A stretch of 64,000 bases of DNA from a virus. A model generated the notes under the pieces. That model ran no database searches. It saw only the letters and a list, made by a program, of their open reading frames with translations, and was not told the origin of the DNA. Positions within the stretch are counted from its first letter, which is position 1. Each line of letters begins with the position of its first letter. Of this stretch, positions 1 through 64,000 are shown piece after piece. The DNA lies in IMG/VR virus record IMGVR_UViG_3300046007_009543, positions 30,717 through 94,716 of that record; one strand, written 5' to 3'. The position numbers were made by a program, and so were the translations under genes.

Positions 1-81
1 AATATTGTTTGTTTTTCCAATATAAAAAGGTATATTGTCATCATTATGTAAAAAATAAATATTTACCGTTTTTATTTCCAT
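1..81 (-). CDS. GIY-YIG nuclease-like protein, N-terminal fragment
   Basis: An open frame starts with ATG at 81 and runs off the left edge of the window, giving 27 visible residues. It reads MEIKTVNIYFLHND followed by PFYIGKT. The strand-loop-strand pattern (IYFL, then FYIGKT) matches the GIY-YIG nuclease core, in which the second half of the motif precedes a basic helix. The start overlaps the last 10 bases of the decarboxylase gene to its right, so the two are probably cotranslated. Whether it is a homing enzyme or a repair-type nuclease cannot be decided from the fragment. Confidence 0.6.
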   Translation of the reverse strand, partial: MEIKTVNIYFLHNDDNIPFYIGKTNNI

Positions 82-788
82 TTTATTTTTATTAACTTAT
101 CCAAACCAGCCTCAACATGGGTGTGATCCTCTTGACATAGTTCAAAATCAAAGCGCTTATCTAAAGGTAATATTAATTCTGTTTGACTACCCCAACGCAC
201 TAACCCAAATCTATCGTTTTGTGAACATATATCTTGTTGTTTTTTAAATGAAGATATAACATTTACATCTTCATCAGCTATTAAACACATATTATATTGA
301 TATTCTAAAGAAAGTGAATTTATTTTTATTTTCATTCTTTCATTATTTTTAAGATATTCTAGATTTGCTGGGTTAATTTTACCGTTAAAGATATCTTTTT
401 CGGTTGCTAACATAGGCTTATTTGTTGATTCTATTGCCTCTAAATATTCATAATCAATAACACCACCATATGGAATTCTTATAATGTGAGGATCATAAAA
501 TGACATAAATATACCAACAACTAAAGATGGTTTGTTATAATCTTTATCACCCATTGCATCTTGTAAAGTATAATTTATACCTTTAATTTCCACAATAGGT
601 TCAGTAGGATCATTAATTACTTTTTGATATAAGATAGTTCCATCAGCTGGTGAATAAAAATGTTCATTATCAATATACATTGTTCTTAAAGGATCTCTAA
701 AGAAAAATTGATTTGATAATTGTTCAATAGACATTTTTTCAGCCTTTTTTACATCTGTATTAATCCAGTCTTTTAATGTTTTAGCCAT
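72..788 (-). CDS. psd: Phosphatidylserine decarboxylase (short type), pyruvoyl-dependent
   Basis: A 238-residue protein that should convert phosphatidylserine to phosphatidylethanolamine. Family motifs are in order: SPADG around residue 49 (Asp49), a KGINYTL block at 69-75, DPHIIRIP with His101 at 99-106, and the C-terminal RFGLVRWGSQTE block at 193-204. In this family the chain self-cleaves before the serine of the GS pair, here Gly200/Ser201, to make a pyruvoyl group. The HxxR form and the RFGxxRxGS block fit the short archaeal/bacterial type rather than the E. coli type. No membrane segment is visible. It overlaps the GIY-YIG start and abuts the hydrolase gene at 788, so the genes form one unit. 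A phage copy could remodel host lipids during infection; that role is inferred. Confidence 0.85.
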   Translation of the reverse strand: MAKTLKDWINTDVKKAEKMSIEQLSNQFFFRDPLRTMYIDNEHFYSPADGTILYQKVINDPTEPIVEIKGINYTLQDAMGDKDYNKPSLVVGIFMSFYDPHIIRIPYGGVIDYEYLEAIESTNKPMLATEKDIFNGKINPANLEYLKNNERMKIKINSLSLEYQYNMCLIADEDVNVISSFKKQQDICSQNDRFGLVRWGSQTELILPLDKRFDFELCQEDHTHVEAGLDKLIKIKWK

Positions 789-1702
789 TATATTAATGAT
801 TTAGTATAATCAACATAATTTAAGTGCATTACACAGCATGATAACATAGCACCTGATTTCATATATTCTGATAAATTGAATATAACTGGTTCTAAACCTT
901 CATTAGCGCATATTCTTTCTAATGTATCTATTTTATGTTTTTCTAACTCATATAAAGGATCAGTACGTTTTAATTCTGAAATGTTAGATGCACATAAAAT
1001 CATATTTCCCATTCTTACTGAATTTGTTAATCCACCAAAAGCATCATCAACACTAATATCAATAATTTCTGTATATTTTCCTATTTCTTCTAATTCTTCA
1101 GGTGTAAATAATTCAGTACAAACTAATGTTTTTTTATCAGTTAATGGAAATACTGAACAATCTAAATGATATAAATAAGGTTCAACCATTTCTATTTTAA
1201 TAATATTCATATCAAAGTTTTGTTCCATCCACTCATAAGCTTCTTTAGTTGAACGTTGACCGTATCCACCTATGTAAGTGTTACCACCAATGTATTTTAA
1301 ATCTGCTTCACCTTCCCATTTAAATGGACATAGATGAGTATTATAACCCATTAAATTAAAGAACGGTTTTGCTACTAATTCTTCACCTTGTCTAGGTTCG
1401 GAAGTAAAATTGGATAATAACACAATATTATCGTCTTTAATGTGGGGTAATTGCATTCCCACATTAGCCACGTAAACTTGGTCTTGATAATCACCATACG
1501 ATGGTAATAAATAAACTAAAGAACCACCAGCTATAAAATTATATAAATCCATAAACTGTTTATAAGCTTTAGGTTTATTAATTTTTAAATCTTCGGGTGA
1601 TAATTCTTCCATCCAAATATTGTTTGGATTTTCAGTGCTTAGAGAAAAGGGGAAGTTTAATACATAACTTGGAACCTTTAATTGTGAAGGGGTTTCTATC
1701 AT
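788..1702 (-). CDS. DDAH/arginine deiminase-superfamily guanidine hydrolase
   Basis: A 304-residue protein with the pentein fold signature. Visible motifs are WEGEADL at 129-135 (acidic substrate-binding residues), GGYGQRST near 145-152, YHLD with the candidate catalytic His179, and a C-terminal Cys pair (Cys289/Cys290) after a KSGAM stretch, where the nucleophilic cysteine lies in dimethylarginine dimethylaminohydrolases and amidinotransferases. Members hydrolyse or transfer guanidino groups of arginine derivatives; the actual substrate is unknown. Its stop codon overlaps the start of the decarboxylase gene, indicating translational coupling. It lies downstream of the capsid terminator and has its own upstream region containing a perfect palindrome. 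Confidence 0.75.
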   Translation of the reverse strand: MIETPSQLKVPSYVLNFPFSLSTENPNNIWMEELSPEDLKINKPKAYKQFMDLYNFIAGGSLVYLLPSYGDYQDQVYVANVGMQLPHIKDDNIVLLSNFTSEPRQGEELVAKPFFNLMGYNTHLCPFKWEGEADLKYIGGNTYIGGYGQRSTKEAYEWMEQNFDMNIIKIEMVEPYLYHLDCSVFPLTDKKTLVCTELFTPEELEEIGKYTEIIDISVDDAFGGLTNSVRMGNMILCASNISELKRTDPLYELEKHKIDTLERICANEGLEPVIFNLSEYMKSGAMLSCCVMHLNYVDYTKSLI

Positions 1703-1732
1703 TTTAAAACTATTTTTATTTATCTATACATA

Positions 1733-1750
1733 TTATATAGGCCTATATAA
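1733..1750. repeat. Perfect 18-bp palindrome upstream of the hydrolase gene
   Basis: The sequence TTATATAGGCCTATATAA equals its own reverse complement. It sits about 30-50 bases upstream of the hydrolase start, in the only intergenic space between the capsid terminator and the metabolic pair. A coding-strand ATTTATAT similar to the late promoter lies beside it. It could be an operator or part of the promoter. Confidence 0.6.
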
Positions 1751-1780
1751 ATGTAATAAAGATATCTAAGTTAGCCAAAT

Positions 1781-1810
1781 AAAAAGAAAAAACCCCACTT
1801 TTGGTGGGGT
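1781..1810 (-). terminator. Rho-independent terminator of the capsid operon
   Basis: On the minus strand, ACCCCAC and GTGGGGT form a 7-bp GC-rich stem with a five-base loop, followed by six T and then further T-rich sequence. It lies 34 bases downstream of the major capsid gene and ends the head transcript. Confidence 0.9.
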
Positions 1811-1843
1811 TCTTTAATTTTAGTTATAAAGTGTTATCTAATA

Positions 1844-3577
1844 TTAGATAGTGTTTAAACCACTAACATAGATTTTCGCGTAGAATTCAGGTCTTAACAT
1901 TTTCTTAGCGTAACGAGTTAATAGACCTTTTCTTGGAGTGAAAGTTTCTGGATCGTACACTAACGGAGTCATGATTAACGGAATGTACGGAGCAAATACA
2001 GCACCTGTTTCTAGGAACTGACTACCTCTGTAACCCATTAACATCAAATTCTCAGTCATGTAAGGATTTTTGTAAACCTTGTAACGACCGTTTACAGTAC
2101 CAATTTTTTGTACACCGAAAGCATATTCCATTTGATCAGCTTCACCATTGCTTGTAGAAGCAAATCCTGGGATTGATTCTAAGATAGTAGCTACTGTTGG
2201 AGAAGTTACGATAAAATTAGCACCTCCACGTAAAGTTAATTGGTGGATTTTGTTGCTTAATTTTTGGATTTTAGTACCTAAAGTTTGGAACCATTGACCT
2301 TGAGTGTTATAATAACCTGAAGTTCCTAAGTTAGTTATAGTACCTTGGGTTGAAATAGTTTGGTTGTTAATTGCTGACCAGTATTCAGTACCAGCTGCAG
2401 CATCTTCGATTAACATTTCTAAGATTTCTAAGTCAATTTCCATTGAAATATACTCACTCATGATGTTAGTTAATTCAGCTTCAGCATCAATGTTTTGGTA
2501 AGCACTTAAATCTTGAGCGAACTCAGGAGTCCATACAGCTTTTAACTTTTTAGTTTTAGCAGTGATGGCTTGTGATTGCATTTTAACATTAATTTCTGGG
2601 ATTACGATGTTTGAACTACTTAAAGAGTTAGGTACAGATACGTCTGTTCTATCTGCTTCGAAATCAGCTCTAGCATCATTACCAGATAATGTACTACTGT
2701 TATTACCTTTGTTATAGAAAATAGTAGCAGAAGCACCGGCAGTATTATTAGCACCTAAAGTAGCTGAAGCTGTATAGAAGAAACTAATAGTTCCTGCTGT
2801 ATAGTTATAAGTTGTAAACTGAGGTAAAATATTAGAAGCAGTAAATGTAGAACCAGATACTAAAGTGAAACCTCTTACTGCATCTGGATCAAAGTTAGTT
2901 AATACAGAAGCTGTAGCAACAGTTACTTTGTATATTCTGTTTGCAATTACTGATGCTGAATATTCAGAATCAAAATTTAATTCAGCCCATGATGCTGTAA
3001 CTACTGAACCAGTACCAGCACCAATAGTAGGTAAAACACCACCAGCAGTAGATCCAGTTAATGGAACAGAAGCTGAGAATTGGTTAGTAGAGTAAGTAAA
3101 TTTGTTTGCTGGGTTGTATAAACCGCCTTCAGCTGCTGGAGTAGCAAATGGATATTGACCAGAAGCATTTCTGTTACCATATAAAGAAGAACCTGCAGTA
3201 AATGGATTTTTGTTGTTTCCGTATTGGAAATCTAAGAAGAATACTAAACCAGAAGGCATGTTCATTGGTTGAACAGAAACGAATTCTTTAGCTACGATAG
3301 TTCCGAATACTTTTCTTACTAATGGTAATGCAATACCAGCCCAGTTTTCACCTTGTGTACCAGAAGTGAATCCAGAGTTTGAAGCAACAGTGTTAGTTTC
3401 TGTTACTAATTGTTTTGCTTGGTTTTCTAATAAAAGGGACATATTGTTACTGTCCACAGTAGTTAAGCCTTCTAATAGACCTGTTTTAGTCCATTTAGAA
3501 GCTAATTTAGCAGCATCACTTTGTAGTGATTTCCAGTTTCCTGCTGCGCTTTCTAATAATTGATGTACGTTTGACAT
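1844..3577 (-). CDS. 23: Major capsid protein, T4 gp23-like
   Basis: A 577-residue protein placed last in the order gp20-gp21-gp22-gp23. The N-terminal region (MSNVHQLLESAAGNW, then a SGFTSGTQGEN block near residue 70, and LVRKVFG) and the C-terminal region with long conserved strands correspond to the T4 gp23 family, which forms the hexameric HK97-fold shell. T4 gp23 loses about 65 N-terminal residues to the gp21 protease after I/L-x-E; here LLE at 7-9 and GEN near residue 75 are the visible candidate regions. The middle (roughly 130-290) is rich in Ser, Thr, Gly and Ala and probably forms a surface insertion domain. A strong terminator follows, as expected for an abundantly expressed gene. 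Confidence 0.92.
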   Translation of the reverse strand: MSNVHQLLESAAGNWKSLQSDAAKLASKWTKTGLLEGLTTVDSNNMSLLLENQAKQLVTETNTVASNSGFTSGTQGENWAGIALPLVRKVFGTIVAKEFVSVQPMNMPSGLVFFLDFQYGNNKNPFTAGSSLYGNRNASGQYPFATPAAEGGLYNPANKFTYSTNQFSASVPLTGSTAGGVLPTIGAGTGSVVTASWAELNFDSEYSASVIANRIYKVTVATASVLTNFDPDAVRGFTLVSGSTFTASNILPQFTTYNYTAGTISFFYTASATLGANNTAGASATIFYNKGNNSSTLSGNDARADFEADRTDVSVPNSLSSSNIVIPEINVKMQSQAITAKTKKLKAVWTPEFAQDLSAYQNIDAEAELTNIMSEYISMEIDLEILEMLIEDAAAGTEYWSAINNQTISTQGTITNLGTSGYYNTQGQWFQTLGTKIQKLSNKIHQLTLRGGANFIVTSPTVATILESIPGFASTSNGEADQMEYAFGVQKIGTVNGRYKVYKNPYMTENLMLMGYRGSQFLETGAVFAPYIPLIMTPLVYDPETFTPRKGLLTRYAKKMLRPEFYAKIYVSGLNTI

Positions 3578-3604
3578 TGTTTTAATTGTTTTGTTTTTTT
3601 ATTG

Positions 3605-4666
3605 TTATATTTTTTTGATACCGGCTAATATTTGCCATCTGTTTAATTGGTCATTTACTTCAAGAATTGGTTTCTTTGGAGCAATACCAGATACTTTAGA
3701 TGCCGCACCTCTTAATAATGATTCGTTAACTGGAGTTTTTGTTTGTTTTAAACCTTCACTTAATGTTTCATATACTAATTTAGCTTCTTTTACGTTAACA
3801 GCTTTATCAAATGCTGCTAATACTTTTACTTTTTGTGATTCAGATAAGTTTTTGTTTCTGAAGATTTTGTTTGTGTAAAGTAATTTAGCGTTGAATAAGT
3901 TAACTTCGTTTAATTCAGATTTAACAAGTCTTAAAGCGTCATAAGCTTCTTTAAGTTCTTTTTCCATCTTTTTAACTTTGTCTTCTTTATCATCTTCTTT
4001 ACTTGATTTTTTAGTTACTGGTTTCTTTTTAAGTTCAGCTACTATAGCATCTAAGTTAATTTCTTCTTCATCATCACCCTCATCATCCATTTTCATAACA
4101 TCTTCTTCTTCGCCGCCTTCTTCGCCTTCTTCACCAGCTTCTAATTCACCTGCTGATACCATGTCTGAGATTACGTCTTTGATAAATGATTCTAAATCTT
4201 CTGTGCTCATGTCTTCAATGTTGATGTTTTCATCTTCATCATCATCTTCACCTTTAGCAACTTCATCATCTTCAGCTTCGTTTAGATTACCGTGATCATC
4301 GTTATCTTCATCTTCAGCGTAACCTGCGGCGTTGACTGTTTTGTCTTCTTCAATACCGTCTAATTCTCTTAGAAGAGCTTCTAGATCTAATGTATCTGCT
4401 TCAGCTGCCATTTCTGCATTTTCCACTTCCATGGTTTCTTCCATCATGTCATCATCTTCAGAATAATTTTCGTCCATTACTTCTTCTGTTTCTTTTAACT
4501 CTGTTTCTTCTTCTGCTTCATCTAATTCGTTTAACTTTGCAGCTAATCTTTCTCTTAGATACGGGTTGAAAGTTTCTTCAAGAGCTAATTTTGCATTTGC
4601 GATAGCTGTTTCTTTAACTGCTTTGGCATCTGCGATTGCTTCTTTTAGCAAATCTCTGTTTGTCAT
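3605..4666 (-). CDS. 22: Prohead core scaffold protein, T4 gp22-like
   Basis: A 353-residue, highly acidic protein lying between the prohead protease and the capsid gene, the position of gp22 in T4. The N-terminus (MTNRDLLKEAIADAK) is helical and contains an L-K-E candidate cleavage site. Residues about 50-200 are runs of Glu and Asp, followed by a lysine-rich patch and a helical C-terminus with a LSESQKVKVLAAFDKA stretch resembling the T4 gp22 tail region. The family forms the internal core and is degraded by gp21 during maturation. A GAGGA sequence about 9 bases upstream of the ATG is one of few Shine-Dalgarno-like sites here. The 140-base leader contains no gene I trust. Confidence 0.85.
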   Translation of the reverse strand: MTNRDLLKEAIADAKAVKETAIANAKLALEETFNPYLRERLAAKLNELDEAEEETELKETEEVMDENYSEDDDMMEETMEVENAEMAAEADTLDLEALLRELDGIEEDKTVNAAGYAEDEDNDDHGNLNEAEDDEVAKGEDDDEDENINIEDMSTEDLESFIKDVISDMVSAGELEAGEEGEEGGEEEDVMKMDDEGDDEEEINLDAIVAELKKKPVTKKSSKEDDKEDKVKKMEKELKEAYDALRLVKSELNEVNLFNAKLLYTNKIFRNKNLSESQKVKVLAAFDKAVNVKEAKLVYETLSEGLKQTKTPVNESLLRGAASKVSGIAPKKPILEVNDQLNRWQILAGIKKI

Positions 4667-4805
4667 TGTTTTTTGTCCTCAAATTGTTTTGTTGGAAATA
4701 CGCTTATTGTAGATAAAATCGAAGCGTAATAGAATATTTAAAATAGATACGATATAAAATGAACCGTATATTCCTCGATACATATATGCACCTTTTCTAA
4801 AATCG

Positions 4806-4837
4806 AAAAAAGAAACCCTTCTTTTTAGGGAAGGGTC
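4806..4837 (-). terminator. Terminator between the protease and scaffold genes
   Basis: The minus strand has ACCCTTC paired with GAAGGGT, loop CCTAAAAA, then a T-rich tract of TTTCTTTTTT. It separates the upstream head transcript from gp22-gp23, which must then have their own promoter in the 4667-4800 leader. Confidence 0.8.
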
Positions 4838-4864
4838 TATCAATGGATTCTATCCAGAGAGGGG

Positions 4865-5020
4865 TTAAGAGTTAATACCGAAATTTAATATTACTAATCT
4901 GTAAGATTTTTTAGAAAAATCTATATTTAATTCAAATATAGACAAATAAGATATTCTTGCAGTTATATCTATTTTATCGAATTGTTTTGCTTTTGATTTC
5001 CAAGAGTTTATTATTTTCAT
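4865..5020 (-). CDS. Small protein of unknown function after the prohead protease
   Basis: A 51-residue basic protein starting MKIINSWKSKAKQ. An upstream ATG at 5047 would overlap the protease gene; the ATG at 5020, 11 bases after the protease stop, is more natural. T4 has the small core proteins gp67 and gp68 near this point, but no similarity to them is visible. Its stop lies just before a terminator. Confidence 0.5.
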   Translation of the reverse strand: MKIINSWKSKAKQFDKIDITARISYLSIFELNIDFSKKSYRLVILNFGINS

Positions 5021-5031
5021 AGTTTTATTGT

Positions 5032-5640
5032 TTAAAATATTGGACAAGAACCATTAGCACATAAGATTTCGGTTAATAATAAATTCACCTTATTATATGG
5101 GTTTATAATATTATTTTCCTTACCTTCTCTTACTAAATTCATATATGAGCCCGGGTTTGAAGGTGTTGATACGAAATCCCAACATAATAGTTCGAAATCA
5201 TCTTGTACTTCTAAAGTACCTTCATTCATTTCTTTTAAACTACCCATTCCACGAGATGATACACCCACCATAACTCCGTTTTCAATAAGAGCTTTTAATA
5301 TGTTACCTGATGTTGTTGGTAATATTTCTATTTTACCTATTACTTTATCGTTGTCCCATCTAATTTCTCTAATAATATGAGATACGTTTTTTAGATTAAT
5401 AATTGTAGATTCTGGGTGGTCTAACTCGCCTGTTGCTCTATTTTCTTTAACAACATCCATGTATTTATTAATTTCTCTTTCCCATAAATCTTTAGAATAG
5501 TATCTACCATTACCATTTTTTACTTCGGCAGTAGCTAAAATACCTTCAACTAAAGGATTACCAGAACGGGCTTTCATTCCTTCAGTTAATTGTATCGGAG
5601 ATACATTAAACGGTATAGTTTCAATTAATACTTGTTTCAT
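5032..5640 (-). CDS. 21: Prohead maturation protease, T4 gp21-like
   Basis: A 202-residue serine protease of the peptidase U9/herpes-assemblin type. The candidate catalytic residues are His75 in GELDHPES and Ser128 or Ser129 in VGVSSRGMGS; WDFVSTPSNPGS near residues 157-168 is the typical C-terminal family block. In T4 this enzyme processes scaffold, capsid and internal head proteins after I/L-x-E. It is therefore the likely processor of the many I/L-x-E N-termini noted elsewhere in this window. It follows a 407-residue head protein after three bases, and gp22 and gp23 lie downstream. Confidence 0.9.
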   Translation of the reverse strand: MKQVLIETIPFNVSPIQLTEGMKARSGNPLVEGILATAEVKNGNGRYYSKDLWEREINKYMDVVKENRATGELDHPESTIINLKNVSHIIREIRWDNDKVIGKIEILPTTSGNILKALIENGVMVGVSSRGMGSLKEMNEGTLEVQDDFELLCWDFVSTPSNPGSYMNLVREGKENNIINPYNKVNLLLTEILCANGSCPIF

Positions 5641-5643
5641 TAA

Positions 5644-6867
5644 TTATCCGTTTTTAGCTTTTTGATATATAGAATTGATTTTATCCCAATCATCATGACT
5701 TGCATAAATTGTTTTTTCTGTGCGATCATCAAATTGAATATCATATGATTTATCTCCATTTTGTGGACTAATTCTTCTAACTACTTTTTTATCAACAAAT
5801 GTATATTTGTTAGGGGGATTTTCGTTTTCGTTTTCAGTTATTTTTTCATTGGTTGGGCTCCAAACTACTTTTCCTGTTTCAGGATCAACCATACTACCAT
5901 CATCCATTAAATCATAATCTTCAGGATTTAAACCACCATAGTCTTCATCTTTATTTTCATCAACTATGGTTTTTTTACCACCTAATTTTGATAATTTTTT
6001 CTCACAAGTCATTTTGTATTTTTCAAGTACTTTAATGTCTTTTTTAAGTTCATTAATTTTTTTAGGATCCATCATATCAGTTAACTCATCAGATTCAGAT
6101 AATGATACTTTTTGAGTTAATTCATTAATTGCTTCATCCAATGATGCTATTTTAGATTCTAAAGCTAATACTTCGTTTTGTTTTTCTAAATCTTTAATAC
6201 GAGTTTGAACGTTTGATTTTTTAGCTTCATTTAAAGATTCTTTAACAACTTTAGCTTTAGGCATATCACCATATCCTGATGATTTATATTTGCCTTTGGG
6301 TGCTATTGCATCTCCACCACCAACTACATCTTTTGTATATCCAATTTCTTTAACACCAAATGATGCTTCAGTATGATAATAATTGATGTCTTTAACCATG
6401 TTTTTTAATACAATAGCTTTTAATTCATCAACTGTTTTATCAGCGTTTTTAGGATCTTTCATTTCAGTATAGTATCCCATTAAAAATGATTGTCCATAAA
6501 CATTGTCTATGTTTTTATCATCTTTATTATCAAATTGATGATCTAAAGCATCTTGAACTTGTTTATCAATTTTTTCAAATTCGTTTTGATCACCATATTC
6601 TTTAGTGTTTTTAACACCTACTGCTTCTTTTAAATTAGTATCAAATATTTTAAACCAATCTGGTTTATTTGGATTTGAAGTGATTACTCCTCCTATAGCG
6701 GTTTCACTTAAAATACTTTTTGATTTTAAAATATGAACTGTAGTATTATAATCATTAACTGGTGTAATGAATTCTGGGAATAAATTTCTTGCTTGTTTAA
6801 GAAAGTGATCTTTATTTCCTTTACCTTCTCTAATAAGAGTATATTGTTGTTGTAATGTTTTTTCCAT
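5644..6867 (-). CDS. Probable prohead core/head-associated protein, coiled coil
   Basis: A 407-residue hydrophilic protein of no recognised family. It begins MEKTLQQQYTLIREGKG, which contains an I-R-E candidate gp21 site at 12-14. Residues about 210-300 are strongly helical with heptad-like Leu/Ile spacing and probably form a coiled coil; an acidic DEDYGGLNPEDYDLMDDG patch follows. The C-terminus has a compact VVRRISPQNGDKSYDIQFDD block. A TATTTATAA late motif lies 4 bases upstream of the ATG, so it starts the protease transcript. Its position immediately before gp21 suggests a core component, by inference. Confidence 0.75.
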   Translation of the reverse strand: MEKTLQQQYTLIREGKGNKDHFLKQARNLFPEFITPVNDYNTTVHILKSKSILSETAIGGVITSNPNKPDWFKIFDTNLKEAVGVKNTKEYGDQNEFEKIDKQVQDALDHQFDNKDDKNIDNVYGQSFLMGYYTEMKDPKNADKTVDELKAIVLKNMVKDINYYHTEASFGVKEIGYTKDVVGGGDAIAPKGKYKSSGYGDMPKAKVVKESLNEAKKSNVQTRIKDLEKQNEVLALESKIASLDEAINELTQKVSLSESDELTDMMDPKKINELKKDIKVLEKYKMTCEKKLSKLGGKKTIVDENKDEDYGGLNPEDYDLMDDGSMVDPETGKVVWSPTNEKITENENENPPNKYTFVDKKVVRRISPQNGDKSYDIQFDDRTEKTIYASHDDWDKINSIYQKAKNG

Positions 6868-6871
6868 TTTA

Positions 6872-6880
6872 TTATAAATA
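6872..6880 (-). promoter_or_regulatory. Late-type promoter motif TATTTATAA
   Basis: The coding strand carries TATTTATAA four bases before the start of the 407-residue head protein gene. Confidence 0.6.
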
Positions 6881-6889
6881 TGTTAATTT

Positions 6890-7222
6890 TTATGCTCCTG
6901 TTCCTCTTAAATATAAAGTAGAACCTGTTATATTATTAGCAGGTGTAAACGTTAATGTACCTCCTCCTGGTGCTACAATAACTGAAGCTATATAATCTGA
7001 TTGTATTAATTCTGCTAATCCTGTTCCTAATGAAAATGAACCTGAGGTGTTTTTAGGAGAAGTTGAATTATAAAATCCGTCATTGTTTCTTACTGTTTCT
7101 AATGTAAAATAAGAAGAACCAATTAAAGGATTTGATATAGTATAAGTTGTTACCTGACTAGCTAAAATATTTGCTGGTTGTATTACTATACTTTGTGTAA
7201 CTGAAACATTATAATTAGCCAT
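6890..7222 (-). CDS. Small beta-rich virion protein candidate
   Basis: A 110-residue protein rich in Ser, Thr, Asn, Gly and Val with no charged clusters, beginning MANYNVSVTQSIVIQPAN. The composition suggests an all-beta domain such as a head decoration or surface protein. It lies three bases after the 186-residue head gene, in the head module. No family recognised. Confidence 0.7.
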   Translation of the reverse strand: MANYNVSVTQSIVIQPANILASQVTTYTISNPLIGSSYFTLETVRNNDGFYNSTSPKNTSGSFSLGTGLAELIQSDYIASVIVAPGGGTLTFTPANNITGSTLYLRGTGA

Positions 7223-7225
7223 GTT

Positions 7226-7786
7226 TTAATTTTTAAATAGTTCTAGTAAATCATTTAGATATTCGTTTGCAATATCTGTTCCATATAGAACGGTAAATGA
7301 ATTTGGATCTTGTCTGTAAAAATCCATAGTTTTGTGTTTTGCTTGTTGTAATAAAGGAATTAATTCATTTAGTTTTGTTTCTAATTCATCAAATCCTAAA
7401 ATACGAGATGTAATAAATTTTTTATTATCTGGATTTGTTATATTTAATCCTGTAATAAATTCTTCAACATTAGTATTTGCTTCCCACAATGCTTTTATTT
7501 CAATACCTTTAGCTGCTTTATTTAGAGCAGGACGATTAACTAATTTATATTTAAATTTTTTAACATATACATTATCTTTAACACCTTCAGGACCTGCTTT
7601 TGGACCAGGACCTACTGTAGCTCCAGGACCTTCTGTTACTTTTTTAAATCCTACTTGTGTATATGCTCCGTAAGTTGATTTTTTTTTAGAAGGCCCACTA
7701 TGATTTTCTCCAGTGCCTCCAGATGTAAATCCAGAATCAGATGAAATAGTTGATTCTTCTTTTATTTTATATTTGTACTTGAACAT
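7226..7786 (-). CDS. Head-module protein sharing a motif with the capsid N-terminus
   Basis: A 186-residue protein of unknown family. Residues 18-30 read SGFTSGGTGENHS, nearly the same as SGFTSGTQGENWA in the major capsid protein. A Gly/Pro-rich linker (EGPGATVGPGPKAGPEG) follows, then a basic stretch and a helical C-terminal domain (about 95-186). The gene start overlaps the end of the 289-residue gene by 20 bases. The shared motif suggests that both proteins meet the same partner or protease during prohead assembly. Confidence 0.7.
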   Translation of the reverse strand: MFKYKYKIKEESTISSDSGFTSGGTGENHSGPSKKKSTYGAYTQVGFKKVTEGPGATVGPGPKAGPEGVKDNVYVKKFKYKLVNRPALNKAAKGIEIKALWEANTNVEEFITGLNITNPDNKKFITSRILGFDELETKLNELIPLLQQAKHKTMDFYRQDPNSFTVLYGTDIANEYLNDLLELFKN

Positions 7787-8636
7787 TCGCTTTAGTTAGT
7801 TCTTCTAAAAGTGCATAGTATTGTAATAAATTAACTAGATCATCATTATCTATCTTAGATAATTTACCTAATGGGGTTAACATGTTGTTAACTTCTGTTA
7901 ATTTAATTTGAATTGCTTTATCCGAAACTTTTTTACACAAATTGCTTAATTCAGACTTAATCTCAGTTATTTTAGTATTATAAAATTCTTTTAATTTCGG
8001 TGTTGAATCTATTGAATTGATAAATTCTTTTAATACCATTTTTTGTGATGTATTTAATGATTCGTATTTACCATTAAATTTTTCTAACATTACACGATAC
8101 GTTAAAATACGTAAATCTTTATCATATGTTTGAAATTCAGTCATCAAATCATCTTCTACTTTTTGTTTATCGATTGATTTTGTTGTTAATGTTTCTAATA
8201 TTATAATTTTATTATCAATTATTTGGTCTGGATTTGATAAGTTTTCGCTATTATATATTTCTAATAATGTATATAATGCTGCTTGTGATTTATAACTAGG
8301 TAATTTTGTTTTAAAAAATTCATCTAAATTATAATGACTAGCTATCTCTTTAATTATATTATATTTTTGTCTTTTTAATGCTCCTCTATTTAAATTTTTA
8401 GAGGACTCAATTATAGAATTAATTACTACCTCAGCTTTACCCTCAGTAAGATTTTTATGTTTAGAAAGTGTTTCATATAATTTATATTCTCTTCCTAATT
8501 CTGTTTTAACAAAGTATTTTTTTAAAATTTTAGTAGCTTTAGAATCAACACCAGATAATGTATCAGCGGTAATTTGTCTTACTAAAAGTTCAAACAGTAT
8601 TCCTGTATTTTTGTACTTTGAGTGTTTAATATTCAT
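7767..8636 (-). CDS. Helical head-module protein downstream of the portal
   Basis: A 289-residue, almost entirely helical and lysine-rich protein beginning MNIKHSKYKNTGILFELLVRQITADTL with the residues of a conserved N-terminal helix. Proteins of this look occur beside the portal gene in marine T4-like phages, without known function as far as I recall. Its last 20 bases overlap the following gene. A TATTTATAA motif lies 13 bases upstream of the start. Confidence 0.7.
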   Translation of the reverse strand: MNIKHSKYKNTGILFELLVRQITADTLSGVDSKATKILKKYFVKTELGREYKLYETLSKHKNLTEGKAEVVINSIIESSKNLNRGALKRQKYNIIKEIASHYNLDEFFKTKLPSYKSQAALYTLLEIYNSENLSNPDQIIDNKIIILETLTTKSIDKQKVEDDLMTEFQTYDKDLRILTYRVMLEKFNGKYESLNTSQKMVLKEFINSIDSTPKLKEFYNTKITEIKSELSNLCKKVSDKAIQIKLTEVNNMLTPLGKLSKIDNDDLVNLLQYYALLEELTKANVQVQI

Positions 8637-8649
8637 TCTTGAGATTTTG

Positions 8650-8658
8650 TTATAAATA
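8650..8658 (-). promoter_or_regulatory. Late-type promoter motif TATTTATAA
   Basis: Coding-strand TATTTATAA lies 13 bases upstream of the 289-residue head gene. Confidence 0.55.
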
Positions 8659-8669
8659 TATAATAATTT

Positions 8670-10562
8670 TTATTCTTTTAATCTAGATTCATCTAATAAT
8701 GATTCTCCTGCTGAGTCTCTTTCAATAGATACTTTTTTACCTAAACTTTCAATTAATGTTTTATTTTTAAGGTAGACTTGTTTTGCCTCTAATGCTAACG
8801 GTGAACCACCTTTATATTGAGGACGAATTGAATCAGATTCGTTATCATCTTTTTTCATTCCTTGAACACCTAATCTGTCTTTTCCTAAGAAATCATCTTG
8901 TGTATTTCTATCAGTTACTTTTTCTTTTGGTCTTCCTAATGGTACTTTTTCATCATATCCATCAGGTACACTAGTTTCTTCATATCTACCTCTACCATAA
9001 AGTGAAGCTAGATCGTGTGGTGTACCATATGATTTACCTGTTTCTTTAGGATCATTACCTTCTTCAAATAATTGATTATATCTAAATGCACGTTTTTGGT
9101 CTTCAGCTACTAAATCTCTATATTCATCAAATTGATCTTGACTGAAGTGGAATATATTATCGTAAATCCAATCTGTAGGTAATAATTTAGCATCCATTAT
9201 TGATTTAGCTAATTCTACCTTTTGAGTTAATAATGCAATTTTTTCCTGATCATAGATAATAGATGGAGTAGTTAAATCTAATTCAAAATTAGTTAATTCT
9301 TCACCTGTGTAACCTTGGGCATATAAATGTACAAGCGCAATTTTATATAATTCAGATAAGGTAATACGTTGTATACGGTCAATTGTGCGTGCAAAACGAA
9401 TATCTTCAGCTGCTAATGTTGCTTTACCTGTTAAATCTTTTTCATACCCCATAAAAGCTTTAGGTACTTTTAAAGCAGCAAATAATTTATCTCTTAAATA
9501 TTCTACGTCTTGAATACCATCGTAAGTTAAACCTGGTGTAGTTTCTATTTTTGTTGTTTGATCATTACCTCTGATTGGGATATAAAAATCTTCTAACATG
9601 TTTTGCATGTTATATTTTAAATTATATTCACCTGTTTGGCTATCCATTAATGGAGTACGTTTCATTGTAGTGATAGTTTTCTGCATGAAGTTTTCTACTT
9701 CATTTGGTGGAATTGATCCAACATTGATATAAAATATTCTTCTATCTGGTGAACGAGAAATTCTATGAATTAACATAGCATCTTCCATTAAAACATATTG
9801 TTTAAAAATACGACGAGCTGGTTCTAGATATGAACGACCATAAGGAAGATAGTTAACATCAGTTAATAATCTAAAATGAGCCATTTCATAGTTTTCAAAA
9901 AATATACCTGGTTGATTATCAAATGTTCCAATATTTGGCGTACCATAGTAACCTGATCCTCCAGCATAAATACCTTCAGGTGCATATTTAAATCTTACTG
10001 AGTTTGGACGTTCTTTATCATAGTTTTCTTGTCTTTCAATATGAAATGCTGTGTAAGGTATTACATTATATACACCATATTTTTCAGCAATTTCCATTTT
10101 TAAGAAAAAGTCACCATATTTACACATTTGGCGAATCCAAGACCATAAATTAAATTCGATATTTAATACATCATAAAATAAATTATAAAGTATTTGTTGA
10201 ACATCCTCGTTACTACTTCTGATTTGGAGTACTTCTCCCATGTCATTTTTTAACGTACATTCATCAGCAATAATATCAAGAGCAGAAGCTACAATAGCAT
10301 CATAATCCATATTATCGTAATCTGAGTAAGTCATTGTACGTAAGTACTGCCAGTTTACGTTTAATTGAGAACCTAATAATGATGTTGTTGATGGTGAATA
10401 TAGACGATTATATCTATCTACTAATGAATTTGTTGCTATATCTCCGGAACGTTGAATGGAATCAACATCCATTACTTTTAATTGATTGCCTCCTTGATTA
10501 CGAATAATTACATCTGTAGAAAATAATCTTTGTAATCGGGTAAATAAACTTTTATCAGCCAT
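8670..10562 (-). CDS. 20: Portal protein, T4 gp20-like
   Basis: A 630-residue protein with the gp20 pattern: an N-terminal DYDNMDYDAIVASALDI segment near residues 80-97, WSWIRQMCKYGDFFLK near 140-155, and the conserved middle containing ILMHRISR-like text (LIHRISRSPDRRIFYINVG near 263-282) and KVPKAFMGYEKDLTGKATLA near 365-385. Twelve copies form the portal ring, through which DNA enters and to which the neck attaches. It follows the terminase gene and precedes the head cluster, as in T4-like genomes. The C-terminal 100 residues are hydrophilic and variable. Confidence 0.93.
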   Translation of the reverse strand: MADKSLFTRLQRLFSTDVIIRNQGGNQLKVMDVDSIQRSGDIATNSLVDRYNRLYSPSTTSLLGSQLNVNWQYLRTMTYSDYDNMDYDAIVASALDIIADECTLKNDMGEVLQIRSSNEDVQQILYNLFYDVLNIEFNLWSWIRQMCKYGDFFLKMEIAEKYGVYNVIPYTAFHIERQENYDKERPNSVRFKYAPEGIYAGGSGYYGTPNIGTFDNQPGIFFENYEMAHFRLLTDVNYLPYGRSYLEPARRIFKQYVLMEDAMLIHRISRSPDRRIFYINVGSIPPNEVENFMQKTITTMKRTPLMDSQTGEYNLKYNMQNMLEDFYIPIRGNDQTTKIETTPGLTYDGIQDVEYLRDKLFAALKVPKAFMGYEKDLTGKATLAAEDIRFARTIDRIQRITLSELYKIALVHLYAQGYTGEELTNFELDLTTPSIIYDQEKIALLTQKVELAKSIMDAKLLPTDWIYDNIFHFSQDQFDEYRDLVAEDQKRAFRYNQLFEEGNDPKETGKSYGTPHDLASLYGRGRYEETSVPDGYDEKVPLGRPKEKVTDRNTQDDFLGKDRLGVQGMKKDDNESDSIRPQYKGGSPLALEAKQVYLKNKTLIESLGKKVSIERDSAGESLLDESRLKE

Positions 10563-10580
10563 TTTTTATTTTGTTATATG

Positions 10581-10589
10581 TTATAAATA
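10581..10589 (-). promoter_or_regulatory. Late-type promoter motif TATTTATAA
   Basis: Coding-strand TATTTATAA lies 18 bases upstream of the portal gene and directly abuts the terminase stop. Confidence 0.55.
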
Positions 10590-12155
10590 TTATAATAACC
10601 AATTAATATTCTCCATTCCATCTTTTGTTTGCATAGCATATGGATTTTGAATTTGGTTAGAATTATATCCTCCATTATACGATACTTTTTTCATACTACC
10701 AAGAGTAGCTCGAGTAAGATCATGAGATTGTTGTTGGAATTTTAATGAAGTATCTCTTAAATACATTGCTATACCAAACGGCATGACTAAATCATCATTG
10801 TATCCTGTTTGTGCTTCTGCTCTACCATTTTTCCATACAAATACTTTCATTTCCTCTAATAAACGTTTTGAACGAATTGTTACTGATTTATCACCAATAT
10901 ATTCTCTAAATTTATTAATTACTAAAGGTCTTGTTTTTAAGGACATTGTAAAACCAGGTGTAACATTTGTACTGTTTTCAAATTGATTAAAATAAGAATC
11001 TACAGTTAATGTATCTGATTTAGGAGAATAGTAAATGTTTGAATATCCTCTTTCTAATACAGAATCTATTGTAGCCCAACCAATTGAAGCATTTTCAATT
11101 ACTAATAATCCCATATTATATTCTGTAGCTATTGCTACTAATAAATAACCAAATTCTTTTGGTGGTAGTTGTCCTCTATATTCGGCTATTTGTGTATTTG
11201 TAGCTATATCCATAACATGAAATGTAGAATAATCTTTACCGTCTCCTCTAGCTACGTCAGCTATTATCATATATTCTCTTGAATAATCAGCTACTTCCCA
11301 TATCCATAAATTTTGATCTGCTCCTCTACGTTCTAATGGTTCTTGTATTGTTGTTTGATTTATAAATTCAACCCATTCAGGAAAAAACACAACATCACCT
11401 GATGTACTAAAATCGCAATCACACTCTTGTGCTGCTAATCTAGGATCTCCTAATAATTCGTCTTGACGTTTTCTCCATTCCTCATTTCGTTCTGGATGTA
11501 CGAACCAAGGTAGTTTGATAGGTAAAAAGTCGTTTTCCTTGTTCTCTGCTGATACCCATGTCTTGTGAAACCAGTTTCCAGTTCCATAAGGTGTTGATAG
11601 AACAATTGCTCCACCACCCGTTGCTAATGTTTGTTGTGCTGATGCCCATATTTCTCCAATTTGTTCAATAAATGCTGCTTCATCGACTATTAGTAAAGAT
11701 ACTGCTTCTGAACGACCTGCATCTGATGATGCTGAAGTTGCTTTGATTTGAGATCCATTACTTAATCGTAGTGTTAATTTGTTATTTTCTTCTGCTGTTA
11801 TTTTTAACCAAGAAGGTAAGTTATCAAACATGAATTTAACTTTCGTTACCATGTTTTTTGCTGTTTCTTGCTTAGTTGCAATACAAAGTACGTTTTTGTC
11901 TTTATGAAACAACATTAGCCACAAGGAATAACCTGCGGCTAAAGTAGATATACCTAATTGTCTTGATTTTAGTACTATTGAATATGGATTATCTCTCCAT
12001 AAATGTAATACTTTATCTTGAAACGGGTATAAATTGAATATTACTCTACCTCTTTGTGGGTGTTGAATATTACAATATTTTTTCATAAAGTGAGCCGGAT
12101 CTTGGGAACACTTTATATATTCTTCTCTTATAATTGCTTTTAAATCTTGACTCAT
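10590..12155 (-). CDS. 17: Terminase large subunit, T4 gp17-like
   Basis: A 521-residue packaging ATPase/nuclease. The ATPase domain shows a Walker A-type KSRQLGIST near residues 62-70 and a Walker B LLIVDEAAFIE near 153-163; the C-terminal nuclease domain has IADVARGDGKDYSTF near 297-311 with the first catalytic aspartate, and a later conserved DD pair (YNDDLV). The length is close to other gp17 proteins. It powers DNA translocation through the portal and cuts the concatemer. The downstream portal gene starts 27 bases after its stop. Confidence 0.95.
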   Translation of the reverse strand: MSQDLKAIIREEYIKCSQDPAHFMKKYCNIQHPQRGRVIFNLYPFQDKVLHLWRDNPYSIVLKSRQLGISTLAAGYSLWLMLFHKDKNVLCIATKQETAKNMVTKVKFMFDNLPSWLKITAEENNKLTLRLSNGSQIKATSASSDAGRSEAVSLLIVDEAAFIEQIGEIWASAQQTLATGGGAIVLSTPYGTGNWFHKTWVSAENKENDFLPIKLPWFVHPERNEEWRKRQDELLGDPRLAAQECDCDFSTSGDVVFFPEWVEFINQTTIQEPLERRGADQNLWIWEVADYSREYMIIADVARGDGKDYSTFHVMDIATNTQIAEYRGQLPPKEFGYLLVAIATEYNMGLLVIENASIGWATIDSVLERGYSNIYYSPKSDTLTVDSYFNQFENSTNVTPGFTMSLKTRPLVINKFREYIGDKSVTIRSKRLLEEMKVFVWKNGRAEAQTGYNDDLVMPFGIAMYLRDTSLKFQQQSHDLTRATLGSMKKVSYNGGYNSNQIQNPYAMQTKDGMENINWLL

Positions 12156-12195
12156 ATATTATATTATTGTCTAATATAAATATATACAAGAAATT

Positions 12196-12774
12196 TTACT
12201 TCAATATTTGCCAGTAAATTCCAGCTTTAATAATTGGTTGAACTTGGTTTGTTACTCCAACCCCTAAACCATATATTGTTTTACCTTTATGTTCATATAA
12301 ACCATTTAAAGATATAAAACCACTATTTTTTCCTATACCAACTGATGGTCCAACAAATAATGCATTTTTTCTAACCATTTCTTTAGTTATAATACTAGTT
12401 ATTGTTTTACGTTTAACACTTAAATTAACACTTTTTTCTAGTTTATATAATGGATCTTGACTGTATATTTTATATAATACAAATAATCTTGTTGAATCAT
12501 TTATAACCGAGATTGTGTCTTCAGTTAATGTAACATAACCATAAACTGGGTATGGGATAGAATCTATTAAAGTATCATGAGTATGGATTGTTATTTTCTT
12601 CCATTTTGGTTTTGTAATTGTATCATGAATACTAAGAGTATCCCATTTTGATGTCTCAATATATTGAGTATCAGAATTGCCTGTTGGAATAAATTTACCA
12701 TCTCCACATTTAGTCATGAAAATAATTATAGCCACTAACGCGGCTATAATAATATAAGAGATTTTAATTTTCAT
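12196..12774 (-). CDS. Membrane-anchored envelope protein, lipobox-like N-terminus
   Basis: A 192-residue protein starting MKIKISYIIIAALVAIIIFMTKCGDG: a hydrophobic segment with a Cys at residue 23 preceded by MTK, which is only a weak lipobox. The middle has a repeated DTI/DTL pattern common in Bacteroidota phage membrane proteins. The C-terminal 60 residues are Gly- and aromatic-rich alternating strands. It might be a spanin-like or outer-membrane-facing protein, but it is far from the endolysin gene at 55.4 kb. Its start overlaps nothing; the next gene upstream ends one base away. Confidence 0.65.
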   Translation of the reverse strand: MKIKISYIIIAALVAIIIFMTKCGDGKFIPTGNSDTQYIETSKWDTLSIHDTITKPKWKKITIHTHDTLIDSIPYPVYGYVTLTEDTISVINDSTRLFVLYKIYSQDPLYKLEKSVNLSVKRKTITSIITKEMVRKNALFVGPSVGIGKNSGFISLNGLYEHKGKTIYGLGVGVTNQVQPIIKAGIYWQILK

Positions 12775-12775
12775 A

Positions 12776-13012
12776 TTATTCTCCTCTTAATTTTTTGATT
12801 ATTTTAGACTTATCTTCTTCTAATGGTGTTACACTAGCAATGTTTGGGTTTTTAGATTTAAAATCAGTCATATCTTTTGTATTTGAAAAAGACGCTACTG
12901 TTTTCTTACCTGTTTTACCTGTAATTTCAGCACCAATAGCCTCATTTACGTCTTCAGATAATATTTCTGAAATATATTTTTTAATTTCTAGTTTTAGGTC
13001 AGATTTTTTCAT
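12776..13012 (-). CDS. Small protein with candidate capsid-targeting N-terminus
   Basis: A 78-residue protein. The ATG at 13012 (MKKSDLKLEIKKYISEILSE) is preferred because the ATG six bases earlier lies inside a TATTTATGG motif. The first 20 residues form an amphipathic helix ending in L-S-E, the pattern shared by many proteins of this window. The rest (AEITGKTGKKTVASFSNTK and on) is short and of unknown function. Confidence 0.65.
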   Translation of the reverse strand: MKKSDLKLEIKKYISEILSEDVNEAIGAEITGKTGKKTVASFSNTKDMTDFKSKNPNIASVTPLEEDKSKIIKKLRGE

Positions 13013-13023
13013 GACCATAAATA

Positions 13024-13548
13024 TTATGAAAATAGTGCCTCTTTAATGGTTGTTATTCTATCTTCAGTAGTACCTTTTACCTCAATTAATTTAACAGGAG
13101 TCCATTCTACTAACATTTCCTTAATAACTTTATCTATTTTATCTCTGTATTCTGAGTCAGTAGTTCTAACTCCATTATCTTCAATTTCAATACCTTCAGG
13201 AGATACATAAATTATAACATCATATTCTTTATGTAATTGCATTATTAATTGAACAAATGTTTCTCTAATCCACCACTCAATAGATTTGGCACTTAATGTA
13301 AAAGCACTAACATCATAAACTGTTCTATCAGTTATAATATTTTCTTTCATTAATTCTAATGAACGTTCAGCAGCAAATACTAATTGACCTTTAAAAGTTG
13401 AATCACTATTTAAAGCAATACCTTGATCTCTTAAATATTTTGAACGCTCAGTTGCTATTTCATAATCAGCAAATTCAGGTAATTCCTTAAGCGCATTTAC
13501 AAGTGTAGTTTTTCCTACACTTACTGTTCCACATAATCCTATTTTCAT
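13024..13548 (-). CDS. NadR/AAA_28-like P-loop nucleotide kinase
   Basis: A 174-residue P-loop protein. The ATG at 13548 gives MKIGLCGTVSVGKTTL, with Walker A GTVSVGKT close to the start, and lies just after the stop of the 83-residue gene; a longer upstream reading overlaps that gene and is unlikely. Further motifs are ATERSKYLRDQG, QLVFAAERSLEL and ITDRTVYDVSAFT, typical of the NadR kinase domain/AAA_28 family that phosphorylates ribosylnicotinamide or related nucleosides. A role in nucleotide or NAD metabolism during infection is inferred. Confidence 0.75.
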   Translation of the reverse strand: MKIGLCGTVSVGKTTLVNALKELPEFADYEIATERSKYLRDQGIALNSDSTFKGQLVFAAERSLELMKENIITDRTVYDVSAFTLSAKSIEWWIRETFVQLIMQLHKEYDVIIYVSPEGIEIEDNGVRTTDSEYRDKIDKVIKEMLVEWTPVKLIEVKGTTEDRITTIKEALFS

Positions 13549-13549
13549 A

Positions 13550-13801
13550 TTAAAACCTATTTGTTCCTCCTTTATTAGCTGATTGTTTATACCATGGAAG
13601 ACCCTGTCTATTTTTACGAGCTTCTTTCCAAGCATCTTCACTATATTTTATACCATGAATATAATATTCTCTTTTACGATTATCACCCTCAGGTATTAAA
13701 GCTGGTCCTTCCCAGCTATGCAAACAGTTTTCCCAAATATATGCTATTGTTCCATCAGCCTTAGTTAATTTTCTCGAAGGTTTCCACTTATTATTTTCCA
13801 T
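13550..13801 (-). CDS. Small conserved phage protein; possible 3' part of a split gene
   Basis: An 83-residue protein containing AYIWENCLHSWEGPALIPEG, which resembles the short LHxxxGPA repeats of marine phage proteins, and ending LPWYKQSANKGGTNRF. It begins inside the 3' end of the homing endonuclease gene (36-base overlap). A 19-residue open frame lies on the other side of that endonuclease (14465-14524), so the endonuclease may have split an older gene here. Confidence 0.6.
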   Translation of the reverse strand: MENNKWKPSRKLTKADGTIAYIWENCLHSWEGPALIPEGDNRKREYYIHGIKYSEDAWKEARKNRQGLPWYKQSANKGGTNRF

Positions 13802-14442
13802 ATTGATTTTTTATATATTTTATTATTTTTAAATGAATTATATATAGATGATATACTAAATTCTTTTTTTAATTCTTCCAATCCATCCCACTCTTTAATA
13901 ATATTTCCTTCTATGTCATATTGTATAAAAAGAGATTTATTTCTACCCACATTCCAACTTATTTTTCTATTTTTTCCCCTACTTATACCTTTGTTACTTT
14001 TTCCAATTTTTTCAGCTAAACCTTCTTTCATTAATTTACTCAAATTAATGCCATATTCTTTAGGTTTAGGTTTTTGATTTTTTAATCCTATATTTCTTTT
14101 ACTTTCCTCAGTATGCTTAGGTTTACCTTTATATTCTTTTATATAATTTAATCTAGCTTCTTCATATGTCCTAGATGATGGTATATATCTTCTCATATTT
14201 TTATTACCATTAAAACACATTCTCCAAAAGGCAGCAGCTAATGATTTATTTTTATATTCTTTATATAACAACCAATGAGCTATAAAATGTTCTCTTGCTG
14301 TTAATTTAATTATATTTTCTTTATCATTTGTTCCACCCATACATTTTGGTATTATATGGTGTTTTTCATAATATTGATTTAAATCTAAAACTCTATTTCT
14401 TCTAGTTTCTATTAAATTATTATAATGTTTTTTATAATTCAT
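13765..14442 (-). CDS. HNH homing endonuclease with NUMOD domains
   Basis: A 225-residue protein. The N-terminal HNH core reads YEKHHIIPKCMGGTND followed by ENIIKLTAREHFIAHWLL. A NUMOD3-like segment (KHTEESKRNIGLKNQ) near 115-130 and a NUMOD1-like segment (YDIEGNIIKEWDGLEELKKEF) in its two halves near 180-200 are DNA-binding modules of mobile phage endonucleases. It is more AT-rich and lysine-rich than its neighbours, as usual for such elements, and it overlaps the flanking 83-residue gene. A TATTTATTAA motif lies upstream. Confidence 0.85.
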   Translation of the reverse strand: MNYKKHYNNLIETRRNRVLDLNQYYEKHHIIPKCMGGTNDKENIIKLTAREHFIAHWLLYKEYKNKSLAAAFWRMCFNGNKNMRRYIPSSRTYEEARLNYIKEYKGKPKHTEESKRNIGLKNQKPKPKEYGINLSKLMKEGLAEKIGKSNKGISRGKNRKISWNVGRNKSLFIQYDIEGNIIKEWDGLEELKKEFSISSIYNSFKNNKIYKKSIWKIISGNLREN

Positions 14443-14464
14443 ATATTTTATTTATTAATAAATA

Positions 14465-14524
14465 TTATAAAATATAAAAATCTTCCCAGTTGTAAAATTT
14501 ACTTGCTTCAAACTTTTTACTCAT
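14465..14524 (-). pseudogene. 19-codon open frame, possible 5' exon or remnant
   Basis: ATG at 14524 begins MSKKFEASKFYNWEDFYIL and stops at 14465. It is 17 bases downstream of the oxidoreductase in genome coordinates but precedes the homing endonuclease in transcription order. With the 83-residue gene on the other side it could be the front of a gene interrupted by the endonuclease (or by an intron carrying it). Evidence is positional only. Confidence 0.3.
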
Positions 14525-14541
14525 AATTATAATATACGAAA

Positions 14542-15882
14542 TTAATTTTTATTTACCAAACTTTCTGCTACATAAATTCCATGTGCACCACTAACAGTTA
14601 TCCCGCGCGCTGATAAAGCATCACCTACAAAATGTACATTTGGATATTCATTTAATGATAAATCTGTGTAATTTACTAATGGTTCAGGAGATAAGTATTT
14701 TACTTCAGGAATATACATTCCCCAATCATCTCCAAATTCAAATATTTTATTCATATCTTCAATGAATTTTTCTATATGTTCAAAATAACCACCCATAGCA
14801 TTTCTAATATTATCTAGTGAATGTTCAGATATTTCCCAAGCTGATACTGTTGTACCTTCTGATGTTAATCCTGGTTTACGAGTCATATTAGGTGAGTAAT
14901 ATAATCCTGTTTTATTGGCTTGACATGATTCTACTACCTTTCTTGACCATTCAAACGGATTTTCAATACCTTTAATTTCCATTAAAATACCAAAATTGGT
15001 CATATCGTTTCTAAATTCCTCACCTTTTTTAGCATGACCATTGTAACTAATATCACCATATGTTTCTTCAACAGCTACATAAGCTGCATTATTGTTAGTA
15101 CAGAATGATCTTAAAGATACATTATCAAACTTCTGATATAGTTTAAAATCATAACTTATATCAATTAATTTTTGAAAATATTTTTGTGGTGCTTCAAAAC
15201 GTACTCCAATTTGAACTGATTTAGGTTCATTAGGTAATTTATAATCATTAGCTAATTTTTGAGCAAAATCAATACCTGATTTGCCTACTGCAAATATTAA
15301 AGTATCATAATGGTGAGTATCAAAATGTTCTCCTTTTTCGTTTATCCATTTACCATAACATGTTCCTCCAGTAAATAGAGGATCATCATTATTAAAATCA
15401 ATCTTAATTATTTCAGTCCCCCAATGAAAATCTACTCCTTTATCAACTAAATATTGATACCATGCTTTAGCAATTTCATGTAAATAATTTGAACCTATAT
15501 GCCATACAGGAAACATTCTTAAACCAAAATATGGTTTAATAAAATCAGGTTCTGTTTGTGGATCTGACATAAATATTTCTTCTGGTTTTGGGTGGAAACG
15601 TCTAAAGTTACTAATAACTTGATCCATCAATTCCATAGCTTTTTCCTCACCACAATATTTTGCTAATTGACCTCCGATTTCTGTGTGGTAAGTTAATTTA
15701 CCATCTGACCATCCTCCAGCTCCTAACATACCTGTCATTACCTCTTCAGGTAAGCGGTTATGTGGGTCATTACCTTTATCGATAATTGTGATTAACTCTC
15801 CAGGATAACCATTATCTACTAATTTAGTAGCAGCATTAATACCTGCTACACCGGCTCCTATAATTACTATTTTTTTATCCAT
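14542..15882 (-). CDS. FAD-dependent dehydrogenase (COG2509-like)
   Basis: A 446-residue flavoprotein. The N-terminus has the dinucleotide-binding motif IIGAGVAGINAA at 6-17 followed by an acidic residue after the second strand (IIDKG). AVGKSGIDFAQKL near 198-210 and QIGVRFEAPQKYF near 225-237 resemble the uncharacterised FAD-dependent dehydrogenases of COG2509, and the C-terminal HFVGDALSARGITVSGAHG is the second FAD-contact region. Substrate unknown. It is a metabolic gene carried between the head modules; a terminator lies upstream, so it probably has its own promoter in 15883-15900 or is read through. Confidence 0.8.
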   Translation of the reverse strand: MDKKIVIIGAGVAGINAATKLVDNGYPGELITIIDKGNDPHNRLPEEVMTGMLGAGGWSDGKLTYHTEIGGQLAKYCGEEKAMELMDQVISNFRRFHPKPEEIFMSDPQTEPDFIKPYFGLRMFPVWHIGSNYLHEIAKAWYQYLVDKGVDFHWGTEIIKIDFNNDDPLFTGGTCYGKWINEKGEHFDTHHYDTLIFAVGKSGIDFAQKLANDYKLPNEPKSVQIGVRFEAPQKYFQKLIDISYDFKLYQKFDNVSLRSFCTNNNAAYVAVEETYGDISYNGHAKKGEEFRNDMTNFGILMEIKGIENPFEWSRKVVESCQANKTGLYYSPNMTRKPGLTSEGTTVSAWEISEHSLDNIRNAMGGYFEHIEKFIEDMNKIFEFGDDWGMYIPEVKYLSPEPLVNYTDLSLNEYPNVHFVGDALSARGITVSGAHGIYVAESLVNKN

Positions 15883-15900
15883 ACTTTATATTAATATACG

Positions 15901-15935
15901 AAAAAAAAACTGTAACCCAAAATTGAGGTTACAGC
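15901..15935 (-). terminator. Strong terminator upstream of the FAD gene
   Basis: Minus strand CTGTAACC and GGTTACAG form an 8-bp stem with a nine-base loop, followed by nine T. It closes the transcript of the 16-21 kb cluster or of the small RNA described at 15901-15993. Confidence 0.9.
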
Positions 15936-15993
15936 TCTCTTAAAATTTTTGTTTAATCGAACAGGCTATAAATCTGTTCTGTAGTTTATTTAA
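15901..15993 (-). ncRNA. Candidate small late RNA with two hairpins
   Basis: The 128 bases between two genes hold, in transcription order, a TATTTATAA late motif (15994-16002), a hairpin GAACAG-loop-CTGTTC (about 15959-15980) and a strong terminator (15901-15935). No open frame of note lies between. This layout would yield a transcript of about 80-90 bases. It may instead be a leftover double terminator. Confidence 0.4.
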
Positions 15994-16002
15994 TTATAAA
16001 TA
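15994..16002 (-). promoter_or_regulatory. Late-type promoter motif before a non-coding stretch
   Basis: TATTTATAA on the minus strand with no protein start closer than 110 bases downstream; a hairpin and terminator intervene. Confidence 0.45.
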
Positions 16003-16010
16003 TGTTTAGT

Positions 16011-16820
16011 TTATTGGAGATTATCAAAATATTTTTTAGTATATACTGGAGATATTCTTTTTATTGTTGTTAATTTTCCTCCTTTAAGTACTGGTTTTGA
16101 GTTTTTAAAATCTACATCTACCCAATCTAATTTTCCTCTAGCATCTCCCATTCCCGCTTTTCCATTTGATGTATCTACTACTACTCCTTCTCCATAAATT
16201 TTATGATTAAAACTAGTATCTTTTCTATAAGCCATATTAACTTTGTATTCTACTGAGTCTTTTGACGGTGTTTTATTTACTTGTTGACTTTTTCCATATA
16301 ATTTATCAAGATCTATAATATAATCATAATTTGATGATTCTATAATTTTAACATTAGCATTACGAATTTCTTGTTCTATTTCAAGATTATGTGCTATTCT
16401 ATGTTCTAATTCAGTATTACTAATATCACTACTTAAAATTAAGGTAATAAGTTCATCTTTATTTACTACAGCATAATATAAATCTCCGTATTTTTTTCTT
16501 TCTTTATTTTTTTCTTGATAATCTACATACATAACAATAGGATATTTTTTACCATTACTAATTAATATTGGTTTAAATACTCTATATCCAACATAATATT
16601 TAAAGGACGATACTATATTTATTTTTTCTAGATTATTCAATCTATCAAGTATTTCTTTTTTTAAAATACTTATTAATTTAATGTTAGTTTCTTTGACATC
16701 ATAACCACCATAAGCTTCATCAGGGATTTTTATTCTAGATATATTTGTTCGTTGAAATTTTCTTTCAGTGTAATGCTTACGCTGTCCTAATTCCTTTAAA
16801 ATTTCAACTAAACTAATCAT
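16011..16820 (-). CDS. Head-associated protein candidate with C-terminal SH3/tudor-like domain
   Basis: A 269-residue protein starting MISLVEILKELGQRKHY, with an L-K-E candidate gp21 site at 8-10. The body is basic and of unknown family. The C-terminal 65 residues contain IYGEGVVVDTSNGK then LDWVDVDFKN and LTTIKRISPVY, a small beta-barrel pattern like the tudor-type domain at the end of UvrD/PcrA helicases (GxGxVxx...VxVxF). It starts 5 bases after the stop of the 572-residue gene. Late-module position and N-terminus suggest a packaged protein, by inference. Confidence 0.65.
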   Translation of the reverse strand: MISLVEILKELGQRKHYTERKFQRTNISRIKIPDEAYGGYDVKETNIKLISILKKEILDRLNNLEKINIVSSFKYYVGYRVFKPILISNGKKYPIVMYVDYQEKNKERKKYGDLYYAVVNKDELITLILSSDISNTELEHRIAHNLEIEQEIRNANVKIIESSNYDYIIDLDKLYGKSQQVNKTPSKDSVEYKVNMAYRKDTSFNHKIYGEGVVVDTSNGKAGMGDARGKLDWVDVDFKNSKPVLKGGKLTTIKRISPVYTKKYFDNLQ

Positions 16821-16824
16821 TTTA

Positions 16825-18543
16825 TTATATTAACTTATTAATCCAAGTTTTTAATTTTTCATGAAATTCAAAAGCGTCATCATCATTCATCTCACGAGTA
16901 CGTTTTCTTATTAATTCAAGTATTTCATCAAATAGTTCTTTTGCTTTACCTTCAACGATAGTATTTTCTGTTACTGAAGATGTTACTGTATATATATTTT
17001 TTCCTATTTTTAATTTAGTAAGTGTATTAACATTAATTGTTCTATATGCTTTTTCTGGATTTTCTTTATATTGCATATCATAAACAGGAATTAAACCTTT
17101 AGATTCAGCGTCATAAGCTAATGTTCCTCCTTTTAAATATTTTTTTACACCTAAACGAGCATTCATTACTCTTTCAGTACCATCCTTTTTATTAAATGTT
17201 GCTGTGAAAATTTTACCGTTTGTATCTTTTATTAAACGTTTAGCTTCTTCAGCACTAATTTCACCTGGTGGGGTTGATGGGGTTGGAGCCGGTTCATTAG
17301 ATCCTTCAAGTTCATTATTTTCATTTTCATCTAGACCTTCAAATTCATCATTTTTATCTAAGAAAAATATGTCTTTAATTTTACCATCAATACTAGATAA
17401 TATTAATTTAATATCACCACCGGATGGGGTTTTTGATGATACTCTAACTTTATTTCCGTTTTTAAATTTACCCAAATCAGCAGATAATGTAAAAATATCA
17501 CCTACAGCAATGTTTTTTCCTTTTATTTCATCTATTTGTCCTTCATCTAATCCACTTAAACCAGTATCATCTTTTTTAAGATCTTTTTCAATATCTTTCA
17601 TTTCACCCAATGCCCATCTTTTTTGTTCAGGTGTTAATTGATCATTAACAGCATTTTCTACAAATGGAAAAAATTCATCATCTCCTAGTTTATATAGCGA
17701 TGCAAAAAATAATTCACGTATTCTATTGTCATCTAAGTTACTCTCATTATATAACTTTGTTATCGCGTCATATATGAATTTTCCGAATCGAAAATCGTTA
17801 GGCTCATTTGATACTTTATCTACAGCACCAACAATAGCTTTATTTTTTTCTTTATCAGTTCCAAATCCTTCAGTTCCTACTATTTCATACAATCCTTTTA
17901 CAATTTCATGTACTAACATTGGAAAACAAAGTGCACGTGCTTTAATAACAAATTGCTCATTTTCTTCATCATATTCAACTTCACTTTCACCACCTTGCAT
18001 TTTTTGACCTTGTGCTAAAGCAGCTAACATCATAGCAATAGCATTTTCATCATCATATATACCAAATACTAATTTTAATATTTCATTATATCTATCTACT
18101 AAAGTATCATCCATCATATCAAGATATTCTCTAAATAAATAAAAAGCAAATGCTCCTCTAATTGATGCACCTTGAGTAATACCATTAATAATACGACGTC
18201 TTGCTTTTTCGGCTTCTGCTGGAATTTCTAGTGAAGGTTCATCATCTGATGGTTCTCCACTACCTATATCTCCTCCTATTTTAGCATCTATTTTAATATT
18301 AGCATAATCAATAATTGGATAAGCTTGAGTTACCATTTCTATTGCTATTCCTTCTAGTAAATCATGATATCCTTTTTCTGCTGCTATTATGTCATTTAAT
18401 ACTTCTTTAGATCTTATAAGGGTTTGCATTAATTCCTTGTTTCCAAGCATTTGTCTTAATGATTCACCTGATTTGCCTTTTAAGGCTGCCATTGTTTCAG
18501 GACGAAAAATATCTTCGTATTCTGCTTCTAGTAAATTAATCAT
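16825..18543 (-). CDS. Large head-associated protein candidate with WYL_2/DUF2693-like domain
   Basis: A 572-residue protein starting MINLLEAEYED. Residues 1-320 are helical and acidic. Near residues 400-430 is a Glu/Asn/Pro-rich linker. Residues about 440-520 form a compact beta domain (IFTATFNKKDGTERVM, VKKYLKGGTLAYD, GLIPVYDM, RTINVNTL) that closely matches the whole small protein at 63565-63846; this looks like the SH3-barrel domain known as DUF2693/WYL_2. A helical tail ends the protein. Its start overlaps the stop of the 148-residue gene by one base, and it belongs to the 16-22 kb operon. Confidence 0.7.
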   Translation of the reverse strand: MINLLEAEYEDIFRPETMAALKGKSGESLRQMLGNKELMQTLIRSKEVLNDIIAAEKGYHDLLEGIAIEMVTQAYPIIDYANIKIDAKIGGDIGSGEPSDDEPSLEIPAEAEKARRRIINGITQGASIRGAFAFYLFREYLDMMDDTLVDRYNEILKLVFGIYDDENAIAMMLAALAQGQKMQGGESEVEYDEENEQFVIKARALCFPMLVHEIVKGLYEIVGTEGFGTDKEKNKAIVGAVDKVSNEPNDFRFGKFIYDAITKLYNESNLDDNRIRELFFASLYKLGDDEFFPFVENAVNDQLTPEQKRWALGEMKDIEKDLKKDDTGLSGLDEGQIDEIKGKNIAVGDIFTLSADLGKFKNGNKVRVSSKTPSGGDIKLILSSIDGKIKDIFFLDKNDEFEGLDENENNELEGSNEPAPTPSTPPGEISAEEAKRLIKDTNGKIFTATFNKKDGTERVMNARLGVKKYLKGGTLAYDAESKGLIPVYDMQYKENPEKAYRTINVNTLTKLKIGKNIYTVTSSVTENTIVEGKAKELFDEILELIRKRTREMNDDDAFEFHEKLKTWINKLI

Positions 18544-18989
18544 TATTGTTTTGATTTTTCTCTTAATTTTTTAAGTACATTTGAATTAGCTGGGACATTC
18601 CATATTCCTTTATTAATGGCTGCTTTTGCTTGTTGTGGAGTCATTGCCTCTATTTCTTTATCAGTATATAAAGGTTTTGCTTTTGAATCTGATTTTTTGG
18701 AATCATTATCATCACCCAAAGTTAAAAGCTCATCCATTTGTTTACTTTTAAATCTTTTTGTAATTTTAGATATAATATCTGCTTCTTTAAGTGTAGCTTT
18801 AGCTTTAGGAGCTGGTTTAACATTAGGATTACCTAATTTTCTACGTTTTTCCTCTTTACCTGGTTTAGTTCCCGGTTCAGCTACTTCTCTACCAGGGGTT
18901 TCACGTGGTTTAGCAGGAGCAGGTTGATTTTCACTCAACACACTTTTGATTTCTTCTCTAATTATTTGTCTTAAATCTTTAATTTTCAT
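18543..18989 (-). CDS. Basic protein with capsid-targeting-like N-terminus
   Basis: A 148-residue, strongly basic protein. Residues 1-20 (MKIKDLRQIIREEIKSVLSE) form an amphipathic helix ending in L-S-E. Residues 22-75 are a disordered Pro/Lys/Arg/Glu linker, then a lysine-rich helical region ending PPQQAKAAINKG-like text and KKLREKSKQ. The make-up resembles packaged internal proteins of T4, which carry a cleavable N-terminal signal and a basic DNA-binding body; this is inference. Confidence 0.65.
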   Translation of the reverse strand: MKIKDLRQIIREEIKSVLSENQPAPAKPRETPGREVAEPGTKPGKEEKRRKLGNPNVKPAPKAKATLKEADIISKITKRFKSKQMDELLTLGDDNDSKKSDSKAKPLYTDKEIEAMTPQQAKAAINKGIWNVPANSNVLKKLREKSKQ

Positions 18990-18990
18990 A

Positions 18991-21660
18991 TTATTTGTTG
19001 GTTTGTTTTTCGGTTATGGTTTTTTTAATTAATTCTTTAAATTCGTTTTTATGTTGTGGATTCCGTTCTAAATATTCATTCATTATGTATCCTCTTGCTT
19101 CTGCTAAATTTCTTTGTTGTAAAGCATTTAATAATTCAGCGGGTGAATTTAAAGAGATAGCATTTGTTGAAGTAATTAAGTAATGTAAGTTACCTGGTTG
19201 TACTACAACTGATGCTACATTTGAACCATTGGCTAATCTAATTATATAAATATCACTTGGGCCTACTGAAATGTTTCTTACTACACGACCATTATTTCCT
19301 AATAAATTATTACGACGAGTAGCACCTCTATTATTAGTTATTTGTTGTCCAACTCCTGTGTTTGTATTTAATCTAGTAAATGAACGACCCGGTAATTGAG
19401 TAAATCCATTTCCTAATTCATAGTTTGCCATAATTCCTGCTACAGATTCACCTTGACCTGCTGGGACGTTTGCTGCTGGAGCTACAGGAGCATTAGGTAC
19501 GCCTGCTGGTCTGCCTCTTCTACCAGTACCTGCTACTGGAGTGGCTACTCGTTCACCTGCCCCTTGTGCTGCTGGTGCCGTAGTACCTATTAATCGTGAT
19601 GCTTGAGCAGGTGATATATTAGCTTTAACTAATTTACCACTTCTATCTGAAAGTTGTAAACTTTCTCTTGGATTAGCAGTATTAATAATAAGTAATGTAT
19701 CATTAAATATTACTGGTCTGTATCTATTTTCAGCTGCTAGTGGTGGGTTTAATCGTACAAATTGTTTAACAATATCTACTTCAGGTTCATAATATTGTGA
19801 TGCTCTTAAAGTATTTAATAATGATTCATCATTTAGTGTTTTACCTGATCCTCTTAAGTAATTAATAATAGCTTGTATTTGCTCAGAGTTACTAACAGCC
19901 TTTCTATTTCTATTAAAAAGTCTCCAATTATTATTACTACCAATATACACAGTTGGCATTATTAAATAAGAGTTAGTTCCACCATTTGTATTAATTGTAA
20001 AGAAATTTGGGGCTTCATCACCTGGTATTGTTAATAATACAGCCGGGCCATTAGTCTCTTCTGTTGTGAATGTTCTTTCATTGTATGGTGTTGCATTAAC
20101 AATTGATGCTAAACCTTCCTTATTTATAGTTCCTGGAATATCTTCTTCATTTTTAAATATATTTAATGCTGATTCTTGAAATCCTTTATTATTTTCTTCT
20201 TGTGCAAATGCTGTTTGTACATCTTCGTCATTAAATGGAACTCTAGTTATTGTATCTCCTTCTATTTTATAAGAAAGAAATGAATTTGCATCTATTAAGA
20301 TTTGTTTACCATCTATTTCTTTAACAACAATTGACGAATTTGGATTTGTTTTTGCTTGTTCTAAAACAGCACCTAATACACTTTTATCAACAACACCTTC
20401 AGATGCTAAATCTATTAAGTTCTGAAAGGGGATTTTATCTAATTCAGGGTATTCTAATAAGTATTTGGATGTTCTTTTATTTAATTTAACATTAGGATAA
20501 TCATCATCTGCTTGATATAAACCCATTCTAATATTTTCACCTAAAGTTAATAATACAATTGTACTACCATCTTCAGTAATATATATTCTTTGATCACCAT
20601 TAATATCCCATTTCTTTAAAGTAGTTATTAATTTTTTAACATCAAATGAGAAAAAATCTTTTGGTAAATAATTTAAACTTATAGAATTTTGTAAATTTGC
20701 AGTAACTGATCTTCTATCATTACTTGAAAAGCTATCTAAATTTTTTAATAATTCATCACTATCAAAAATACCAGGAGTAATAGCAATAAAATTAGCTAAT
20801 TGTGGAAATTTAGGTAAGTATTTAGAAATAAACTCATTATTAGAAACATCATCAAACATTTCTTTACCTTTTCTAACAACAAGATATTGTTTTTTAGCTG
20901 AAAATTCTAATTTTAGCCATTCTCTTATATTTATTGGGTTGTCTTTATATAGTTGATTTAATTTTTCTGATGATTTTAAAGGAATGTATTTTAATATATT
21001 TTTAATATTTGGAATATCTGCTAACCAAGGAATTTCACTCATTAGTTTACTAAAATCCATAGGTGATGATTCATTTGGACTATTATCTCTATTAGTATAA
21101 ACATATCTATTAGTTTCCTGAGGTGTATCTCTAACTTGTATAGCAACAAAACTTAATTTATTAGAGCTAGGTAAATTTTCATTTTTAGCTAAATAAAATG
21201 TTGGATATCCTCTATCTCTACTATATCTATAATTACCATATGATCCTCTAGTAATACACCATCTTTCACCCCTACCATACAGTAGGCAATTACCTTCTTT
21301 AGAACCATTATATATAGTTTTACCACCTTCATTATAAACAACATCTGGTGTGTTTTCTATCTCATCATCTCCACTATTAACACCTTCAGAAGATGTTATT
21401 AATTTTATTAATTGAGATAAAGTGTAATTACGTAATTCTTTATCAGTAATTTTAGGTGAATTTTTTATTTGATCAAAACGCTCAATGTATTTTCTCAGTT
21501 GATTATCTGATATTGTTATATTTAAGTCATCTGCTTCTTCTTTAAATTTTTCAATGTATTTTAATATTACATTTTCTGCATATTCAAGTAATGGATATAA
21601 ATTACTTGCAACGTGTGTTATAAATTTGTATATTGGGGATGTTGTTTGTTTTAAACTCAT
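18991..21660 (-). CDS. Very large protein with WCIT domain and AT-hook-like motif
   Basis: An 889-residue protein of unknown function. Residues about 130-195 hold a Cys/aromatic block (GNCLLYGRGERWCITRGSYG, then YPTFYLAKNENLP and LSFVAIQVRD) which I recall from uncharacterised marine phage proteins. The central 450 residues look like repeated small alpha/beta units. Near residues 700-730 is a Gly/Ala/Pro-rich linker containing GRRGRPAG, an AT-hook-like core for minor-groove DNA binding. The C-terminus (NEFKELIKKTITEKQ) repeats the amphipathic I-x-E pattern seen at the N-terminus of its neighbours. It sits in an operon with candidate packaged proteins. Confidence 0.65.
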   Translation of the reverse strand: MSLKQTTSPIYKFITHVASNLYPLLEYAENVILKYIEKFKEEADDLNITISDNQLRKYIERFDQIKNSPKITDKELRNYTLSQLIKLITSSEGVNSGDDEIENTPDVVYNEGGKTIYNGSKEGNCLLYGRGERWCITRGSYGNYRYSRDRGYPTFYLAKNENLPSSNKLSFVAIQVRDTPQETNRYVYTNRDNSPNESSPMDFSKLMSEIPWLADIPNIKNILKYIPLKSSEKLNQLYKDNPINIREWLKLEFSAKKQYLVVRKGKEMFDDVSNNEFISKYLPKFPQLANFIAITPGIFDSDELLKNLDSFSSNDRRSVTANLQNSISLNYLPKDFFSFDVKKLITTLKKWDINGDQRIYITEDGSTIVLLTLGENIRMGLYQADDDYPNVKLNKRTSKYLLEYPELDKIPFQNLIDLASEGVVDKSVLGAVLEQAKTNPNSSIVVKEIDGKQILIDANSFLSYKIEGDTITRVPFNDEDVQTAFAQEENNKGFQESALNIFKNEEDIPGTINKEGLASIVNATPYNERTFTTEETNGPAVLLTIPGDEAPNFFTINTNGGTNSYLIMPTVYIGSNNNWRLFNRNRKAVSNSEQIQAIINYLRGSGKTLNDESLLNTLRASQYYEPEVDIVKQFVRLNPPLAAENRYRPVIFNDTLLIINTANPRESLQLSDRSGKLVKANISPAQASRLIGTTAPAAQGAGERVATPVAGTGRRGRPAGVPNAPVAPAANVPAGQGESVAGIMANYELGNGFTQLPGRSFTRLNTNTGVGQQITNNRGATRRNNLLGNNGRVVRNISVGPSDIYIIRLANGSNVASVVVQPGNLHYLITSTNAISLNSPAELLNALQQRNLAEARGYIMNEYLERNPQHKNEFKELIKKTITEKQTNK

Positions 21661-21665
21661 TTTTA

Positions 21666-21992
21666 TTATACTGTTGTTGGAGTTGATGTAAATTTGGCTG
21701 TGTATATAGATGGTATTCTTTTGATACCTGCTAATATTTTTGAATAAGATTTTCCATCAAATGGTTCAAATGGAGATGGATCAATTTTTAAGCTAAGATC
21801 AACAACGTGTCTTATACCGTGTGTTTCATCATCAGCATCTACTATATCTACAATAGTAACACCAGGAATAGCTCTAATATCCGATAATATTTCTTGCATG
21901 GGTCTTGCATCACTGTTAACAACAATTCTACAATATACTAAATATATGTTAGGATTTGTTGATTCACGAATGATGTCTATAAACTTGATCAT
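21666..21992 (-). CDS. Small alpha/beta protein with candidate capsid-targeting N-terminus
   Basis: A 108-residue protein starting MIKFIDIIRESTNP, with I-R-E at 8-10. The rest alternates strands and helices in a ferredoxin-like order (VYCRIVVNSDARPMQEILSD, then TIVDIVDADDE and RHVVDLSLKI). The ATG lies two bases after a TATTTATAA motif. It begins the 16-22 kb operon. No family recognised. Confidence 0.65.
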   Translation of the reverse strand: MIKFIDIIRESTNPNIYLVYCRIVVNSDARPMQEILSDIRAIPGVTIVDIVDADDETHGIRHVVDLSLKIDPSPFEPFDGKSYSKILAGIKRIPSIYTAKFTSTPTTV

Positions 21993-21994
21993 GC

Positions 21995-22003
21995 TTATAA
22001 ATA
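21995..22003 (-). promoter_or_regulatory. Late-type promoter motif TATTTATAA
   Basis: Two bases upstream of the 108-residue gene that opens the 16-22 kb cluster. Confidence 0.6.
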
Positions 22004-22030
22004 TTACAAAAATTTTGATTATTATCTTTT

Positions 22031-22648
22031 TTATACAGTTTCATTTATATCGTAATAATAAGAATCTGTGTCTTCAGTTATCCATTTATCTGCTACTGAT
22101 TCTACTGAGAGTAAATATTTATCTACTTTTATGTCTTTAACATTTAATGGAAATTCAGATGTAACCCAATTTGAATCTCTCCAATAAATTCTATTATTAG
22201 GCATACATAAAAGATAACCACCATCTGCTACTAAAACATGACCTGCTTTATAATCAGTAGGTTCGTCAGAATATGGATTATCGTACCAATCTACAGTAAA
22301 TAAATAAGTAGCCCAAACTTTAGTTTTATTTCTTAAAATAACCTGGCATCTTTTTTCTAGTAAAAATGAATATTTTGTAACAGATACATTTTCACTAAAA
22401 CAATCCCATAATTGTTTATAATAGAAAGGAATATCTTTAGTTGGTTCTTTTATAAAAAGTTCTGAAATGGGGACTCTACTTCTTACCATTCCAAAATCTG
22501 TCATAATATGAAAGGTTAGTATTTTACCTGTAATAGATTGTATTCCAAAAACATAGGCATTATCAAAAATGTTATTATCTTTAGAATTATGAGTATAATG
22601 AGAGCGTCTTATTAAACATTTAAAATAAGGAATATTTTCATTTAACAT
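22031..22648 (-). CDS. Conserved hypothetical phage protein
   Basis: A 205-residue, tryptophan- and tyrosine-rich protein (for example VWATYLFTVDWYDNPYSDEP). It lacks the I/L-x-E N-terminal segment of its neighbours, starting MLNENIPYFKCLIRR. Its start overlaps the stop of the upstream gene by one base (TAATG), so translation is coupled. No family recognised. Confidence 0.65.
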   Translation of the reverse strand: MLNENIPYFKCLIRRSHYTHNSKDNNIFDNAYVFGIQSITGKILTFHIMTDFGMVRSRVPISELFIKEPTKDIPFYYKQLWDCFSENVSVTKYSFLLEKRCQVILRNKTKVWATYLFTVDWYDNPYSDEPTDYKAGHVLVADGGYLLCMPNNRIYWRDSNWVTSEFPLNVKDIKVDKYLLSVESVADKWITEDTDSYYYDINETV

Positions 22649-22974
22649 TATTTTTCTCTTATTAGTAATTCACCTAATACCTCTAAACGACCAACTTCTC
22701 TTTGAAATTCAATTGGTGTCATGTTTAAAGATATTTTTTTAAGTGTTTGTTCAAATTCTTTTGTAGCAACTTCTTTATCAAATTTACCGTTAGTTGCTTT
22801 TTTATAATAAGGAGCTTTAACTTTAAAGTGGTGCCAAGTTAATAATGCTAAACCACCTTTTTCTTCAGCATTTGAAGCTATTTTAGCAGCACCTTCACCA
22901 CGTTTTTTAGCAAATTCCTCAAAAGTTTCTTTAAGTTTTTTAGCTTCTTTTAATATATCTAATAATTTTATCAT
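22648..22974 (-). CDS. Small helical protein with candidate capsid-targeting N-terminus
   Basis: A 108-residue basic helical protein. The start at 22974 is fixed by an ATGA overlap with the stop of the upstream gene; an earlier ATG would overlap further. It begins MIKLLDILKEAKKLKET, almost identical in its first eight residues to the upstream protein (MIKLLDILNE). L-K-E at 8-10 is the candidate gp21 site. It contains ALLTWHHFKVKAPYY. Function unknown. Confidence 0.7.
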   Translation of the reverse strand: MIKLLDILKEAKKLKETFEEFAKKRGEGAAKIASNAEEKGGLALLTWHHFKVKAPYYKKATNGKFDKEVATKEFEQTLKKISLNMTPIEFQREVGRLEVLGELLIREK

Positions 22975-23993
22975 TTTATTTTTACACAATTTGGATATTT
23001 TTTACCAAACATTGTTTTCATACCTTTTTGAGTATATCCTTTCCAACATTTTTCAGTAAGTATATCTTCTTCTAACATTTCATTTAACCATTTAGCATTT
23101 AAACCAATATAAACATTAGGTTGAATAAAACCTTCAGGATACATTTTAAATGCTTGTGTAGTTCTATGCCAGCCTTCTCCTAATTCATATTTACCATCTT
23201 TAGTTTTAAATATAATAATAGGTTCTTTAGATATTCCTTGACTTTTTAATAATTTTTGTTGTGTATTGTGTCTTTCAATATCCTTACCTACATCTTGTCT
23301 AATTTCCCCTCCAATTCTTGATTTTAATTCTTGTTGAGTTTTATTACCAAAAATATCCATTGTTATAGGAAAGTTTGTCTTAGTCTCCCATTTTAAATCT
23401 TTAAGTTGACTATCAATCCAATCCTGAATACCTTCGGCTGTGTTGATATTATCATCTTTTTTAATCATTTTATAAATCCAATCCTTTATAACATAATCAG
23501 GGAAATTTGGAAGTTGTTGTTTTAAATAATCTAAAAGACCTTGTCTTAACTCATTTATATTTTTATTTTTAACAGGAGCATAACCAGAACCATATGGTGC
23601 TGCTTTACCTGATTGTGGGTCTGCTGTTTCTTTTACTTTATTTAAACGTTGTGTTTTAGCTTTAGATGATTCTTTACGTTTTTCAATATAATCTAAAGCA
23701 CGTTTTAATCTAGATTTTACTTCAGGATCTTTTGCTTTACCATATGCTGCTCTTACTCGTTGATGAATTAAATTAATAATTTGTGATTGACGAGCATGTG
23801 GTTTAGATTTAAATGAATCTTTATTTAATGTATCAACTATATCTTCTTTAGTTTTAAATTTAATAGATACAGTATCTTTTGGATTTTCATCTGTGTATAA
23901 ACGACGACCTGATCCTTTAGGTTTTTTACCTGTTCCTTTTTTAGGATCATTTTCAGATAAAACCTCATTTAATATATCTAATAGTTTTATCAT
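22971..23993 (-). CDS. Head-associated protein candidate with ParB-like motif and Cys-containing tail
   Basis: A 340-residue protein. The N-terminus MIKLLDILNEVLSEN ends in L-S-E. A basic region (to about 120) is followed by the linker DPQSGKAAPYGSGYA, also present in the next protein upstream. Residues about 258-278 (FKTKDGKYELGEGWHRTTQA) match the GxxR/HR signature strand-turn of ParB/sulfiredoxin-type domains. The C-terminus (CWKGYTQKGMKTMFGKKYPNC) is a two-Cys basic motif that I recall at the ends of several marine phage proteins. Any nuclease or DNA-binding activity is inference. Confidence 0.7.
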   Translation of the reverse strand: MIKLLDILNEVLSENDPKKGTGKKPKGSGRRLYTDENPKDTVSIKFKTKEDIVDTLNKDSFKSKPHARQSQIINLIHQRVRAAYGKAKDPEVKSRLKRALDYIEKRKESSKAKTQRLNKVKETADPQSGKAAPYGSGYAPVKNKNINELRQGLLDYLKQQLPNFPDYVIKDWIYKMIKKDDNINTAEGIQDWIDSQLKDLKWETKTNFPITMDIFGNKTQQELKSRIGGEIRQDVGKDIERHNTQQKLLKSQGISKEPIIIFKTKDGKYELGEGWHRTTQAFKMYPEGFIQPNVYIGLNAKWLNEMLEEDILTEKCWKGYTQKGMKTMFGKKYPNCVKIK

Positions 23994-24463
23994 TTTGTTT
24001 TACCCCATTTAGTACCTTTACCTTTTGCTTTACATCCTGCTGGAGTTGGTCTGCAAGCTGGATATGCTCGTTTTTCGCCTTTTTGTCTTCCACAAGGTTT
24101 GTAACCAGTTATTTTACCATCTTTTCTAATTGGAGCATTACAATCAACCCACCCACCTGTTTTACCAGGAGCACCTTTACGAGAAAACCAAGTTCTAAGT
24201 GTTTCTTTTACTTTTTCAAGAATTAATTCTTCTTCAACCTTAGCATATCCTGATCCATATGGTGCTGCTTTACCTGATTGAGGATCGTCTGTTTCTTTTA
24301 TATCTTTCCAAATTTTTCCAGCGCGACATCTTACAACAGCTCCTGATTTGTAAGCTGATGGTTTATCAAACTTACGATCAGCAATACGAAGACATCTGTC
24401 TCGTTTTACTTTTTTTTCAGAAAGTATTTCTCTAATAAGTTGTTGTAATTCAGATGTATTCAT
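23990..24463 (-). CDS. Cys-rich basic protein with candidate capsid-targeting N-terminus
   Basis: A 157-residue protein. The ATG at 24463 lies directly after the upstream stop, and gives MNTSELQQLIREILSEKK, with L-S-E at 14-16; an upstream ATG in frame lies inside the neighbouring gene. It has RDRCLRIADRKFDKPSAYKS near 20-40, the shared linker DPQSGKAAPYGSGYA near 66-80, and a C-terminal region with at least five Cys (WVDCNAPI, GYKPCGRQKGEKR, YPACRPTPAGCKAKG). Metal or nucleic-acid binding is likely from composition. Its stop overlaps the next start. Confidence 0.7.
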   Translation of the reverse strand: MNTSELQQLIREILSEKKVKRDRCLRIADRKFDKPSAYKSGAVVRCRAGKIWKDIKETDDPQSGKAAPYGSGYAKVEEELILEKVKETLRTWFSRKGAPGKTGGWVDCNAPIRKDGKITGYKPCGRQKGEKRAYPACRPTPAGCKAKGKGTKWGKTK

Positions 24464-24464
24464 A

Positions 24465-25109
24465 TTACCATTTTTTACAAGACCAGTAACGAGCTTTCCA
24501 TCTTGGACCTGGGTTTTTGCAATTGTGTCTTGCTCTAAAGGCTGCACGTCTTTTAGGATTTTTATCCTTAATTACCATTCTTTTACCTTTAGCTGATTTA
24601 CCACCAAATCCAAAGTTAACTTTTACTACATTACCTTTATCATTTTTAACATATACTTTGAATTTCTTAACATCACCCTGCATTGGTTTACCTAAAGTTA
24701 CTTTACGACCTTGGTATTCTGCCTCGGTTAATATATCATTATCAGGCATTGGTAAGTCTAAAGGTACTTTTTTACCTTCATATATTCCATATTCACCCAA
24801 GTTAGTTTCAGTAATTTTTTCTTTATCAATACCTTCAACATTTAAAGCACCACGAGAATATAAGTATCTTGCTTCAGCCCATAAATTTAAATATTCTTTT
24901 GAACCGTATGGTAAAGTTGTTTCAAATAGCGGTGTTTTAGCGTCTATATGGTATTGCATATTTTCAGTCATAACAATACGCGCTTTTAAACTTTCATTTA
25001 ATATAGGTGCATCAAAACACTTAGCAGTACCCTTACAACCACAACCACAATCTGGTTTTTTAGAGGTCTCTGATAGCACTTTTCTTATTAATTCTTTTAA
25101 ATTATGCAT
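24465..25109 (-). CDS. Head-associated protein candidate with conserved RARHNC tail
   Basis: A 214-residue protein. Residues 1-14 (MHNLKELIRKVLSE) form the shared amphipathic segment ending L-S-E. A Cys cluster follows (PDCGCGCKGTAKC at 19-31). The C-terminal 70 residues (TLGKPMQGDVKKFKVYVKN, then KRRAAFRARHNCKNPGP and KARYWSCKKW) form a basic conserved module that I recall at the ends of structural proteins of marine phages. A late motif lies two bases upstream of the start, so the gene opens the 22.0-25.1 kb operon. Confidence 0.75.
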   Translation of the reverse strand: MHNLKELIRKVLSETSKKPDCGCGCKGTAKCFDAPILNESLKARIVMTENMQYHIDAKTPLFETTLPYGSKEYLNLWAEARYLYSRGALNVEGIDKEKITETNLGEYGIYEGKKVPLDLPMPDNDILTEAEYQGRKVTLGKPMQGDVKKFKVYVKNDKGNVVKVNFGFGGKSAKGKRMVIKDKNPKRRAAFRARHNCKNPGPRWKARYWSCKKW

Positions 25110-25111
25110 GA

Positions 25112-25120
25112 TTATAAATA
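25112..25120 (-). promoter_or_regulatory. Late-type promoter motif TATTTATAA
   Basis: Located between the stop of the 301-residue gene and the start of the RARHNC protein gene, two bases before its ATG. Confidence 0.6.
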
Positions 25121-26026
25121 TTATATTTTTAATCTAGGAAATAAATCAGAAGGATATGAAATTTTTATTTCTTGTTTATTTATTGCTTCTACAAAATCTT
25201 CATTTTTAAAAAATTTAAAATGTCCTATATAGTTAGCGAATATTATTCCTTTAAAAGTAGAAGTTTGGATATATTCAGTAGATGATAATTGAGTTAAATA
25301 TAAATTAAAAGCTTCATAATTAAATGTATCTGTTATAAATGGTGTAATGTTTATACCAAATGTAGGATACATTATTTTAAGAACATTATTAAATTCTTGT
25401 ATAAATAAATCTTTATCCCCACTATATTCTAAATATTGTTTATAGATATTATTTATTTTAATTAACCAACTGTGTCCTCCACTAACATTAAATTTTTCTA
25501 ATTGGTAAGTATGTTCCGTAGATAATCTAAGATTATTAATTAATGTTGAGATGTGAGGTTTTACAGATGTTGAAAAACTACCTCGAGTATAATATTTGGA
25601 TACAAATAAAGAACCATGATTTCCTGTTCTTGATTTTAATTCTACTTCTCCTATTTCTTTTATATATAAATCCCCTTTAATACTATTTTGAGTAACATTT
25701 TCAAAGAAAATAATAAGAAAAAGTTCACCTGGTCCTAAAGATACATTACCTTTAGTTGAATCTTTCATAGACACAAAAATATATTCTAATTCATCTGGTA
25801 TAAAACCGGGGATTTGTGTAAATATATTATTTTTAGTTATATCGAAAGATACTGGTTGTTTTATTAAATTATAAAATACTTTTGTTTTATTTATTGAATT
25901 TAATAAATGTAAAAAGTAAATACTTTCTTTAGTATTTATGTTTTTTCTTAACAAATAATTAAATATTTTTTTATAAAAAAATAGATTATAAGTATAATTT
26001 GTTATTTTTTTGAAGATATTCTTCAT
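25121..26026 (-). CDS. Putative PD-(D/E)xK-fold protein
   Basis: A 301-residue protein. Residues about 96-140 read LGPGELFLIIFFENV, then GDLYIKEIGEVELKSRTG: an Asp followed after a short spacing by E-x-K, the arrangement of PD-(D/E)xK nucleases, with a preceding conserved Gly-Glu. The N-terminal 45 residues are aromatic and lysine-rich. I recall similar LGPGE...GD...ExK proteins in marine T4-like phages. Its start is in a short AT-rich gap after the 174-residue gene. Nuclease activity is a prediction only. Confidence 0.55.
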   Translation of the reverse strand: MKNIFKKITNYTYNLFFYKKIFNYLLRKNINTKESIYFLHLLNSINKTKVFYNLIKQPVSFDITKNNIFTQIPGFIPDELEYIFVSMKDSTKGNVSLGPGELFLIIFFENVTQNSIKGDLYIKEIGEVELKSRTGNHGSLFVSKYYTRGSFSTSVKPHISTLINNLRLSTEHTYQLEKFNVSGGHSWLIKINNIYKQYLEYSGDKDLFIQEFNNVLKIMYPTFGINITPFITDTFNYEAFNLYLTQLSSTEYIQTSTFKGIIFANYIGHFKFFKNEDFVEAINKQEIKISYPSDLFPRLKI

Positions 26027-26067
26027 ATATTCTATTTTATTAAAAATAAGAATTTTAAATCTAAAGG

Positions 26068-26592
26068 TTATGCTGTTGGTGCTTCTTCAGGTGCTTCCTC
26101 TTCAGGTACTTCCTCTTCAGGTGTTTCTGTATCAGGCATAGAAAAATCTTCTGGATTTACTTCTGGGATTTCATCTTTGAAATTTCCAGTTGGATCTTCT
26201 TCTTCTTTAGGAGCACCGTATGATAATATTCTAGATATTGATTCGGCTGCTGATTCTTCTTCACTTAAATTTAATAAATAATATTTTTTACCTTCAACTT
26301 TAGCTATCCAACTTCTTTCAGTATAAATTAAATAAAATGTTTCTTTATTTCCTAATATAATACGAAAAGTAGTAGGACGAGGTGCTACCCATTGAATATC
26401 AGTCATAAAAACCTCATACTGTTTAGTAAGTAAACTTACAATTACTTTTTTAAGATCAGGAAATTTACCTAAAACAGGAAATTTTAATGCATCAAGAGAC
26501 ACATCGTTTCCTTTATCTAAATCAACTGATTTAGGTATTAGAGCTTGTTTAGCTAATGTTTTTATTTTATCTCTTAATTCTGACTTAGTCAT
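26068..26592 (-). CDS. Acidic-tailed protein of unknown function
   Basis: A 174-residue protein. It starts MTKSELRDKIKTLAKQALIPKS, an amphipathic helix like its neighbours but without I/L-x-E. The middle has beta strands (FRIILGNKETFYLIYTERSW). The last 45 residues are almost all Glu, Pro, Asp and Thr, including EEEVPEEEAPEE. Stop of the upstream gene and ATG overlap at 26592. Confidence 0.65.
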   Translation of the reverse strand: MTKSELRDKIKTLAKQALIPKSVDLDKGNDVSLDALKFPVLGKFPDLKKVIVSLLTKQYEVFMTDIQWVAPRPTTFRIILGNKETFYLIYTERSWIAKVEGKKYYLLNLSEEESAAESISRILSYGAPKEEEDPTGNFKDEIPEVNPEDFSMPDTETPEEEVPEEEAPEEAPTA

Positions 26593-27665
26593 TATTTAAT
26601 GTCTTCTGGTTTTTTAACACCTATTTTAGTAGATTTACCCCAAACAGCTGTTCTAGTTTTACCGCCTTTTTCTAATGTAACATCAACTTTTCCACCTGGA
26701 GTATATGCACCCGATGATACAGAAACTACTGTTTCTCCACTACCTATAACGTCTCCTTTTTTTAAATATTGAGCTTCTTTTGAATTTGAAGGTGCTTTAT
26801 AACTAGATTCTTTTAATTTTTTAGCAATAGTTTTTGCTAATCCTTTTGCGTTTTTAATAGCTTTATCTTTTACTCCTTTGTATTCTTCTTCAGGTGATTC
26901 TATTTTATTATCCCCATCATAATCTTTTTTTGCTTTTTTCTCGTAAAGTTCTTCAACTTCACCTTCTTCACCTGTTAAATAATCACTAACAGATTGTAAA
27001 TAATCTTGTGCTTTAGTTAATTTAGATTGTACCCAAGCATCTAATTGCTCATTGTTATCAATCATATTCATTAATTTAGAAGCATTTGATTGAATTGATT
27101 TTAATTGTGAATCAGCCATATCAGACTCATCATCCGCTTGTTTCCAATCATCTTCATTTAATGATTCCATTTCACCAATAATAGTTTCATAGTCATCCAT
27201 AGTTAATGTTTTATCTTCACTACTTAAACCGATTGCTTTTTTAGCAACATCGTGTAAATCAACATCAGTACTAGCATCTTCACGAGCATATTCTAACATA
27301 CGAATAAATAAAGGAACATCCATAGTAATTTTATCTTCTGGATTTTCTTCTCTTTCTGAGATGTATTGTTTAGAGTTTATTGACTCTGATTCAGCTGTTA
27401 ATTGTTTTCTTACTAATTCTTTTATGTCTTGTTGTTTCATGTCTTCTATATATTTTTTAGCGTCTTTAATTGCTCTACCTACTAATACTTTTTCAGCATC
27501 TTTACCATAACGTTTTACTAAATTCTTTTTATTTTTTAATAACGCATTGATATATTCTTGGCGTTTATTTAAAAATGTGTTTTTGTACTTATCATCAATA
27601 ACAGGAGAGCCCTTATCTTCAGATAAGAACTCTCTAATTACTGTTTTAAGTTGGGTTTTGTTCAT
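26592..27665 (-). CDS. Head-associated protein candidate with EF-hand-like loop
   Basis: A 357-residue acidic helical protein. It starts MNKTQLKTVIREFLSEDKG, ending L-S-E at 14-16. The conserved helical block DMADSQLKSIQSNASKL, then LDAWVQSKLTKAQDYLQSV near 183-225 is one I recall from many marine T4-like phages. Near 247-260 lies DYDGDNKIESPEEE, a DxDxD...E calcium-loop pattern. The C-terminal 60 residues form a small beta domain (KKGDVIGSGETVVSVSSG). Its start overlaps the stop of the H1-like gene (TAATG). Confidence 0.7.
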   Translation of the reverse strand: MNKTQLKTVIREFLSEDKGSPVIDDKYKNTFLNKRQEYINALLKNKKNLVKRYGKDAEKVLVGRAIKDAKKYIEDMKQQDIKELVRKQLTAESESINSKQYISEREENPEDKITMDVPLFIRMLEYAREDASTDVDLHDVAKKAIGLSSEDKTLTMDDYETIIGEMESLNEDDWKQADDESDMADSQLKSIQSNASKLMNMIDNNEQLDAWVQSKLTKAQDYLQSVSDYLTGEEGEVEELYEKKAKKDYDGDNKIESPEEEYKGVKDKAIKNAKGLAKTIAKKLKESSYKAPSNSKEAQYLKKGDVIGSGETVVSVSSGAYTPGGKVDVTLEKGGKTRTAVWGKSTKIGVKKPEDIK

Positions 27666-27838
27666 TAATTTGCTTTGTCTTCAGCAATTGAAGCTTTTCT
27701 ATAGTCGTTAGCTAAAGCTTTAACTTCACCTGCAATTTTACGTGCGCGACCATGAGCAGCTTTAGTAGTTTTAGCGTTTTCCACTTTTAATTCTACTAAT
27801 AATGACTCGATTTTTTCTAATAACTCTGTTGTGTTCAT
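27665..27838 (-). CDS. Histone H1-like (Hc1-type) DNA-binding protein
   Basis: A 57-residue protein, ATG at 27838, stop at 27665. The N-terminal half (MNTTELLEKIESLLVELKVE) is a helix; the second half (KTTKAAHGRARKIAGEVKAL, then ANDYRKASIAED) matches the KAAGTRxRKxxxELKxLAxxIR pattern of Bacteroidota histone H1-like proteins of the Hc1 family. It probably binds and compacts DNA. L-V-E at 14-16 is a candidate gp21 site. It is translationally coupled to the 357-residue gene and lies among candidate packaged proteins, so it may accompany DNA in the head. Host-type sequence suggests acquisition from a bacterial host. Confidence 0.75.
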   Translation of the reverse strand: MNTTELLEKIESLLVELKVENAKTTKAAHGRARKIAGEVKALANDYRKASIAEDKAN

Positions 27839-27867
27839 ATTGTTTGTTTTTTATTGTTTATTTTATA

Positions 27868-28584
27868 TTAACGAATTGGTTCTTTATTAGCAATGTGAGT
27901 ACGAGTAAACATTGTAATTGTATTACCAATTTGTTGTGTTAATTTTTCATCTTGAATTTTTTCAGCTGCGGCTTGTGCTTGTGTTAAAGCATCTTGAACA
28001 GCTTTAATATTAGGATCTACAGCACTTGTATCAATATTGAAATTATCTGTAGGTTCTGCATTATCTCCACTAAAATTAATATCTAAATTTTCTTCACCTT
28101 CTGGTGTTTCTTCACCTAAATCAAGATTTATATCTTCTTCAGGAGTATCTTCTTTTTTCTTTTTTTTAGCTTCTCTAATTTTAAGAGCACTTAATGCATC
28201 TCTAGTTCCTTCAAAACCAGGTATATCATATGATAATTCTTCTTCATCATCCATCATTTCATCATCCATCATTTCATCATCATTAAAGAAGTCTTTGAAA
28301 TCAAGTTTTTCATCATTTGGATTAATACCGTATTCTACTTCACGACCTGCTTTTTCATAATCTTCATCATCTGGTCCTTCTGTTATTGCAGCACCATCTA
28401 ACTCAGCAATAATCATTTCTTTGATTTTTTGCTTAAATTCTTCTTTGGTCATTTTTTGTTTTTCTTCGGCTTTACCTTCAGCTTTACCTTCTTCATATTC
28501 ATAAGCACCAAAACCTTCTCTTAATATTGAGGCCTTGGTTAATTTATTTTCAGTTAAGAATTTTTTGTAATCAAATTTTTCCAT
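27868..28584 (-). CDS. Acidic head-associated protein candidate
   Basis: A 238-residue very acidic protein. It starts MEKFDYKKFLTENKLTKASILREGFG, with L-T-E at 10-12 and L-R-E at 21-23. The centre has a tandem DDEMM repeat (NDDEMMDDEMMDDEEE). The C-terminal block LTQQIGNTITMFTRTHIANKE is one I recall in marine T4-like phages. Scaffold-like composition. A late motif lies 16 bases upstream and starts a transcript containing the H1-like gene. Confidence 0.7.
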   Translation of the reverse strand: MEKFDYKKFLTENKLTKASILREGFGAYEYEEGKAEGKAEEKQKMTKEEFKQKIKEMIIAELDGAAITEGPDDEDYEKAGREVEYGINPNDEKLDFKDFFNDDEMMDDEMMDDEEELSYDIPGFEGTRDALSALKIREAKKKKKEDTPEEDINLDLGEETPEGEENLDINFSGDNAEPTDNFNIDTSAVDPNIKAVQDALTQAQAAAEKIQDEKLTQQIGNTITMFTRTHIANKEPIR

Positions 28585-28600
28585 TATTTTGTGTGTTTTG

Positions 28601-28609
28601 TTATAAATA
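28601..28609 (-). promoter_or_regulatory. Late-type promoter motif TATTTATAA
   Basis: Located 16 bases upstream of the acidic 238-residue gene. Confidence 0.55.
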
Positions 28610-28614
28610 TTATA

Positions 28615-29226
28615 TTATCTTTTCTTATTTAAATATTCTGTAAGTAATGAACCAATTGCTCCTACTTTCTGACGTATAAATATCCATTCTTCTTTAGATA
28701 ATTTATGTTCTGTATTAAATGCAATTCCTATTACTCCAATAAAATGACTGTCTAAATCATCGATTGCTAACATATAAAATGATTTTGTTCCATAATCACA
28801 AGCAAATGAATGTAAATCATAATTTTCATGTTCATTATAATTTAAAATACCTAATTCACCATCTTTATATAATTTAGCTAATGCTTTTGGAAATAAACTT
28901 ACTGGAATATTTTGGAATATGTGTTGTATTGATTGTGTATTTGGAGATACTTTTTCGTAAAATAATGAAAATTTTTGTATTGATTTTCCTGTAGGATAAA
29001 AATGACCTCCATTATGAAATTGGGCAATCCATATTCTATCACATTCTAAAATTTCCATCATACCATCTAACTGATGATCAACCAATTCATTTAAATCAAT
29101 TGCCTCTTTCATTAGGGATTCTTTGTTAGATTGTTTATTAAATTTAAGTTTAATCCATTCTAGTACTGCAGGGCCAATTACCGCTGTTATTAATGCAACG
29201 GTTATAGTAGTAATCATAGTTATCAT
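28615..29226 (-). CDS. Membrane-anchored GAF-like domain protein
   Basis: A 203-residue protein. Residues 3-25 form one transmembrane helix (ITTITVALITAVIGPAVLEW). The remainder has a GAF-like pattern: CDRIWIAQFHNGGHFYPTG near 62-80, then FSLFYE and later SFYMLAIDDLDSHFIGVIGIAF, where the last strand pair is typical of GAF sensors. The protein would lie at the inner membrane with the domain in the cytoplasm. Ligand unknown. It overlaps the zinc-ribbon gene by 4 bases. Confidence 0.65.
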   Translation of the reverse strand: MITMITTITVALITAVIGPAVLEWIKLKFNKQSNKESLMKEAIDLNELVDHQLDGMMEILECDRIWIAQFHNGGHFYPTGKSIQKFSLFYEKVSPNTQSIQHIFQNIPVSLFPKALAKLYKDGELGILNYNEHENYDLHSFACDYGTKSFYMLAIDDLDSHFIGVIGIAFNTEHKLSKEEWIFIRQKVGAIGSLLTEYLNKKR

Positions 29227-29789
29227 TTTTTCAAACTGTGTAAATATTTAAGTGCTTCTTCTTTATTTTTTAATAATTGTTGTTTACCAGAACCATCCCA
29301 TTTTTCAACATCACCAGCCTCAGTTATAAATTGGTCTTTTTGATTTATTAACTCTTCAAACCAAACTTCAAAATCATTAGTCATTCCATCAACATAATCA
29401 TTTGTTATTTGTTTTTCGACTTCTTCTAATTTACCTTGTTTACGTAATTCAGCCTCAGCATTTACCTGACAATTAAAACAATGTCCATACATTATATACC
29501 ACTGTTTGTCTAAATGGGGTTTTAATGCTTTAGTACAACAAGGACAAAATAAAGGTAAAATTATACCTTCTTTTGCTTTATCTAATTTAGTAACATTTTG
29601 TTTAATTCCATTCTTAATAGTCCATGTACGACTATCTTCTTCCCACACATCTCCCTCACTATGGAATTCTTTTGCTTTTTCATAACCTATCCCCATCGTG
29701 GTGCTATCCCCGTATTTACCTTGAACAAGGTTACGAAGACGTTCTACATCACGTTGCTTAAATTCTTTTTTTAAAACCGTATTTTTCAT
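29223..29789 (-). CDS. Conserved T4-like phage protein with zinc ribbon
   Basis: A 188-residue protein. It opens MKNTVLKKEFKQRDVERLRNL, with GKYGDSTTMGIGYEKA next, text I recall as strongly conserved in cyanophage and other marine T4-like phages. Two Cys pairs (CPCC near 83-86 and CFNC near 105-108) form a zinc ribbon. The C-terminal part includes FITEAGDVEKWDG. Its function is unknown. It overlaps the GAF-like gene by four bases (ATGA-type coupling). Confidence 0.75.
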   Translation of the reverse strand: MKNTVLKKEFKQRDVERLRNLVQGKYGDSTTMGIGYEKAKEFHSEGDVWEEDSRTWTIKNGIKQNVTKLDKAKEGIILPLFCPCCTKALKPHLDKQWYIMYGHCFNCQVNAEAELRKQGKLEEVEKQITNDYVDGMTNDFEVWFEELINQKDQFITEAGDVEKWDGSGKQQLLKNKEEALKYLHSLKK

Positions 29790-29795
29790 TATATT

Positions 29796-30329
29796 TTATT
29801 TATTTATAATGTTTTTGATTTCTTCTCTAATAAACTGGCGGATTTGTTTTATTTTTCTACCTTCTTCTATAGAACTACCACTTTCTTTTTTAATTAATTT
29901 ATATTTAGTAATGCCAGCACTTTTCATAACAGTATCAATTATTCTTTTTATATTTTCTTTTGTTTCATTTGATTCTTTAGGAAATATAATAGTATTACCT
30001 TCTACTTTATAATCTAATAAATTAGGTTTACTGGTTAGTGATTTGATAAAATCATCTACTGATTGTTTTGTTCTAAGAGGAAATGGTTCTCCTCCTCTTG
30101 CTTTTAATGCTGTTTTCTTTTTTGAAGGATTTGATGGACCAAAATAATCTTCTATTGCTTTATTAGTATTTGGTTTTCTAATATTTGATAAATATATTCC
30201 ATAATTATCAATATTTTCTAAGGCATCTACGACTTTTTGAATATTTTCTGTTGTTGTTAAAATAAGATCTTGATCTAAGCGTATTGATGATGATTGATTA
30301 TCTTCGTCTTCTCTAATATTGTAATTCAT
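29796..30329 (-). CDS. Head-module protein with amphipathic C-terminal tail
   Basis: A 177-residue protein beginning MNYNIREDEDN (I-R-E at 5-7). The central part is alpha/beta with KARGGEPFPLRTKQSVDDF. The last 22 residues (EGRKIKQIRQFIREEIKNI) repeat the L/I-R-x-x-I-R-E-E helix found at the N-terminus of neighbouring proteins, here at the C-terminus. Function unknown. Confidence 0.65.
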   Translation of the reverse strand: MNYNIREDEDNQSSSIRLDQDLILTTTENIQKVVDALENIDNYGIYLSNIRKPNTNKAIEDYFGPSNPSKKKTALKARGGEPFPLRTKQSVDDFIKSLTSKPNLLDYKVEGNTIIFPKESNETKENIKRIIDTVMKSAGITKYKLIKKESGSSIEEGRKIKQIRQFIREEIKNIINK

Positions 30330-30336
30330 ATTGTTA

Positions 30337-31425
30337 TTAATTTTTTATACTATCTTCCCAATTACGTAACATCATATTACCTTTTTCATATGCTTCTTTT
30401 TCTAATTCAGGTAAATCACCATCTTCGTTTGTATTAGTAGTTTGAATATTATTTAATCTACCTTCTAAATTTTGAATGTGGTGAATCATTTCATGAGAAA
30501 ATGAACGTAAAATATCTTTTGGATGTCTGTTTAAAGTAAATAAAGTAATTGATTTTTCTGATGGATTGTAATACGCTGTTTTACCTAAAATATTATTTGC
30601 ATTTTCATTATCATTGCTTATAAATTTTATTTTAGGTAGAGGTTTAATATTTAATCCGTTATCGAGCATGTATTTCGATAAACGTACGATTCCTTCTTTA
30701 AGATCCAAAGTTTTAGTTTGATTTTCTTTTACAGGAAATACGTTAGTTGGTATTAAATATAATGCTTTAGGTGTTGATGAAAATTTATATTTTTTATGAA
30801 ATCGATCTAAATTTTTAACAATATATTCTTTATATAATTTACCTCTTTTAGAATTAGCATCATTGCCAATACCATCATCTGCTTTGGGGTGAAATTGAAT
30901 TTCTTTAATAATTACATCGTCTATATTATCATCTACTGTGTTTACAAAATTAGATATAATATCTAACATAGTAGCCATTATTCTATATTGTTCTTGATAG
31001 TTAGTTATTTCCTCTCCTCCACTTTTTAAACCAAAACCAAAAGCCATATACATTTGGTGTTTACCATTAGTTGTTGTAGGTGGTATAGTTTTAATAAAAA
31101 CATTTACAACATAATCAGCATTATCTGATTTAAAGGCGTATTGATATGTACCATCACCATATTCGGGTGCCATTTCTTTTAATTTATCAACATAAGTTTC
31201 TATGCTATAATTACCTAAAGTACGCCACTCAAATGGTTTAACATTTCCTTCTCCTAATTCATTTAAAGTATCAGAAGTATTATCATACCCACACTTATGG
31301 CAAAGATATAAATCATCCCCACCATCTTCTTTAGACCACTTCCAATTACAATTATTACATATTATATCAGTAGCTGTAATAAGTTCGGTAAGGTGTTCAA
31401 CTAATGAGGAAACTAGGATATTCAT
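30337..31425 (-). CDS. Zinc metallopeptidase (HExxH) with N-terminal zinc ribbon
   Basis: A 362-residue protein. Residues 22-50 hold a four-Cys ribbon (ICNNCNWKWSKEDGG, then LCHKCGYDN). The C-terminal catalytic region near 305-330 reads HPKDILRSFSHEMIHHIQNLEG, with the zincin motif HEMIH; a conserved acidic stretch ELEKEAYEKGN follows and may give the third ligand. This architecture is one I recall in marine T4-like phages near head genes. The N-terminus (MNILVSSLVEHLTE) ends L-T-E, a candidate gp21 site. A late motif lies three bases upstream. Confidence 0.75.
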   Translation of the reverse strand: MNILVSSLVEHLTELITATDIICNNCNWKWSKEDGGDDLYLCHKCGYDNTSDTLNELGEGNVKPFEWRTLGNYSIETYVDKLKEMAPEYGDGTYQYAFKSDNADYVVNVFIKTIPPTTTNGKHQMYMAFGFGLKSGGEEITNYQEQYRIMATMLDIISNFVNTVDDNIDDVIIKEIQFHPKADDGIGNDANSKRGKLYKEYIVKNLDRFHKKYKFSSTPKALYLIPTNVFPVKENQTKTLDLKEGIVRLSKYMLDNGLNIKPLPKIKFISNDNENANNILGKTAYYNPSEKSITLFTLNRHPKDILRSFSHEMIHHIQNLEGRLNNIQTTNTNEDGDLPELEKEAYEKGNMMLRNWEDSIKN

Positions 31426-31428
31426 TAA

Positions 31429-31437
31429 TTATAAATA
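31429..31437 (-). promoter_or_regulatory. Late-type promoter motif TATTTATAA
   Basis: Three bases upstream of the metallopeptidase gene. Confidence 0.6.
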
Positions 31438-31454
31438 TTAATGAAAAAAATAAA

Positions 31455-32234
31455 TTATGATATTTTAATAGTAGTTGGGAGTGTTTGAGTTAATGGTTTG
31501 TAGTCAGGATTTTCCATTTTAAAAATATCATATATTTTAGTAAACATATTAAAATTATGTTCTATATTACCTATTTGTTTTAATTGCCATCCACTACCTT
31601 GAATTTTATCTTTAGCAGGACCTCGTGTAGCTGCTTTTAACCATACTATACCTGTATCTGTTACTTTTTCACTATGTGTTTCATTCCATGCTTGAGCATA
31701 GGCTGCTAGTTGTAAATTATATGAATTATGAATTGAATTTGATGTTTTAATATCTAATAAATATAATACTCCTGCTATTCTACATATAATATCTGCAGTA
31801 CCTGCGAATTTATATTCATCTGAAAATAAATGATATTCTGTTGCTATTAGTTCTGGTTTATGTGTATTCCAAAAATCAGCAAATTTTAATATCATTTTCC
31901 AAATTTCTAAACCGTATAAAGCATTTCCATCCTCATCAATCCAACTTAATTCATTTCCATTAAGAAAATGTTCAATAGCATTGTGTACTTGTGTACCTTC
32001 CCATGCTGCTTTTTGAGCAATAATTTCACTATTATGACCTACATCTTTAAGCCAATCGTGAAAAAATTTATTTTTAGGAAAATAGTTTAATATACTAGAT
32101 ACTGAAGGATAATATTCCTCGTTTCGTCTGTAAAAACGTTGATCTAATACGTTAATTTGTTTATTATCAGAACTATATTGTATAATTCGTTTAATTTTAG
32201 GATCATGGATAATATTTGAGTTTTTGTCTATCAT
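31455..32234 (-). CDS. RecB/Cas4-like PD-(D/E)xK exonuclease
   Basis: A 259-residue protein with the RecB nuclease signature: AAWEGTQVHNAIEHFL near 75-90, FAGTADIICRIAGVLYLLDIK near 140-160 (Asp then D-x-K), and LQLAAYAQAW near 175-184 (QxxxY). These are the three diagnostic motifs of RecB/Cas4-type exonucleases. It overlaps the primase gene by four bases, so it acts with replication or recombination proteins. Confidence 0.85.
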   Translation of the reverse strand: MIDKNSNIIHDPKIKRIIQYSSDNKQINVLDQRFYRRNEEYYPSVSSILNYFPKNKFFHDWLKDVGHNSEIIAQKAAWEGTQVHNAIEHFLNGNELSWIDEDGNALYGLEIWKMILKFADFWNTHKPELIATEYHLFSDEYKFAGTADIICRIAGVLYLLDIKTSNSIHNSYNLQLAAYAQAWNETHSEKVTDTGIVWLKAATRGPAKDKIQGSGWQLKQIGNIEHNFNMFTKIYDIFKMENPDYKPLTQTLPTTIKIS

Positions 32235-33160
32235 AATGTTAGTTTTTTTCCTAGTAAACTAGAAAAGGTTAATGGATAAGTGTCTTGAATTAATTTTGTA
32301 AAGTTTTCAAAACCCATTTCGCTTGGGTCTTTATCTTGCATATCTACTAGATAAACTTCTTTACCTTCAGACATTAGCTTTTCACAAAAACTCAAGGCTT
32401 GTTTTTGAGCATCCCTGTCTAAGGCGATATATATTTTGTCAACACTAGATTTTACAATTTTCTTCATTAAATTAGATTGTATATTTTTACCTAGTAGTGG
32501 GATAGTATTTCTTTTAATTGTTGTTGCATCAAATGGTCCTTCACACAATATAATTGGTAATTCCCAATTTATATATAATTCAAAAGGAATTATATCACGT
32601 GATACTGTTGGGTTTTTATATTTTATAAATGAATCTTTTTTAAATGAACGTCCTGTAAAATAATTTAATTTACCATTTGCATCGTATGAAGGAATAATTA
32701 TCATATTAGCATATGGTCCTGAATCGCAATAACCCATATTATATTTAATTATATCTTCTTCTAATATATTTCTAGATTTTAAGTATGATAATGCATGTCT
32801 ACCTATAATATTTAATTGACTAATATTCAATAGTGATTTATATTCTTTAGGTAGTTCTACTTTTTCCTCTACTGTTATTTGTTTTTCTGAGAATCCTCCT
32901 TTAGTAAGTGATTTTAATTCTGATATTATTTCAGGTGATAATGGGGATAGTTTTAAAACTTGATATGCTTTTTTACCTTTTTTATCACATGCCCAACAAT
33001 GCCAAGGATTTTCACCCTTTTCATTTTCGTTAAAATTAATTTCTAGTTTTGGTTTATGGTGATTACAAAAAGGACAATGATATGCATAATTTCCTCTAGA
33101 AGTAGATTTACCTGTTCCTAATACAGAATTAACCAAAGCTATTAAAGGTTGATTTAACAT
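32231..33160 (-). CDS. 61: DNA primase, T4 gp61-like
   Basis: A 309-residue primase. The N-terminal zinc-binding domain reads YHCPFCNHH near 27-35 and WHCWACDKKG near 52-61. The TOPRIM-type core includes IILCEGPFDATTI near 199-211 (conserved Glu) and KIYIALDRDAQKQAL near 233-247 (DxD). Between them is the RNA-polymerase-like region. In T4, gp61 makes pentamer primers with the gp41 helicase. A terminator precedes it (33174-33199), so its transcript starts in the short gap at 33161-33173 or it is read through. Confidence 0.88.
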   Translation of the reverse strand: MLNQPLIALVNSVLGTGKSTSRGNYAYHCPFCNHHKPKLEINFNENEKGENPWHCWACDKKGKKAYQVLKLSPLSPEIISELKSLTKGGFSEKQITVEEKVELPKEYKSLLNISQLNIIGRHALSYLKSRNILEEDIIKYNMGYCDSGPYANMIIIPSYDANGKLNYFTGRSFKKDSFIKYKNPTVSRDIIPFELYINWELPIILCEGPFDATTIKRNTIPLLGKNIQSNLMKKIVKSSVDKIYIALDRDAQKQALSFCEKLMSEGKEVYLVDMQDKDPSEMGFENFTKLIQDTYPLTFSSLLGKKLTL

Positions 33161-33173
33161 AACCTTAATATAA

Positions 33174-33199
33174 TAAAAAAAGCTTGGTTTTCCAAGCTT
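33174..33199 (-). terminator. Terminator after the 118-residue gene
   Basis: The minus strand has AAGCTTGG and CCAAGCTT paired around AAAA, followed by seven T, nine bases downstream of the 118-residue gene stop. Confidence 0.9.
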
Positions 33200-33208
33200 A
33201 ATTTAAAA

Positions 33209-33565
33209 TTATTTTATTTTTTTGATTTTTGCTTTTGTTTCCTCAGCTTTTTCTTTAATAGCTTTTTGAGCACTTCTATATTCTTCCATTGATGTTTCAA
33301 CTTCTTTAAGTTGATCTTCAAATGATTTTAATGCTTCACCAGCTAAACGATTTGCTTCAGATTTATTTTTATAAACACCCAATGTTTCTTCTGCTTTAAT
33401 ATCATCAAAAACAGTAGCTTCTTGAACCATATTTTCTTTAGTCATACCTTTTTTAGGTTTTTTAACTACAAAAAATTTACCAATTTCATCTACTGGGATG
33501 TGTGCTTCTTCTTGGATATTTGCTAATTCTTCTAGAATTAGTTTTCTTAAATCTGTTAGTTTCAT
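33209..33565 (-). CDS. Coiled-coil protein with candidate capsid-targeting N-terminus
   Basis: A 118-residue protein. Residues 1-19 (MKLTDLRKLILEELANIQE) form the shared amphipathic helix, with I-Q-E at the end. The C-terminal 55 residues are a charged coiled coil ending KEKAEETKAKIKKIK. It is a one-gene transcript: a late motif lies four bases upstream, and a terminator closes it, so it is likely abundant late. Function unknown; packaged protein by inference. Confidence 0.7.
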   Translation of the reverse strand: MKLTDLRKLILEELANIQEEAHIPVDEIGKFFVVKKPKKGMTKENMVQEATVFDDIKAEETLGVYKNKSEANRLAGEALKSFEDQLKEVETSMEEYRSAQKAIKEKAEETKAKIKKIK

Positions 33566-33568
33566 TTG

Positions 33569-33577
33569 TTATAAATA
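33569..33577 (-). promoter_or_regulatory. Late-type promoter motif TATTTATAA
   Basis: Three bases upstream of the 118-residue gene; a clear single-gene unit with its own terminator. Confidence 0.65.
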
Positions 33578-34027
33578 TTATAAAAAGTCTTTACTGTAGA
33601 ATTTTCCTAAAATATTGTCGTTAAACCATTTATCAGGATTTTCTAACACACCATGAGTAAACATATATTTACACTCATAGTATGTTAGTAATTTTTTATT
33701 GGGTACCAACTGTAGTATCTGACGGGTAAATTCCTCTTGTTTACCGTCCTTTATCAGTGCTAAGATTGGTTTTGCGGACCCAAAATATGTTTTCCAATCG
33801 GATTCTTTTTTAACAATTTCTGTTAATACTTTTCGTCCTCTTGTTACGGGCATTTCTGCTAATTCTTTTTTGGTTAATTTGCGCTTTACGTTGTGATATA
33901 GCGATTTTTTCCCTAAATACGATACTTCGCTCGGAGTATGAGTTACCATGTATATATACCCAAAAGTGTCGGTTGGGAAATCATCCAGTGATATTATTTC
34001 TTTATTTTCGTATAACCAATTATTCAT
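33578..34027 (-). CDS. GIY-YIG-like putative nuclease
   Basis: A 149-residue protein. FGYIYMVTHTPSEVSYLGKKSL near 22-43 in two strands matches the GIY-YIG core (GYIYxxT...YLGKK). Later conserved text includes KKESDWKTYFGSA near 73-85 and YYECKYMFTHGVL near 115-128, which I recall from small nucleases of T4-like phages. Either a resident nuclease or a homing enzyme. It lies three bases upstream of the tail genes. Confidence 0.65.
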   Translation of the reverse strand: MNNWLYENKEIISLDDFPTDTFGYIYMVTHTPSEVSYLGKKSLYHNVKRKLTKKELAEMPVTRGRKVLTEIVKKESDWKTYFGSAKPILALIKDGKQEEFTRQILQLVPNKKLLTYYECKYMFTHGVLENPDKWFNDNILGKFYSKDFL

Positions 34028-34030
34028 AAT

Positions 34031-35011
34031 TTATCTATCTATATTAATAAGTATTGTAGTATCTGTTGTAGGCGATGAAGGTAATGGTTGTGATAATTTT
34101 CCTATTGCTAATAAATTTTGATCTTCATCATATAATCCTACTGTTGTTACATATGGTGAGAATAAAGATGATGTTACATAACTATATGGTATACCTTCAG
34201 AACCTGAAATTATAGATGGATTTAAACTAAAATTAAATTCATTTTCTCTTGCTGTACATTTATATTGTGTTTCATAAATTGTTAGAGAGGATGAAAATGA
34301 ACAAGTTACGTTAGATGATGTTATAAAATTTTCAATTACTATACTATCAGATAATCCATAAACAGAAGAACCAAATATTCCAGTTCCATAAGTATCAGCT
34401 AATGGCATTGAATCACTAGTTAATACAGCAATCCCATGAGAATAAAATATTTGACCACAAATTTGTTGAGTAGAAGAAAATATTAAATTTCCTTCTCCAT
34501 CATCATTAATCGAACCACTGTCTGCACTCCATCTAAATGAACCAGGTTGTATATAATTTCCAAATAATTTTGCTGGAATTGATAAAACACCAATATATAA
34601 ATTAGGTGCTGTAGGAAGATAATGTTCAAAAGTTAAAGTTGTTTGAGGATAATTAAAATATCTACCTGCAGAAGATGTAGGACCTACTAAAACATCTCCT
34701 TCTGAGTTTGCTCCAGGTATTAAACTTGCTGTTGTTACTGGAGATCCTAAACTTGCTGTTGAATTTAAAAAATTTGAGTAATACAGTTCTTTAATAGAAC
34801 TATAAACTAATCTTTGGTATTGAGTAGATATTTGTCCTGTTGTTGGATCGCTTAGTGGATTAAATAAAGAACCTGTATTTAAACCTAAAAATCTATCAAT
34901 ACCAACATTAGAACCTGTGAATGAAGCAGCACCATTAAAAGTAAATGATTTATTTACCTCGAATGGAGAAACAATTATATCAGATGCTTGAAATTGTTTG
35001 TATACGCTCAT
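34031..35011 (-). CDS. Tail/baseplate-associated structural protein, paralogue 1
   Basis: A 326-residue Ser/Thr/Gly-rich beta protein beginning MSVYKQFQASDIIVSPFEVN. Its last 70 residues (NEFNFSLNPSIISGSEG, then TTVGLYDEDQNLLAIGKLSQPL) align well with the end of the next gene's product. Proteins of this type occur in the tail region of marine T4-like phages without a firm function. It is the first of six genes running 34-37.7 kb with short gaps, all structural in composition. Confidence 0.7.
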   Translation of the reverse strand: MSVYKQFQASDIIVSPFEVNKSFTFNGAASFTGSNVGIDRFLGLNTGSLFNPLSDPTTGQISTQYQRLVYSSIKELYYSNFLNSTASLGSPVTTASLIPGANSEGDVLVGPTSSAGRYFNYPQTTLTFEHYLPTAPNLYIGVLSIPAKLFGNYIQPGSFRWSADSGSINDDGEGNLIFSSTQQICGQIFYSHGIAVLTSDSMPLADTYGTGIFGSSVYGLSDSIVIENFITSSNVTCSFSSSLTIYETQYKCTARENEFNFSLNPSIISGSEGIPYSYVTSSLFSPYVTTVGLYDEDQNLLAIGKLSQPLPSSPTTDTTILINIDR

Positions 35012-35016
35012 TCATT

Positions 35017-36063
35017 TTAAAAATCTAATTTAACACGTATAAGAGCTTCTGATGTGAAATTTTTAGATAATGGTCTTGATAATTTAGCTACAGCTAATAA
35101 CTCATTATTATTATTATATAAACCTACAGTTGTAATATATGTTTGTGGATTATTAATAAAATCACTATATATTACTTCACCTGTAGAACCTGCAATAAAA
35201 CTTGGATTTTCAGAATAATTAAATTCAGAACTTTGTGGTCTTACAAATATATAATCTGATGTAATAGTTTCTTGTGAATTAATTAAAAATGAAGCTCCTC
35301 CACTAATTGCTGTGTAAATATCTCTTAGTGGTGGTGCTATTGGAGCTACTGATGCTGTTGCAGAACCACTAAATAAAAATCCTATACCTCCGTCAGCTGG
35401 TACTGCTCTTAATGCACTCGGATTTAATAATATAGTTCCAATATCTGGTAAGAACCAACCATAAGAACCTGTTTTTGAAAATCCATCTGCTGTTGTTGCT
35501 GAACCTGTAAATCTAATACCTTGAGACCCCGACATTAATTGAAATACTCTCATTCCGCCATTCGTATAAACAACAGAACTTACATATTTACTATTATCTG
35601 TTAAAGTAACAGAACCTGAAGATGCTGCTTGTCCTTTAAGTGTTAATGCTAATGAACCTAAAAATAATGATTCTTTATATCTAGATCTATCAAAAGAAAT
35701 TGCAATAAATTCAGATGAAGTAATTGCTCCAAAAATAAAATTAGAATTTTCATCTCCTAAAACTAAATCTTGATATTGACCATAGATTGTAGAAGTTGGA
35801 GAATAACCATCTACTAAGTTATTAAAATTTAAACTACCACTTCCATTAGTATTACCATAAGCTATAGCAAATTGTACTTCAGCACCTATTTGTGTTGATG
35901 CTGTTTGAAAAATATTATAATAATAATTACCTGCTGTACTTGCTATCTGTGTAGAAGAGGTAAAAAATGTTGTTAATGAAGGTGTATTAGTAGACCACAA
36001 TGTAGCTGTAATTGAATCACTACTTACTACAATATCTGTTGGTTGAAATGCTTTAAATGCCAT
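35017..36063 (-). CDS. Tail/baseplate-associated structural protein, paralogue 2
   Basis: A 348-residue protein starting MAFKAFQPTDIVVSSDSI. The N-terminal AFQPTDIVVS and C-terminal SEFNYSENPSFIAGSTGE and TTVGLYNNNNELLAVAKLSRPL blocks are shared with the adjacent paralogue at 34031-35011. The centre is rich in Ser, Gly and Thr. Tandem duplication is the simplest reading. Confidence 0.7.
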   Translation of the reverse strand: MAFKAFQPTDIVVSSDSITATLWSTNTPSLTTFFTSSTQIASTAGNYYYNIFQTASTQIGAEVQFAIAYGNTNGSGSLNFNNLVDGYSPTSTIYGQYQDLVLGDENSNFIFGAITSSEFIAISFDRSRYKESLFLGSLALTLKGQAASSGSVTLTDNSKYVSSVVYTNGGMRVFQLMSGSQGIRFTGSATTADGFSKTGSYGWFLPDIGTILLNPSALRAVPADGGIGFLFSGSATASVAPIAPPLRDIYTAISGGASFLINSQETITSDYIFVRPQSSEFNYSENPSFIAGSTGEVIYSDFINNPQTYITTVGLYNNNNELLAVAKLSRPLSKNFTSEALIRVKLDF

Positions 36064-36073
36064 GTCTTATATT

Positions 36074-36736
36074 TTATACTTTTGTTAATTGGAATGGTAT
36101 TGTTGCTGTAGCTCCACTATCTCTACCTACAATATTTAATGTAGCTTGTAAAATTGATCCTGCATTAGCAGTAGCAGGGAATATAGCATTTACAGTAGTA
36201 CCTCTTATATTTAAAGAAGTACCTATTACTGTTTTAGATACTACAGTACCTGTTGTTTGAGTTGAAGTATTTAGTGCTTGTGCATTTGGAGTATTAATAC
36301 CAACACCCTCAAATGTAGATGTTAATCTAACATCAGAAATTGTAAATGTATAACCTGATTGTTCAGATGTATTTCCTCCAAAATAGTTTAGAGTTTCAGG
36401 TCGAATTATTTGTGATTGACCTTGTTTTAAAGGAACACTTGGAGGAATAGCTAAAATAGGTAACTTAGCTGTACCACGAGGTAATGTTGTTAATTTATAT
36501 TTCATTACTTGAGTTTCATTAGGAAAAGCTTCAAGTAAAGGCATATTAATTAATGCCTCACCATAATAAGCAGATCCTGATGGGTGATTAGGATTATACA
36601 AAGTATAATCAATTTCATCATCAGCTAAAGCAAATTGTGTTATACGAAACGAACCATCATTTTGAGCTAATAATTGACGGCCTTTAGTAGTTAAAATAGC
36701 ATCTACTGTAACTACGGTATTATTTAAATATCCCAT
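36074..36736 (-). CDS. Conserved tail structural protein
   Basis: A 220-residue protein. The N-terminal region MGYLNNTVVTVDAILTTKGR then QLLAQNDGSFRITQFALADDEIDY matches text I recall as strongly conserved in the tail region of marine T4-like phages. The C-terminal half is a beta domain. A late motif lies 15 bases upstream. Exact role unknown. Confidence 0.75.
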   Translation of the reverse strand: MGYLNNTVVTVDAILTTKGRQLLAQNDGSFRITQFALADDEIDYTLYNPNHPSGSAYYGEALINMPLLEAFPNETQVMKYKLTTLPRGTAKLPILAIPPSVPLKQGQSQIIRPETLNYFGGNTSEQSGYTFTISDVRLTSTFEGVGINTPNAQALNTSTQTTGTVVSKTVIGTSLNIRGTTVNAIFPATANAGSILQATLNIVGRDSGATATIPFQLTKV

Positions 36737-36751
36737 GTGTTTTTATTTTTA

Positions 36752-36760
36752 TTATAAATA
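36752..36760 (-). promoter_or_regulatory. Late-type promoter motif TATTTATAA
   Basis: Located 15 bases upstream of the 220-residue tail protein gene. Confidence 0.55.
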
Positions 36761-36773
36761 TATAATTTTTTAA

Positions 36774-36983
36774 TTATTTTACTTCATTTTGAAAATTTTG
36801 TTGTAAAAATTCTAAAGGGTAAAAATATGTTTTTTTATTATACGGAATTGGAGAATTAGGACTTATTGGATTTCCAATCTTAAATGGAGTTGTATTTTCT
36901 TTTGCTAAGTTAAAAATTTTTAATTCTAATTCTTGATCAGGTTGATAATTTAAAAAATCATATGTTGAAATCCAGTTAATCAT
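36774..36983 (-). CDS. Small protein in the fibre region
   Basis: A 69-residue protein. The ATG at 36983 (MINWISTYDFLNYQ) is preferred over one at 36998, which overlaps the preceding gene. It contains a Pro-rich PISPNSPIPYNKKTY stretch resembling the phage Gp-tail assembly or fibre-adapter proteins only in composition. No family recognised. Confidence 0.55.
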   Translation of the reverse strand: MINWISTYDFLNYQPDQELELKIFNLAKENTTPFKIGNPISPNSPIPYNKKTYFYPLEFLQQNFQNEVK

Positions 36984-36987
36984 ATTA

Positions 36988-37671
36988 TTAATATACATCT
37001 AAAACAAATTCAAAACCATCACCCCCCGTAATAGCTCCTATATCTACTGTACCATAAGTAGTAGAATTAAAAACTGTATTAGTAGGACTAGCATTTACAA
37101 CAACTCCTGTAAAAATAGTAGTTCCATTAATTGTTAAATCGGCAAAACTAGCAGGAAAAGGACTTCCGGGAACAAGGGTTAATTCCCAATAAGCTGTATT
37201 AATTAATGGGGTAGTTGTTGTACTAATATCAGTATTTATATTTCCTCCTCCCGGTGAGACAAATCCTGTTCCTGCATTAATATAATTATAAGTTAATGAA
37301 TTATCAAAAAACTGCAAAATAGGATTAAATTCATTAGCTGTAGGTGGTGGGGGTGGAAAAGGTGGGGGTGCGGCCACATTATTTGTTACATCTAAAATAA
37401 TTTTATAATTTGTATTATCATAGAAATAATCTAAATTTGAAAAATCACCTACACCAAAAGAAGAAGTTTGAGCAGTAAGATTATATATTCTGTCGGCTCC
37501 TGAAAATTCTCCTCTTCCCCAATTATTATCTGAAACTGTATTTGATCCATTAGGTCCTGAAAAATAAGAGAAATTTGACATTTTAAATAAACTAAGTTCT
37601 CCTGAACTATAAGTTCCATTTGCTTCTTCCCATATATCAATAAATGAAATGCTTGAACTAGGTATTGTCAT
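36988..37671 (-). CDS. Fibre-like structural protein with proline run
   Basis: A 227-residue Ser/Thr/Asn/Gly-rich protein. Residues about 100-112 are PPPFPPPPP, a polyproline hinge joining two beta domains. It overlaps the start of the S74 fibre gene by 14 bases. Probable receptor-recognition or fibre-associated protein. Confidence 0.6.
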   Translation of the reverse strand: MTIPSSSISFIDIWEEANGTYSSGELSLFKMSNFSYFSGPNGSNTVSDNNWGRGEFSGADRIYNLTAQTSSFGVGDFSNLDYFYDNTNYKIILDVTNNVAAPPPFPPPPPTANEFNPILQFFDNSLTYNYINAGTGFVSPGGGNINTDISTTTTPLINTAYWELTLVPGSPFPASFADLTINGTTIFTGVVVNASPTNTVFNSTTYGTVDIGAITGGDGFEFVLDVY

Positions 37672-38596
37672 TTTTATTGATTTTTTCTTCTAAAATTTCA
37701 ATTTTATTATTTAGTTCTTTAACTGCTTCAATTAAAACTGCTATTATTTTTTCATATTTAACAGCTTTATATCCATTATCACGAGTAACTACAATTTCAG
37801 GTAAGACTTTTTCAACTTCTTGAGCTATAATTCCTATATCTTTTCCTTTATTTTCATGAATACCTTTTTTTGGAATCCAAGTAAACTTATATCCATTAAG
37901 TTGTTGTATTATTTCTACAGGATTGGAAATAATTTTTTTATTTGTTTTTAATCTTTCATCTGATGAATAAAAAGCAATAACGTCATTAGTTGCTCGAATT
38001 AAACCTATTGTTGTTGGAGTACTTGTTCCTACACCTAAAGCACCACTTATATATGCACTACCTGTTACTCCTAAGCTACCAGTTATTTGTGCTGATCCAG
38101 TAAATGGAAATCCACTACCTCCTGATGCTAGGTTTGTTCCCACACCTGCACCACCTGCGGTGATATCTAAAAAATATCCTCGTGCAGTGCCCCCTTGCTC
38201 AAAAAATCTTAATCTATTTTGCCAAACATCGATAGTAACACCTCCTGTAATAGATGTGTTTGTAACGGCTTTACTAAGAAAGATTTCCCCTCCTTCATCT
38301 CCTGATGAATTTAGTGATCTTAGGTATTGTGCGGCAGTAACATCTCCATTTGAGTATAAAGATGATCCACTAATTGTACCATTTACTGTTACGTTTTGAT
38401 TTAATGTATTAATAAATGAAGCTGTTGATGTAAATGATGAACTTAATGCTTGAGTAGCAAATGATGCTGTTATTGCTCTTGATGATGATACAGCCCATGA
38501 AGCGGTACCATTTAAAGGTCCAATAAATGAGGTAGCACTGACTGTATTTAAAACAGCATCCGAACCTGACGTTATAATTCGCTTCCAACTAGACAT
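37658..38596 (-). CDS. Tail fibre/spike with C-terminal S74 chaperone domain
   Basis: A 312-residue protein. It starts MSSWKRIITSGSDAVL, similar to the start of the 420-residue fibre protein. Residues 30-65 are ASF/SSS repeats. The C-terminal 85 residues (SDERLKTNKKIISNPVEII, then YKFTWIPKKG, IGIIAQEVEKVLPEIV and KYEKIIAVLIEAVKEL) form an intramolecular chaperone auto-processing domain of the peptidase S74 family, which trimerises fibres and releases itself at the Ser of SDERLK. This strongly marks it as a fibre or spike. Confidence 0.88.
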   Translation of the reverse strand: MSSWKRIITSGSDAVLNTVSATSFIGPLNGTASWAVSSSRAITASFATQALSSSFTSTASFINTLNQNVTVNGTISGSSLYSNGDVTAAQYLRSLNSSGDEGGEIFLSKAVTNTSITGGVTIDVWQNRLRFFEQGGTARGYFLDITAGGAGVGTNLASGGSGFPFTGSAQITGSLGVTGSAYISGALGVGTSTPTTIGLIRATNDVIAFYSSDERLKTNKKIISNPVEIIQQLNGYKFTWIPKKGIHENKGKDIGIIAQEVEKVLPEIVVTRDNGYKAVKYEKIIAVLIEAVKELNNKIEILEEKINKNDNT

Positions 38597-38625
38597 ATTT
38601 TATTTTATTATAATTATATAATAAG

Positions 38626-38865
38626 TTAAGATTTTTTTCTTGCTGATTGCTTCATTGTCTCATTATTTACAATTTGTTGAAGACCTAACATTTTAGCTTC
38701 TTCTTCATTTTTAATAAATTGTATTATTTGTTCTAACTCTTGTTCAATTTTAATTTGAATAGAAGCACAAAATTTAGCATCTCGTCCTTGAATTGGAACA
38801 GTTTCTAAGGCTTGTCTAATAAAATTTAGTTCAGCATGGGAAAAATCGATTGAAAATATATTCAT
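38626..38865 (-). CDS. Small helical protein, paralogue A
   Basis: A 79-residue helical protein starting MNIFSIDFSHAELNFIRQAL. The pattern AELxFIxxAL...PxxGxDAxFxxxxxxKxExE is also seen in the next small protein, so the two are probably paralogues. It lies between fibre genes and could be a fibre assembly factor. Function unknown. Confidence 0.65.
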   Translation of the reverse strand: MNIFSIDFSHAELNFIRQALETVPIQGRDAKFCASIQIKIEQELEQIIQFIKNEEEAKMLGLQQIVNNETMKQSARKKS

Positions 38866-38884
38866 AACTGTTTGTTTTATTTAT

Positions 38885-39073
38885 TTATGTTTGATTTGAA
38901 TTTAAATATTGTTCTTGTAATTTAACAACTAAAGTATACAAAAACTCTATGTCTTCTCCAAGAAATGTTGTACGCTTAATCATAGAAAGTAAAATTTCTA
39001 TTTCTTTTTGATTAAGATTATTAATACCTAATTGTGGGTTTGTTTGTTTATTAAGTTTATCTAAAATCCCCAT
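38885..39073 (-). CDS. Small helical protein, paralogue B
   Basis: A 62-residue protein starting MGILDKLNKQTNPQLG. LNQKEIEILLSMIKRTTFLG, then EDIEFLYTLVVKLQEQY corresponds in spacing to the 79-residue neighbour. Marine phages often encode such LxxxExxxLLxxI...TFxGxDxE proteins near fibres. Function unknown. Confidence 0.65.
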   Translation of the reverse strand: MGILDKLNKQTNPQLGINNLNQKEIEILLSMIKRTTFLGEDIEFLYTLVVKLQEQYLNSNQT

Positions 39074-39078
39074 AATTT

Positions 39079-40341
39079 TTATGAATATATAAAAATATCT
39101 TCTGAAGTTGAATTAACCCAAATATTACCTAATCCATTTGTAACACCACCATAAATTGGAGCTGCTGTAGGATTAGATGCCGCTATTTGTGTTGTAGTTA
39201 CAAAAGCGGCTGCTGTATATGAAGGACTAGAAGCATTAAAAGATGATGTGAATCCCCAACGATTAACTGAATTTTCATAACCAAATAATTCTCCTATATT
39301 TTGAGTTGCTTGTTGAACAATAATACCACCATCTCCTGCTGAGTTTGAACCTGAAGCAAATAATACAAATCGGTCAGCAACTTCTAAATTGGTTGTTTGT
39401 TGAAATGAAGCTGTACCTTGTACTATTAAATTTCCTGTTAATACTTGATTTCCTGTTACACTTAATGTAGTACCATCAAACGTTAAATTGGCTTCACCAT
39501 TTATTGTACCAGCACCGGTTGCTGTTAATATTCTATTATCAGCATTATTAGTAACATTATTAGCTATACTTCCTACAGTTGAAGCAAATGACGCACTTGT
39601 AACAAATGATGCTGTTGTAGCAAATGAAGCAGTTGTAGCAAATGAAGATGATGTTGAGGATAAAGCTGTTGTAGCAAAAGATGAACTTAAAGCTTGAGTT
39701 GCATTTGAAGAAGTTACTGTTAAAGTATTTGTAGTAGCATTAAAAGTAAGAGCAGCAGAATCTACTCTTGGTAACTGAGCTCCTGATGTACCATCTGTAA
39801 ATACTACATAATATGGTCCTGTACCTGTTGTTGTGTCAGTAACTGTAAATCTAGAAGATGTTAATGCATTTGTAGCCCAACTTGAAGTACCAATTAATGA
39901 ACCAGTAAAACCAGTAGAAGTTATTGATGTAATACCTGTAATAGTAGTAGCTAATGTTAAACTATCTGTACCTTCAACTGCTAAATTAGTACCTGCTAAA
40001 TCAGTTAATAAATTACCATAGGTAATAAATTTACTAGCACCATCACTAATAAAAAATTGATCAGTAGATGCTAAATCTGTTTTAGCAACTATAGGAAAAT
40101 TAGCAGCTACACCACTTAATCCAGAACCATCACCAAAATAAGAACCACTAAATGAACCGGATATTGAAACCCCTGTTGCTCCTGTTGTAGCTAGTATACT
40201 TCCTGTTCCATTGATGGTTCTAACAGATAAATTATTAGAACCTCCACCAATTACTACACTACCTGATGTTAAATTATCTACTTGAAGTGCTGCTAAATTA
40301 GCTGTACTTCCCGAGGTTATTACTTTTTTCCAAGTTGCCAT
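39079..40341 (-). CDS. Tail fibre protein with ASF repeats
   Basis: A 420-residue fibre protein starting MATWKKVITSGSTANLAALQ. Residues about 215-260 are tandem SFATTASFAT-type repeats that predict a triple beta-helix-like shaft; the underlying DNA at about 39560-39690 is repetitive. The C-terminus (SNPTAAPIYGGVTNGLGNI) is short and lacks an S74 domain. It shares its N-terminal attachment segment with the 312-residue fibre, so both may bind the same baseplate partner. Confidence 0.75.
   Translation of the reverse strand: MATWKKVITSGSTANLAALQVDNLTSGSVVIGGGSNNLSVRTINGTGSILATTGATGVSISGSFSGSYFGDGSGLSGVAANFPIVAKTDLASTDQFFISDGASKFITYGNLLTDLAGTNLAVEGTDSLTLATTITGITSITSTGFTGSLIGTSSWATNALTSSRFTVTDTTTGTGPYYVVFTDGTSGAQLPRVDSAALTFNATTNTLTVTSSNATQALSSSFATTALSSTSSSFATTASFATTASFVTSASFASTVGSIANNVTNNADNRILTATGAGTINGEANLTFDGTTLSVTGNQVLTGNLIVQGTASFQQTTNLEVADRFVLFASGSNSAGDGGIIVQQATQNIGELFGYENSVNRWGFTSSFNASSPSYTAAAFVTTTQIAASNPTAAPIYGGVTNGLGNIWVNSTSEDIFIYS
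39560..39690 (-). repeat. Imperfect tandem repeats in the fibre shaft
   Basis: Repeats of about 21-24 bases with the core GTAGCAAATGAAG-like sequence on the plus strand encode alternating SFATTASF units. They could mediate recombination that alters shaft length. Confidence 0.55.
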
Positions 40342-40361
40342 TTTATTTTATTTTATTTTAT

Positions 40362-40370
40362 TTATAAATA
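40362..40370 (-). promoter_or_regulatory. Late-type promoter motif before the fibre gene
   Basis: Coding-strand TATTTATAA followed by a short direct repeat of AAAATA units and the ATG at 40341. Confidence 0.55.
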
Positions 40371-40386
40371 TATGAAGAATTTAAGA

Positions 40387-41121
40387 TTAATCAAGACCTA
40401 CGAAAAAAGAACCAGAAGTAAAATAAATTCCACCGTTTGGTGCTGAGTTTGTTAATTCTTGTGATTGAGTTGCTAATATAATTACACCACTTTGAGATAC
40501 TGTAAATAAGGGAATATTATTATTAGTAATAATAAAAATGTTAGGTCCTGTATTTACACTAGCAGAAATACTACCTGTAGTTATTCTAAAAGGATTAGAA
40601 TCTGAATTTAAAGCATAAGATGCTGTTGCTGCATATGAAGAACTTAGAGCTTGTTCAGCAAATAAAGCATAAGAAGCTGTTGATACTGAACCTGACTGTG
40701 CTACTGTTATTGGAAATGTTGTTCCGTCTCCTTTTGTAAAAGTTATTGTTGTATTAGATACAGATGCTGTTGTTATACCTTGTAAAGATAAAGAAGAGGT
40801 TATTGAAAAGGAAGATGTTAAAGCATAAGATGCGCTTGTGGGTACTAAAGTAGATAAATTTATAAAAAATGTACTTCCATCCCCTTTTATAAATGTTAAA
40901 TTAGGATTTGAAAACGATGCCGTTGATAATAATGAACCTGTATTAACAGTTATTCCTCCGCCTCCTCCACCTACAGTAATAATTAAATTATTAAATTCAC
41001 CAACAGATGCTGTTACACCTGATCCTGTAAAATTAATTAAATTAACATTAGATGTAATTAGATCATTTCCGTTAAATATCTTTAAAGGAATTAACCCAGG
41101 TACTGTATTAAACATTGGCAT
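40387..41121 (-). CDS. Fibre-like structural protein
   Basis: A 244-residue protein starting MPMFNTVPGLIPLKIFNGND. It has a run of glycines (VGGGGGGI near 72-79) and two sets of SYALTSSFSITSSL and SYAATASYAL repeats. The composition matches a short trimeric fibre. A late motif lies three bases upstream of the ATG. Confidence 0.65.
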   Translation of the reverse strand: MPMFNTVPGLIPLKIFNGNDLITSNVNLINFTGSGVTASVGEFNNLIITVGGGGGGITVNTGSLLSTASFSNPNLTFIKGDGSTFFINLSTLVPTSASYALTSSFSITSSLSLQGITTASVSNTTITFTKGDGTTFPITVAQSGSVSTASYALFAEQALSSSYAATASYALNSDSNPFRITTGSISASVNTGPNIFIITNNNIPLFTVSQSGVIILATQSQELTNSAPNGGIYFTSGSFFVGLD

Positions 41122-41124
41122 TTA

Positions 41125-41133
41125 TTATAAATA
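41125..41133 (-). promoter_or_regulatory. Late-type promoter motif TATTTATAA
   Basis: Three bases upstream of the 244-residue fibre-like gene; overlaps the region after the 1710-residue gene. Confidence 0.55.
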
Positions 41134-41149
41134 CATTAAAGCTTCAATT

Positions 41150-44100
41150 TTATTGAATTAATCCTGCTTTTCTAGCTAAATCATATGGATCAAAATTTGG
41201 ATTAAAATTTTCAGGAATTAAAAATCCTCCATCTTTATATGATGGTATAATATTAACTAGTACAAAGGTCTCATTTGGTACTCTTCTCATTATTCTAAAT
41301 GATTGATTTGAAGTTAATTGAGGATAACTATGTGCTGATGGTACTATTTGAAGACTACTTGATATTCCAGAAAGAATATCTGATGTATTAGTATCTAATA
41401 TTTGATATAAAAATCCATTATTCCATTTATAGTCTAATGAACCTGATTGAATAGGATCAGGAGAATTAGATGTTCCAAATCTAATAAAATCTCCATATTG
41501 TATAGGGAAAAGGGTATTTTCTACTGGTATTACTCCCTCACCTAACCCATTATTTGATTTATTAAATATTTTAAATAATCCAGGTGTTCCTCTAGTTGTA
41601 TAAGAAGTTACATTATTAAAATTAGTACCTGGTATGAAAAAATCTAAAAAGTTAGGGTTTGGTGAAACTGGATTATTTAATAATAATGAACTTGTAATAC
41701 TTGAACCTGAAATAAAAAATACTGATGGGAAATTATTTATTACATCAGCATTTACTGTAAATCCAGCATCTGATATAGTTCCTGATCCTGATTTAACTAC
41801 AATTGTTTCATATATAGCCCCTCCTTCTACAATAGTAACGGGGATATTAGGTTCACCAGGTGAATAAACTACTGGTAAAATATAAGCTGTTTGGTTTTTT
41901 ACAAATATATTTGATACTGTTTCTAACCATTTATTATTTCCAGTTAATGGAATAGCATTACCTTCTGTATCTACTAAATAAGTTAAATGGATGTTTCCGC
42001 CTCCTGGATAATGTGGAGATGATGTACCTCTAAAATCCCAATAAGCAAAATAGTTTACATAGTTATCTATAGCTGCTGTTTTACCATATGATGAATCTCC
42101 AATAGTATAAGTATTATATTTAGCACTTGTATTTTTAGATCCAACATAACGTGGATTAATATTTGAAGCTAAAGTATAATTTGAATCTTGTATTTGAGCA
42201 TAAGTAGCGGATTGTGACAAAATTACTTGTTGATTTACAGGTAATACACCTTGTTGTGAATAATCAACATCAAAATATTTTTCAGATAATCTATTACTAT
42301 AGACATTGTTTAAAACAGCATTATATTCAGGATATAATTCTAAATTACCGGGAAATGTTGATTGTTGATAAATGTTAGGATCATTAGGATAACCTATAGT
42401 TTGAGGATTAACAACATTAACAGTCCAATTAGTAGCAGAATTAAGTGAACCTGTTGAATCGTCTATACCAGTATTATAAAAATTATACCCAACAACATAT
42501 ATAGAACCACTTTTTAATGAAATATTATTTATATTTACATTTGTGTTTATATTTACATTACCTACCTGATTTGTAATTTCAAAATCACTACTTAAATATT
42601 TATAATTTCCATTTGTATTTTCAAAAGCATAAATATATAATATATCAGCAGAATCGCCAAAATAAAATGATCCTGTTATATAAATATTAAAATCAGCTAC
42701 AGTATTATATTTAGGACTATATTCATATGTAGAAATATTATAATAATCTATATATCTATTTAATATATTAAATGGAAAAAATGCAGGAAAAGAACTACTT
42801 ATTACAGTATTATTAGTTACACTAACATTTAAATTTTGATAATCACCTATTGTAGGATAAAATGATTGATTATTTAATAATATATTATCTGGATTTAGAC
42901 TTTGAGTAGTAACAGTTATTACAGAACCACTTAATTCTCCATCAAAAAATTCTGTTTGATATGAATCAGTAAATGGAACTATTCCTAAAGGTCCTGAGTT
43001 GCTTCCACCCCAAATTTGGGTTACAGTTGTATTATAATTACCAGGTAATATAACAGATGATGTTTGTCCATTTAAATCAGGTAATGTACCTCCATTACTT
43101 CCAGTAATTGTTCCTACTGGAATTGAACCTGTAAATAATATATTTTCTTGGTAAAAAGGAATATTAGTTGAACCACTAGCCACATTAGCTATTGATGTAG
43201 AAATTTCTGCTTGTGGTACAGGGTATTTATTTCTTTCTAGTAAATGTTGTTTAATTATAATACCTGATGCTAAACTTGCTCTAGCAGGAATCCAATCAGC
43301 TACTGTTTTAAATAATGAATTATCAAAAAACTGAATTAATCTTATATAATCCCATTCTTGATAATCTGTTAAATACTTTTTAAAATAAGAGTCTCTTAAA
43401 CCATCTAAATCAGGATATGATAAAGATGGAGATGTTTGTTGTCTAGGATCTCCTATAAATTCTCCAATATTAAAATAACCTAATTGATTATTTATATCTT
43501 CATTTATTTCGTTTTGTGGTGAAAAACCTACTTCTACATAATCAACATCTCTAGTATAACTTTGACTTATTGGTGATGATTGTTGGACTGAAATAAAAGG
43601 AGACAGTACTTTAGGATTAGGAGTATTATTTTTATTATTACTATAAGGTAAAACTATATTTTGTTGTTGTATTTTTTGAGATATTGCATTCTGAATACCT
43701 GCTGGAACTTGATCATAATAATGAATCTCAGTATTTGGAATATATTTTCCTTCTAAACTTATATAAAAATCACTATTTGATGTAAATGAAGAAGTTGATA
43801 TCCAAGAACCTGTGATTTTAGGATGAATAGAAATAGATGAAGTATATAATTCTCCTCCTAAAGATGCTCTAAAAGCTAAATATTCACTTGATTCTATTGA
43901 TGATGGATTCATTATATAATCATTAAAATAATCTTCCAATAGTGGTTGAGTATAATATCTGATTTCTTGAAATGATCCTGTAAATATTTTTAATGACGAT
44001 GAGCCAAAAGTAGATATTAAACTACTATTCCACACATTACTTCCAGTTACTGATGATGATTCTTTAAAATTTATTGAATTTGGTGATTCATTATTTTTAT

Positions 44101-46282
44101 TTCCAGCATATAAAGTAAATCCATTACTTCCACTATTGATTAAAACTGACCACCATTCTTCATTATAAAATGGTAAATAAATACTAGCAGATACTGAAGC
44201 AGATGATGTATTAGGTATAAATTCTAATAAAGCATATTGATAATAAGGATTTAAGGGACCACCACTATAAGAAGCAGTAATATAACCTGAGCCTGTGTAT
44301 CTTAATCTTAATGTAACTCCATTGTCTGTTGACCATAAGTTTTGTAAAGCTATACTAGCTGTATTTTGTGGTAAAGTATTAGTTTTAAATCTAAATTCTA
44401 CTGCTTGAGGTCTATCATTTAAAGAACCCCATGATGAATTTAAAACAAAAGATGATGATATAAAAGCAGAGCCACTAGTATAAAAAGCATAATTATATTC
44501 ATTTTGTCCGTAATCCCATGTATTTGGATTTTTATCTTTACCTCCAAATTCATTTATTCTTAAAATAGTATCTGGGACTCCAAAAGTAGTAATTAAATCT
44601 TTTAAACCTTGAGTACTACCTTTTTTCTTTAATAATAAAGGTAAATTATGGTATATTCGTTTATATTGTTCTTTATTTATATCACTAGTGGGTGTCAATG
44701 AAGATGTAGAAGAAGCAGTTATATACGTTGTTATATAATCTAAAAACGAACCTGATGGTACAGGATATTGTGTTGTTGTATATGGTAAATTATATAAACT
44801 TCCTGATGGTGTAAAACCTATTAATGCAGAATATAAATCGTTTGATGAAAAATTATTTTGGTATATTTTTATACCCATATCTCTTAGTATATCTGCTACT
44901 AAGTCTTTAGATACACCATAATTTAATCTATTATCAGCATTATATTTGTTAGTAATATCTTGTAAATATACAAATGTATTATCAAAACTTTGACCAATCA
45001 TTTCAATAAATAAATTAAATTGAAAATTACTAGGGTCATCAGTAATATATGAAGGAATAGCTAAAGTTAAAGCATTATTATTTTCTAAATCATAGTTTTC
45101 AGCTACTAAAGATTGACTTATTAACCAATTTTGACCATTTAATGAAGTAGTTAAAACATTTACATATGGTGGAGTATCATTACTTTTAGGCCAACAAGTT
45201 GAACCTGATTCGTAATATAAAAAATATTCATATCCATCAAATCCTGTAATAATTTCATCAATTTTATTTTGATATACTATATTACTTGATGAAACATAAT
45301 AATTTGTTGGTGTTCCACTAGACAAACTAGCACTATAATTATATTGTTCTATTAATGATAATTTATAGTAAAAATTTTCTAAACGAGTTTGTGCTGAAGA
45401 GAAATGTATAAAATTTGAATAATCGGAATAATCTATATTGATTTCTATTCCTGTTTCAGCTAATAAACTATTTAGTTGATATTGAGAGCTACCTGATCCT
45501 TGTGATGTTGATGTATTATTAAGATTAGCTAAATTAATATAATTAGTAGAATTATTTATTTGATCCTTAATATTAATGTTAGTATTAGGACCTTTTAAAT
45601 AAATAAACTCATCTTCTATATCAAATGTATTTATAATACTAATATTATAAGCAACAGAATCAGATGCTTTAACTACAACCCATAATTCATCTTTGATTGA
45701 AAATTGAGAAGGTAAAGCATCATATAATTTTATTAATACTGTTGGATTAGTTTCAATAGAATTATCTAGTAATACGTTATTAGCTATTATTAATTGATTG
45801 TTACCAAAATCTAAATAAAAATCATAATAACTACCTACTGTTGTACTAATTTCATTAGATAATTCATTAGCAGAAGAAACCACAACTTCGTTTGGAATAG
45901 CAGTTGTATCTAATCTAATTTCTGTTCTATCGGAACTTATTTCTGATATAAAGTAACGATTAAGTGAATTTGAACCTAGTCTTGGGGTTAAAAAATTATA
46001 TAAAGTATTATAATTTCCTTCTGTAAAACCAGCATTTTTTAAATTTTCTTCTGGTGTTAAAGTTATTATATTATTATTTATATAATAACTAGAATAACCA
46101 TCTACATTTTCGAATAATATATTTGAATTTAAATCATAGATAAAATATTCTATAATATCCGTAGAAGAATTAAAAATACGATCTATTGTTGTTGAATTTA
46201 TAAGAGCACTATCTTCTGGAGAATAGGTTTGTAGTTCAAATGTTGTTGGGTTTATATTTTGTATATTAACTATTTCAGCCAT
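41150..46282 (-). CDS. Giant tail/baseplate structural protein with LamG-like domain
   Basis: A 1710-residue protein, the largest in the window. Residues about 540-580 (YHNLPLLLKKKGSTQGLKDL, then ITTFGVPDTILRINEFGGKD) are a conserved segment I recall in large baseplate-linked proteins of Bacteroidota phages. Residues about 620-780 show a concanavalin/LamG-like pattern (VEFRFKT, LWSTDNGVTLRLRYTGSGY, WWSVLINSGSNGFTLYAG), suggesting carbohydrate binding. The remainder is Ser/Thr/Asn/Ile-rich beta structure, ending in YKDGGFLIPENFNPNFDPYD. It sits between baseplate wedge genes and fibres, so it may link the baseplate to fibres or bind host glycans. Confidence 0.75.
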   Translation of the reverse strand: MAEIVNIQNINPTTFELQTYSPEDSALINSTTIDRIFNSSTDIIEYFIYDLNSNILFENVDGYSSYYINNNIITLTPEENLKNAGFTEGNYNTLYNFLTPRLGSNSLNRYFISEISSDRTEIRLDTTAIPNEVVVSSANELSNEISTTVGSYYDFYLDFGNNQLIIANNVLLDNSIETNPTVLIKLYDALPSQFSIKDELWVVVKASDSVAYNISIINTFDIEDEFIYLKGPNTNINIKDQINNSTNYINLANLNNTSTSQGSGSSQYQLNSLLAETGIEINIDYSDYSNFIHFSSAQTRLENFYYKLSLIEQYNYSASLSSGTPTNYYVSSSNIVYQNKIDEIITGFDGYEYFLYYESGSTCWPKSNDTPPYVNVLTTSLNGQNWLISQSLVAENYDLENNNALTLAIPSYITDDPSNFQFNLFIEMIGQSFDNTFVYLQDITNKYNADNRLNYGVSKDLVADILRDMGIKIYQNNFSSNDLYSALIGFTPSGSLYNLPYTTTQYPVPSGSFLDYITTYITASSTSSLTPTSDINKEQYKRIYHNLPLLLKKKGSTQGLKDLITTFGVPDTILRINEFGGKDKNPNTWDYGQNEYNYAFYTSGSAFISSSFVLNSSWGSLNDRPQAVEFRFKTNTLPQNTASIALQNLWSTDNGVTLRLRYTGSGYITASYSGGPLNPYYQYALLEFIPNTSSASVSASIYLPFYNEEWWSVLINSGSNGFTLYAGNKNNESPNSINFKESSSVTGSNVWNSSLISTFGSSSLKIFTGSFQEIRYYTQPLLEDYFNDYIMNPSSIESSEYLAFRASLGGELYTSSISIHPKITGSWISTSSFTSNSDFYISLEGKYIPNTEIHYYDQVPAGIQNAISQKIQQQNIVLPYSNNKNNTPNPKVLSPFISVQQSSPISQSYTRDVDYVEVGFSPQNEINEDINNQLGYFNIGEFIGDPRQQTSPSLSYPDLDGLRDSYFKKYLTDYQEWDYIRLIQFFDNSLFKTVADWIPARASLASGIIIKQHLLERNKYPVPQAEISTSIANVASGSTNIPFYQENILFTGSIPVGTITGSNGGTLPDLNGQTSSVILPGNYNTTVTQIWGGSNSGPLGIVPFTDSYQTEFFDGELSGSVITVTTQSLNPDNILLNNQSFYPTIGDYQNLNVSVTNNTVISSSFPAFFPFNILNRYIDYYNISTYEYSPKYNTVADFNIYITGSFYFGDSADILYIYAFENTNGNYKYLSSDFEITNQVGNVNINTNVNINNISLKSGSIYVVGYNFYNTGIDDSTGSLNSATNWTVNVVNPQTIGYPNDPNIYQQSTFPGNLELYPEYNAVLNNVYSNRLSEKYFDVDYSQQGVLPVNQQVILSQSATYAQIQDSNYTLASNINPRYVGSKNTSAKYNTYTIGDSSYGKTAAIDNYVNYFAYWDFRGTSSPHYPGGGNIHLTYLVDTEGNAIPLTGNNKWLETVSNIFVKNQTAYILPVVYSPGEPNIPVTIVEGGAIYETIVVKSGSGTISDAGFTVNADVINNFPSVFFISGSSITSSLLLNNPVSPNPNFLDFFIPGTNFNNVTSYTTRGTPGLFKIFNKSNNGLGEGVIPVENTLFPIQYGDFIRFGTSNSPDPIQSGSLDYKWNNGFLYQILDTNTSDILSGISSSLQIVPSAHSYPQLTSNQSFRIMRRVPNETFVLVNIIPSYKDGGFLIPENFNPNFDPYDLARKAGLIQ

Positions 46283-46287
46283 TTATT

Positions 46288-46626
46288 TTATTGTGTTATA
46301 TTTCCTAATATACTTTGTTGTAATTCAAGATTTTCTTGTCTTAATTGATTTGTTTCTTCTAATAATGCTTGAATTAAATCATCATTTAAATTTGTTGAAC
46401 CAACATATTCACTACTCGTTTTAATAAGATATTCATGAGAATTTGTATCTCCAAATTTAGGTATTGAAAAAAATAATGTTTGATAATTTTGAAAAAATTC
46501 AGCTACAGAAATGGTTGGTAAAGAACCTGTTGGTTGTGGTTGTACCAATTGAGTAAAAGAAGTATCTATTACTCTTTTATATTGATTTTTATCAAATATT
46601 GTTTTATTTGGTGTAATATTTTCCAT
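46288..46626 (-). CDS. Small tail protein with coiled-coil end
   Basis: A 112-residue protein starting MENITPNKTIFDKNQYKRVI, a start I recall from marine T4-like phages. The C-terminal 30 residues (LLEETNQLRQENLELQQSI) form a coiled coil. It is coupled to the 397-residue gene by a one-base overlap. Baseplate or tail role is inferred from position. Confidence 0.65.
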   Translation of the reverse strand: MENITPNKTIFDKNQYKRVIDTSFTQLVQPQPTGSLPTISVAEFFQNYQTLFFSIPKFGDTNSHEYLIKTSSEYVGSTNLNDDLIQALLEETNQLRQENLELQQSILGNITQ

Positions 46627-47819
46627 TATCCATTAACAATTTTAAATGAGTATTGATTATCGAAAACAATTGTTGTTCCGTCAATTATTGTTTTTATTAT
46701 AATAGTATAATATCTTTCTGGTTCTAATCCATTCATGTATACTTCAAAGTAACTTGACGTAGAATCCGCGCTTATCTGTGTATATAAATCATCAAAATCT
46801 ATAACATATTCATTCGTGTATACATCTTTAATAGCATAATATGACGTAGTAGGTAAATAAAAATTATTAGTATAAACTGATGATGTTTGCCATACTTGAA
46901 TTGGAAATTCTGGTCTAGCATTTACTCTAAATTTATTTATACTATTTGGAAAAAATGTGCCTGGGTTATTAGCTACTGTAATAGTAGCTGGTAAGGTATT
47001 TAATATTGTTTGTGTAGAAGATCCTGTATTAAAAGTATAATCTCTCCAGCTAAATTGTAATTGCGGAGGATAAATAGTATTAGTATCTACTGAATAATAT
47101 TTTAATTCTGGTTGGTAATTAATATTATCTATAAATTCAGGTTCTTGTTTTATTATAAATCCATCAAATGTATTATTAGGTATAGCTCCTGTATACCATG
47201 CTCTAATCATATTAGATACATTAAAATTAGTATCTTTAGTAGATTTATAATTAAATGATTGAGAAGCTGTTATAGGATATATATTAGAATTTAATCTAGA
47301 AGGTATTACAGATCCAGTATACCATGTTCCTCCACCAGCTGGTGCATAATTTGTATTATAAGATCCTGTTGAACAAGTATTATAGTTTGATGTTGCCCAA
47401 GTGTTAGAACCTGAATATCCTTGCCATATCCAACTTGTTCCATCTGTGGTTTGAGGATCATCCAAATATTGTCCTGTTCCCATACTCCAAGCCCCAGATA
47501 CAGGATAACATTCTAAAGTAGTACCTGTTGGTAATATTTCTAATCCAGTTGCTGTTGCTATAAAACAGTTTAATGTTGCTTTCCAACTAGATGTACTTAA
47601 TAATTGTGCTGAGCTACTTATGCCTATTTTATTTTCTAATACATCTTCAATTTCTGTTTCATCAAATGAAATTAAAAATCTACTTGTTTGAGGATTTGGG
47701 GTAGAATAAGCAAATGTTGTAAGAGTAGCTTCCATAATAGGATCTAATCCTGTATTCATTGTTGGAAATAATGAATATAACGTTGCGTCTTTAGTCGGAA
47801 ATAATTTATATACTGCCAT
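46626..47819 (-). CDS. Baseplate-associated structural protein
   Basis: A 397-residue Trp/Tyr/Thr/Asn-rich beta protein beginning MAVYKLFPTKDATLYSLFPT, a TolA-like DNRLRE-type start ('KDATLYS') often seen in carbohydrate-binding modules. The middle has SGAWSMGTGQYLDDPQTTDG, typical of secreted lectin-like domains. It lies six bases after gp6. Probably an external baseplate component. Confidence 0.65.
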   Translation of the reverse strand: MAVYKLFPTKDATLYSLFPTMNTGLDPIMEATLTTFAYSTPNPQTSRFLISFDETEIEDVLENKIGISSSAQLLSTSSWKATLNCFIATATGLEILPTGTTLECYPVSGAWSMGTGQYLDDPQTTDGTSWIWQGYSGSNTWATSNYNTCSTGSYNTNYAPAGGGTWYTGSVIPSRLNSNIYPITASQSFNYKSTKDTNFNVSNMIRAWYTGAIPNNTFDGFIIKQEPEFIDNINYQPELKYYSVDTNTIYPPQLQFSWRDYTFNTGSSTQTILNTLPATITVANNPGTFFPNSINKFRVNARPEFPIQVWQTSSVYTNNFYLPTTSYYAIKDVYTNEYVIDFDDLYTQISADSTSSYFEVYMNGLEPERYYTIIIKTIIDGTTIVFDNQYSFKIVNG

Positions 47820-47825
47820 TTTTTA

Positions 47826-49685
47826 TTATAAGTTTACTACTCTTCCTTGAATATCTTGTGTTGGATATTTTACCTCAAAAATTGAAGGATCTAATGATGG
47901 ATAAACAACATTACTAATTGTTGCTCCTGCTATATCATAAGCATAAGGTGAATATCCTAAATTTTCTCCAACTAAATTTGTTATTTCTACGTTTTTAACT
48001 GTTTGAACTCCTTCAATTCTATCTAATAAAATATAAATATCTCTTAATAAAATTGGTTGATTTATTTGCCATTTATCTATTAGAAAATAATCTTGTAAAG
48101 CAGTAATACAATTTGATAAAATTTGATTACTATTATAATTAGGTAATATAATAATATCAAAATTCAATCCAATATTAATAATAAAACCATCTTTAATATT
48201 TACAGCATCATTTACCATTTTATATTGTGATAAATAATTTACAACATTTTGTTTTATTGATGGTGAAGCTATAGTTAATCTATTATTTACATCGTATGAT
48301 AAAACGTATAGATCTAATATTGAATTAGATTCACCAGAAGATATGGATTGTGCTTTTGTAGGTTCAATATACGCTTTAGATACAACACCATATTTAGCAG
48401 GTAAAGATAATGTTCTAACTAAATAATCATCTTGAGTTACGTTACGTAATTGAGATGAAAAATTTGAGGATGCATTTTGTCTAATTTCTTCTATTGTATC
48501 TCCATCTCCACCACCACTTGCTGCTGTTGGATTTGTAATAGCTAATGAATTAAATATAGTATCTGATGTTACTGAATTTAAATTTGATTTTAAAAATGTA
48601 GTATTTGCAATTAAATTAGTTAAGCTATTAGCAGGTACATTTGCTGTAACTCCTCCACCGGTTAAATATCTTACTGTTAAAGTAGTATTAGAAGGAGCAA
48701 TACCATATGTTTTAGTAAACATAAAGTTTGTAGGTGAATATGCTGCTGTTAATTTTGATTTTTCAAAAGGTAAACCAATACCTACGTTATTTGGATTAGG
48801 TATAATTTCTTCATCAGTATCATTAGCTGTTCCTGCTCCAAATTGTAATTGTAAAGTTTGAGAATCTAAAAATCTTGATGTAAATCTTCTTTGAACTTGT
48901 CTTAATTTTAAAATATAAGGAGTATCTCCACTATACTGTGATAAGTTAGGATTATTTATATTTGTATTTTTAATAGAATCATATACAGTATCTTGAGCTA
49001 AATAATCTACTTCATACCATTTATTTCCATCAGTATCAATTACATCTAAAATTCCTACAATTCGTGGTGTATTAATAGTTACAGTTGAAAATTGTACTGG
49101 AGAACCAAAACTAAAAGTAGTAGTACTAATAGTTGAAGATATTGCTTTTCTTGTTTTCTTTAGTAAAAAATAAGTTGGGTTACCTCCTGAAGTAGAAAAT
49201 ACAGTTACTTCTGTAGGATCACCTGAACTTGATACTGAAAAATCAATCGGATCTTCTATTAAGAATGATGTATTTTGAATATTGGGTGATGCTGCTCTAG
49301 CATTTTGGTTAATAAATAAAGCATAATCAAAATCAGGAATATATGTTGAACCAGATAATTTAGCAGGTACTTGTTGATAAAAATCAATTTCAGTTGTTGC
49401 AACTTGAGTTACATTTGGTTTATAACCAAACATATAAGCTAATTCATACAAATTATTTGTTTGACGAGCATATTGTAAATAAGTTTCTTGTAATTGATTA
49501 TCAAGATAAAATGATAAAACATCTCCAACATACGCTGCCATTTCCATAAACATCATTCCAGGTGATGCTTCTGTAAAGTCATTATAGGTTGTTGGAAAAT
49601 AAGTTCTAGCATAGTCAATTAAGTTTGCTCTTAATTCACTAAAATCTTTATTTATATATTGTATATTTCTTTTTTTAGTAGCCAT
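47826..49685 (-). CDS. 6: Baseplate wedge protein, T4 gp6/baseplate J-like
   Basis: A 619-residue protein with the gp6 N-terminus: INKDFSELRANLIDYARTYF near 10-29, then FTEASPGMMFMEMAAYVGDVLSFYLDNQ in two halves near 37-64. The middle has EEIRQNASSNFSSQLRNVTQDDYLVR near 400-425, typical of baseplate J. In T4, gp6 dimers form the inner ring of the baseplate. Immediately upstream is the gp25-like gene with overlapping start and stop (49685). Confidence 0.9.
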   Translation of the reverse strand: MATKKRNIQYINKDFSELRANLIDYARTYFPTTYNDFTEASPGMMFMEMAAYVGDVLSFYLDNQLQETYLQYARQTNNLYELAYMFGYKPNVTQVATTEIDFYQQVPAKLSGSTYIPDFDYALFINQNARAASPNIQNTSFLIEDPIDFSVSSSGDPTEVTVFSTSGGNPTYFLLKKTRKAISSTISTTTFSFGSPVQFSTVTINTPRIVGILDVIDTDGNKWYEVDYLAQDTVYDSIKNTNINNPNLSQYSGDTPYILKLRQVQRRFTSRFLDSQTLQLQFGAGTANDTDEEIIPNPNNVGIGLPFEKSKLTAAYSPTNFMFTKTYGIAPSNTTLTVRYLTGGGVTANVPANSLTNLIANTTFLKSNLNSVTSDTIFNSLAITNPTAASGGGDGDTIEEIRQNASSNFSSQLRNVTQDDYLVRTLSLPAKYGVVSKAYIEPTKAQSISSGESNSILDLYVLSYDVNNRLTIASPSIKQNVVNYLSQYKMVNDAVNIKDGFIINIGLNFDIIILPNYNSNQILSNCITALQDYFLIDKWQINQPILLRDIYILLDRIEGVQTVKNVEITNLVGENLGYSPYAYDIAGATISNVVYPSLDPSIFEVKYPTQDIQGRVVNL

Positions 49686-50092
49686 TATGTAAATGCTAAT
49701 TGTATTGTATCTGTTAAACCTGTATCTTTAATATTATATTTTAAAGTTACTGATATTTGATTTATATCTGGGAACGAATCTATTTCTAGACTCCCTATAA
49801 TAACATTTGGAAAAAATAATCCAATTTGATTTTGAATATCTTCTTTTAAATAATTTACATTACCTTCATCTATTTGTTGAAATATAAATGCTCTTAAATT
49901 TCCACCAAAAGTTGGATTTAAATATCTTTCATCTTTATTTGTTAAAAAATAGTTAATTAAATTATTTTTGATAGCATCTTTTGTAGTATAAGTAATAGGA
50001 AAAACAGCCGGAGCATTAAAAGGTAAACCAATTCCTACACCCGTTCCAGGGCGTGTATCTATAGGAAATATTTTTTTCGCTCCAAAAGCCAT
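49685..50092 (-). CDS. 25: Baseplate wedge protein, T4 gp25-like
   Basis: A 135-residue protein of the GPW/gp25 family. TTKDAIKNNLINYFLTNKDE then RYLNPTFGGNLRAFIFQQID near 36-75 and the C-terminal strand region match gp25, which joins wedge and sheath initiation. It overlaps gp6 by one base downstream and the 114-residue gene upstream, preserving the T4-like gp25-gp6 order. Confidence 0.9.
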   Translation of the reverse strand: MAFGAKKIFPIDTRPGTGVGIGLPFNAPAVFPITYTTKDAIKNNLINYFLTNKDERYLNPTFGGNLRAFIFQQIDEGNVNYLKEDIQNQIGLFFPNVIIGSLEIDSFPDINQISVTLKYNIKDTGLTDTIQLAFT

Positions 50093-50436
50093 TATTTATT
50101 CATTAAACCCATTATCATATCTAATCCTACTTCGCCTTCAGGTAAAGCTCCATTAACTGGGTCTACTGGACCTGTTGAGTTAAAAGGAATATTATTAGTA
50201 TTAGCTACTCCTCCATTTTGCATTTCACCTAAAATCCCTCCAAACATTGCATGTCTTTCTGCAGGTGTTAATTTTTTAGGATTGTTTATTTGTGGTTGAG
50301 CATATGTATTTTTAACTTGTTCGGTAACAATTGTTTTAGGGGTACGAATAGCCTCTAAAAGAATTTCTTTTAATTCTTCTTGAATAGCTTCTTTTACTGA
50401 TTCTTTGATGATGTTTTTAAAATCTGACGGTTTCAT
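50092..50436 (-). CDS. Small helical protein with candidate capsid-targeting N-terminus
   Basis: A 114-residue protein. Residues 1-30 (MKPSDFKNIIKESVKEAIQE then ELKEILLEAI) form a long amphipathic helix with I-Q-E and L-L-E. The C-terminal part is Asn/Gly/Pro-rich with GLDMIMGLMNK at the end. Unlike the other proteins with this start it lies among baseplate genes, next to gp25. A late motif lies three bases upstream. Confidence 0.65.
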   Translation of the reverse strand: MKPSDFKNIIKESVKEAIQEELKEILLEAIRTPKTIVTEQVKNTYAQPQINNPKKLTPAERHAMFGGILGEMQNGGVANTNNIPFNSTGPVDPVNGALPEGEVGLDMIMGLMNK

Positions 50437-50439
50437 TGT

Positions 50440-50448
50440 TTATAAATA
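50440..50448 (-). promoter_or_regulatory. Late-type promoter motif TATTTATAA
   Basis: Three bases upstream of the 114-residue gene that opens the gp25-gp6 transcript. Confidence 0.6.
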
Positions 50449-50453
50449 TTAAA

Positions 50454-51308
50454 TTAATAGGCTTTTAAATTATCTCTATCAATTATTAATTTTAATTCAT
50501 TGATGAGAATTTGTGAGTTTGTTGTAAATGATAATTCAGTTTCAATTAATGGGATTCCTTGTACATTTTTACCAACTGCTTTTCTACGAATTATTGTATC
50601 GTTAAATGGTACTTCTTGAATTTCAATAATAAAACCTTTATAAGTAATATCATTTATTGTTTGTGTTGATCTTAATTGAGCTTCTGTTATATTTACTAGG
50701 TTTTGAGATATTGGGGAAATAGTTGAATTGGGTGAGCATTTTTTTAATATTACATCTATAAGACCTAATGCTGTAACAGCGTTAGATATAAATCGTGATG
50801 TTAAAGATATAGGAACTGCTGTTCTATCAATTATTAGTTTTATCTTATTTAATTTTGAATTTCCTAAAATATCAAATGTTAAATTATTTGATACTTCATT
50901 GGCTTGTAATACTAAACTTGCAAAAGGACCTGGAACTGGACTTGCGGCTGTTGCCGCTATTGCTGCTGGTTTGAGTCCTTTTAATGTTCTTGCTGTGGAT
51001 ATTAAAGTATCTAATATAGTTGATGTTATTCCTATAGTACCAGTAGTTAAATCTAAATATTTATTAATTTGATTTAAGGTATTTACTATATTATTTCTTT
51101 GAGTTATAAACTCGTTTAATTGAGCTTCAGGTAAACATAAACCATCAGGTGTTGTTAAATTAGATAAAAGTAAATCTAATTGAGGTTGAACAATGTCATT
51201 TATTTGTATTCCTTTTTCTAAAATAAGTTGCCCTAATTTTTCTGAGCCTGTTGATTTTAGACTATCAGGTAATGAATTTTCGAATAATTGTAAATCTATA
51301 GTAGCCAT
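50454..51308 (-). CDS. Baseplate-region protein of unknown function
   Basis: A 284-residue protein. The N-terminal two-thirds are helical and Leu/Ile/Ala-rich with a hydrophobic Gly/Ala/Pro stretch (AAIAATAASPVPGPFASL near 133-150). The C-terminal third is beta (YKGFIIEIQEVPFNDTII, then ETELSFTTNSQILINEL). It overlaps the next gene by one base. Probably a baseplate hub or wedge component by context. Confidence 0.6.
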   Translation of the reverse strand: MATIDLQLFENSLPDSLKSTGSEKLGQLILEKGIQINDIVQPQLDLLLSNLTTPDGLCLPEAQLNEFITQRNNIVNTLNQINKYLDLTTGTIGITSTILDTLISTARTLKGLKPAAIAATAASPVPGPFASLVLQANEVSNNLTFDILGNSKLNKIKLIIDRTAVPISLTSRFISNAVTALGLIDVILKKCSPNSTISPISQNLVNITEAQLRSTQTINDITYKGFIIEIQEVPFNDTIIRRKAVGKNVQGIPLIETELSFTTNSQILINELKLIIDRDNLKAY

Positions 51309-52516
51309 TATATTAATTTATTTACATTAGATTTTGTTTTTTCTAAATCAGCAGATATTTTAGGTAATTCAGATAATACTAACTGTGCGGCTGATGCTGC
51401 TTGAGGAACCGATTGTAATGCAGTTGATAATAACTGTATTTGAATTAATAACTTTTGTAATTCAGCTATTAATAAATCTCCTTTAATCATTGATTCAGTA
51501 GCATCTTTAGATCCTAAATAAACATTTGAACTTTGAACTATAAACTGAGAAGTATCAATATTAACTCCTGAATTAGAGCTTAGACTAATACTTTTTGCTG
51601 AACTTAGTAAAATATGATCTTCCGAAGAATCAAAAACTAATCTACCTGAACTTATCATTACTTGTTTGCCTGAGTATTTGTTTGGTGAGGTTGGTGCTGT
51701 TTTATAGCTAGTATAATTAGTACTAGCTGCTTCTAAAGGAATATTTTGTGTACTTGTTAAATAAATAGAAGATTCATTATTATTAATATCTTCTTCTATT
51801 GGTAACCAACCTTCTTCGGTTTGTTTACCTTGTCCATTTCTTAATATTAAAATAGGATCTCCTGAAGTACTTGGACGTTTAGACCAATTATTTAAAGGAC
51901 TATCAATTGGTGGTTTTGTAGTAACAGTTGATCCTAATCTTATACTATTCCCCCATCTTCCTTCATATATAACATCACCTTCAAAAGGTAATAATGGATG
52001 TATATTAGAACGTTCTTCAAAAGTGTTACCTAAATTTACTTTTAATGTTTGGTTAGTTATTTTGCTAGTATTTCCTAATTCTGTTTGATTATATCCTTTT
52101 TGTTGTGTTGGTGGTTTTTCATTAGAATTAGAAGGATAAGCATTGTGGTGTGGATGATTCCAAAGAGCAACAGTACTAACATAATATGAAATTGTATTTG
52201 ATGTTAGTTGTCCTATTAATGTACTTGGAAGAGATAATATATAAACAATTTCATTAATTAATGGATAATTTTTTATATTACCATATAATGGTTTTGCTGT
52301 TGGAAGAGGATTTATAATATTTGGTTTTATTACATTTTCGTATTCTATAGTACCTAAAGCATCCCACTCTCCAAGATCTTTAAATCTAGGATGAGTTTCA
52401 TCTAAAACTATACTTTTAACACGTACTACAGTTAATAATTCATTGTTAATTCCTGTATTTGGAATTTGATTATTAGTAATAATATTATTAACTTTCTTAA
52501 AACCATAGGTACTCAT
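51308..52516 (-). CDS. Baseplate protein with EGRWGNSIR motif
   Basis: A 402-residue protein. HPLLPFEGDVIYEGRWGNSI near residues 170-190 is a block I recall as conserved in T4-like marine phage baseplate proteins related to the gp5 hub region. The C-terminal 80 residues are a helix (LIAELQKLLIQIQLLSTALQ) after a beta-repeat segment (ILLSSAKSISLSSNSGVNI) resembling a beta-helix rim. It overlaps the 111-residue gene by one base. Role is inferred from position and motif. Confidence 0.65.
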   Translation of the reverse strand: MSTYGFKKVNNIITNNQIPNTGINNELLTVVRVKSIVLDETHPRFKDLGEWDALGTIEYENVIKPNIINPLPTAKPLYGNIKNYPLINEIVYILSLPSTLIGQLTSNTISYYVSTVALWNHPHHNAYPSNSNEKPPTQQKGYNQTELGNTSKITNQTLKVNLGNTFEERSNIHPLLPFEGDVIYEGRWGNSIRLGSTVTTKPPIDSPLNNWSKRPSTSGDPILILRNGQGKQTEEGWLPIEEDINNNESSIYLTSTQNIPLEAASTNYTSYKTAPTSPNKYSGKQVMISSGRLVFDSSEDHILLSSAKSISLSSNSGVNIDTSQFIVQSSNVYLGSKDATESMIKGDLLIAELQKLLIQIQLLSTALQSVPQAASAAQLVLSELPKISADLEKTKSNVNKLI

Positions 52517-52851
52517 TATTTACCTCCTTTTAATTCATTTACAGCTGAAAGTAATTGTTCTTTTTCTTCATCTGAAATTGTTAATGTCCCATCTACTGAT
52601 TGTGTTTGCATAGCACGTTGTGCTAATGCTGCCATTTTAATTAATAAATCATCATTTTTAACACTTATTTCTAAGTATTCTTTTATTAAAGGAACAATCA
52701 ATGTAGCATCTCCTATCTCAGATATTAATGGTTTTAATTCATTTATAAGAGCTACTAATTGAGTGTCTTTTTTCTTTTGATTATTATAGATTTCTTCTAA
52801 CAGATGTGAAAATTTCTTTTTACCAAAAACAATATTATCAAATTGTGACAT
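52516..52851 (-). CDS. Conserved small tail-assembly-type protein
   Basis: A 111-residue helical protein. MSQFDNIVFGKKKFSHLLEE then IYNNQKKKDTQLVALI and IGDATLIVPLIKEYLEISVK are stretches I recall as strongly conserved in T4-like marine phages. No function is known to me. It is cotranslated with the downstream 402-residue gene; a late motif lies 17 bases upstream. Confidence 0.75.
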   Translation of the reverse strand: MSQFDNIVFGKKKFSHLLEEIYNNQKKKDTQLVALINELKPLISEIGDATLIVPLIKEYLEISVKNDDLLIKMAALAQRAMQTQSVDGTLTISDEEKEQLLSAVNELKGGK

Positions 52852-52868
52852 AAATATATAATTTTTTA

Positions 52869-52877
52869 TTATAAATA
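52869..52877 (-). promoter_or_regulatory. Late-type promoter motif TATTTATAA
   Basis: Between the sigma-factor gene and the 111-residue gene, starting the baseplate transcript. Confidence 0.55.
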
Positions 52878-52883
52878 TTAATG

Positions 52884-53594
52884 TTAGAATTTTATATATT
52901 CATTTTCTAAATAAAACGAGTATCCTTTTCTAAATACATCGTATAGTTGATTTGTTATTTTTGTAATTTTAGGTGTTTTAGCATCTATTATTTCACGAAT
53001 ATAGATGTAAAGTGCTTTTTTATTAAAAATATCTAAATGTTCTCTTTTACGAAATAATTCTAATACAGCATCAGCTATTTGAGCATCTTCTGATTTAGGA
53101 AACATTATAAATATATTTTCGGTACAATATTTAACATATTCATCTATATAATAAGATAAACGTTCTATTGGTTGAGTATCTTCAAGTTCATATGAGTGAT
53201 TTTCATCTTCTTCTAATACTTCTATATCAATATTATCAACTCTTTTTTTATAGTTTTTCTGATTATATAAAATTAGCCATCTTTTGGTAATAGTTCCAAA
53301 ATAGGAATATGCTTTAGCTCCATTTTCAGGATTAAATCTGTGTATTTTAGATAATAAAAATGTTATAATTTCGTGTTGTAAATCTTCTATATTTTCTACT
53401 TCAGTATAATAAAATTTAAAAGTATGAATAATGTTTTCTGTTAATTTAAAGAAAGCATAATGGATTTCATCTCTATAGATATTCGAACGTTCCTCAGGAT
53501 CCTCAGTATTATTATATCTTACAATAGCATCTTCTGTTTCTTTAGTAAAATATTGAACACTTTTTTTCTTTTTCTTTACTACTAATTCTTCCAT
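52884..53594 (-). CDS. 55: Late transcription sigma factor, T4 gp55-like
   Basis: A 236-residue protein. NIEDLQHEIITFLLSKIHRF then NPENGAKAYSYFGTITKRWL near 65-110 match sigma region 2 of T4 gp55, which directs host RNA polymerase to late promoters. The C-terminal half is less conserved. Its presence fits the repeated TATTTATAA motif upstream of structural genes. It starts one base after the stop of the 91-residue membrane gene. Confidence 0.85.
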   Translation of the reverse strand: MEELVVKKKKKSVQYFTKETEDAIVRYNNTEDPEERSNIYRDEIHYAFFKLTENIIHTFKFYYTEVENIEDLQHEIITFLLSKIHRFNPENGAKAYSYFGTITKRWLILYNQKNYKKRVDNIDIEVLEEDENHSYELEDTQPIERLSYYIDEYVKYCTENIFIMFPKSEDAQIADAVLELFRKREHLDIFNKKALYIYIREIIDAKTPKITKITNQLYDVFRKGYSFYLENEYIKF

Positions 53595-53595
53595 A

Positions 53596-53871
53596 TTAGA
53601 TATTTTTTACGTTAAATGAATTTAGTATATCTTGAAGAGCTTTAATTTGCTCAAAGAAAAAACCAACCTCATCATCACTTTTAAAGGAACCTTTTTCATC
53701 TACTTCTTTCATTTTTTTATCTGAAAATTCAATTATATCTGACATTTTATTTAAGTATGTCATATAACTGGATAATATATCTTCTTGGGCTTCGTTTTTC
53801 TTTAGAAGATTATAAGTAGTAAATCCTAGTACAGCACATAATATTACTAGAAAAATAAGTAAGAATATCAT
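53596..53871 (-). CDS. Single-pass membrane protein with coiled coil
   Basis: A 91-residue protein. Residues 1-20 (MIFLLIFLVILCAVLGFTTY) are a transmembrane helix; the rest is a charged helix ending in DEVGFFFEQIKALQDILNSF, text I recall from other marine phages. Overlaps the HD gene by four bases. Function unknown. Confidence 0.7.
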   Translation of the reverse strand: MIFLLIFLVILCAVLGFTTYNLLKKNEAQEDILSSYMTYLNKMSDIIEFSDKKMKEVDEKGSFKSDDEVGFFFEQIKALQDILNSFNVKNI

Positions 53872-54638
53872 AGACTATCTAATAAATTTTTTAATCCTTC
53901 ACTTTTAACTGTACCTAGTGCTTTTTGTTTAACATTAGTTTTAGTTTCTGAAGTAGATATTTTTTTAGGAGCTTCTGTAATTTCACCATTAAATTTAGGT
54001 AACCATTCTTTTTCAAATTCAATACGAGCAGCCATTAAATCAGCTTGATGAACAATAAAAGGTAATGAAGTACGTGGTTTTTGTTCTGGAGAATAAGACA
54101 TTAAATATTTTTTATTACCTTCATCATATAAACCATCATGAGTCTGAATAGTAATCATTTCATTAAATGTATATTTTATATCATGATCTTGTAATAAGAA
54201 TAATCCTCTATCAGGTACAGATGCAAATGCTAATTTATTATTAAATTTATAATCTTCACCTAATTTTTCGCGTCTCCATTTATCATCTTGTTCAATATAA
54301 GATTCATGTTCTTCATCCCCCATTTTACCTAAATCATGATTTAGAGCAGAAAATACTAATTCTTCTTTAGTATAAGTATTCAAATCAGCTCCCATTTGAC
54401 CCCACAAATCATGTAAATTAAGAGCACATGTAATAACACGATTAACATGATCTACATAACCTCCAGGGAATGAATTGTGGTATTCTTTTTTATGTGCAGC
54501 AGGCATCATAATAATTCGCTCTTGAAATTTATTATAAAATTCCATTAACTTAGTTCTACGTGGTTCAGAAATGTGGTCTTCAATAAAACCCATCATTCGA
54601 ACCCAATTTTGTTGGATTTCTTTAGCTTCTAACTGCAT
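53868..54638 (-). CDS. HD-domain phosphohydrolase
   Basis: A 256-residue protein. The metal-binding HD signature is present: YVDHVNRVI near 63-71 (His), FSALNHDLGKMG near 93-104 (His-Asp), and later conserved HDGLYDEGNK and HQADLMAAR (His/Asp). HD proteins hydrolyse nucleotides or phosphodiesters; the substrate is unknown. It follows a small promoter-driven gene and precedes the membrane protein and late sigma genes. Confidence 0.8.
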   Translation of the reverse strand: MQLEAKEIQQNWVRMMGFIEDHISEPRRTKLMEFYNKFQERIIMMPAAHKKEYHNSFPGGYVDHVNRVITCALNLHDLWGQMGADLNTYTKEELVFSALNHDLGKMGDEEHESYIEQDDKWRREKLGEDYKFNNKLAFASVPDRGLFLLQDHDIKYTFNEMITIQTHDGLYDEGNKKYLMSYSPEQKPRTSLPFIVHQADLMAARIEFEKEWLPKFNGEITEAPKKISTSETKTNVKQKALGTVKSEGLKNLLDSL

Positions 54639-54643
54639 AACTA

Positions 54644-54841
54644 TTAATATTGATTAATTTCTCCCGGTGATAGTGGTTCTTGTTGAACAAACGCTTTAGC
54701 TTCATTAACTTTATCTTTAACATCGGCTATTACATCTTCAAATTCTTCTCTACTACCCTGTCTTTTTAGGATAAAGTCTAATTTAGACATATTAGATTCT
54801 ATTGTTTCTAATCTCCTCATTATTATTTCTCTGTTTTTCAT
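54644..54841 (-). CDS. Small coiled-coil protein
   Basis: A 65-residue protein using ATG 54841 (MKNREIIMRRLETIESNMSK); the earlier ATG at 54895 is in the promoter. It is a charged helix, KLDFILKRQGSREEFEDVI, ending QQEPLSPGEINQY. Expressed from the promoter at 54864-54896 and followed by the HD gene. Confidence 0.65.
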   Translation of the reverse strand: MKNREIIMRRLETIESNMSKLDFILKRQGSREEFEDVIADVKDKVNEAKAFVQQEPLSPGEINQY

Positions 54842-54863
54842 AATTACATTTTTTAATATGATT

Positions 54864-54896
54864 AAGAAGATACAAGAGAAATCCTGGGTATCCAAG
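54864..54896 (-). promoter_or_regulatory. Bacteroidota-type -33/-7 promoter
   Basis: Minus strand: CTTG, 20 bases, then TATCTTC. It lies upstream of the 65-residue coiled-coil gene and overlaps the end of the 138-residue gene. Confidence 0.6.
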
Positions 54897-54902
54897 CTAA
54901 AG

Positions 54903-55319
54903 TTAATCTTTTTTTAAAGCTTCTACTATTTTAAAAATATGAGCACATTTTTCATATTCTTCATTGTCCTGAAGATGTAAAAGTATTTTGTTTAGATTTT
55001 TAATTAATGTATGATCTCTGAGTTGTAATAATGATGATAAATGAAGTGGTATTGTAATATCTAATTTACTAATATACTCCCAGGCTCTTTCATACACAAA
55101 ATGTTCACCTGCTTTTTCAACATCAGCCATATTTACTTTAGAACCATCTTCACGAAATAATGAAATAAATTTTTTACTAAATAAATCATAATTTAACATA
55201 ATTTTTTTAAACATCCCTACCCAGTAATAAGGATGATCTTTAAAATCTACCAATACAATATTTTCAGGAGCTGGTTTAACTTCTGGTTCAAACATATTGA
55301 AAATTTTGTCTATATTCAT
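54903..55319 (-). CDS. Conserved hypothetical T4-like phage protein
   Basis: A 138-residue helical protein. The C-terminal IPLHLSSLLQLRDHTLIKNL then NKILLHLQDNEEYEKCAHIF is one I recall from marine T4-like phages. No function known. It has its own promoter (55326-55359). Confidence 0.7.
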   Translation of the reverse strand: MNIDKIFNMFEPEVKPAPENIVLVDFKDHPYYWVGMFKKIMLNYDLFSKKFISLFREDGSKVNMADVEKAGEHFVYERAWEYISKLDITIPLHLSSLLQLRDHTLIKNLNKILLHLQDNEEYEKCAHIFKIVEALKKD

Positions 55320-55325
55320 ATTTAT

Positions 55326-55359
55326 AGTGTATATAACGTATTATCTTATAATAATCAAT
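55326..55359 (-). promoter_or_regulatory. Bacteroidota-type -33/-7 promoter
   Basis: Minus strand: ATTG, 20 bases, TATATACAC, just upstream of the 138-residue gene start. Confidence 0.5.
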
Positions 55360-55385
55360 AAGTACATCGATTATATATAAAAATA

Positions 55386-55910
55386 TTATTTAAACAAAGG
55401 ATACGAGGTTCCAGGTTGTTTTTTAATTGTTTGTAGTTGTTTAATTGTTTTACCAAAGGTTTTTTGAAAATGAGGAAAATCCCATCTTTTACCTTTTTTA
55501 TCTATAAGATATTTCCAACCGTATTTTAAAAATATTATAGTAATTTCATTCCAATCTGCTACACCGTCTTTATCAAAATCACCATTTACATCCCAAGATG
55601 CTGATTCATAAGTACCATTTCCATCTCTATCTACTAATAAAACAATATCAATAGCTAAACCATAGTTGTGATAACTTTGACCACCTTTAGCATTAGTTAC
55701 AATACCTAATCTTTTACCTTTACTATCAAATAATTTTGTTCTTCCTTGAGCATAAAGTTGATTTTGTTCTTCATTAGTTCTAAGAGTATGAGCAAATCTA
55801 CAAATTACATTTTTAGGTAACACAGAACATATTTCAGTGTACATCTGTAAAGCCTCAGTTCTTATATCTGGGTGAAGTGTTTTAATTCTTTCTAAAGTTA
55901 AATTATCCAT
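55386..55910 (-). CDS. Endolysin, M15 L-alanyl-D-glutamate-type peptidase
   Basis: A 174-residue peptidoglycan peptidase of the M15/VanY superfamily (EndoT5-like). Zinc ligands are His81 and Asp88 in SYHNYGLAID and His147 in FPHFQ. An insertion at about 94-121 (DRDGNGTYESASW, then NGDFDKDGVADWNE) has calcium-loop-like DxDxN and DxDxD spacing, as in the calcium-regulated T5 endolysin. There is no signal peptide, so release depends on a holin. The downstream neighbour in the reading direction is promoter-separated; upstream are a holin-like protein and a patatin. Confidence 0.88.
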   Translation of the reverse strand: MDNLTLERIKTLHPDIRTEALQMYTEICSVLPKNVICRFAHTLRTNEEQNQLYAQGRTKLFDSKGKRLGIVTNAKGGQSYHNYGLAIDIVLLVDRDGNGTYESASWDVNGDFDKDGVADWNEITIIFLKYGWKYLIDKKGKRWDFPHFQKTFGKTIKQLQTIKKQPGTSYPLFK

Positions 55911-55912
55911 AA

Positions 55913-56152
55913 TTATTCTTGTATTTGTTCTATAACGGGTTCTTCGGTTTCTTTTTTATTTCTTCTACTAAATTTTTCAGCTACAGTTCCTAAACCGTAA
56001 GCTATAGTTGTATATTCTACAGCTTCTACTGAGATATCTGTTTGATATATAAACATATAAACTATTAAGGAAATAAATCCTATAGCTCCTAGTACTCTTT
56101 TATGAGATACTCCCTCTTTAGAGGAAAACATATCTGTTATAAACTTTTTCAT
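55913..56152 (-). CDS. Holin-like small membrane protein
   Basis: A 79-residue protein with two hydrophobic segments (about 20-36, LGAIGFISLIVYMFIYQ, and 44-58, VEYTTIAYGLGTVAEKF) and a charged C-terminus (RRNKKETEEP). It lies two bases upstream of the endolysin gene and overlaps the patatin gene end, so its place and topology fit a holin. No family can be named with certainty. Confidence 0.65.
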   Translation of the reverse strand: MKKFITDMFSSKEGVSHKRVLGAIGFISLIVYMFIYQTDISVEAVEYTTIAYGLGTVAEKFSRRNKKETEEPVIEQIQE

Positions 56153-57033
56153 ATATAATCTGTGTAATATTTTTTATCTTCTATATTATAACTTCTTACA
56201 TATAATTCTTTTAACCTATCAGGATCTGTATCATATAATGATTTTAATACCTTAGGACTAAATACTTGTAAATTTTTTATTTTATATTGTTTACACAATT
56301 CTTTTTCTATCTTTTGATCATTAAGACTTGTAAAAGATGTTGTAATATATTCATATTGTTTTAATACTTGAGTTATATCAATTTGACTAAATAGCTCGTA
56401 AGAAGTGTCGATTGTTTTTGGTCTAGAAAATACTGTAATACAATGTGTTATTTTATCTTTGTATTTTCTTATTAATTCATTAGTACATGTGTGGTGTAAT
56501 ACACCTCCGTCAAAATATATATCACCATTAATTTCAACACCCTCAACAGCAAAAGGAATTGATGCAGAAGCCATTGTATAATCTAAATATTGATCATAAG
56601 TACAACTACTAATATCAATTAATTCAAATCCACCTGTGTTAAAATTAACTACTCCAACATATATTTTAGGATAATCGCCATTCACATATTTATAGAAATC
56701 TTTTTCAGTGACTAAACTAGACAGTTTTAAATATAAATTATTTTGAGTTCCTAACGAAGGTTTACCTAATAACAATCTCCATACACCTTTGAAAGTTATT
56801 TGTCCTTTTTTATTTACAGGTTTATTATCAAATATATCATCTGGAGTAATACTAAGTACTAAACTCTTTAATTGATCCCACTTACCTAAGGCAATAGGTA
56901 AAGATAATAAAGCACCTGAAGATACACCAGTAATAATGTCTGGCCTATATCCAAATTCTTTTATAATTCGCTCTGATTTAGCAAATAATGCTCCAATTTT
57001 AGTGGCTCCTCCTGATAAATTATAGACTTTCAT
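56149..57033 (-). CDS. Patatin-like phospholipase
   Basis: A 294-residue protein using ATG 57033 (MKVYNLSGGATKIG); an ATG 12 bases earlier is possible. Family motifs are LSGGATKIG (oxyanion hole), GVSSG with the nucleophilic Ser around residue 38, and YFDGGVL with the catalytic Asp of DGG around residue 178. It is a Ser-Asp dyad lipid acyl hydrolase. Position directly before the holin-like and endolysin genes suggests attack on the membrane at lysis, replacing or aiding spanins; that is inference. Confidence 0.82.
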   Translation of the reverse strand: MKVYNLSGGATKIGALFAKSERIIKEFGYRPDIITGVSSGALLSLPIALGKWDQLKSLVLSITPDDIFDNKPVNKKGQITFKGVWRLLLGKPSLGTQNNLYLKLSSLVTEKDFYKYVNGDYPKIYVGVVNFNTGGFELIDISSCTYDQYLDYTMASASIPFAVEGVEINGDIYFDGGVLHHTCTNELIRKYKDKITHCITVFSRPKTIDTSYELFSQIDITQVLKQYEYITTSFTSLNDQKIEKELCKQYKIKNLQVFSPKVLKSLYDTDPDRLKELYVRSYNIEDKKYYTDYI

Positions 57034-57117
57034 AAGTTTGTCCATAATAAATATGGATAAACAAATAAAATATTAGATTAATTTTTTAATAACAAAGCGT
57101 ATTAATTATAGCATATT

Positions 57118-57191
57118 TGGCAGGCCTATAAGGATTCGAACCCTAAACAATGAGGTTGGAGCTCATTATGATACCATTTCACCATAGACCT
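57118..57191 (-). tRNA. tRNA-Trp(CCA)
   Basis: A full cloverleaf with acceptor AGGTCTA/TAGGCCT (one G-U), anticodon stem ATGAG/CTCAT and loop CTCCAAC, giving anticodon CCA. Discriminator G and an encoded CCA tail are present at the 3' end. Confidence 0.9.
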
Positions 57192-57197
57192 ATTTGT

Positions 57198-57266
57198 TGC
57201 GGTCGCCGGATTCGAACCGTGACTCGGGCTTATGAGGCCTGAATGTTACCATTACACTACCACCGC
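57198..57266 (-). tRNA. tRNA-Met(CAT), imperfect T-stem
   Basis: Anticodon loop CTCATAA gives CAT (Met; Ile2 or fMet cannot be excluded). The acceptor pairs GCGGT/ACCGC at the end. The 3' strand of the T-stem is one base short (CACGG versus CCGG before CGACC), and no CCA is encoded. It may still function or be decaying. Confidence 0.7.
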
Positions 57267-57273
57267 AATTTTT

Positions 57274-57346
57274 GCTTCTTCGTTCACACCGCTCCTTAGA
57301 GACTACAGTGACTGGTTGTTTATACTAATATATCTACCAAAGAAGC
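57274..57346 (-). other. tRNA-sized sequence closed by a 7-bp stem
   Basis: Exactly 73 bases bounded by GCTTCTT and AAGAAGC, a perfect 7-bp stem, between two tRNA genes. The interior lacks a T-loop, a D-arm and a proper anticodon arm. It may be a decayed tRNA or a chance pairing. Confidence 0.3.
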
Positions 57347-57371
57347 GTTTCTCGATATATTAATATCCGGG

Positions 57372-57444
57372 AGCCACTTGTCGGGATCGAACCAACGACC
57401 TACTGATTACAAATCAGTTACTCTACCAGCTGAGCTAAAGTGGC
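57372..57444 (-). tRNA. tRNA-Thr(TGT)
   Basis: Acceptor GCCACTT/AAGTGGC, D-arm AGCTCAGCTGGTAGAGT, anticodon stem ACTGA/TCAGT with loop TTTGTAA (anticodon TGT), normal T-arm ending TTCGATC. Discriminator T, no encoded CCA. Confidence 0.93.
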
Positions 57445-57513
57445 CAAATCCTAAACAGTGTCTATTGATCAAGTAGTCTTATTTAGGGGTGTCAATTTAG
57501 CTTATGCCTTGGG

Positions 57514-57582
57514 CTATTCACTTGTTTGACGAAAAGACCACTGAAGTGTGCTGTTCTTACGGGAAGCATCGTGGTACTGCAT
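57514..57582 (-). CDS. Possible 22-residue leader peptide before the tRNA cluster
   Basis: ATG at 57582 lies seven bases after a TATTTATAA motif, as in late genes. The frame reads MQYHDASRKNSTLQWSFRQT and stops at 57514. No other gene lies between 57445 and 57630, and the rest of the stretch to the tRNA-Thr is unexplained. Weak evidence. Confidence 0.3.
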   Translation of the reverse strand: MQYHDASRKNSTLQWSFRQTSE

Positions 57583-57589
57583 TGTTATG

Positions 57590-57598
57590 TTATAAATA
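57590..57598 (-). promoter_or_regulatory. Late-type motif upstream of the tRNA cluster
   Basis: Coding-strand TATTTATAA lies about 150 bases upstream of tRNA-Thr and would drive the three tRNA genes. Confidence 0.45.
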
Positions 57599-57630
57599 TA
57601 GCGCCTTTTTTTCTTATTGCCAAACTAAAA

Positions 57631-57656
57631 TAAAAAAAGCCCCTGAAAAGGGGCTT
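57631..57656 (-). terminator. Terminator of the HTH gene
   Basis: Minus strand AAGCCCC and GGGGCTT pair around TTTTCA, followed by seven T in the coding direction. It lies 25 bases after the HTH gene stop. Confidence 0.92.
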
Positions 57657-57681
57657 GAAAATAAATAAAATGGATTTGATG

Positions 57682-57915
57682 TTACCACTCAAAAACAAAG
57701 ACAGTGATTTCTTTTTCACTATTCTTCATTCTGCGTTTTGAAATTTTGTACATTTCATTAGCAAGTAATTGTGGAACGTTGCGTCTACCTGCCATCACGT
57801 TATTAACGTGAGAAACAGAGTAGCCTGTTTTTTCTGATAAGCGAACAGCGTCGCCTTTTCTTTGGCGAGCTGAGAAGAACGCTTGTTTTGCTGTGCGGTT
57901 TAGTTTTTGACTCAT
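57682..57915 (-). CDS. Helix-turn-helix DNA-binding protein
   Basis: A 77-residue protein. Residues 20-58 (GDAVRLSEKTGYSVSHVNNV then MAGRRNVPQLLANEMY) are a helix-turn-helix of XRE-like spacing, with the SVSHVNNV recognition helix. It is probably a phage transcriptional regulator. It is transcribed from the promoter at 57928-57960 and ends at a strong terminator, a single-gene unit. Confidence 0.75.
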   Translation of the reverse strand: MSQKLNRTAKQAFFSARQRKGDAVRLSEKTGYSVSHVNNVMAGRRNVPQLLANEMYKISKRRMKNSEKEITVFVFEW

Positions 57916-57927
57916 AACTTTTAAAAT

Positions 57928-57960
57928 ATCAATATACTATAAAATTATTTAATATCCAAG
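57928..57960 (-). promoter_or_regulatory. Bacteroidota-type -33/-7 promoter
   Basis: Minus strand CTTG, 20 bases, TATATTGAT, 13 bases upstream of the HTH gene start. Confidence 0.65.
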
Positions 57961-58067
57961 CTATAGTGGAAGATTCTTTATAAACAGCAGTTGACCCTAC
58001 TCAATCCATCAATCCATATATACGATCCCTTATATGTCTATAAGTGTATATTACGTTAGGCGATGCC

Positions 58068-58268
58068 TTATGTATTTTGCGGTTGATCTTGCGTTATAGA
58101 CCCTACAAATCGGTAATATAACACGGCTTCCCACCCATTGTCATTAAATGGTATACAAGTGTAGTGAGTAATATCATTTACATTACTTACACCCCAAACG
58201 TACGTTTTTGGTTTCATTTGGATGTAATCAGGATTATTTAGAATTTCTTCTGGTTTTAGATACTTCAT
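58068..58268 (-). CDS. Small hypothetical protein
   Basis: A 66-residue protein (MKYLKPEEILNNPDYIQMKP and on) rich in Trp and Tyr near GWEAVLYYRF. It overlaps the upstream 65-residue gene by 35 bases in another frame. Nothing recognised. The 106 bases downstream to the HTH promoter hold a short GGC/GCC hairpin but no clear terminator. Confidence 0.5.
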   Translation of the reverse strand: MKYLKPEEILNNPDYIQMKPKTYVWGVSNVNDITHYTCIPFNDNGWEAVLYYRFVGSITQDQPQNT

Positions 58269-58431
58269 TTTTCTTGTGTTTATATTCGGTTAATATATAA
58301 TTCCAAACAAATAGGAACAGTTCATAAGCGTCTTGCTTTGATTTACCATAGCCTATTATTTTTAGTTTTTGACTATAGCACATCCAGTAGTCACCTTCTC
58401 TAAAATATGTAAATAATTTTTTGTTTTTCAT
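58234..58431 (-). CDS. Small hypothetical protein after tRNA-like element A
   Basis: A 65-residue protein beginning MKNKKLFTYFREGDYWMCYS with KLKIIGYGKSKQDAYELFLF. Its ATG lies five bases after the 3' end of tRNA-like element A. Function unknown. Confidence 0.6.
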   Translation of the reverse strand: MKNKKLFTYFREGDYWMCYSQKLKIIGYGKSKQDAYELFLFVWNYILTEYKHKKNEVSKTRRNSK

Positions 58432-58436
58432 CTTTG

Positions 58437-58546
58437 TAGTCAGGACAGGATTCGAACCTGTATGTTTACTAATTTAGGTAATCAGACGACCAACTCTGAA
58501 CCACTTAACTTTCAACGGCCTACGTCTACCATTCCGCCACCTGACT
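58437..58546 (-). ncRNA. tRNA-like element A
   Basis: 110 bases. Acceptor AGTCAGG/CCTGACT (7 bp), D-arm GCGGAATGGTAGACGT, T-arm ACAGG-TTCGAAT-CCTGT, discriminator A, no CCA. The region between D- and T-arms is 60 bases with several nested pairings (GGCC/GGTC, TTGAA/TTCAG) and no 7-base anticodon loop. It also supplies the last 12 codons of the upstream 73-residue frame. Confidence 0.75.
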
Positions 58547-58733
58547 GTTTTTCAAACACTTTACTAAACTTGGTTTTAGGGTAACATTTAGTATTACCAT
58601 TAGGTAATAAAATTACAACCCAACCAATACCATAAGGTTGTGTATCATAAGCAACAACAAGGTAATCCTTCATATTATGAAGAGTATAATCACATTCAGA
58701 AGCATTTTTACATGTTACATATTTTTGTTTCAT
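58512..58733 (-). CDS. Small hypothetical protein ending inside tRNA-like element A
   Basis: A 73-residue protein (MKQKYVTCKNASECDYTLHN, then GIGWVVILLPNGNTKCYPKT). The last 12 residues (KQSGGGMVDVGR) are encoded by the 5' part of tRNA-like element A, which also gives the TGA stop. The ATG lies 16 bases after element B. Confidence 0.6.
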   Translation of the reverse strand: MKQKYVTCKNASECDYTLHNMKDYLVVAYDTQPYGIGWVVILLPNGNTKCYPKTKFSKVFEKQSGGGMVDVGR

Positions 58734-58749
58734 AACTTTTTTATGTTAG

Positions 58750-58876
58750 CAGTCAGGACAGGACTCGAACCTGTACGAACACACGCCCTATTTTAATAAC
58801 GGTTGTGTTCTACGTATAGCGTCTACCACGATATTTAGTTGCAACTGCATTATCAATATCTTTTCGCCACCTGACT
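58750..58876 (-). ncRNA. tRNA-like element B
   Basis: 127 bases. Same acceptor stem (AGTCAGG/CCTGACT) and T-arm (ACAGG-TTCGAGT-CCTGT) as element A; discriminator G. The D-loop contains an inserted hairpin (GATATT/AATATC), and the anticodon region is replaced by a stem GAACACA/TGTGTTC with a 20-base loop. No anticodon can be assigned. Confidence 0.75.
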
Positions 58877-58883
58877 ATATTAT

Positions 58884-59024
58884 TTATTTTATCATTTCAA
58901 TTACAATGGATATAATCAATGACCACCCAATTATTCCAAAAAATATATATGGTAATCTGTAATCATCCCATGTTGGTTTTTTGAATAATAAAATAACTTT
59001 CAATGCTTCTTTCATAGTTTTCAT
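58884..59024 (-). CDS. 46-residue single-pass membrane peptide
   Basis: ATG 59024 to stop 58884: MKTMKEALKVILLFKKPTWD then a transmembrane segment (YIFFGIIGWSLIISIVIEM). It lies seven bases after element C and stops seven bases before element B, so it is bracketed by two tRNA-like elements. Confidence 0.65.
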   Translation of the reverse strand: MKTMKEALKVILLFKKPTWDDYRLPYIFFGIIGWSLIISIVIEMIK

Positions 59025-59031
59025 ATTTTAG

Positions 59032-59108
59032 TAGTCAGGACAGGATTCGAACCTGTGGCCTCTCAGCAGTTTCCCACCGAGCGAAGTACCAAACTCTTCC
59101 ACCTGACT
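59032..59108 (-). ncRNA. tRNA-like element C (shortest)
   Basis: 77 bases, closest to a normal tRNA. Acceptor AGTCAGG/CCTGACT, D-stem GAAG/CTTC, stem CTCGG/CTGAG around a 10-base loop TGGGAAACTG, T-arm ACAGG/CCTGT. The anticodon loop has ten bases rather than seven. It follows a promoter by about 12 bases. Confidence 0.75.
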
Positions 59109-59119
59109 ATATTTTATGT

Positions 59120-59153
59120 AGTAAATATACGTATATCCTTTCATATAGCCAAA
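59120..59153 (-). promoter_or_regulatory. Bacteroidota-type promoter for the A-B-C element operon
   Basis: Minus strand TTTG, 20 bases, TATATTTAC, just upstream of tRNA-like element C. It probably drives elements C, B, A and the small genes between. Confidence 0.65.
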
Positions 59154-59154
59154 T

Positions 59155-59473
59155 TTTTATTAAAGAAATCTTTTTTTGATTTTGCGATTTTTGAGAAAAA
59201 ATGCCTATATGGAATCAATAATCCAATTATGGCTTATTTGGATTTTGGGATTATGTTTTGTCGCGGTTGGTATATTTGTATATATTTGTCGGCGGGTTAT
59301 ACCTATATTCGATCTATAAATTAATCACACTTTTTTTGACATATATGCATACGGTATATGGACAACGGCATGCGTGGGGCTCTACTATTTATGTATACCG
59401 TACGGCGTACGTACGGCCAACAGATAGACCCCCCCCTCTTTCTAGGGGCCAGAGCCCCAGACCCGCTAGAGAC
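59155..59473. other. Gene-poor region with GC-rich palindromic block
   Basis: About 320 bases with no convincing gene. Its left half is AT-rich; from about 59340 it becomes GC-rich and dense in palindromes: an inverted repeat TACGGTATA ... TATACCGTA (about 59350 and 59392), CCGTACGG, CGTACG and GTACGTAC around 59395-59415, a C8 run, and a GGGGC-CAGA-GCCCC hairpin near 59445. Open frames on the plus strand here look accidental. It could be an origin, a packaging or a regulatory site. Confidence 0.5.
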
Positions 59474-59504
59474 AAAAAGGCCGGAACCCATTGGTCCCGG
59501 CCTT
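59474..59504 (-). terminator. Terminator of the 125-residue gene
   Basis: Minus strand AAGGCCGG and CCGGCCTT form an 8-bp stem extended by inner pairs, followed by TTTG. It lies 25 bases after the gene at 59529. Confidence 0.85.
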
Positions 59505-59528
59505 CATGTTTTGTGGGGCGTGATCCTA

Positions 59529-59906
59529 TTATCCGAAAATCACTTCACCGTACATTATGGTCTGAAGGATCACATCTGCTGTTCCTGCATCGTCGGTTTC
59601 GTTCTTCATTTCTAGTAGGCGCTCTGGATCTACACTGGACATTTTAGTGTGTACATCCTCTAGGGTGATCTGCTTGCTGTACTCTCCATCGCACTCAACA
59701 TCTTCGAACCCGAATGTGTTTCCGTCTCTCAGGATTTGCATCAACACGTCTTCAAAGCATGGGCTTGTGAGTTTTGATTTTGCTTGAGCATAATGGTCTT
59801 TGTTGTAATTGAATTCTAAGCCGTAGCCATTCATTTCAGATAAACCATTACATAGGGCATTGTAAAAAAATTCTTCGCTTTCTTGTGGTGTTAAAATTAT
59901 TTGCAT
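59529..59906 (-). CDS. Hypothetical acidic protein of Bacteroidota-phage type
   Basis: A 125-residue protein from ATG 59906 (MQIILTPQESEEFFYNALCN); an upstream ATG encoding MYVHP lies in the -7 promoter box and is rejected. CFEDVLMQILRDGNTFGFED near 65-85 and ITLEDVHTKM resemble text I recall from Bacteroidota phages. GC content is higher than that of most neighbours. It is a single-gene unit with promoter (59924) and terminator. Confidence 0.65.
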   Translation of the reverse strand: MQIILTPQESEEFFYNALCNGLSEMNGYGLEFNYNKDHYAQAKSKLTSPCFEDVLMQILRDGNTFGFEDVECDGEYSKQITLEDVHTKMSSVDPERLLEMKNETDDAGTADVILQTIMYGEVIFG

Positions 59907-59923
59907 ACTGTTATTTATTATGG

Positions 59924-59957
59924 GGTGAACATACAAATAAAATATTGTGTATCCAAA
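59924..59957 (-). promoter_or_regulatory. Promoter TTTG-N20-TATGTTCAC
   Basis: Minus strand TTTGG with exactly 20 bases between TTTG and TATGTTCACC, upstream of the 125-residue gene. Confidence 0.8.
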
Positions 59958-59963
59958 TATTAT

Positions 59964-60656
59964 TTAGGCATACTCAAACACACCAAAATTAATTAGTCTT
60001 AATGCTGTAGTGGGACCTATATCATCTCCTATTTCACGGCACTCTAGATAGATTTTGGGTTTAGATGGATCAATTCCTGGGGCAAATCCTGTTACAGTAT
60101 AAACATCACCCACATCAATATATGATAATCTGTTACCTCTAGGTTCTACAGCATTAGCTTCTTCAGCAGTATTGAAATAAAGGCTAGGGCTACGAGGATT
60201 CTCTGGATCGGAAACCCGATACACTTCTTTCTTTACTCGGAGCTTATCTCCTACTTTTAACCTACGTGGGTCTACTTTTATTGGATTACCTATTTTTATC
60301 TCCTTTACCTCAGACTTTCTAATATGTTTAAATGCTCCTAATCTTGATATTGAGATAATTGTTGCAATTAATATTGTATTACCTACAGAATATGGATCAT
60401 TACTTTGAATACATGTTGCCACTAAAATATTATCTTTTTTTAATTCCCACACATCATCCTTATATGTAAATACCCCATATTCTCCTTGTTGGGGTGTTAA
60501 TGTTGGTTTATCTCCTTCTTCATCCCAGTATACTGTTTTAATTACTATCAGTTTATCTCCTGTTTCAAGACGTTTAATATTAACTGTAAGTGGATTATCC
60601 ACTTTCATCTCCTTTATGCCTGCTAGTTCCTGTAGACGTCTAAATTCATCATTCAT
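59964..60656 (-). CDS. Two-repeat protein with LAGIKE start
   Basis: A 230-residue protein. The ATG at 60656 (MNDEFRRLQELAGIKE) is preferred to the one at 60662, which lies in the TATTTATGATTATG leader. The LQELAGIKE segment ends in I-K-E. Two copies of a unit (KVDNPLTVNIKRLETGDKLI and KIGNPIKVDPRRLKVGDKLR) occupy the two halves, each with a small beta domain; the same unit forms the 99-residue protein upstream. Late-type leader, so possibly a virion protein. Confidence 0.65.
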   Translation of the reverse strand: MNDEFRRLQELAGIKEMKVDNPLTVNIKRLETGDKLIVIKTVYWDEEGDKPTLTPQQGEYGVFTYKDDVWELKKDNILVATCIQSNDPYSVGNTILIATIISISRLGAFKHIRKSEVKEIKIGNPIKVDPRRLKVGDKLRVKKEVYRVSDPENPRSPSLYFNTAEEANAVEPRGNRLSYIDVGDVYTVTGFAPGIDPSKPKIYLECREIGDDIGPTTALRLINFGVFEYA

Positions 60657-60681
60657 AATCATAAATATAGAACCGGATTAA

Positions 60682-60981
60682 CTATTCTTGTACATACCTA
60701 AATGCTGCATAATCTAGCATTCTTTGAATATGGTAACTGCCCATCATAGTACGTGCCTTTCCTTGACCTTGAACAAAATTTAATTGACCAAACTGGCCAA
60801 GACGTTCTACTTTCCACACATCACCACTCATAACATATGGAGGATGATCTTTAGTTGCTCGTAGTTTATCCCCTATCTTAAGTTCATCATATGTTGGGAT
60901 TGGATTTCTTACTGTTATCTCCTTTATGCCTGCAAGTTTTTGCATGCGTTTAAATTCTTCATTTAATATTTGCTTTTTCAT
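60682..60981 (-). CDS. One-repeat protein with LAGIKE start
   Basis: A 99-residue protein, ATG 60981 (MKKQILNEEFKRMQKLAGIK), closely related to the first half of the neighbouring 230-residue protein (LKIGDKLRATKD). EEFKRMQKLAGI is a start I recall in many marine T4-like phage proteins. It follows the same TATTTATGATTATG leader. Function unknown. Confidence 0.65.
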   Translation of the reverse strand: MKKQILNEEFKRMQKLAGIKEITVRNPIPTYDELKIGDKLRATKDHPPYVMSGDVWKVERLGQFGQLNFVQGQGKARTMMGSYHIQRMLDYAAFRYVQE

Positions 60982-61007
60982 AATCATAAATATTGTTCGT
61001 AATAGAA

Positions 61008-61028
61008 GGGATGCTCTATGAGCACCCC
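61008..61028 (-). terminator. Possible terminator after the 38-residue gene
   Basis: GGGGTGCTC and GAGCATCCC pair over nine positions (one G-U) with a three-base loop, but only TTCTATT follows. Weak U-tract. Confidence 0.5.
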
Positions 61029-61049
61029 AACCTTAATAATAAAACAGCA

Positions 61050-61166
61050 CTAAAGATTATTTGTACTTAACAGTGTAATAAACACTATTAATGCAACTGT
61101 GAATGTGGTGATAATCCCCACTTTGATCCTGTCTGTTGGGTTCATTGTTATTGATTTATTGTTCAT
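61050..61166 (-). CDS. 38-residue membrane peptide
   Basis: ATG 61166 to stop 61050: MNNKSITMNPTDRIKVGIIT then a transmembrane run (TFTVALIVFITLL). It overlaps the upstream 52-residue gene stop. Possibly a phage membrane toxin or lysis-timing peptide; unknown. Confidence 0.55.
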   Translation of the reverse strand: MNNKSITMNPTDRIKVGIITTFTVALIVFITLLSTNNL

Positions 61167-61314
61167 ATTGTTTGATTGATTTGAGAGCTACTCCTAAATA
61201 AATTGAAATAATACACATTAAAAACATCCCCATGATGTCTCTAAATGCTAATAGTACAACAAATGTTATGCTTGTTAATACTAATAATGTTATGACTTTG
61301 GTTTTAATATTCAT
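61156..61314 (-). CDS. 52-residue two-helix membrane peptide
   Basis: ATG 61314 to stop 61156: MNIKTKVITLLVLTSITFVV then LLAFRDIMGMFLMCIISIYL and GVALKS. Two transmembrane segments. Its ATG lies within six bases of the -7 box of the promoter at 61317-61350, so the mRNA may be leaderless. Confidence 0.65.
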   Translation of the reverse strand: MNIKTKVITLLVLTSITFVVLLAFRDIMGMFLMCIISIYLGVALKSIKQYEQ

Positions 61315-61316
61315 AC

Positions 61317-61350
61317 TGTGAACATACGATTTATGTTTTGTGGTTCCAAA
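61317..61350 (-). promoter_or_regulatory. Promoter TTTG-N20-TATGTTCACA
   Basis: Minus strand TTTG, 20 bases, TATGTTCACA directly before ATG 61314. The -33 box lies four bases after tRNA-like element D. Confidence 0.8.
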
Positions 61351-61354
61351 TGAG

Positions 61355-61469
61355 TAGTCAGGACAGGAATCGAACCTGCATTTAATCCACCATGATTAAT
61401 CATACCTTACACATCCATATTTCTATGAATGTTTATCGGTATAGCGTCTACCAATTCCGCCACCTGACT
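61355..61469 (-). ncRNA. tRNA-like element D (class II-like, interrupted anticodon loop)
   Basis: 115 bases. Acceptor AGTCAGG/CCTGACT, D-arm GCGGAATTGGTAGACGC like tRNA-Leu, anticodon stem ATACC/GGTAT, T-arm with TTCGATT. A variable arm TTAATC-ATGGTG-GATTAA is typical of class II tRNAs. The anticodon loop is 31 bases because of a hairpin ACATTCATA-GAAA-TATGGATGT inside it. No encoded CCA. Confidence 0.8.
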
Positions 61470-61473
61470 ATGT

Positions 61474-61635
61474 TTAAAGAGCTTCGTAATATTCTTTTAG
61501 AAAATAGTTTTTATCCCACTTACCATTGATTTTATCTTTTGTTTTATACTTACCCCAACTCTTACTAAATGTAAATATTGTACCTAATTTCTCTGAACCT
61601 GGGTATTGTTTTATTAATATGTATGCTTCTTTCAT
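61474..61635 (-). CDS. 53-residue hypothetical protein between elements D and E
   Basis: ATG 61635 to stop 61474: MKEAYILIKQYPGSEKLGTI then FTFSKSWGKYKTKDKINGKW. Basic and aromatic, no membrane segment. It starts 17 bases after element E and ends four bases before element D. Confidence 0.6.
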   Translation of the reverse strand: MKEAYILIKQYPGSEKLGTIFTFSKSWGKYKTKDKINGKWDKNYFLKEYYEAL

Positions 61636-61652
61636 AACTTTTTTTTATTTAG

Positions 61653-61732
61653 TAGTCAGGACAAGATTTGAACTTGCAATATCGGCTTGATTTTTATGTC
61701 TTGCTTCTGCGCTACCTTTCCGCCACCTGACT
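61653..61732 (-). ncRNA. tRNA-like element E
   Basis: 80 bases. Acceptor AGTCAGG/CCTGACT, D-arm GCGGAAAGGTAGCGC, T-arm GCAAG-TTCAAAT-CTTGT. The middle (about 30 bases, with AGAAGCAAGACATAAAAATC) forms only a weak stem with A-A mismatches and no clear 7-base anticodon loop. Discriminator A, no CCA. Confidence 0.7.
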
Positions 61733-61736
61733 ATTT

Positions 61737-61883
61737 TTATTTCCCCATATATTCTCTATAAGTCATTATACTTGCAATTACAGCTCCACCCATACAAATA
61801 ATTCCAAATAAATGTTTAGCTACTAACATTACTACAAACATCACCATGGATAAGATTATTATTATTTCTAATTTATTTTTCAT
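61737..61883 (-). CDS. 48-residue two-helix membrane peptide
   Basis: ATG 61883 to stop 61737: MKNKLEIIIILSMVMFVVML then HLFGIICMGGAVIASIMTY. Two transmembrane segments. The ATG is adjacent to the promoter box TATGTTCACATT, so the transcript is probably leaderless. Its stop lies four bases before element E. Confidence 0.65.
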   Translation of the reverse strand: MKNKLEIIIILSMVMFVVMLVAKHLFGIICMGGAVIASIMTYREYMGK

Positions 61884-61885
61884 AA

Positions 61886-61919
61886 TGTGAACATACAATC
61901 TTATCCTTAATCAAACAAA
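61886..61919 (-). promoter_or_regulatory. Promoter TTTG-N20-TATGTTCACA
   Basis: The -33 box lies inside the last codons of the 182-residue gene; 20-base spacer; ATG 61883 follows directly. Confidence 0.8.
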
Positions 61920-62455
61920 TATATTCTATAATTATTATATAGGGCTACTCGGTTTATATCACTTAGGACACCATATCTGTCCTTAATGGTCTCTTTCAGT
62001 TCACGCGCACCCAGGCCCTCGTTAAGGCCTTCACTCATGAACTGGGCAAACGTGTCGTTCGACTCATCCACTTCATCCTGCTTCGTGCCCGACAACCCAC
62101 ACCATTCAGCCTCACTCACCTCAGATATAAACATGCCCGTGGAAAATCCCTTCAAGCTATATCTCCTAACAAATTGATCTGCATTGCACCATATGAATAT
62201 GTTCTCTTTACCTTGAAGATAATAAACCTCATCTGGGCCTATAATTACTCCAGGCGAGGGGAACTGACCCACACTAAACAGGCCCCCTGGGTACCCATGC
62301 CCCATCATAATGATTCGATCGTGTGCTTGGATCAGCTCATGTAGCTCTTTCCGGGTCGTACCCCCAGTAATCACTATCTTATCTGGGATCCCAGCGTAGA
62401 TAGGCTTCAGGAAATCCGTCGACCTATCTTTAGGGTGTATTATTAATGTTTTCAT
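61907..62455 (-). CDS. GC-rich protein with caspase/CHAT-like His-Cys pattern
   Basis: A 182-residue protein. A hydrophobic strand followed by GHG (RIIMMGHGYPGG, His53) and a second strand followed by Cys (IFIWCNADQF, Cys90) recall the His-Gly and Cys of clan CD (caspase/CHAT) proteases; GFSTGMFISEVSEA follows. I recall this protein type in Bacteroidota phages and mobile elements, without known function. The gene is strikingly GC-rich (stretches near 62000-62160) against an AT-rich background, so it is probably a recent arrival. It overlaps the DUF4314 gene by one base. Confidence 0.6.
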   Translation of the reverse strand: MKTLIIHPKDRSTDFLKPIYAGIPDKIVITGGTTRKELHELIQAHDRIIMMGHGYPGGLFSVGQFPSPGVIIGPDEVYYLQGKENIFIWCNADQFVRRYSLKGFSTGMFISEVSEAEWCGLSGTKQDEVDESNDTFAQFMSEGLNEGLGARELKETIKDRYGVLSDINRVALYNNYRIYLFD

Positions 62456-62637
62456 TATTCTATTATTTCGTATTCGTCTATACCGTCAATTATATTTAAA
62501 CCTCTACCATTATCCCATTTTACCTCAAGGATGTTTTGGCCCTGTACCACGTTTTCTTTAATAACGGTTCCTAATGTTCCTGGTTCTACTGGATCAAAAT
62601 CATCCATTTTGATTAGTTTTATTCTTTTTGGTATCAT
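62455..62637 (-). CDS. DUF4314-like small protein
   Basis: A 60-residue protein from ATG 62637 (MIPKRIKLIKMDDFDPVEPG then TLGTVIKEN). VKWDNGRGLNIIDGIDEYEI is the DUF4314 signature. Earlier ATG lies in the promoter. Function unknown; it is translationally coupled to the caspase-like gene, so the pair may act together. Confidence 0.75.
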   Translation of the reverse strand: MIPKRIKLIKMDDFDPVEPGTLGTVIKENVVQGQNILEVKWDNGRGLNIIDGIDEYEIIE

Positions 62638-62642
62638 AATAT

Positions 62643-62676
62643 TGTGAACATACAAAAAGGGATCTGGTTATCCAAA
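62643..62676 (-). promoter_or_regulatory. Promoter TTTG-N20-TATGTTCACA inside a terminator
   Basis: The -33 TTTGG is part of the stem of the hairpin at 62653-62682. The spacer is 20 bases and the gene start follows after six bases. Confidence 0.85.
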
Positions 62677-62682
62677 TCCCTC
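62653..62682 (-). terminator. Terminator hairpin carrying a promoter box
   Basis: GGGATTTGG and CCAGATCCC pair over nine positions around ATAA, followed by TTTTTG. It ends the upstream transcript and contains the -33 box of the next. Confidence 0.8.
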
Positions 62683-62722
62683 TTTAAGCCTGTCGCCAAT
62701 CTTCTATTGCTAGAAAATATCT

Positions 62723-62821
62723 TTAAAATATTAATGTTGCTAAAATATAAATTATTGAACCTAACATAGTGCAGAATAAACCTGCTTCAATTCCTTTTAA
62801 TATTATTCTTTTTATATTCAT
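62723..62821 (-). CDS. 32-residue membrane peptide
   Basis: ATG 62821 to stop 62723: MNIKRIILKGIEAGLFCTML then GSIIYILATLIF. One transmembrane helix. The ATG follows the promoter box TATATTCACATT, suggesting a leaderless transcript. Confidence 0.6.
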   Translation of the reverse strand: MNIKRIILKGIEAGLFCTMLGSIIYILATLIF

Positions 62822-62823
62822 AA

Positions 62824-62857
62824 TGTGAATATACAATGTTAGTTTTATTTCTCCAAA
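62824..62857 (-). promoter_or_regulatory. Promoter TTTG-N20-TATATTCACA
   Basis: The -33 box lies in the last codons of the 50-residue gene; 20-base spacer. Confidence 0.75.
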
Positions 62858-62997
62858 TCTATTCTTTTATCTCCAAAAGCACTTAATCCTGCATTCCAAT
62901 TAATAATATAATGTATACATTTACCTCCACGACCTAACCAAAATATTCTTTGTTCTTTGTTAAAGTTGTTTGTTTTGTTGTTGTTATTATTATTCAT
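62845..62997 (-). CDS. 50-residue hypothetical protein with Asn-rich start
   Basis: ATG 62997 to stop 62845: MNNNNNNKTNNFNKEQRIFW then LGRGGKCIHYIINWNAGLSA. Function unknown. Its 3' end includes the -33 box of the next promoter. Confidence 0.55.
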   Translation of the reverse strand: MNNNNNNKTNNFNKEQRIFWLGRGGKCIHYIINWNAGLSAFGDKRIDLEK

Positions 62998-62999
62998 AA

Positions 63000-63033
63000 T
63001 GTGAACATACAATTTTTATTTTGTTCCTCCAAA
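63000..63033 (-). promoter_or_regulatory. Promoter TTTG-N20-TATGTTCACA
   Basis: The -33 box lies in the NPFGG codons of the 73-residue gene; the ATG at 62997 follows the -7 box directly. Confidence 0.8.
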
Positions 63034-63237
63034 AGGATTTAAATGTATTACATTTTCACCTACAATCATAACTTTATCTTTAACTCCATTATCATATCTA
63101 ATGGTAATAGTATTATCATCTTCCTCAATTATAAATGCCCCATTAACTTGTTCTTCAGCTTCTTCTAATTCATATTCATTACATAACCAATCAATTATTT
63201 GTTGATATTCTTTATCTTTTTTATTTATTATTTTCAT
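63016..63237 (-). CDS. Acidic hypothetical protein
   Basis: A 73-residue protein from ATG 63237 (MKIINKKDKEYQQIIDWLCN); the upstream MYVHS reading is promoter sequence. It is acidic (EYELEEAEEQVNGAF) with a C-terminal beta stretch (TITIRYDNGVKDKVMIVG). Function unknown. Confidence 0.6.
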   Translation of the reverse strand: MKIINKKDKEYQQIIDWLCNEYELEEAEEQVNGAFIIEEDDNTITIRYDNGVKDKVMIVGENVIHLNPFGGTK

Positions 63238-63239
63238 AC

Positions 63240-63272
63240 TGTGAACATACAAAAAGAGAGTTATATTTCAAA
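63240..63272 (-). promoter_or_regulatory. Promoter TTTG-N19-TATGTTCACA inside a terminator
   Basis: The -33 TTTG lies in the loop of the hairpin at 63250-63280; the ATG at 63237 follows the -7 box closely. Confidence 0.8.
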
Positions 63273-63280
63273 CTCTCTCC
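63250..63280 (-). terminator. Terminator hairpin carrying a promoter box
   Basis: GAGAGTT and AACTCTC pair around a TGAAATAT loop, followed by TTTTTG, between the 63-residue and 73-residue genes. Confidence 0.75.
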
Positions 63281-63291
63281 TTAATTGTTTT

Positions 63292-63483
63292 TTAAAACAT
63301 TCCTCCGTCAATTACAAAACATTTTCTTTCTTCTTCATCATCTTCAAAATACACCTTTTCTACTCCACAACTGTCAATTTCATTATTATAAGTCCAATCT
63401 GTAGGATCTGTACCTCTAATGATTACTTCAACACTTTTGTCTTTAACTTTGTTTAGTCTGTTAATTAATTCTTGTACTGTCAT
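63292..63483 (-). CDS. Small protein of an RIIB/ParD-like beta-helix type, unknown
   Basis: A 63-residue protein from ATG 63483 (MTVQELINRLNKVKDKSVEV). VQELINRLNKVKDKSVEVII then GTDPTDWTYNNEIDSC resembles short phage proteins recalled as LxxxLxKxPxxxxVxxxxxD-type; the family is uncertain. The upstream MYVHS reading is rejected. Confidence 0.55.
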   Translation of the reverse strand: MTVQELINRLNKVKDKSVEVIIRGTDPTDWTYNNEIDSCGVEKVYFEDDEEERKCFVIDGGMF

Positions 63484-63503
63484 ATTATTATTTATTATTA
63501 TAC

Positions 63504-63537
63504 TGTGAACATACAAAAAGAGACTTAGTTACCCAAG
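63504..63537 (-). promoter_or_regulatory. Promoter CTTG-N20-TATGTTCACA inside a terminator
   Basis: The -33 CTTGG lies in the hairpin at 63515-63545; the start codon is about 20 bases after the -7 box, so this gene has a short leader. Confidence 0.75.
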
Positions 63538-63545
63538 TCTCTTCT
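63515..63545 (-). terminator. Terminator hairpin carrying a promoter box
   Basis: AGAGACTT and AAGTCTCT form an 8-bp stem around GGGTAACT, followed by TTTTTG. Confidence 0.8.
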
Positions 63546-63564
63546 TTAAAACATAATAACCCAA

Positions 63565-63846
63565 TTACCAATTTTCTACTAATTCACCTTCTTCAAAAGT
63601 GTATATTTGTTTTTCTGATTTAATTTCTGTTACAGTCTGAGAATTAATCATTCTATAACCTTCACTTTTTAAATCATAAACAGGTATTAAACCTTTTTCA
63701 ATAGGATCATAAGCTAACTCTCCACCTTTAAGGTGTTTTGTTACTTTTCTTCTACCATTCAACACTCTTACTGTACCATCTTTCTTAATAAATGTAACTG
63801 TGAAGATTTTATCTCCTAACAATTCGATTACGTTTTCTACTTTCAT
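63565..63846 (-). CDS. WYL_2/DUF2693-like SH3-barrel protein
   Basis: A 93-residue protein from ATG 63846 (MKVENVIELLGDKIFTVTFI). IFTVTFIKKDGTVRVLNGRR, then TKHLKGGELAYD and GLIPVYDL match the DUF2693/WYL_2 domain. A clearly related copy is embedded in the 572-residue protein at 16825-18543 (about residues 440-520). Probably a nucleic-acid or ligand-binding regulator; unknown. Confidence 0.75.
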   Translation of the reverse strand: MKVENVIELLGDKIFTVTFIKKDGTVRVLNGRRKVTKHLKGGELAYDPIEKGLIPVYDLKSEGYRMINSQTVTEIKSEKQIYTFEEGELVENW

Positions 63847-63863
63847 ATTAATTATTATTATGA

Positions 63864-63897
63864 TGTAAACATACAAAAAGGGATTCAGTTACCCAAA
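63864..63897 (-). promoter_or_regulatory. Promoter TTTG-N20-TATGTTTACA inside a terminator
   Basis: The -33 TTTGG lies in the hairpin at 63875-63905; 20-base spacer. Confidence 0.8.
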
Positions 63898-63905
63898 TCC
63901 CTTTT
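63875..63905 (-). terminator. Terminator hairpin carrying a promoter box
   Basis: GGGATTTGG and CTGAATCCC arms pair around a short loop, flanked by A5 and followed by TTTTTG. Confidence 0.8.
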
Positions 63906-63922
63906 TGTAATAATAATAAAAC

Positions 63923-64000
63923 TTATCTTTTATTTTCGTAAACGAATCTAATACCTTTTCTACTTGATCTCATATCAGCTGTACCTGTAGAATAATCTTG
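63923..64000 (-). CDS. C-terminal fragment of a gene entering from the right edge
   Basis: 25 codons before a TAA at 63923. The visible end reads DYSTGTADMRSSRKGIRFVY then ENKR. The family cannot be named from this piece. Confidence 0.6.
   Translation of the reverse strand, partial: QDYSTGTADMRSSRKGIRFVYENKR

Follow-up and report, generated by a model that had tools for sequence, protein, structure and literature searches.

Predicted terminator hairpins that contain the -33 box of the next promoter in a T4-like phage

Four predicted terminator hairpins within 1.3 kb of phage DNA hold part of the promoter that follows each of them, which raises the question of whether one short cassette can end a gene and start the next, and whether such a design helps small genes to be gained or exchanged. 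The window, meaning the whole 64 kb stretch analysed here, is the final part of a 94,716-base virus record. It encodes a T4-type terminase and a Gp23-type capsid protein, which place the phage among the T4-like phages, and a weak match to Sigma70_r2 hints at a late sigma factor like gp55. Among named phages, the closest relative is the isolated Flavobacterium phage vB_FspM_immuto (53% identity in the capsid protein); this relationship and the promoter type make Flavobacterium or a relative the likely host. Two further records belong to the window phage, G001 (171,684 bases) and G002 (55,596 bases), and G001 is 99.9% identical to the window over the 3 kb compared. A rearrangement relative to G001, suspected at the window's end, was ruled out by this identity.

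Nine array promoters, four of them with the -33 box in a hairpin

Nine promoters lie on the minus strand between 59.9 and 63.9 kb (first -7 bases from 59,933 to 63,873), each with NTTG, a spacer of 19–20 bp and TATRTT. At four of the nine (63,873, 63,513, 63,249 and 62,652), the -33 box sits inside a hairpin. The initial annotation had described four terminator hairpins carrying TTTG or CTTG, with a U-tract running into the -7 box at a spacing of 19–20 bases; all four were located, on the minus strand, and this observation is confirmed. Its picture of four fused sites in 1.3 kb was incomplete: a fifth cassette (33163–33199) had been missed, and five further promoters of this kind within the 4 kb of the array have no hairpin.

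Cassette 1 (63864..63902) comprises a hairpin at 63902-63879 with TTTG at 63897-63894, a T-tract at 63879-63875 and the -7 box TATGTTTACA at 63873-63864, and precedes a 93-aa WYL_2 gene on the minus strand that starts at 63846. In cassette 2 (63504..63543, minus strand), the hairpin spans 63543-63518, CTTG occupies 63537-63534 and the -7 box TATGTTCACA occupies 63513-63504, ahead of a 65-aa minus-strand gene starting at 63489. The same -7 box recurs in the other two, both also on the minus strand: cassette 3 (63240..63278; hairpin 63278-63255, TTTG 63272-63269, -7 box 63249-63240) precedes a 73-aa gene whose start, 63237, is the predicted +1, and cassette 4 (62643..62681; hairpin 62681-62658, TTTG 62676-62673, -7 box 62652-62643) precedes a 60-aa DUF4314 gene starting at 62637. 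From cassette 1 to cassette 4, the spacers between TTTG or CTTG and the -7 box measure 20, 20, 19 and 20 bases, and the hairpins have folding energies of -13.6, -16.6, -14.0 and -19.8 kcal/mol, with z between -3.6 and -5.8. The gap between the end of the T-tract and the -7 box is 0–1 base in all four.

The five hairpin-less members of the class, also on the minus strand, fold no better than shuffled sequences (z about 0). They lie at 63000..63033 (TTTG 63033-63030, -7 box 63009-63000), 62824..62857 (TTTG 62857-62854, -7 box 62833-62824), 61886..61919 (TTTG 61919-61916, -7 box 61895-61886), 61317..61350 (TTTG 61350-61347, -7 box 61326-61317) and 59924..59957 (TTTG 59957-59954, -7 box 59933-59924).

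Promoter and terminator halves of the cassette

The promoter half resembles the Bacteroidetes primary-sigma promoter (-33 TTTG / -7 TAnnTTTG; PMC6847099, PMC9723704) in having TTG near -33, about 20 bp before TAnnTT, with the same order of elements and the same start distance. It differs in that the phage -33 box is strong and nearly invariant, whereas that of F. johnsoniae is weak, and in that TATGTTCACA agrees with the host consensus TAnnTTTG in TAnnTT only: T-6 and G-5 are absent. As the TTTG part of the -7 consensus is not kept, we class these promoters as sigma-A-like rather than as members of the sigma-A class. The phage box also frequently has G-9, a base nearly absent among F. johnsoniae promoters (PMC6847099). 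Given the missing T-6 and G-5 and the frequent G-9, use by unmodified host polymerase is uncertain, and a phage-modified polymerase or an accessory factor is possible.

The -7 box covers positions -12 to -5 in F. psychrophilum and F. johnsoniae (PMC9723704, PMC6847099), and when 12 nt separate the ATG from the box's first base, the ATG would coincide with +1. In G001, 16 of 47 promoters have exactly this distance, a peak well above all others, and leaderless messages are therefore predicted. Within the window, the minus-strand promoters with first -7 bases at 61326, 61895, 62833, 63009, 63249 and 33172 have this spacing, and leaderless messages from them appear likely; the leaderless share of F. 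psychrophilum mRNAs is just 5.5% (PMC9723704). At the promoters 59933, 62652, 63513 and 63873, the ATG lies beyond +1 at 12 plus a multiple of three (15, 27, 27 and 30 nt), and the leaders hold AAT/ATA repeats.

The other half has the features of an intrinsic (rho-independent) terminator: a stable, GC-bearing stem-loop with a T-tract right after it on the gene strand, and pairing preserved by compensatory changes. Across 30 distinct cassettes, chosen with TTG required, 94% of cells pair, and changes on both sides occur in 31 cells, against a shuffled mean of 8.4 and with none of 500 shuffles reaching 31. When the partner is slid by one base, every pairing measure drops. Within this preselected set, the TTG columns show no changes in the 5′ arm and 13 changes to G-U wobbles in the 3′ arm, an asymmetry inflated by the requirement for TTG; a terminator scan made without knowledge of the promoter points the same way. 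This is how two demands on one sequence, base pairing in RNA and a promoter TTG, should look. The proposal that one cassette of about 40 bases would end one gene and start the next is well supported by the sequence itself, by covariation, and by the controls and conservation described below.

Occurrence across genomes and probable gene insertion at the primase locus

Scanned with a -33/-7 profile, G001 has 51 sites on the plus strand and 0–3 on the minus strand, and a similar but longer profile finds 0.1–1.5 sites in each Markov genome. Most promoters of the class have no hairpin, and most overlap the end of the preceding gene; the median gap between the upstream stop codon and the -33 box is 27 nt with a hairpin and -12 nt without. 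Counts of paired positions show a second peak at 8–9 of 9. A promoter-blind scan of G001 returned 23 terminators (3.7 expected), 15 of which have a -7 box downstream and NTTG at precisely the -33 position, with one more off by a base. Under a looser rule, the -33 box is carried by 16/23 terminators in G001, 6/10 in a different phage, G004 (two doubtful), 6/25 in immuto, 4/19 in G007, 3/11 in G011, 1/13 in G009 and 1/11 in G010, the site in G010 having another geometry. The same scan of five control phages (Microcystis phage Mel-JY01, Rhodothermus phage RM378, Cellulophaga phages phi14:2 and phi38:1, and T4) found the box in 0 of 90 terminators (Fisher 3e-11 for cassette phages against controls). 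Relatives down to about 50% protein identity share the design; in immuto, cassettes lie near 22.1, 46.5, 64.5, 104.4 and 160.4 kb. Pure chance was set aside on the profile excess over Markov genomes and the 0/90 in controls. A sigma-70 scan gave no excess (86 against 83.6 expected) and listed just one of the reported hairpins, on the opposite strand.

Searches further afield returned few cassettes. A viral search for TTTG-N18-TGTATGTTCACA gave 19 loci, most of them looking like chance, the genuine ones being in G001, G002 and G004. A cassette search of 84,980 bacterial and archaeal genomes gave a single match, on a 4 kb Cetobacterium MAG contig (L175, NZ_CAMQYW010000174.1), which may be a mis-binned phage fragment. 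Loci found through the 93-aa WYL_2 protein yielded just two fused sites, with a different geometry. We also observed a second geometry, in which TTTG lies in the loop or on the loop side of a GC-rich hairpin 20 nt before TATATT (L329 2853, L339 1636, G001 8003 and G010 45879), perhaps an independent origin of the overlap.

Comparison at individual genes shows which half is steadier. A cassette precedes the primase gene in G001, G007, L053, L057 and immuto (49.5% amino-acid identity), and an 886-aa protein gene in G001, G007, G009 and G011, with differing stems. Before a 426-aa protein, the two halves are fused in G001, and several relatives show a -33/-7-like sequence only. From these three genes, the promoter emerges as the steadier part.

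Cassette 5 of the window (33163..33199, minus strand; hairpin 33199-33180, CTTG 33196-33193, -7 box TATATTAAGG 33172-33163) lies directly before the DNA primase gene (32231..33160, minus strand), whose start at 33160 is the predicted +1. Between the primase and its usual upstream neighbour, a 149-aa homing-endonuclease-like gene (33578..34027, minus strand; PHROG 447 and 7363), stands a 118-aa gene (33209..33565, minus strand) that bears the N-terminal tag MKLTDLRKLILEEL and is preceded by the late-type motif ATATTTATAAC. Because L053 compared with L057 suggested insertion at the cassette's edge, we examined the 80 closest primase loci in IMG/VR, on metagenomic contigs and representing this one locus. 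The promoter is almost always retained across them: the -7 box starts 12 nt before the primase ATG in 64/80 and 13 nt before it in 10/80, and the distance from NTTG to the -7 box is 20 bases in 63/77 loci and 19 in 13/77. Most of these loci have no hairpin. A hairpin is present in just one of 60 loci where the homing-endonuclease-like neighbour is adjacent, against 18 of 20 where another gene lies between or the usual neighbour is not within 600 bp (Fisher 1e-14); the exceptions are thus two loci with another gene and no hairpin, and one neighbour-adjacent locus with a hairpin. The primase tree implies 11–14 hairpin changes, and in tree-independent pairs the hairpin follows insertion in 9/10, with none opposed (p=0.004).

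One pair, L243 and L244, has primase genes 98.8% identical over 800 nt and neighbour ends 98.5% identical, and differs by one block of about 313 bp that holds a gene and a -33-bearing hairpin and ends at the -7 box. Most of these upstream genes are preceded by ATATTTATAA-like motifs, and short N-terminal tags, among them MDNFDLKKYLVENK and IRMQKLAGLITE, recur in them; on these signals, they would be late genes. The gene strand of G001 has 36 copies of ATATTTATAA, 30 of them no more than 45 nt ahead of a gene, and the other strand has three; the motif is a probable late promoter. It often stands directly after terminators and has no -33 box of its own, and it is also present downstream of terminators in G007, G009, G010 and G011.

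The initial annotation had seen in the array a modular way to insert or exchange small genes. At the primase locus, the 80 contigs support this, with inserted genes accompanied by the hairpin and the promoter being kept; for the four array sites, the same insertion history would be an extrapolation. For most small genes of the array, no relative was found in the six other phage genomes compared, which fits turnover.

A proposed insulated promoter, its alternatives and known systems

We interpret each site as an insulated promoter that gains its terminator half together with an incoming gene, usually a late one, and give this reading a probability of roughly 0.8. The transcript of the upstream gene would form the hairpin and U-tract and stop there. 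As double strand, the same DNA of about 45 bases would offer polymerase a -33 box, NTTGG, on the loop-proximal 5′ arm, followed by a spacer that includes the 3′ arm and the T-tract, and then by the -7 box TATRTT. Polymerase with a sigma-A-like factor could then start the next RNA from this shared DNA, about 12 bases past the first -7 base, in many cases on the first letter of the ATG. On this view, the promoter is the constant part and the terminator an optional graft where the upstream gene has its own transcription. Between the primase's old neighbour and the retained -7 box sits a single block, made up of the upstream gene, its late-type motif and the hairpin with the -33 box, which would have entered as a unit.

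The overlap might instead be a by-product of compaction, with the shared bases incidental and without a role in gene gain, a reading we consider less probable but give real weight. Short intergenic gaps and the many promoters that run into the preceding gene's end agree with it, and it is possible that compaction selected the overlap and that insertion is incidental; yet at many sites, and in many genomes, the -33 box keeps a single fixed register within the hairpin, the compact T4 and Cellulophaga phages are among the controls with 0/90, and the hairpin is repeatedly associated with inserted genes. The palindrome (core CTTGG-N4-CCAAG) could also act as an operator that covers the -33 box and is bound by a phage regulator, and some primase loci that lack a full terminator do retain a short CTTGG...CCAAG-like palindrome. 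An operator should conserve letters and not pairing alone, but here the loops and the outer pairs of the stem differ between cassettes, with compensatory changes, a T-tract follows, and the hairpin tracks the presence of the upstream gene, all of which leave the operator improbable.

Two further readings concern the boxes themselves. That TTGTATGTTCAC is a coding start (a TTG start, MYVH...) rather than a promoter box draws on its being open and in frame with the ATG at the window sites, but is very hard to reconcile with a -33 box that keeps its distance and falls beyond any such frame, with -7 sequences that vary elsewhere (TATATTAAGG, TATCTTAAGA) and with ATG offsets that are not multiples of three. 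Coincidence of the -33 box and the hairpin could likewise reflect a DNA structure required for promoter recognition, as in the phage N4 early promoters, where the hairpin would be found in every promoter of the class; most promoters here, including orthologous ones, have the same -33 box, spacer and -7 box with no hairpin, and we give this almost no credence. One extension of the insulated-promoter reading is rather doubtful but attractive: a polymerase releasing its RNA at the T-tract would already sit on the next -33/-7 and could restart there. Polymerase retained after termination can reinitiate in vitro (PMC6978380), which makes such a relay possible. The likeness lies in a promoter near an intrinsic terminator that is usable by the just-terminated polymerase; the difference is that the earlier work used E. 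coli templates in vitro with separate elements. If true, the relay would make the array a row of insulated single-gene units read by recycled polymerases with no new recruitment, and would link single-molecule studies of reinitiation after termination with an arrangement found in nature.

At the frd-ampC boundary of E. coli, the end of one unit and the control region of the next share DNA. This is a single case, in which the hairpin common to both follows the ampC start as an attenuator and does not enclose the upstream promoter box. Part of frdD lies within the ampC promoter (PMC11796351). In cluster K mycobacteriophages, the SAS/ESAS elements (PMC3203893) are also repeated before many small genes, about half with an inverted repeat. 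SAS, by contrast, is a 13-bp element at translation starts, and the ESAS repeats are 17 bp with a variable spacer and no T-tract or promoter box described; the SAS element GGGATAGGAGCCC, as defined there, is absent from the aligned cassette sites, which places them outside that family. In the open-access literature, we found no description of a phage terminator hairpin that carries a -33 box and is reused genome-wide.

The insulated-promoter reading would account for how a compact phage genome takes in a gene upstream of a promoter it needs, keeping that promoter and avoiding read-through, since the incoming terminator would bring a new -33 box in place of the old one. The hairpin is present at some orthologous loci and absent from others, in some cases beside near-identical primase genes, and these form natural comparison pairs. 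The parts are small (about 45 bp) and tandem-capable, and might be used in Bacteroidetes as compact insulated promoters.

The N-terminal tags LQELAGIKE, LIREILSE and MDNFDLKKYLVENK are shared by many otherwise different genes (window 59964-60662, 60682-60987, 18543-18989, 23990-24463, 24465-25109 and 33209-33565; L053 199-1609), and resemble the capsid-targeting tags on T4 internal proteins. The few differences between the window and G001 in the 3 kb compared all fall in the 5′ flank of the hairpin at 63880-63910: between ACAAAAAGGG in the window and ATGAAGAGGG at 131,555-131,600 of G001, all of them perfect the inverted repeat, as in quasipalindrome-templated mutation.
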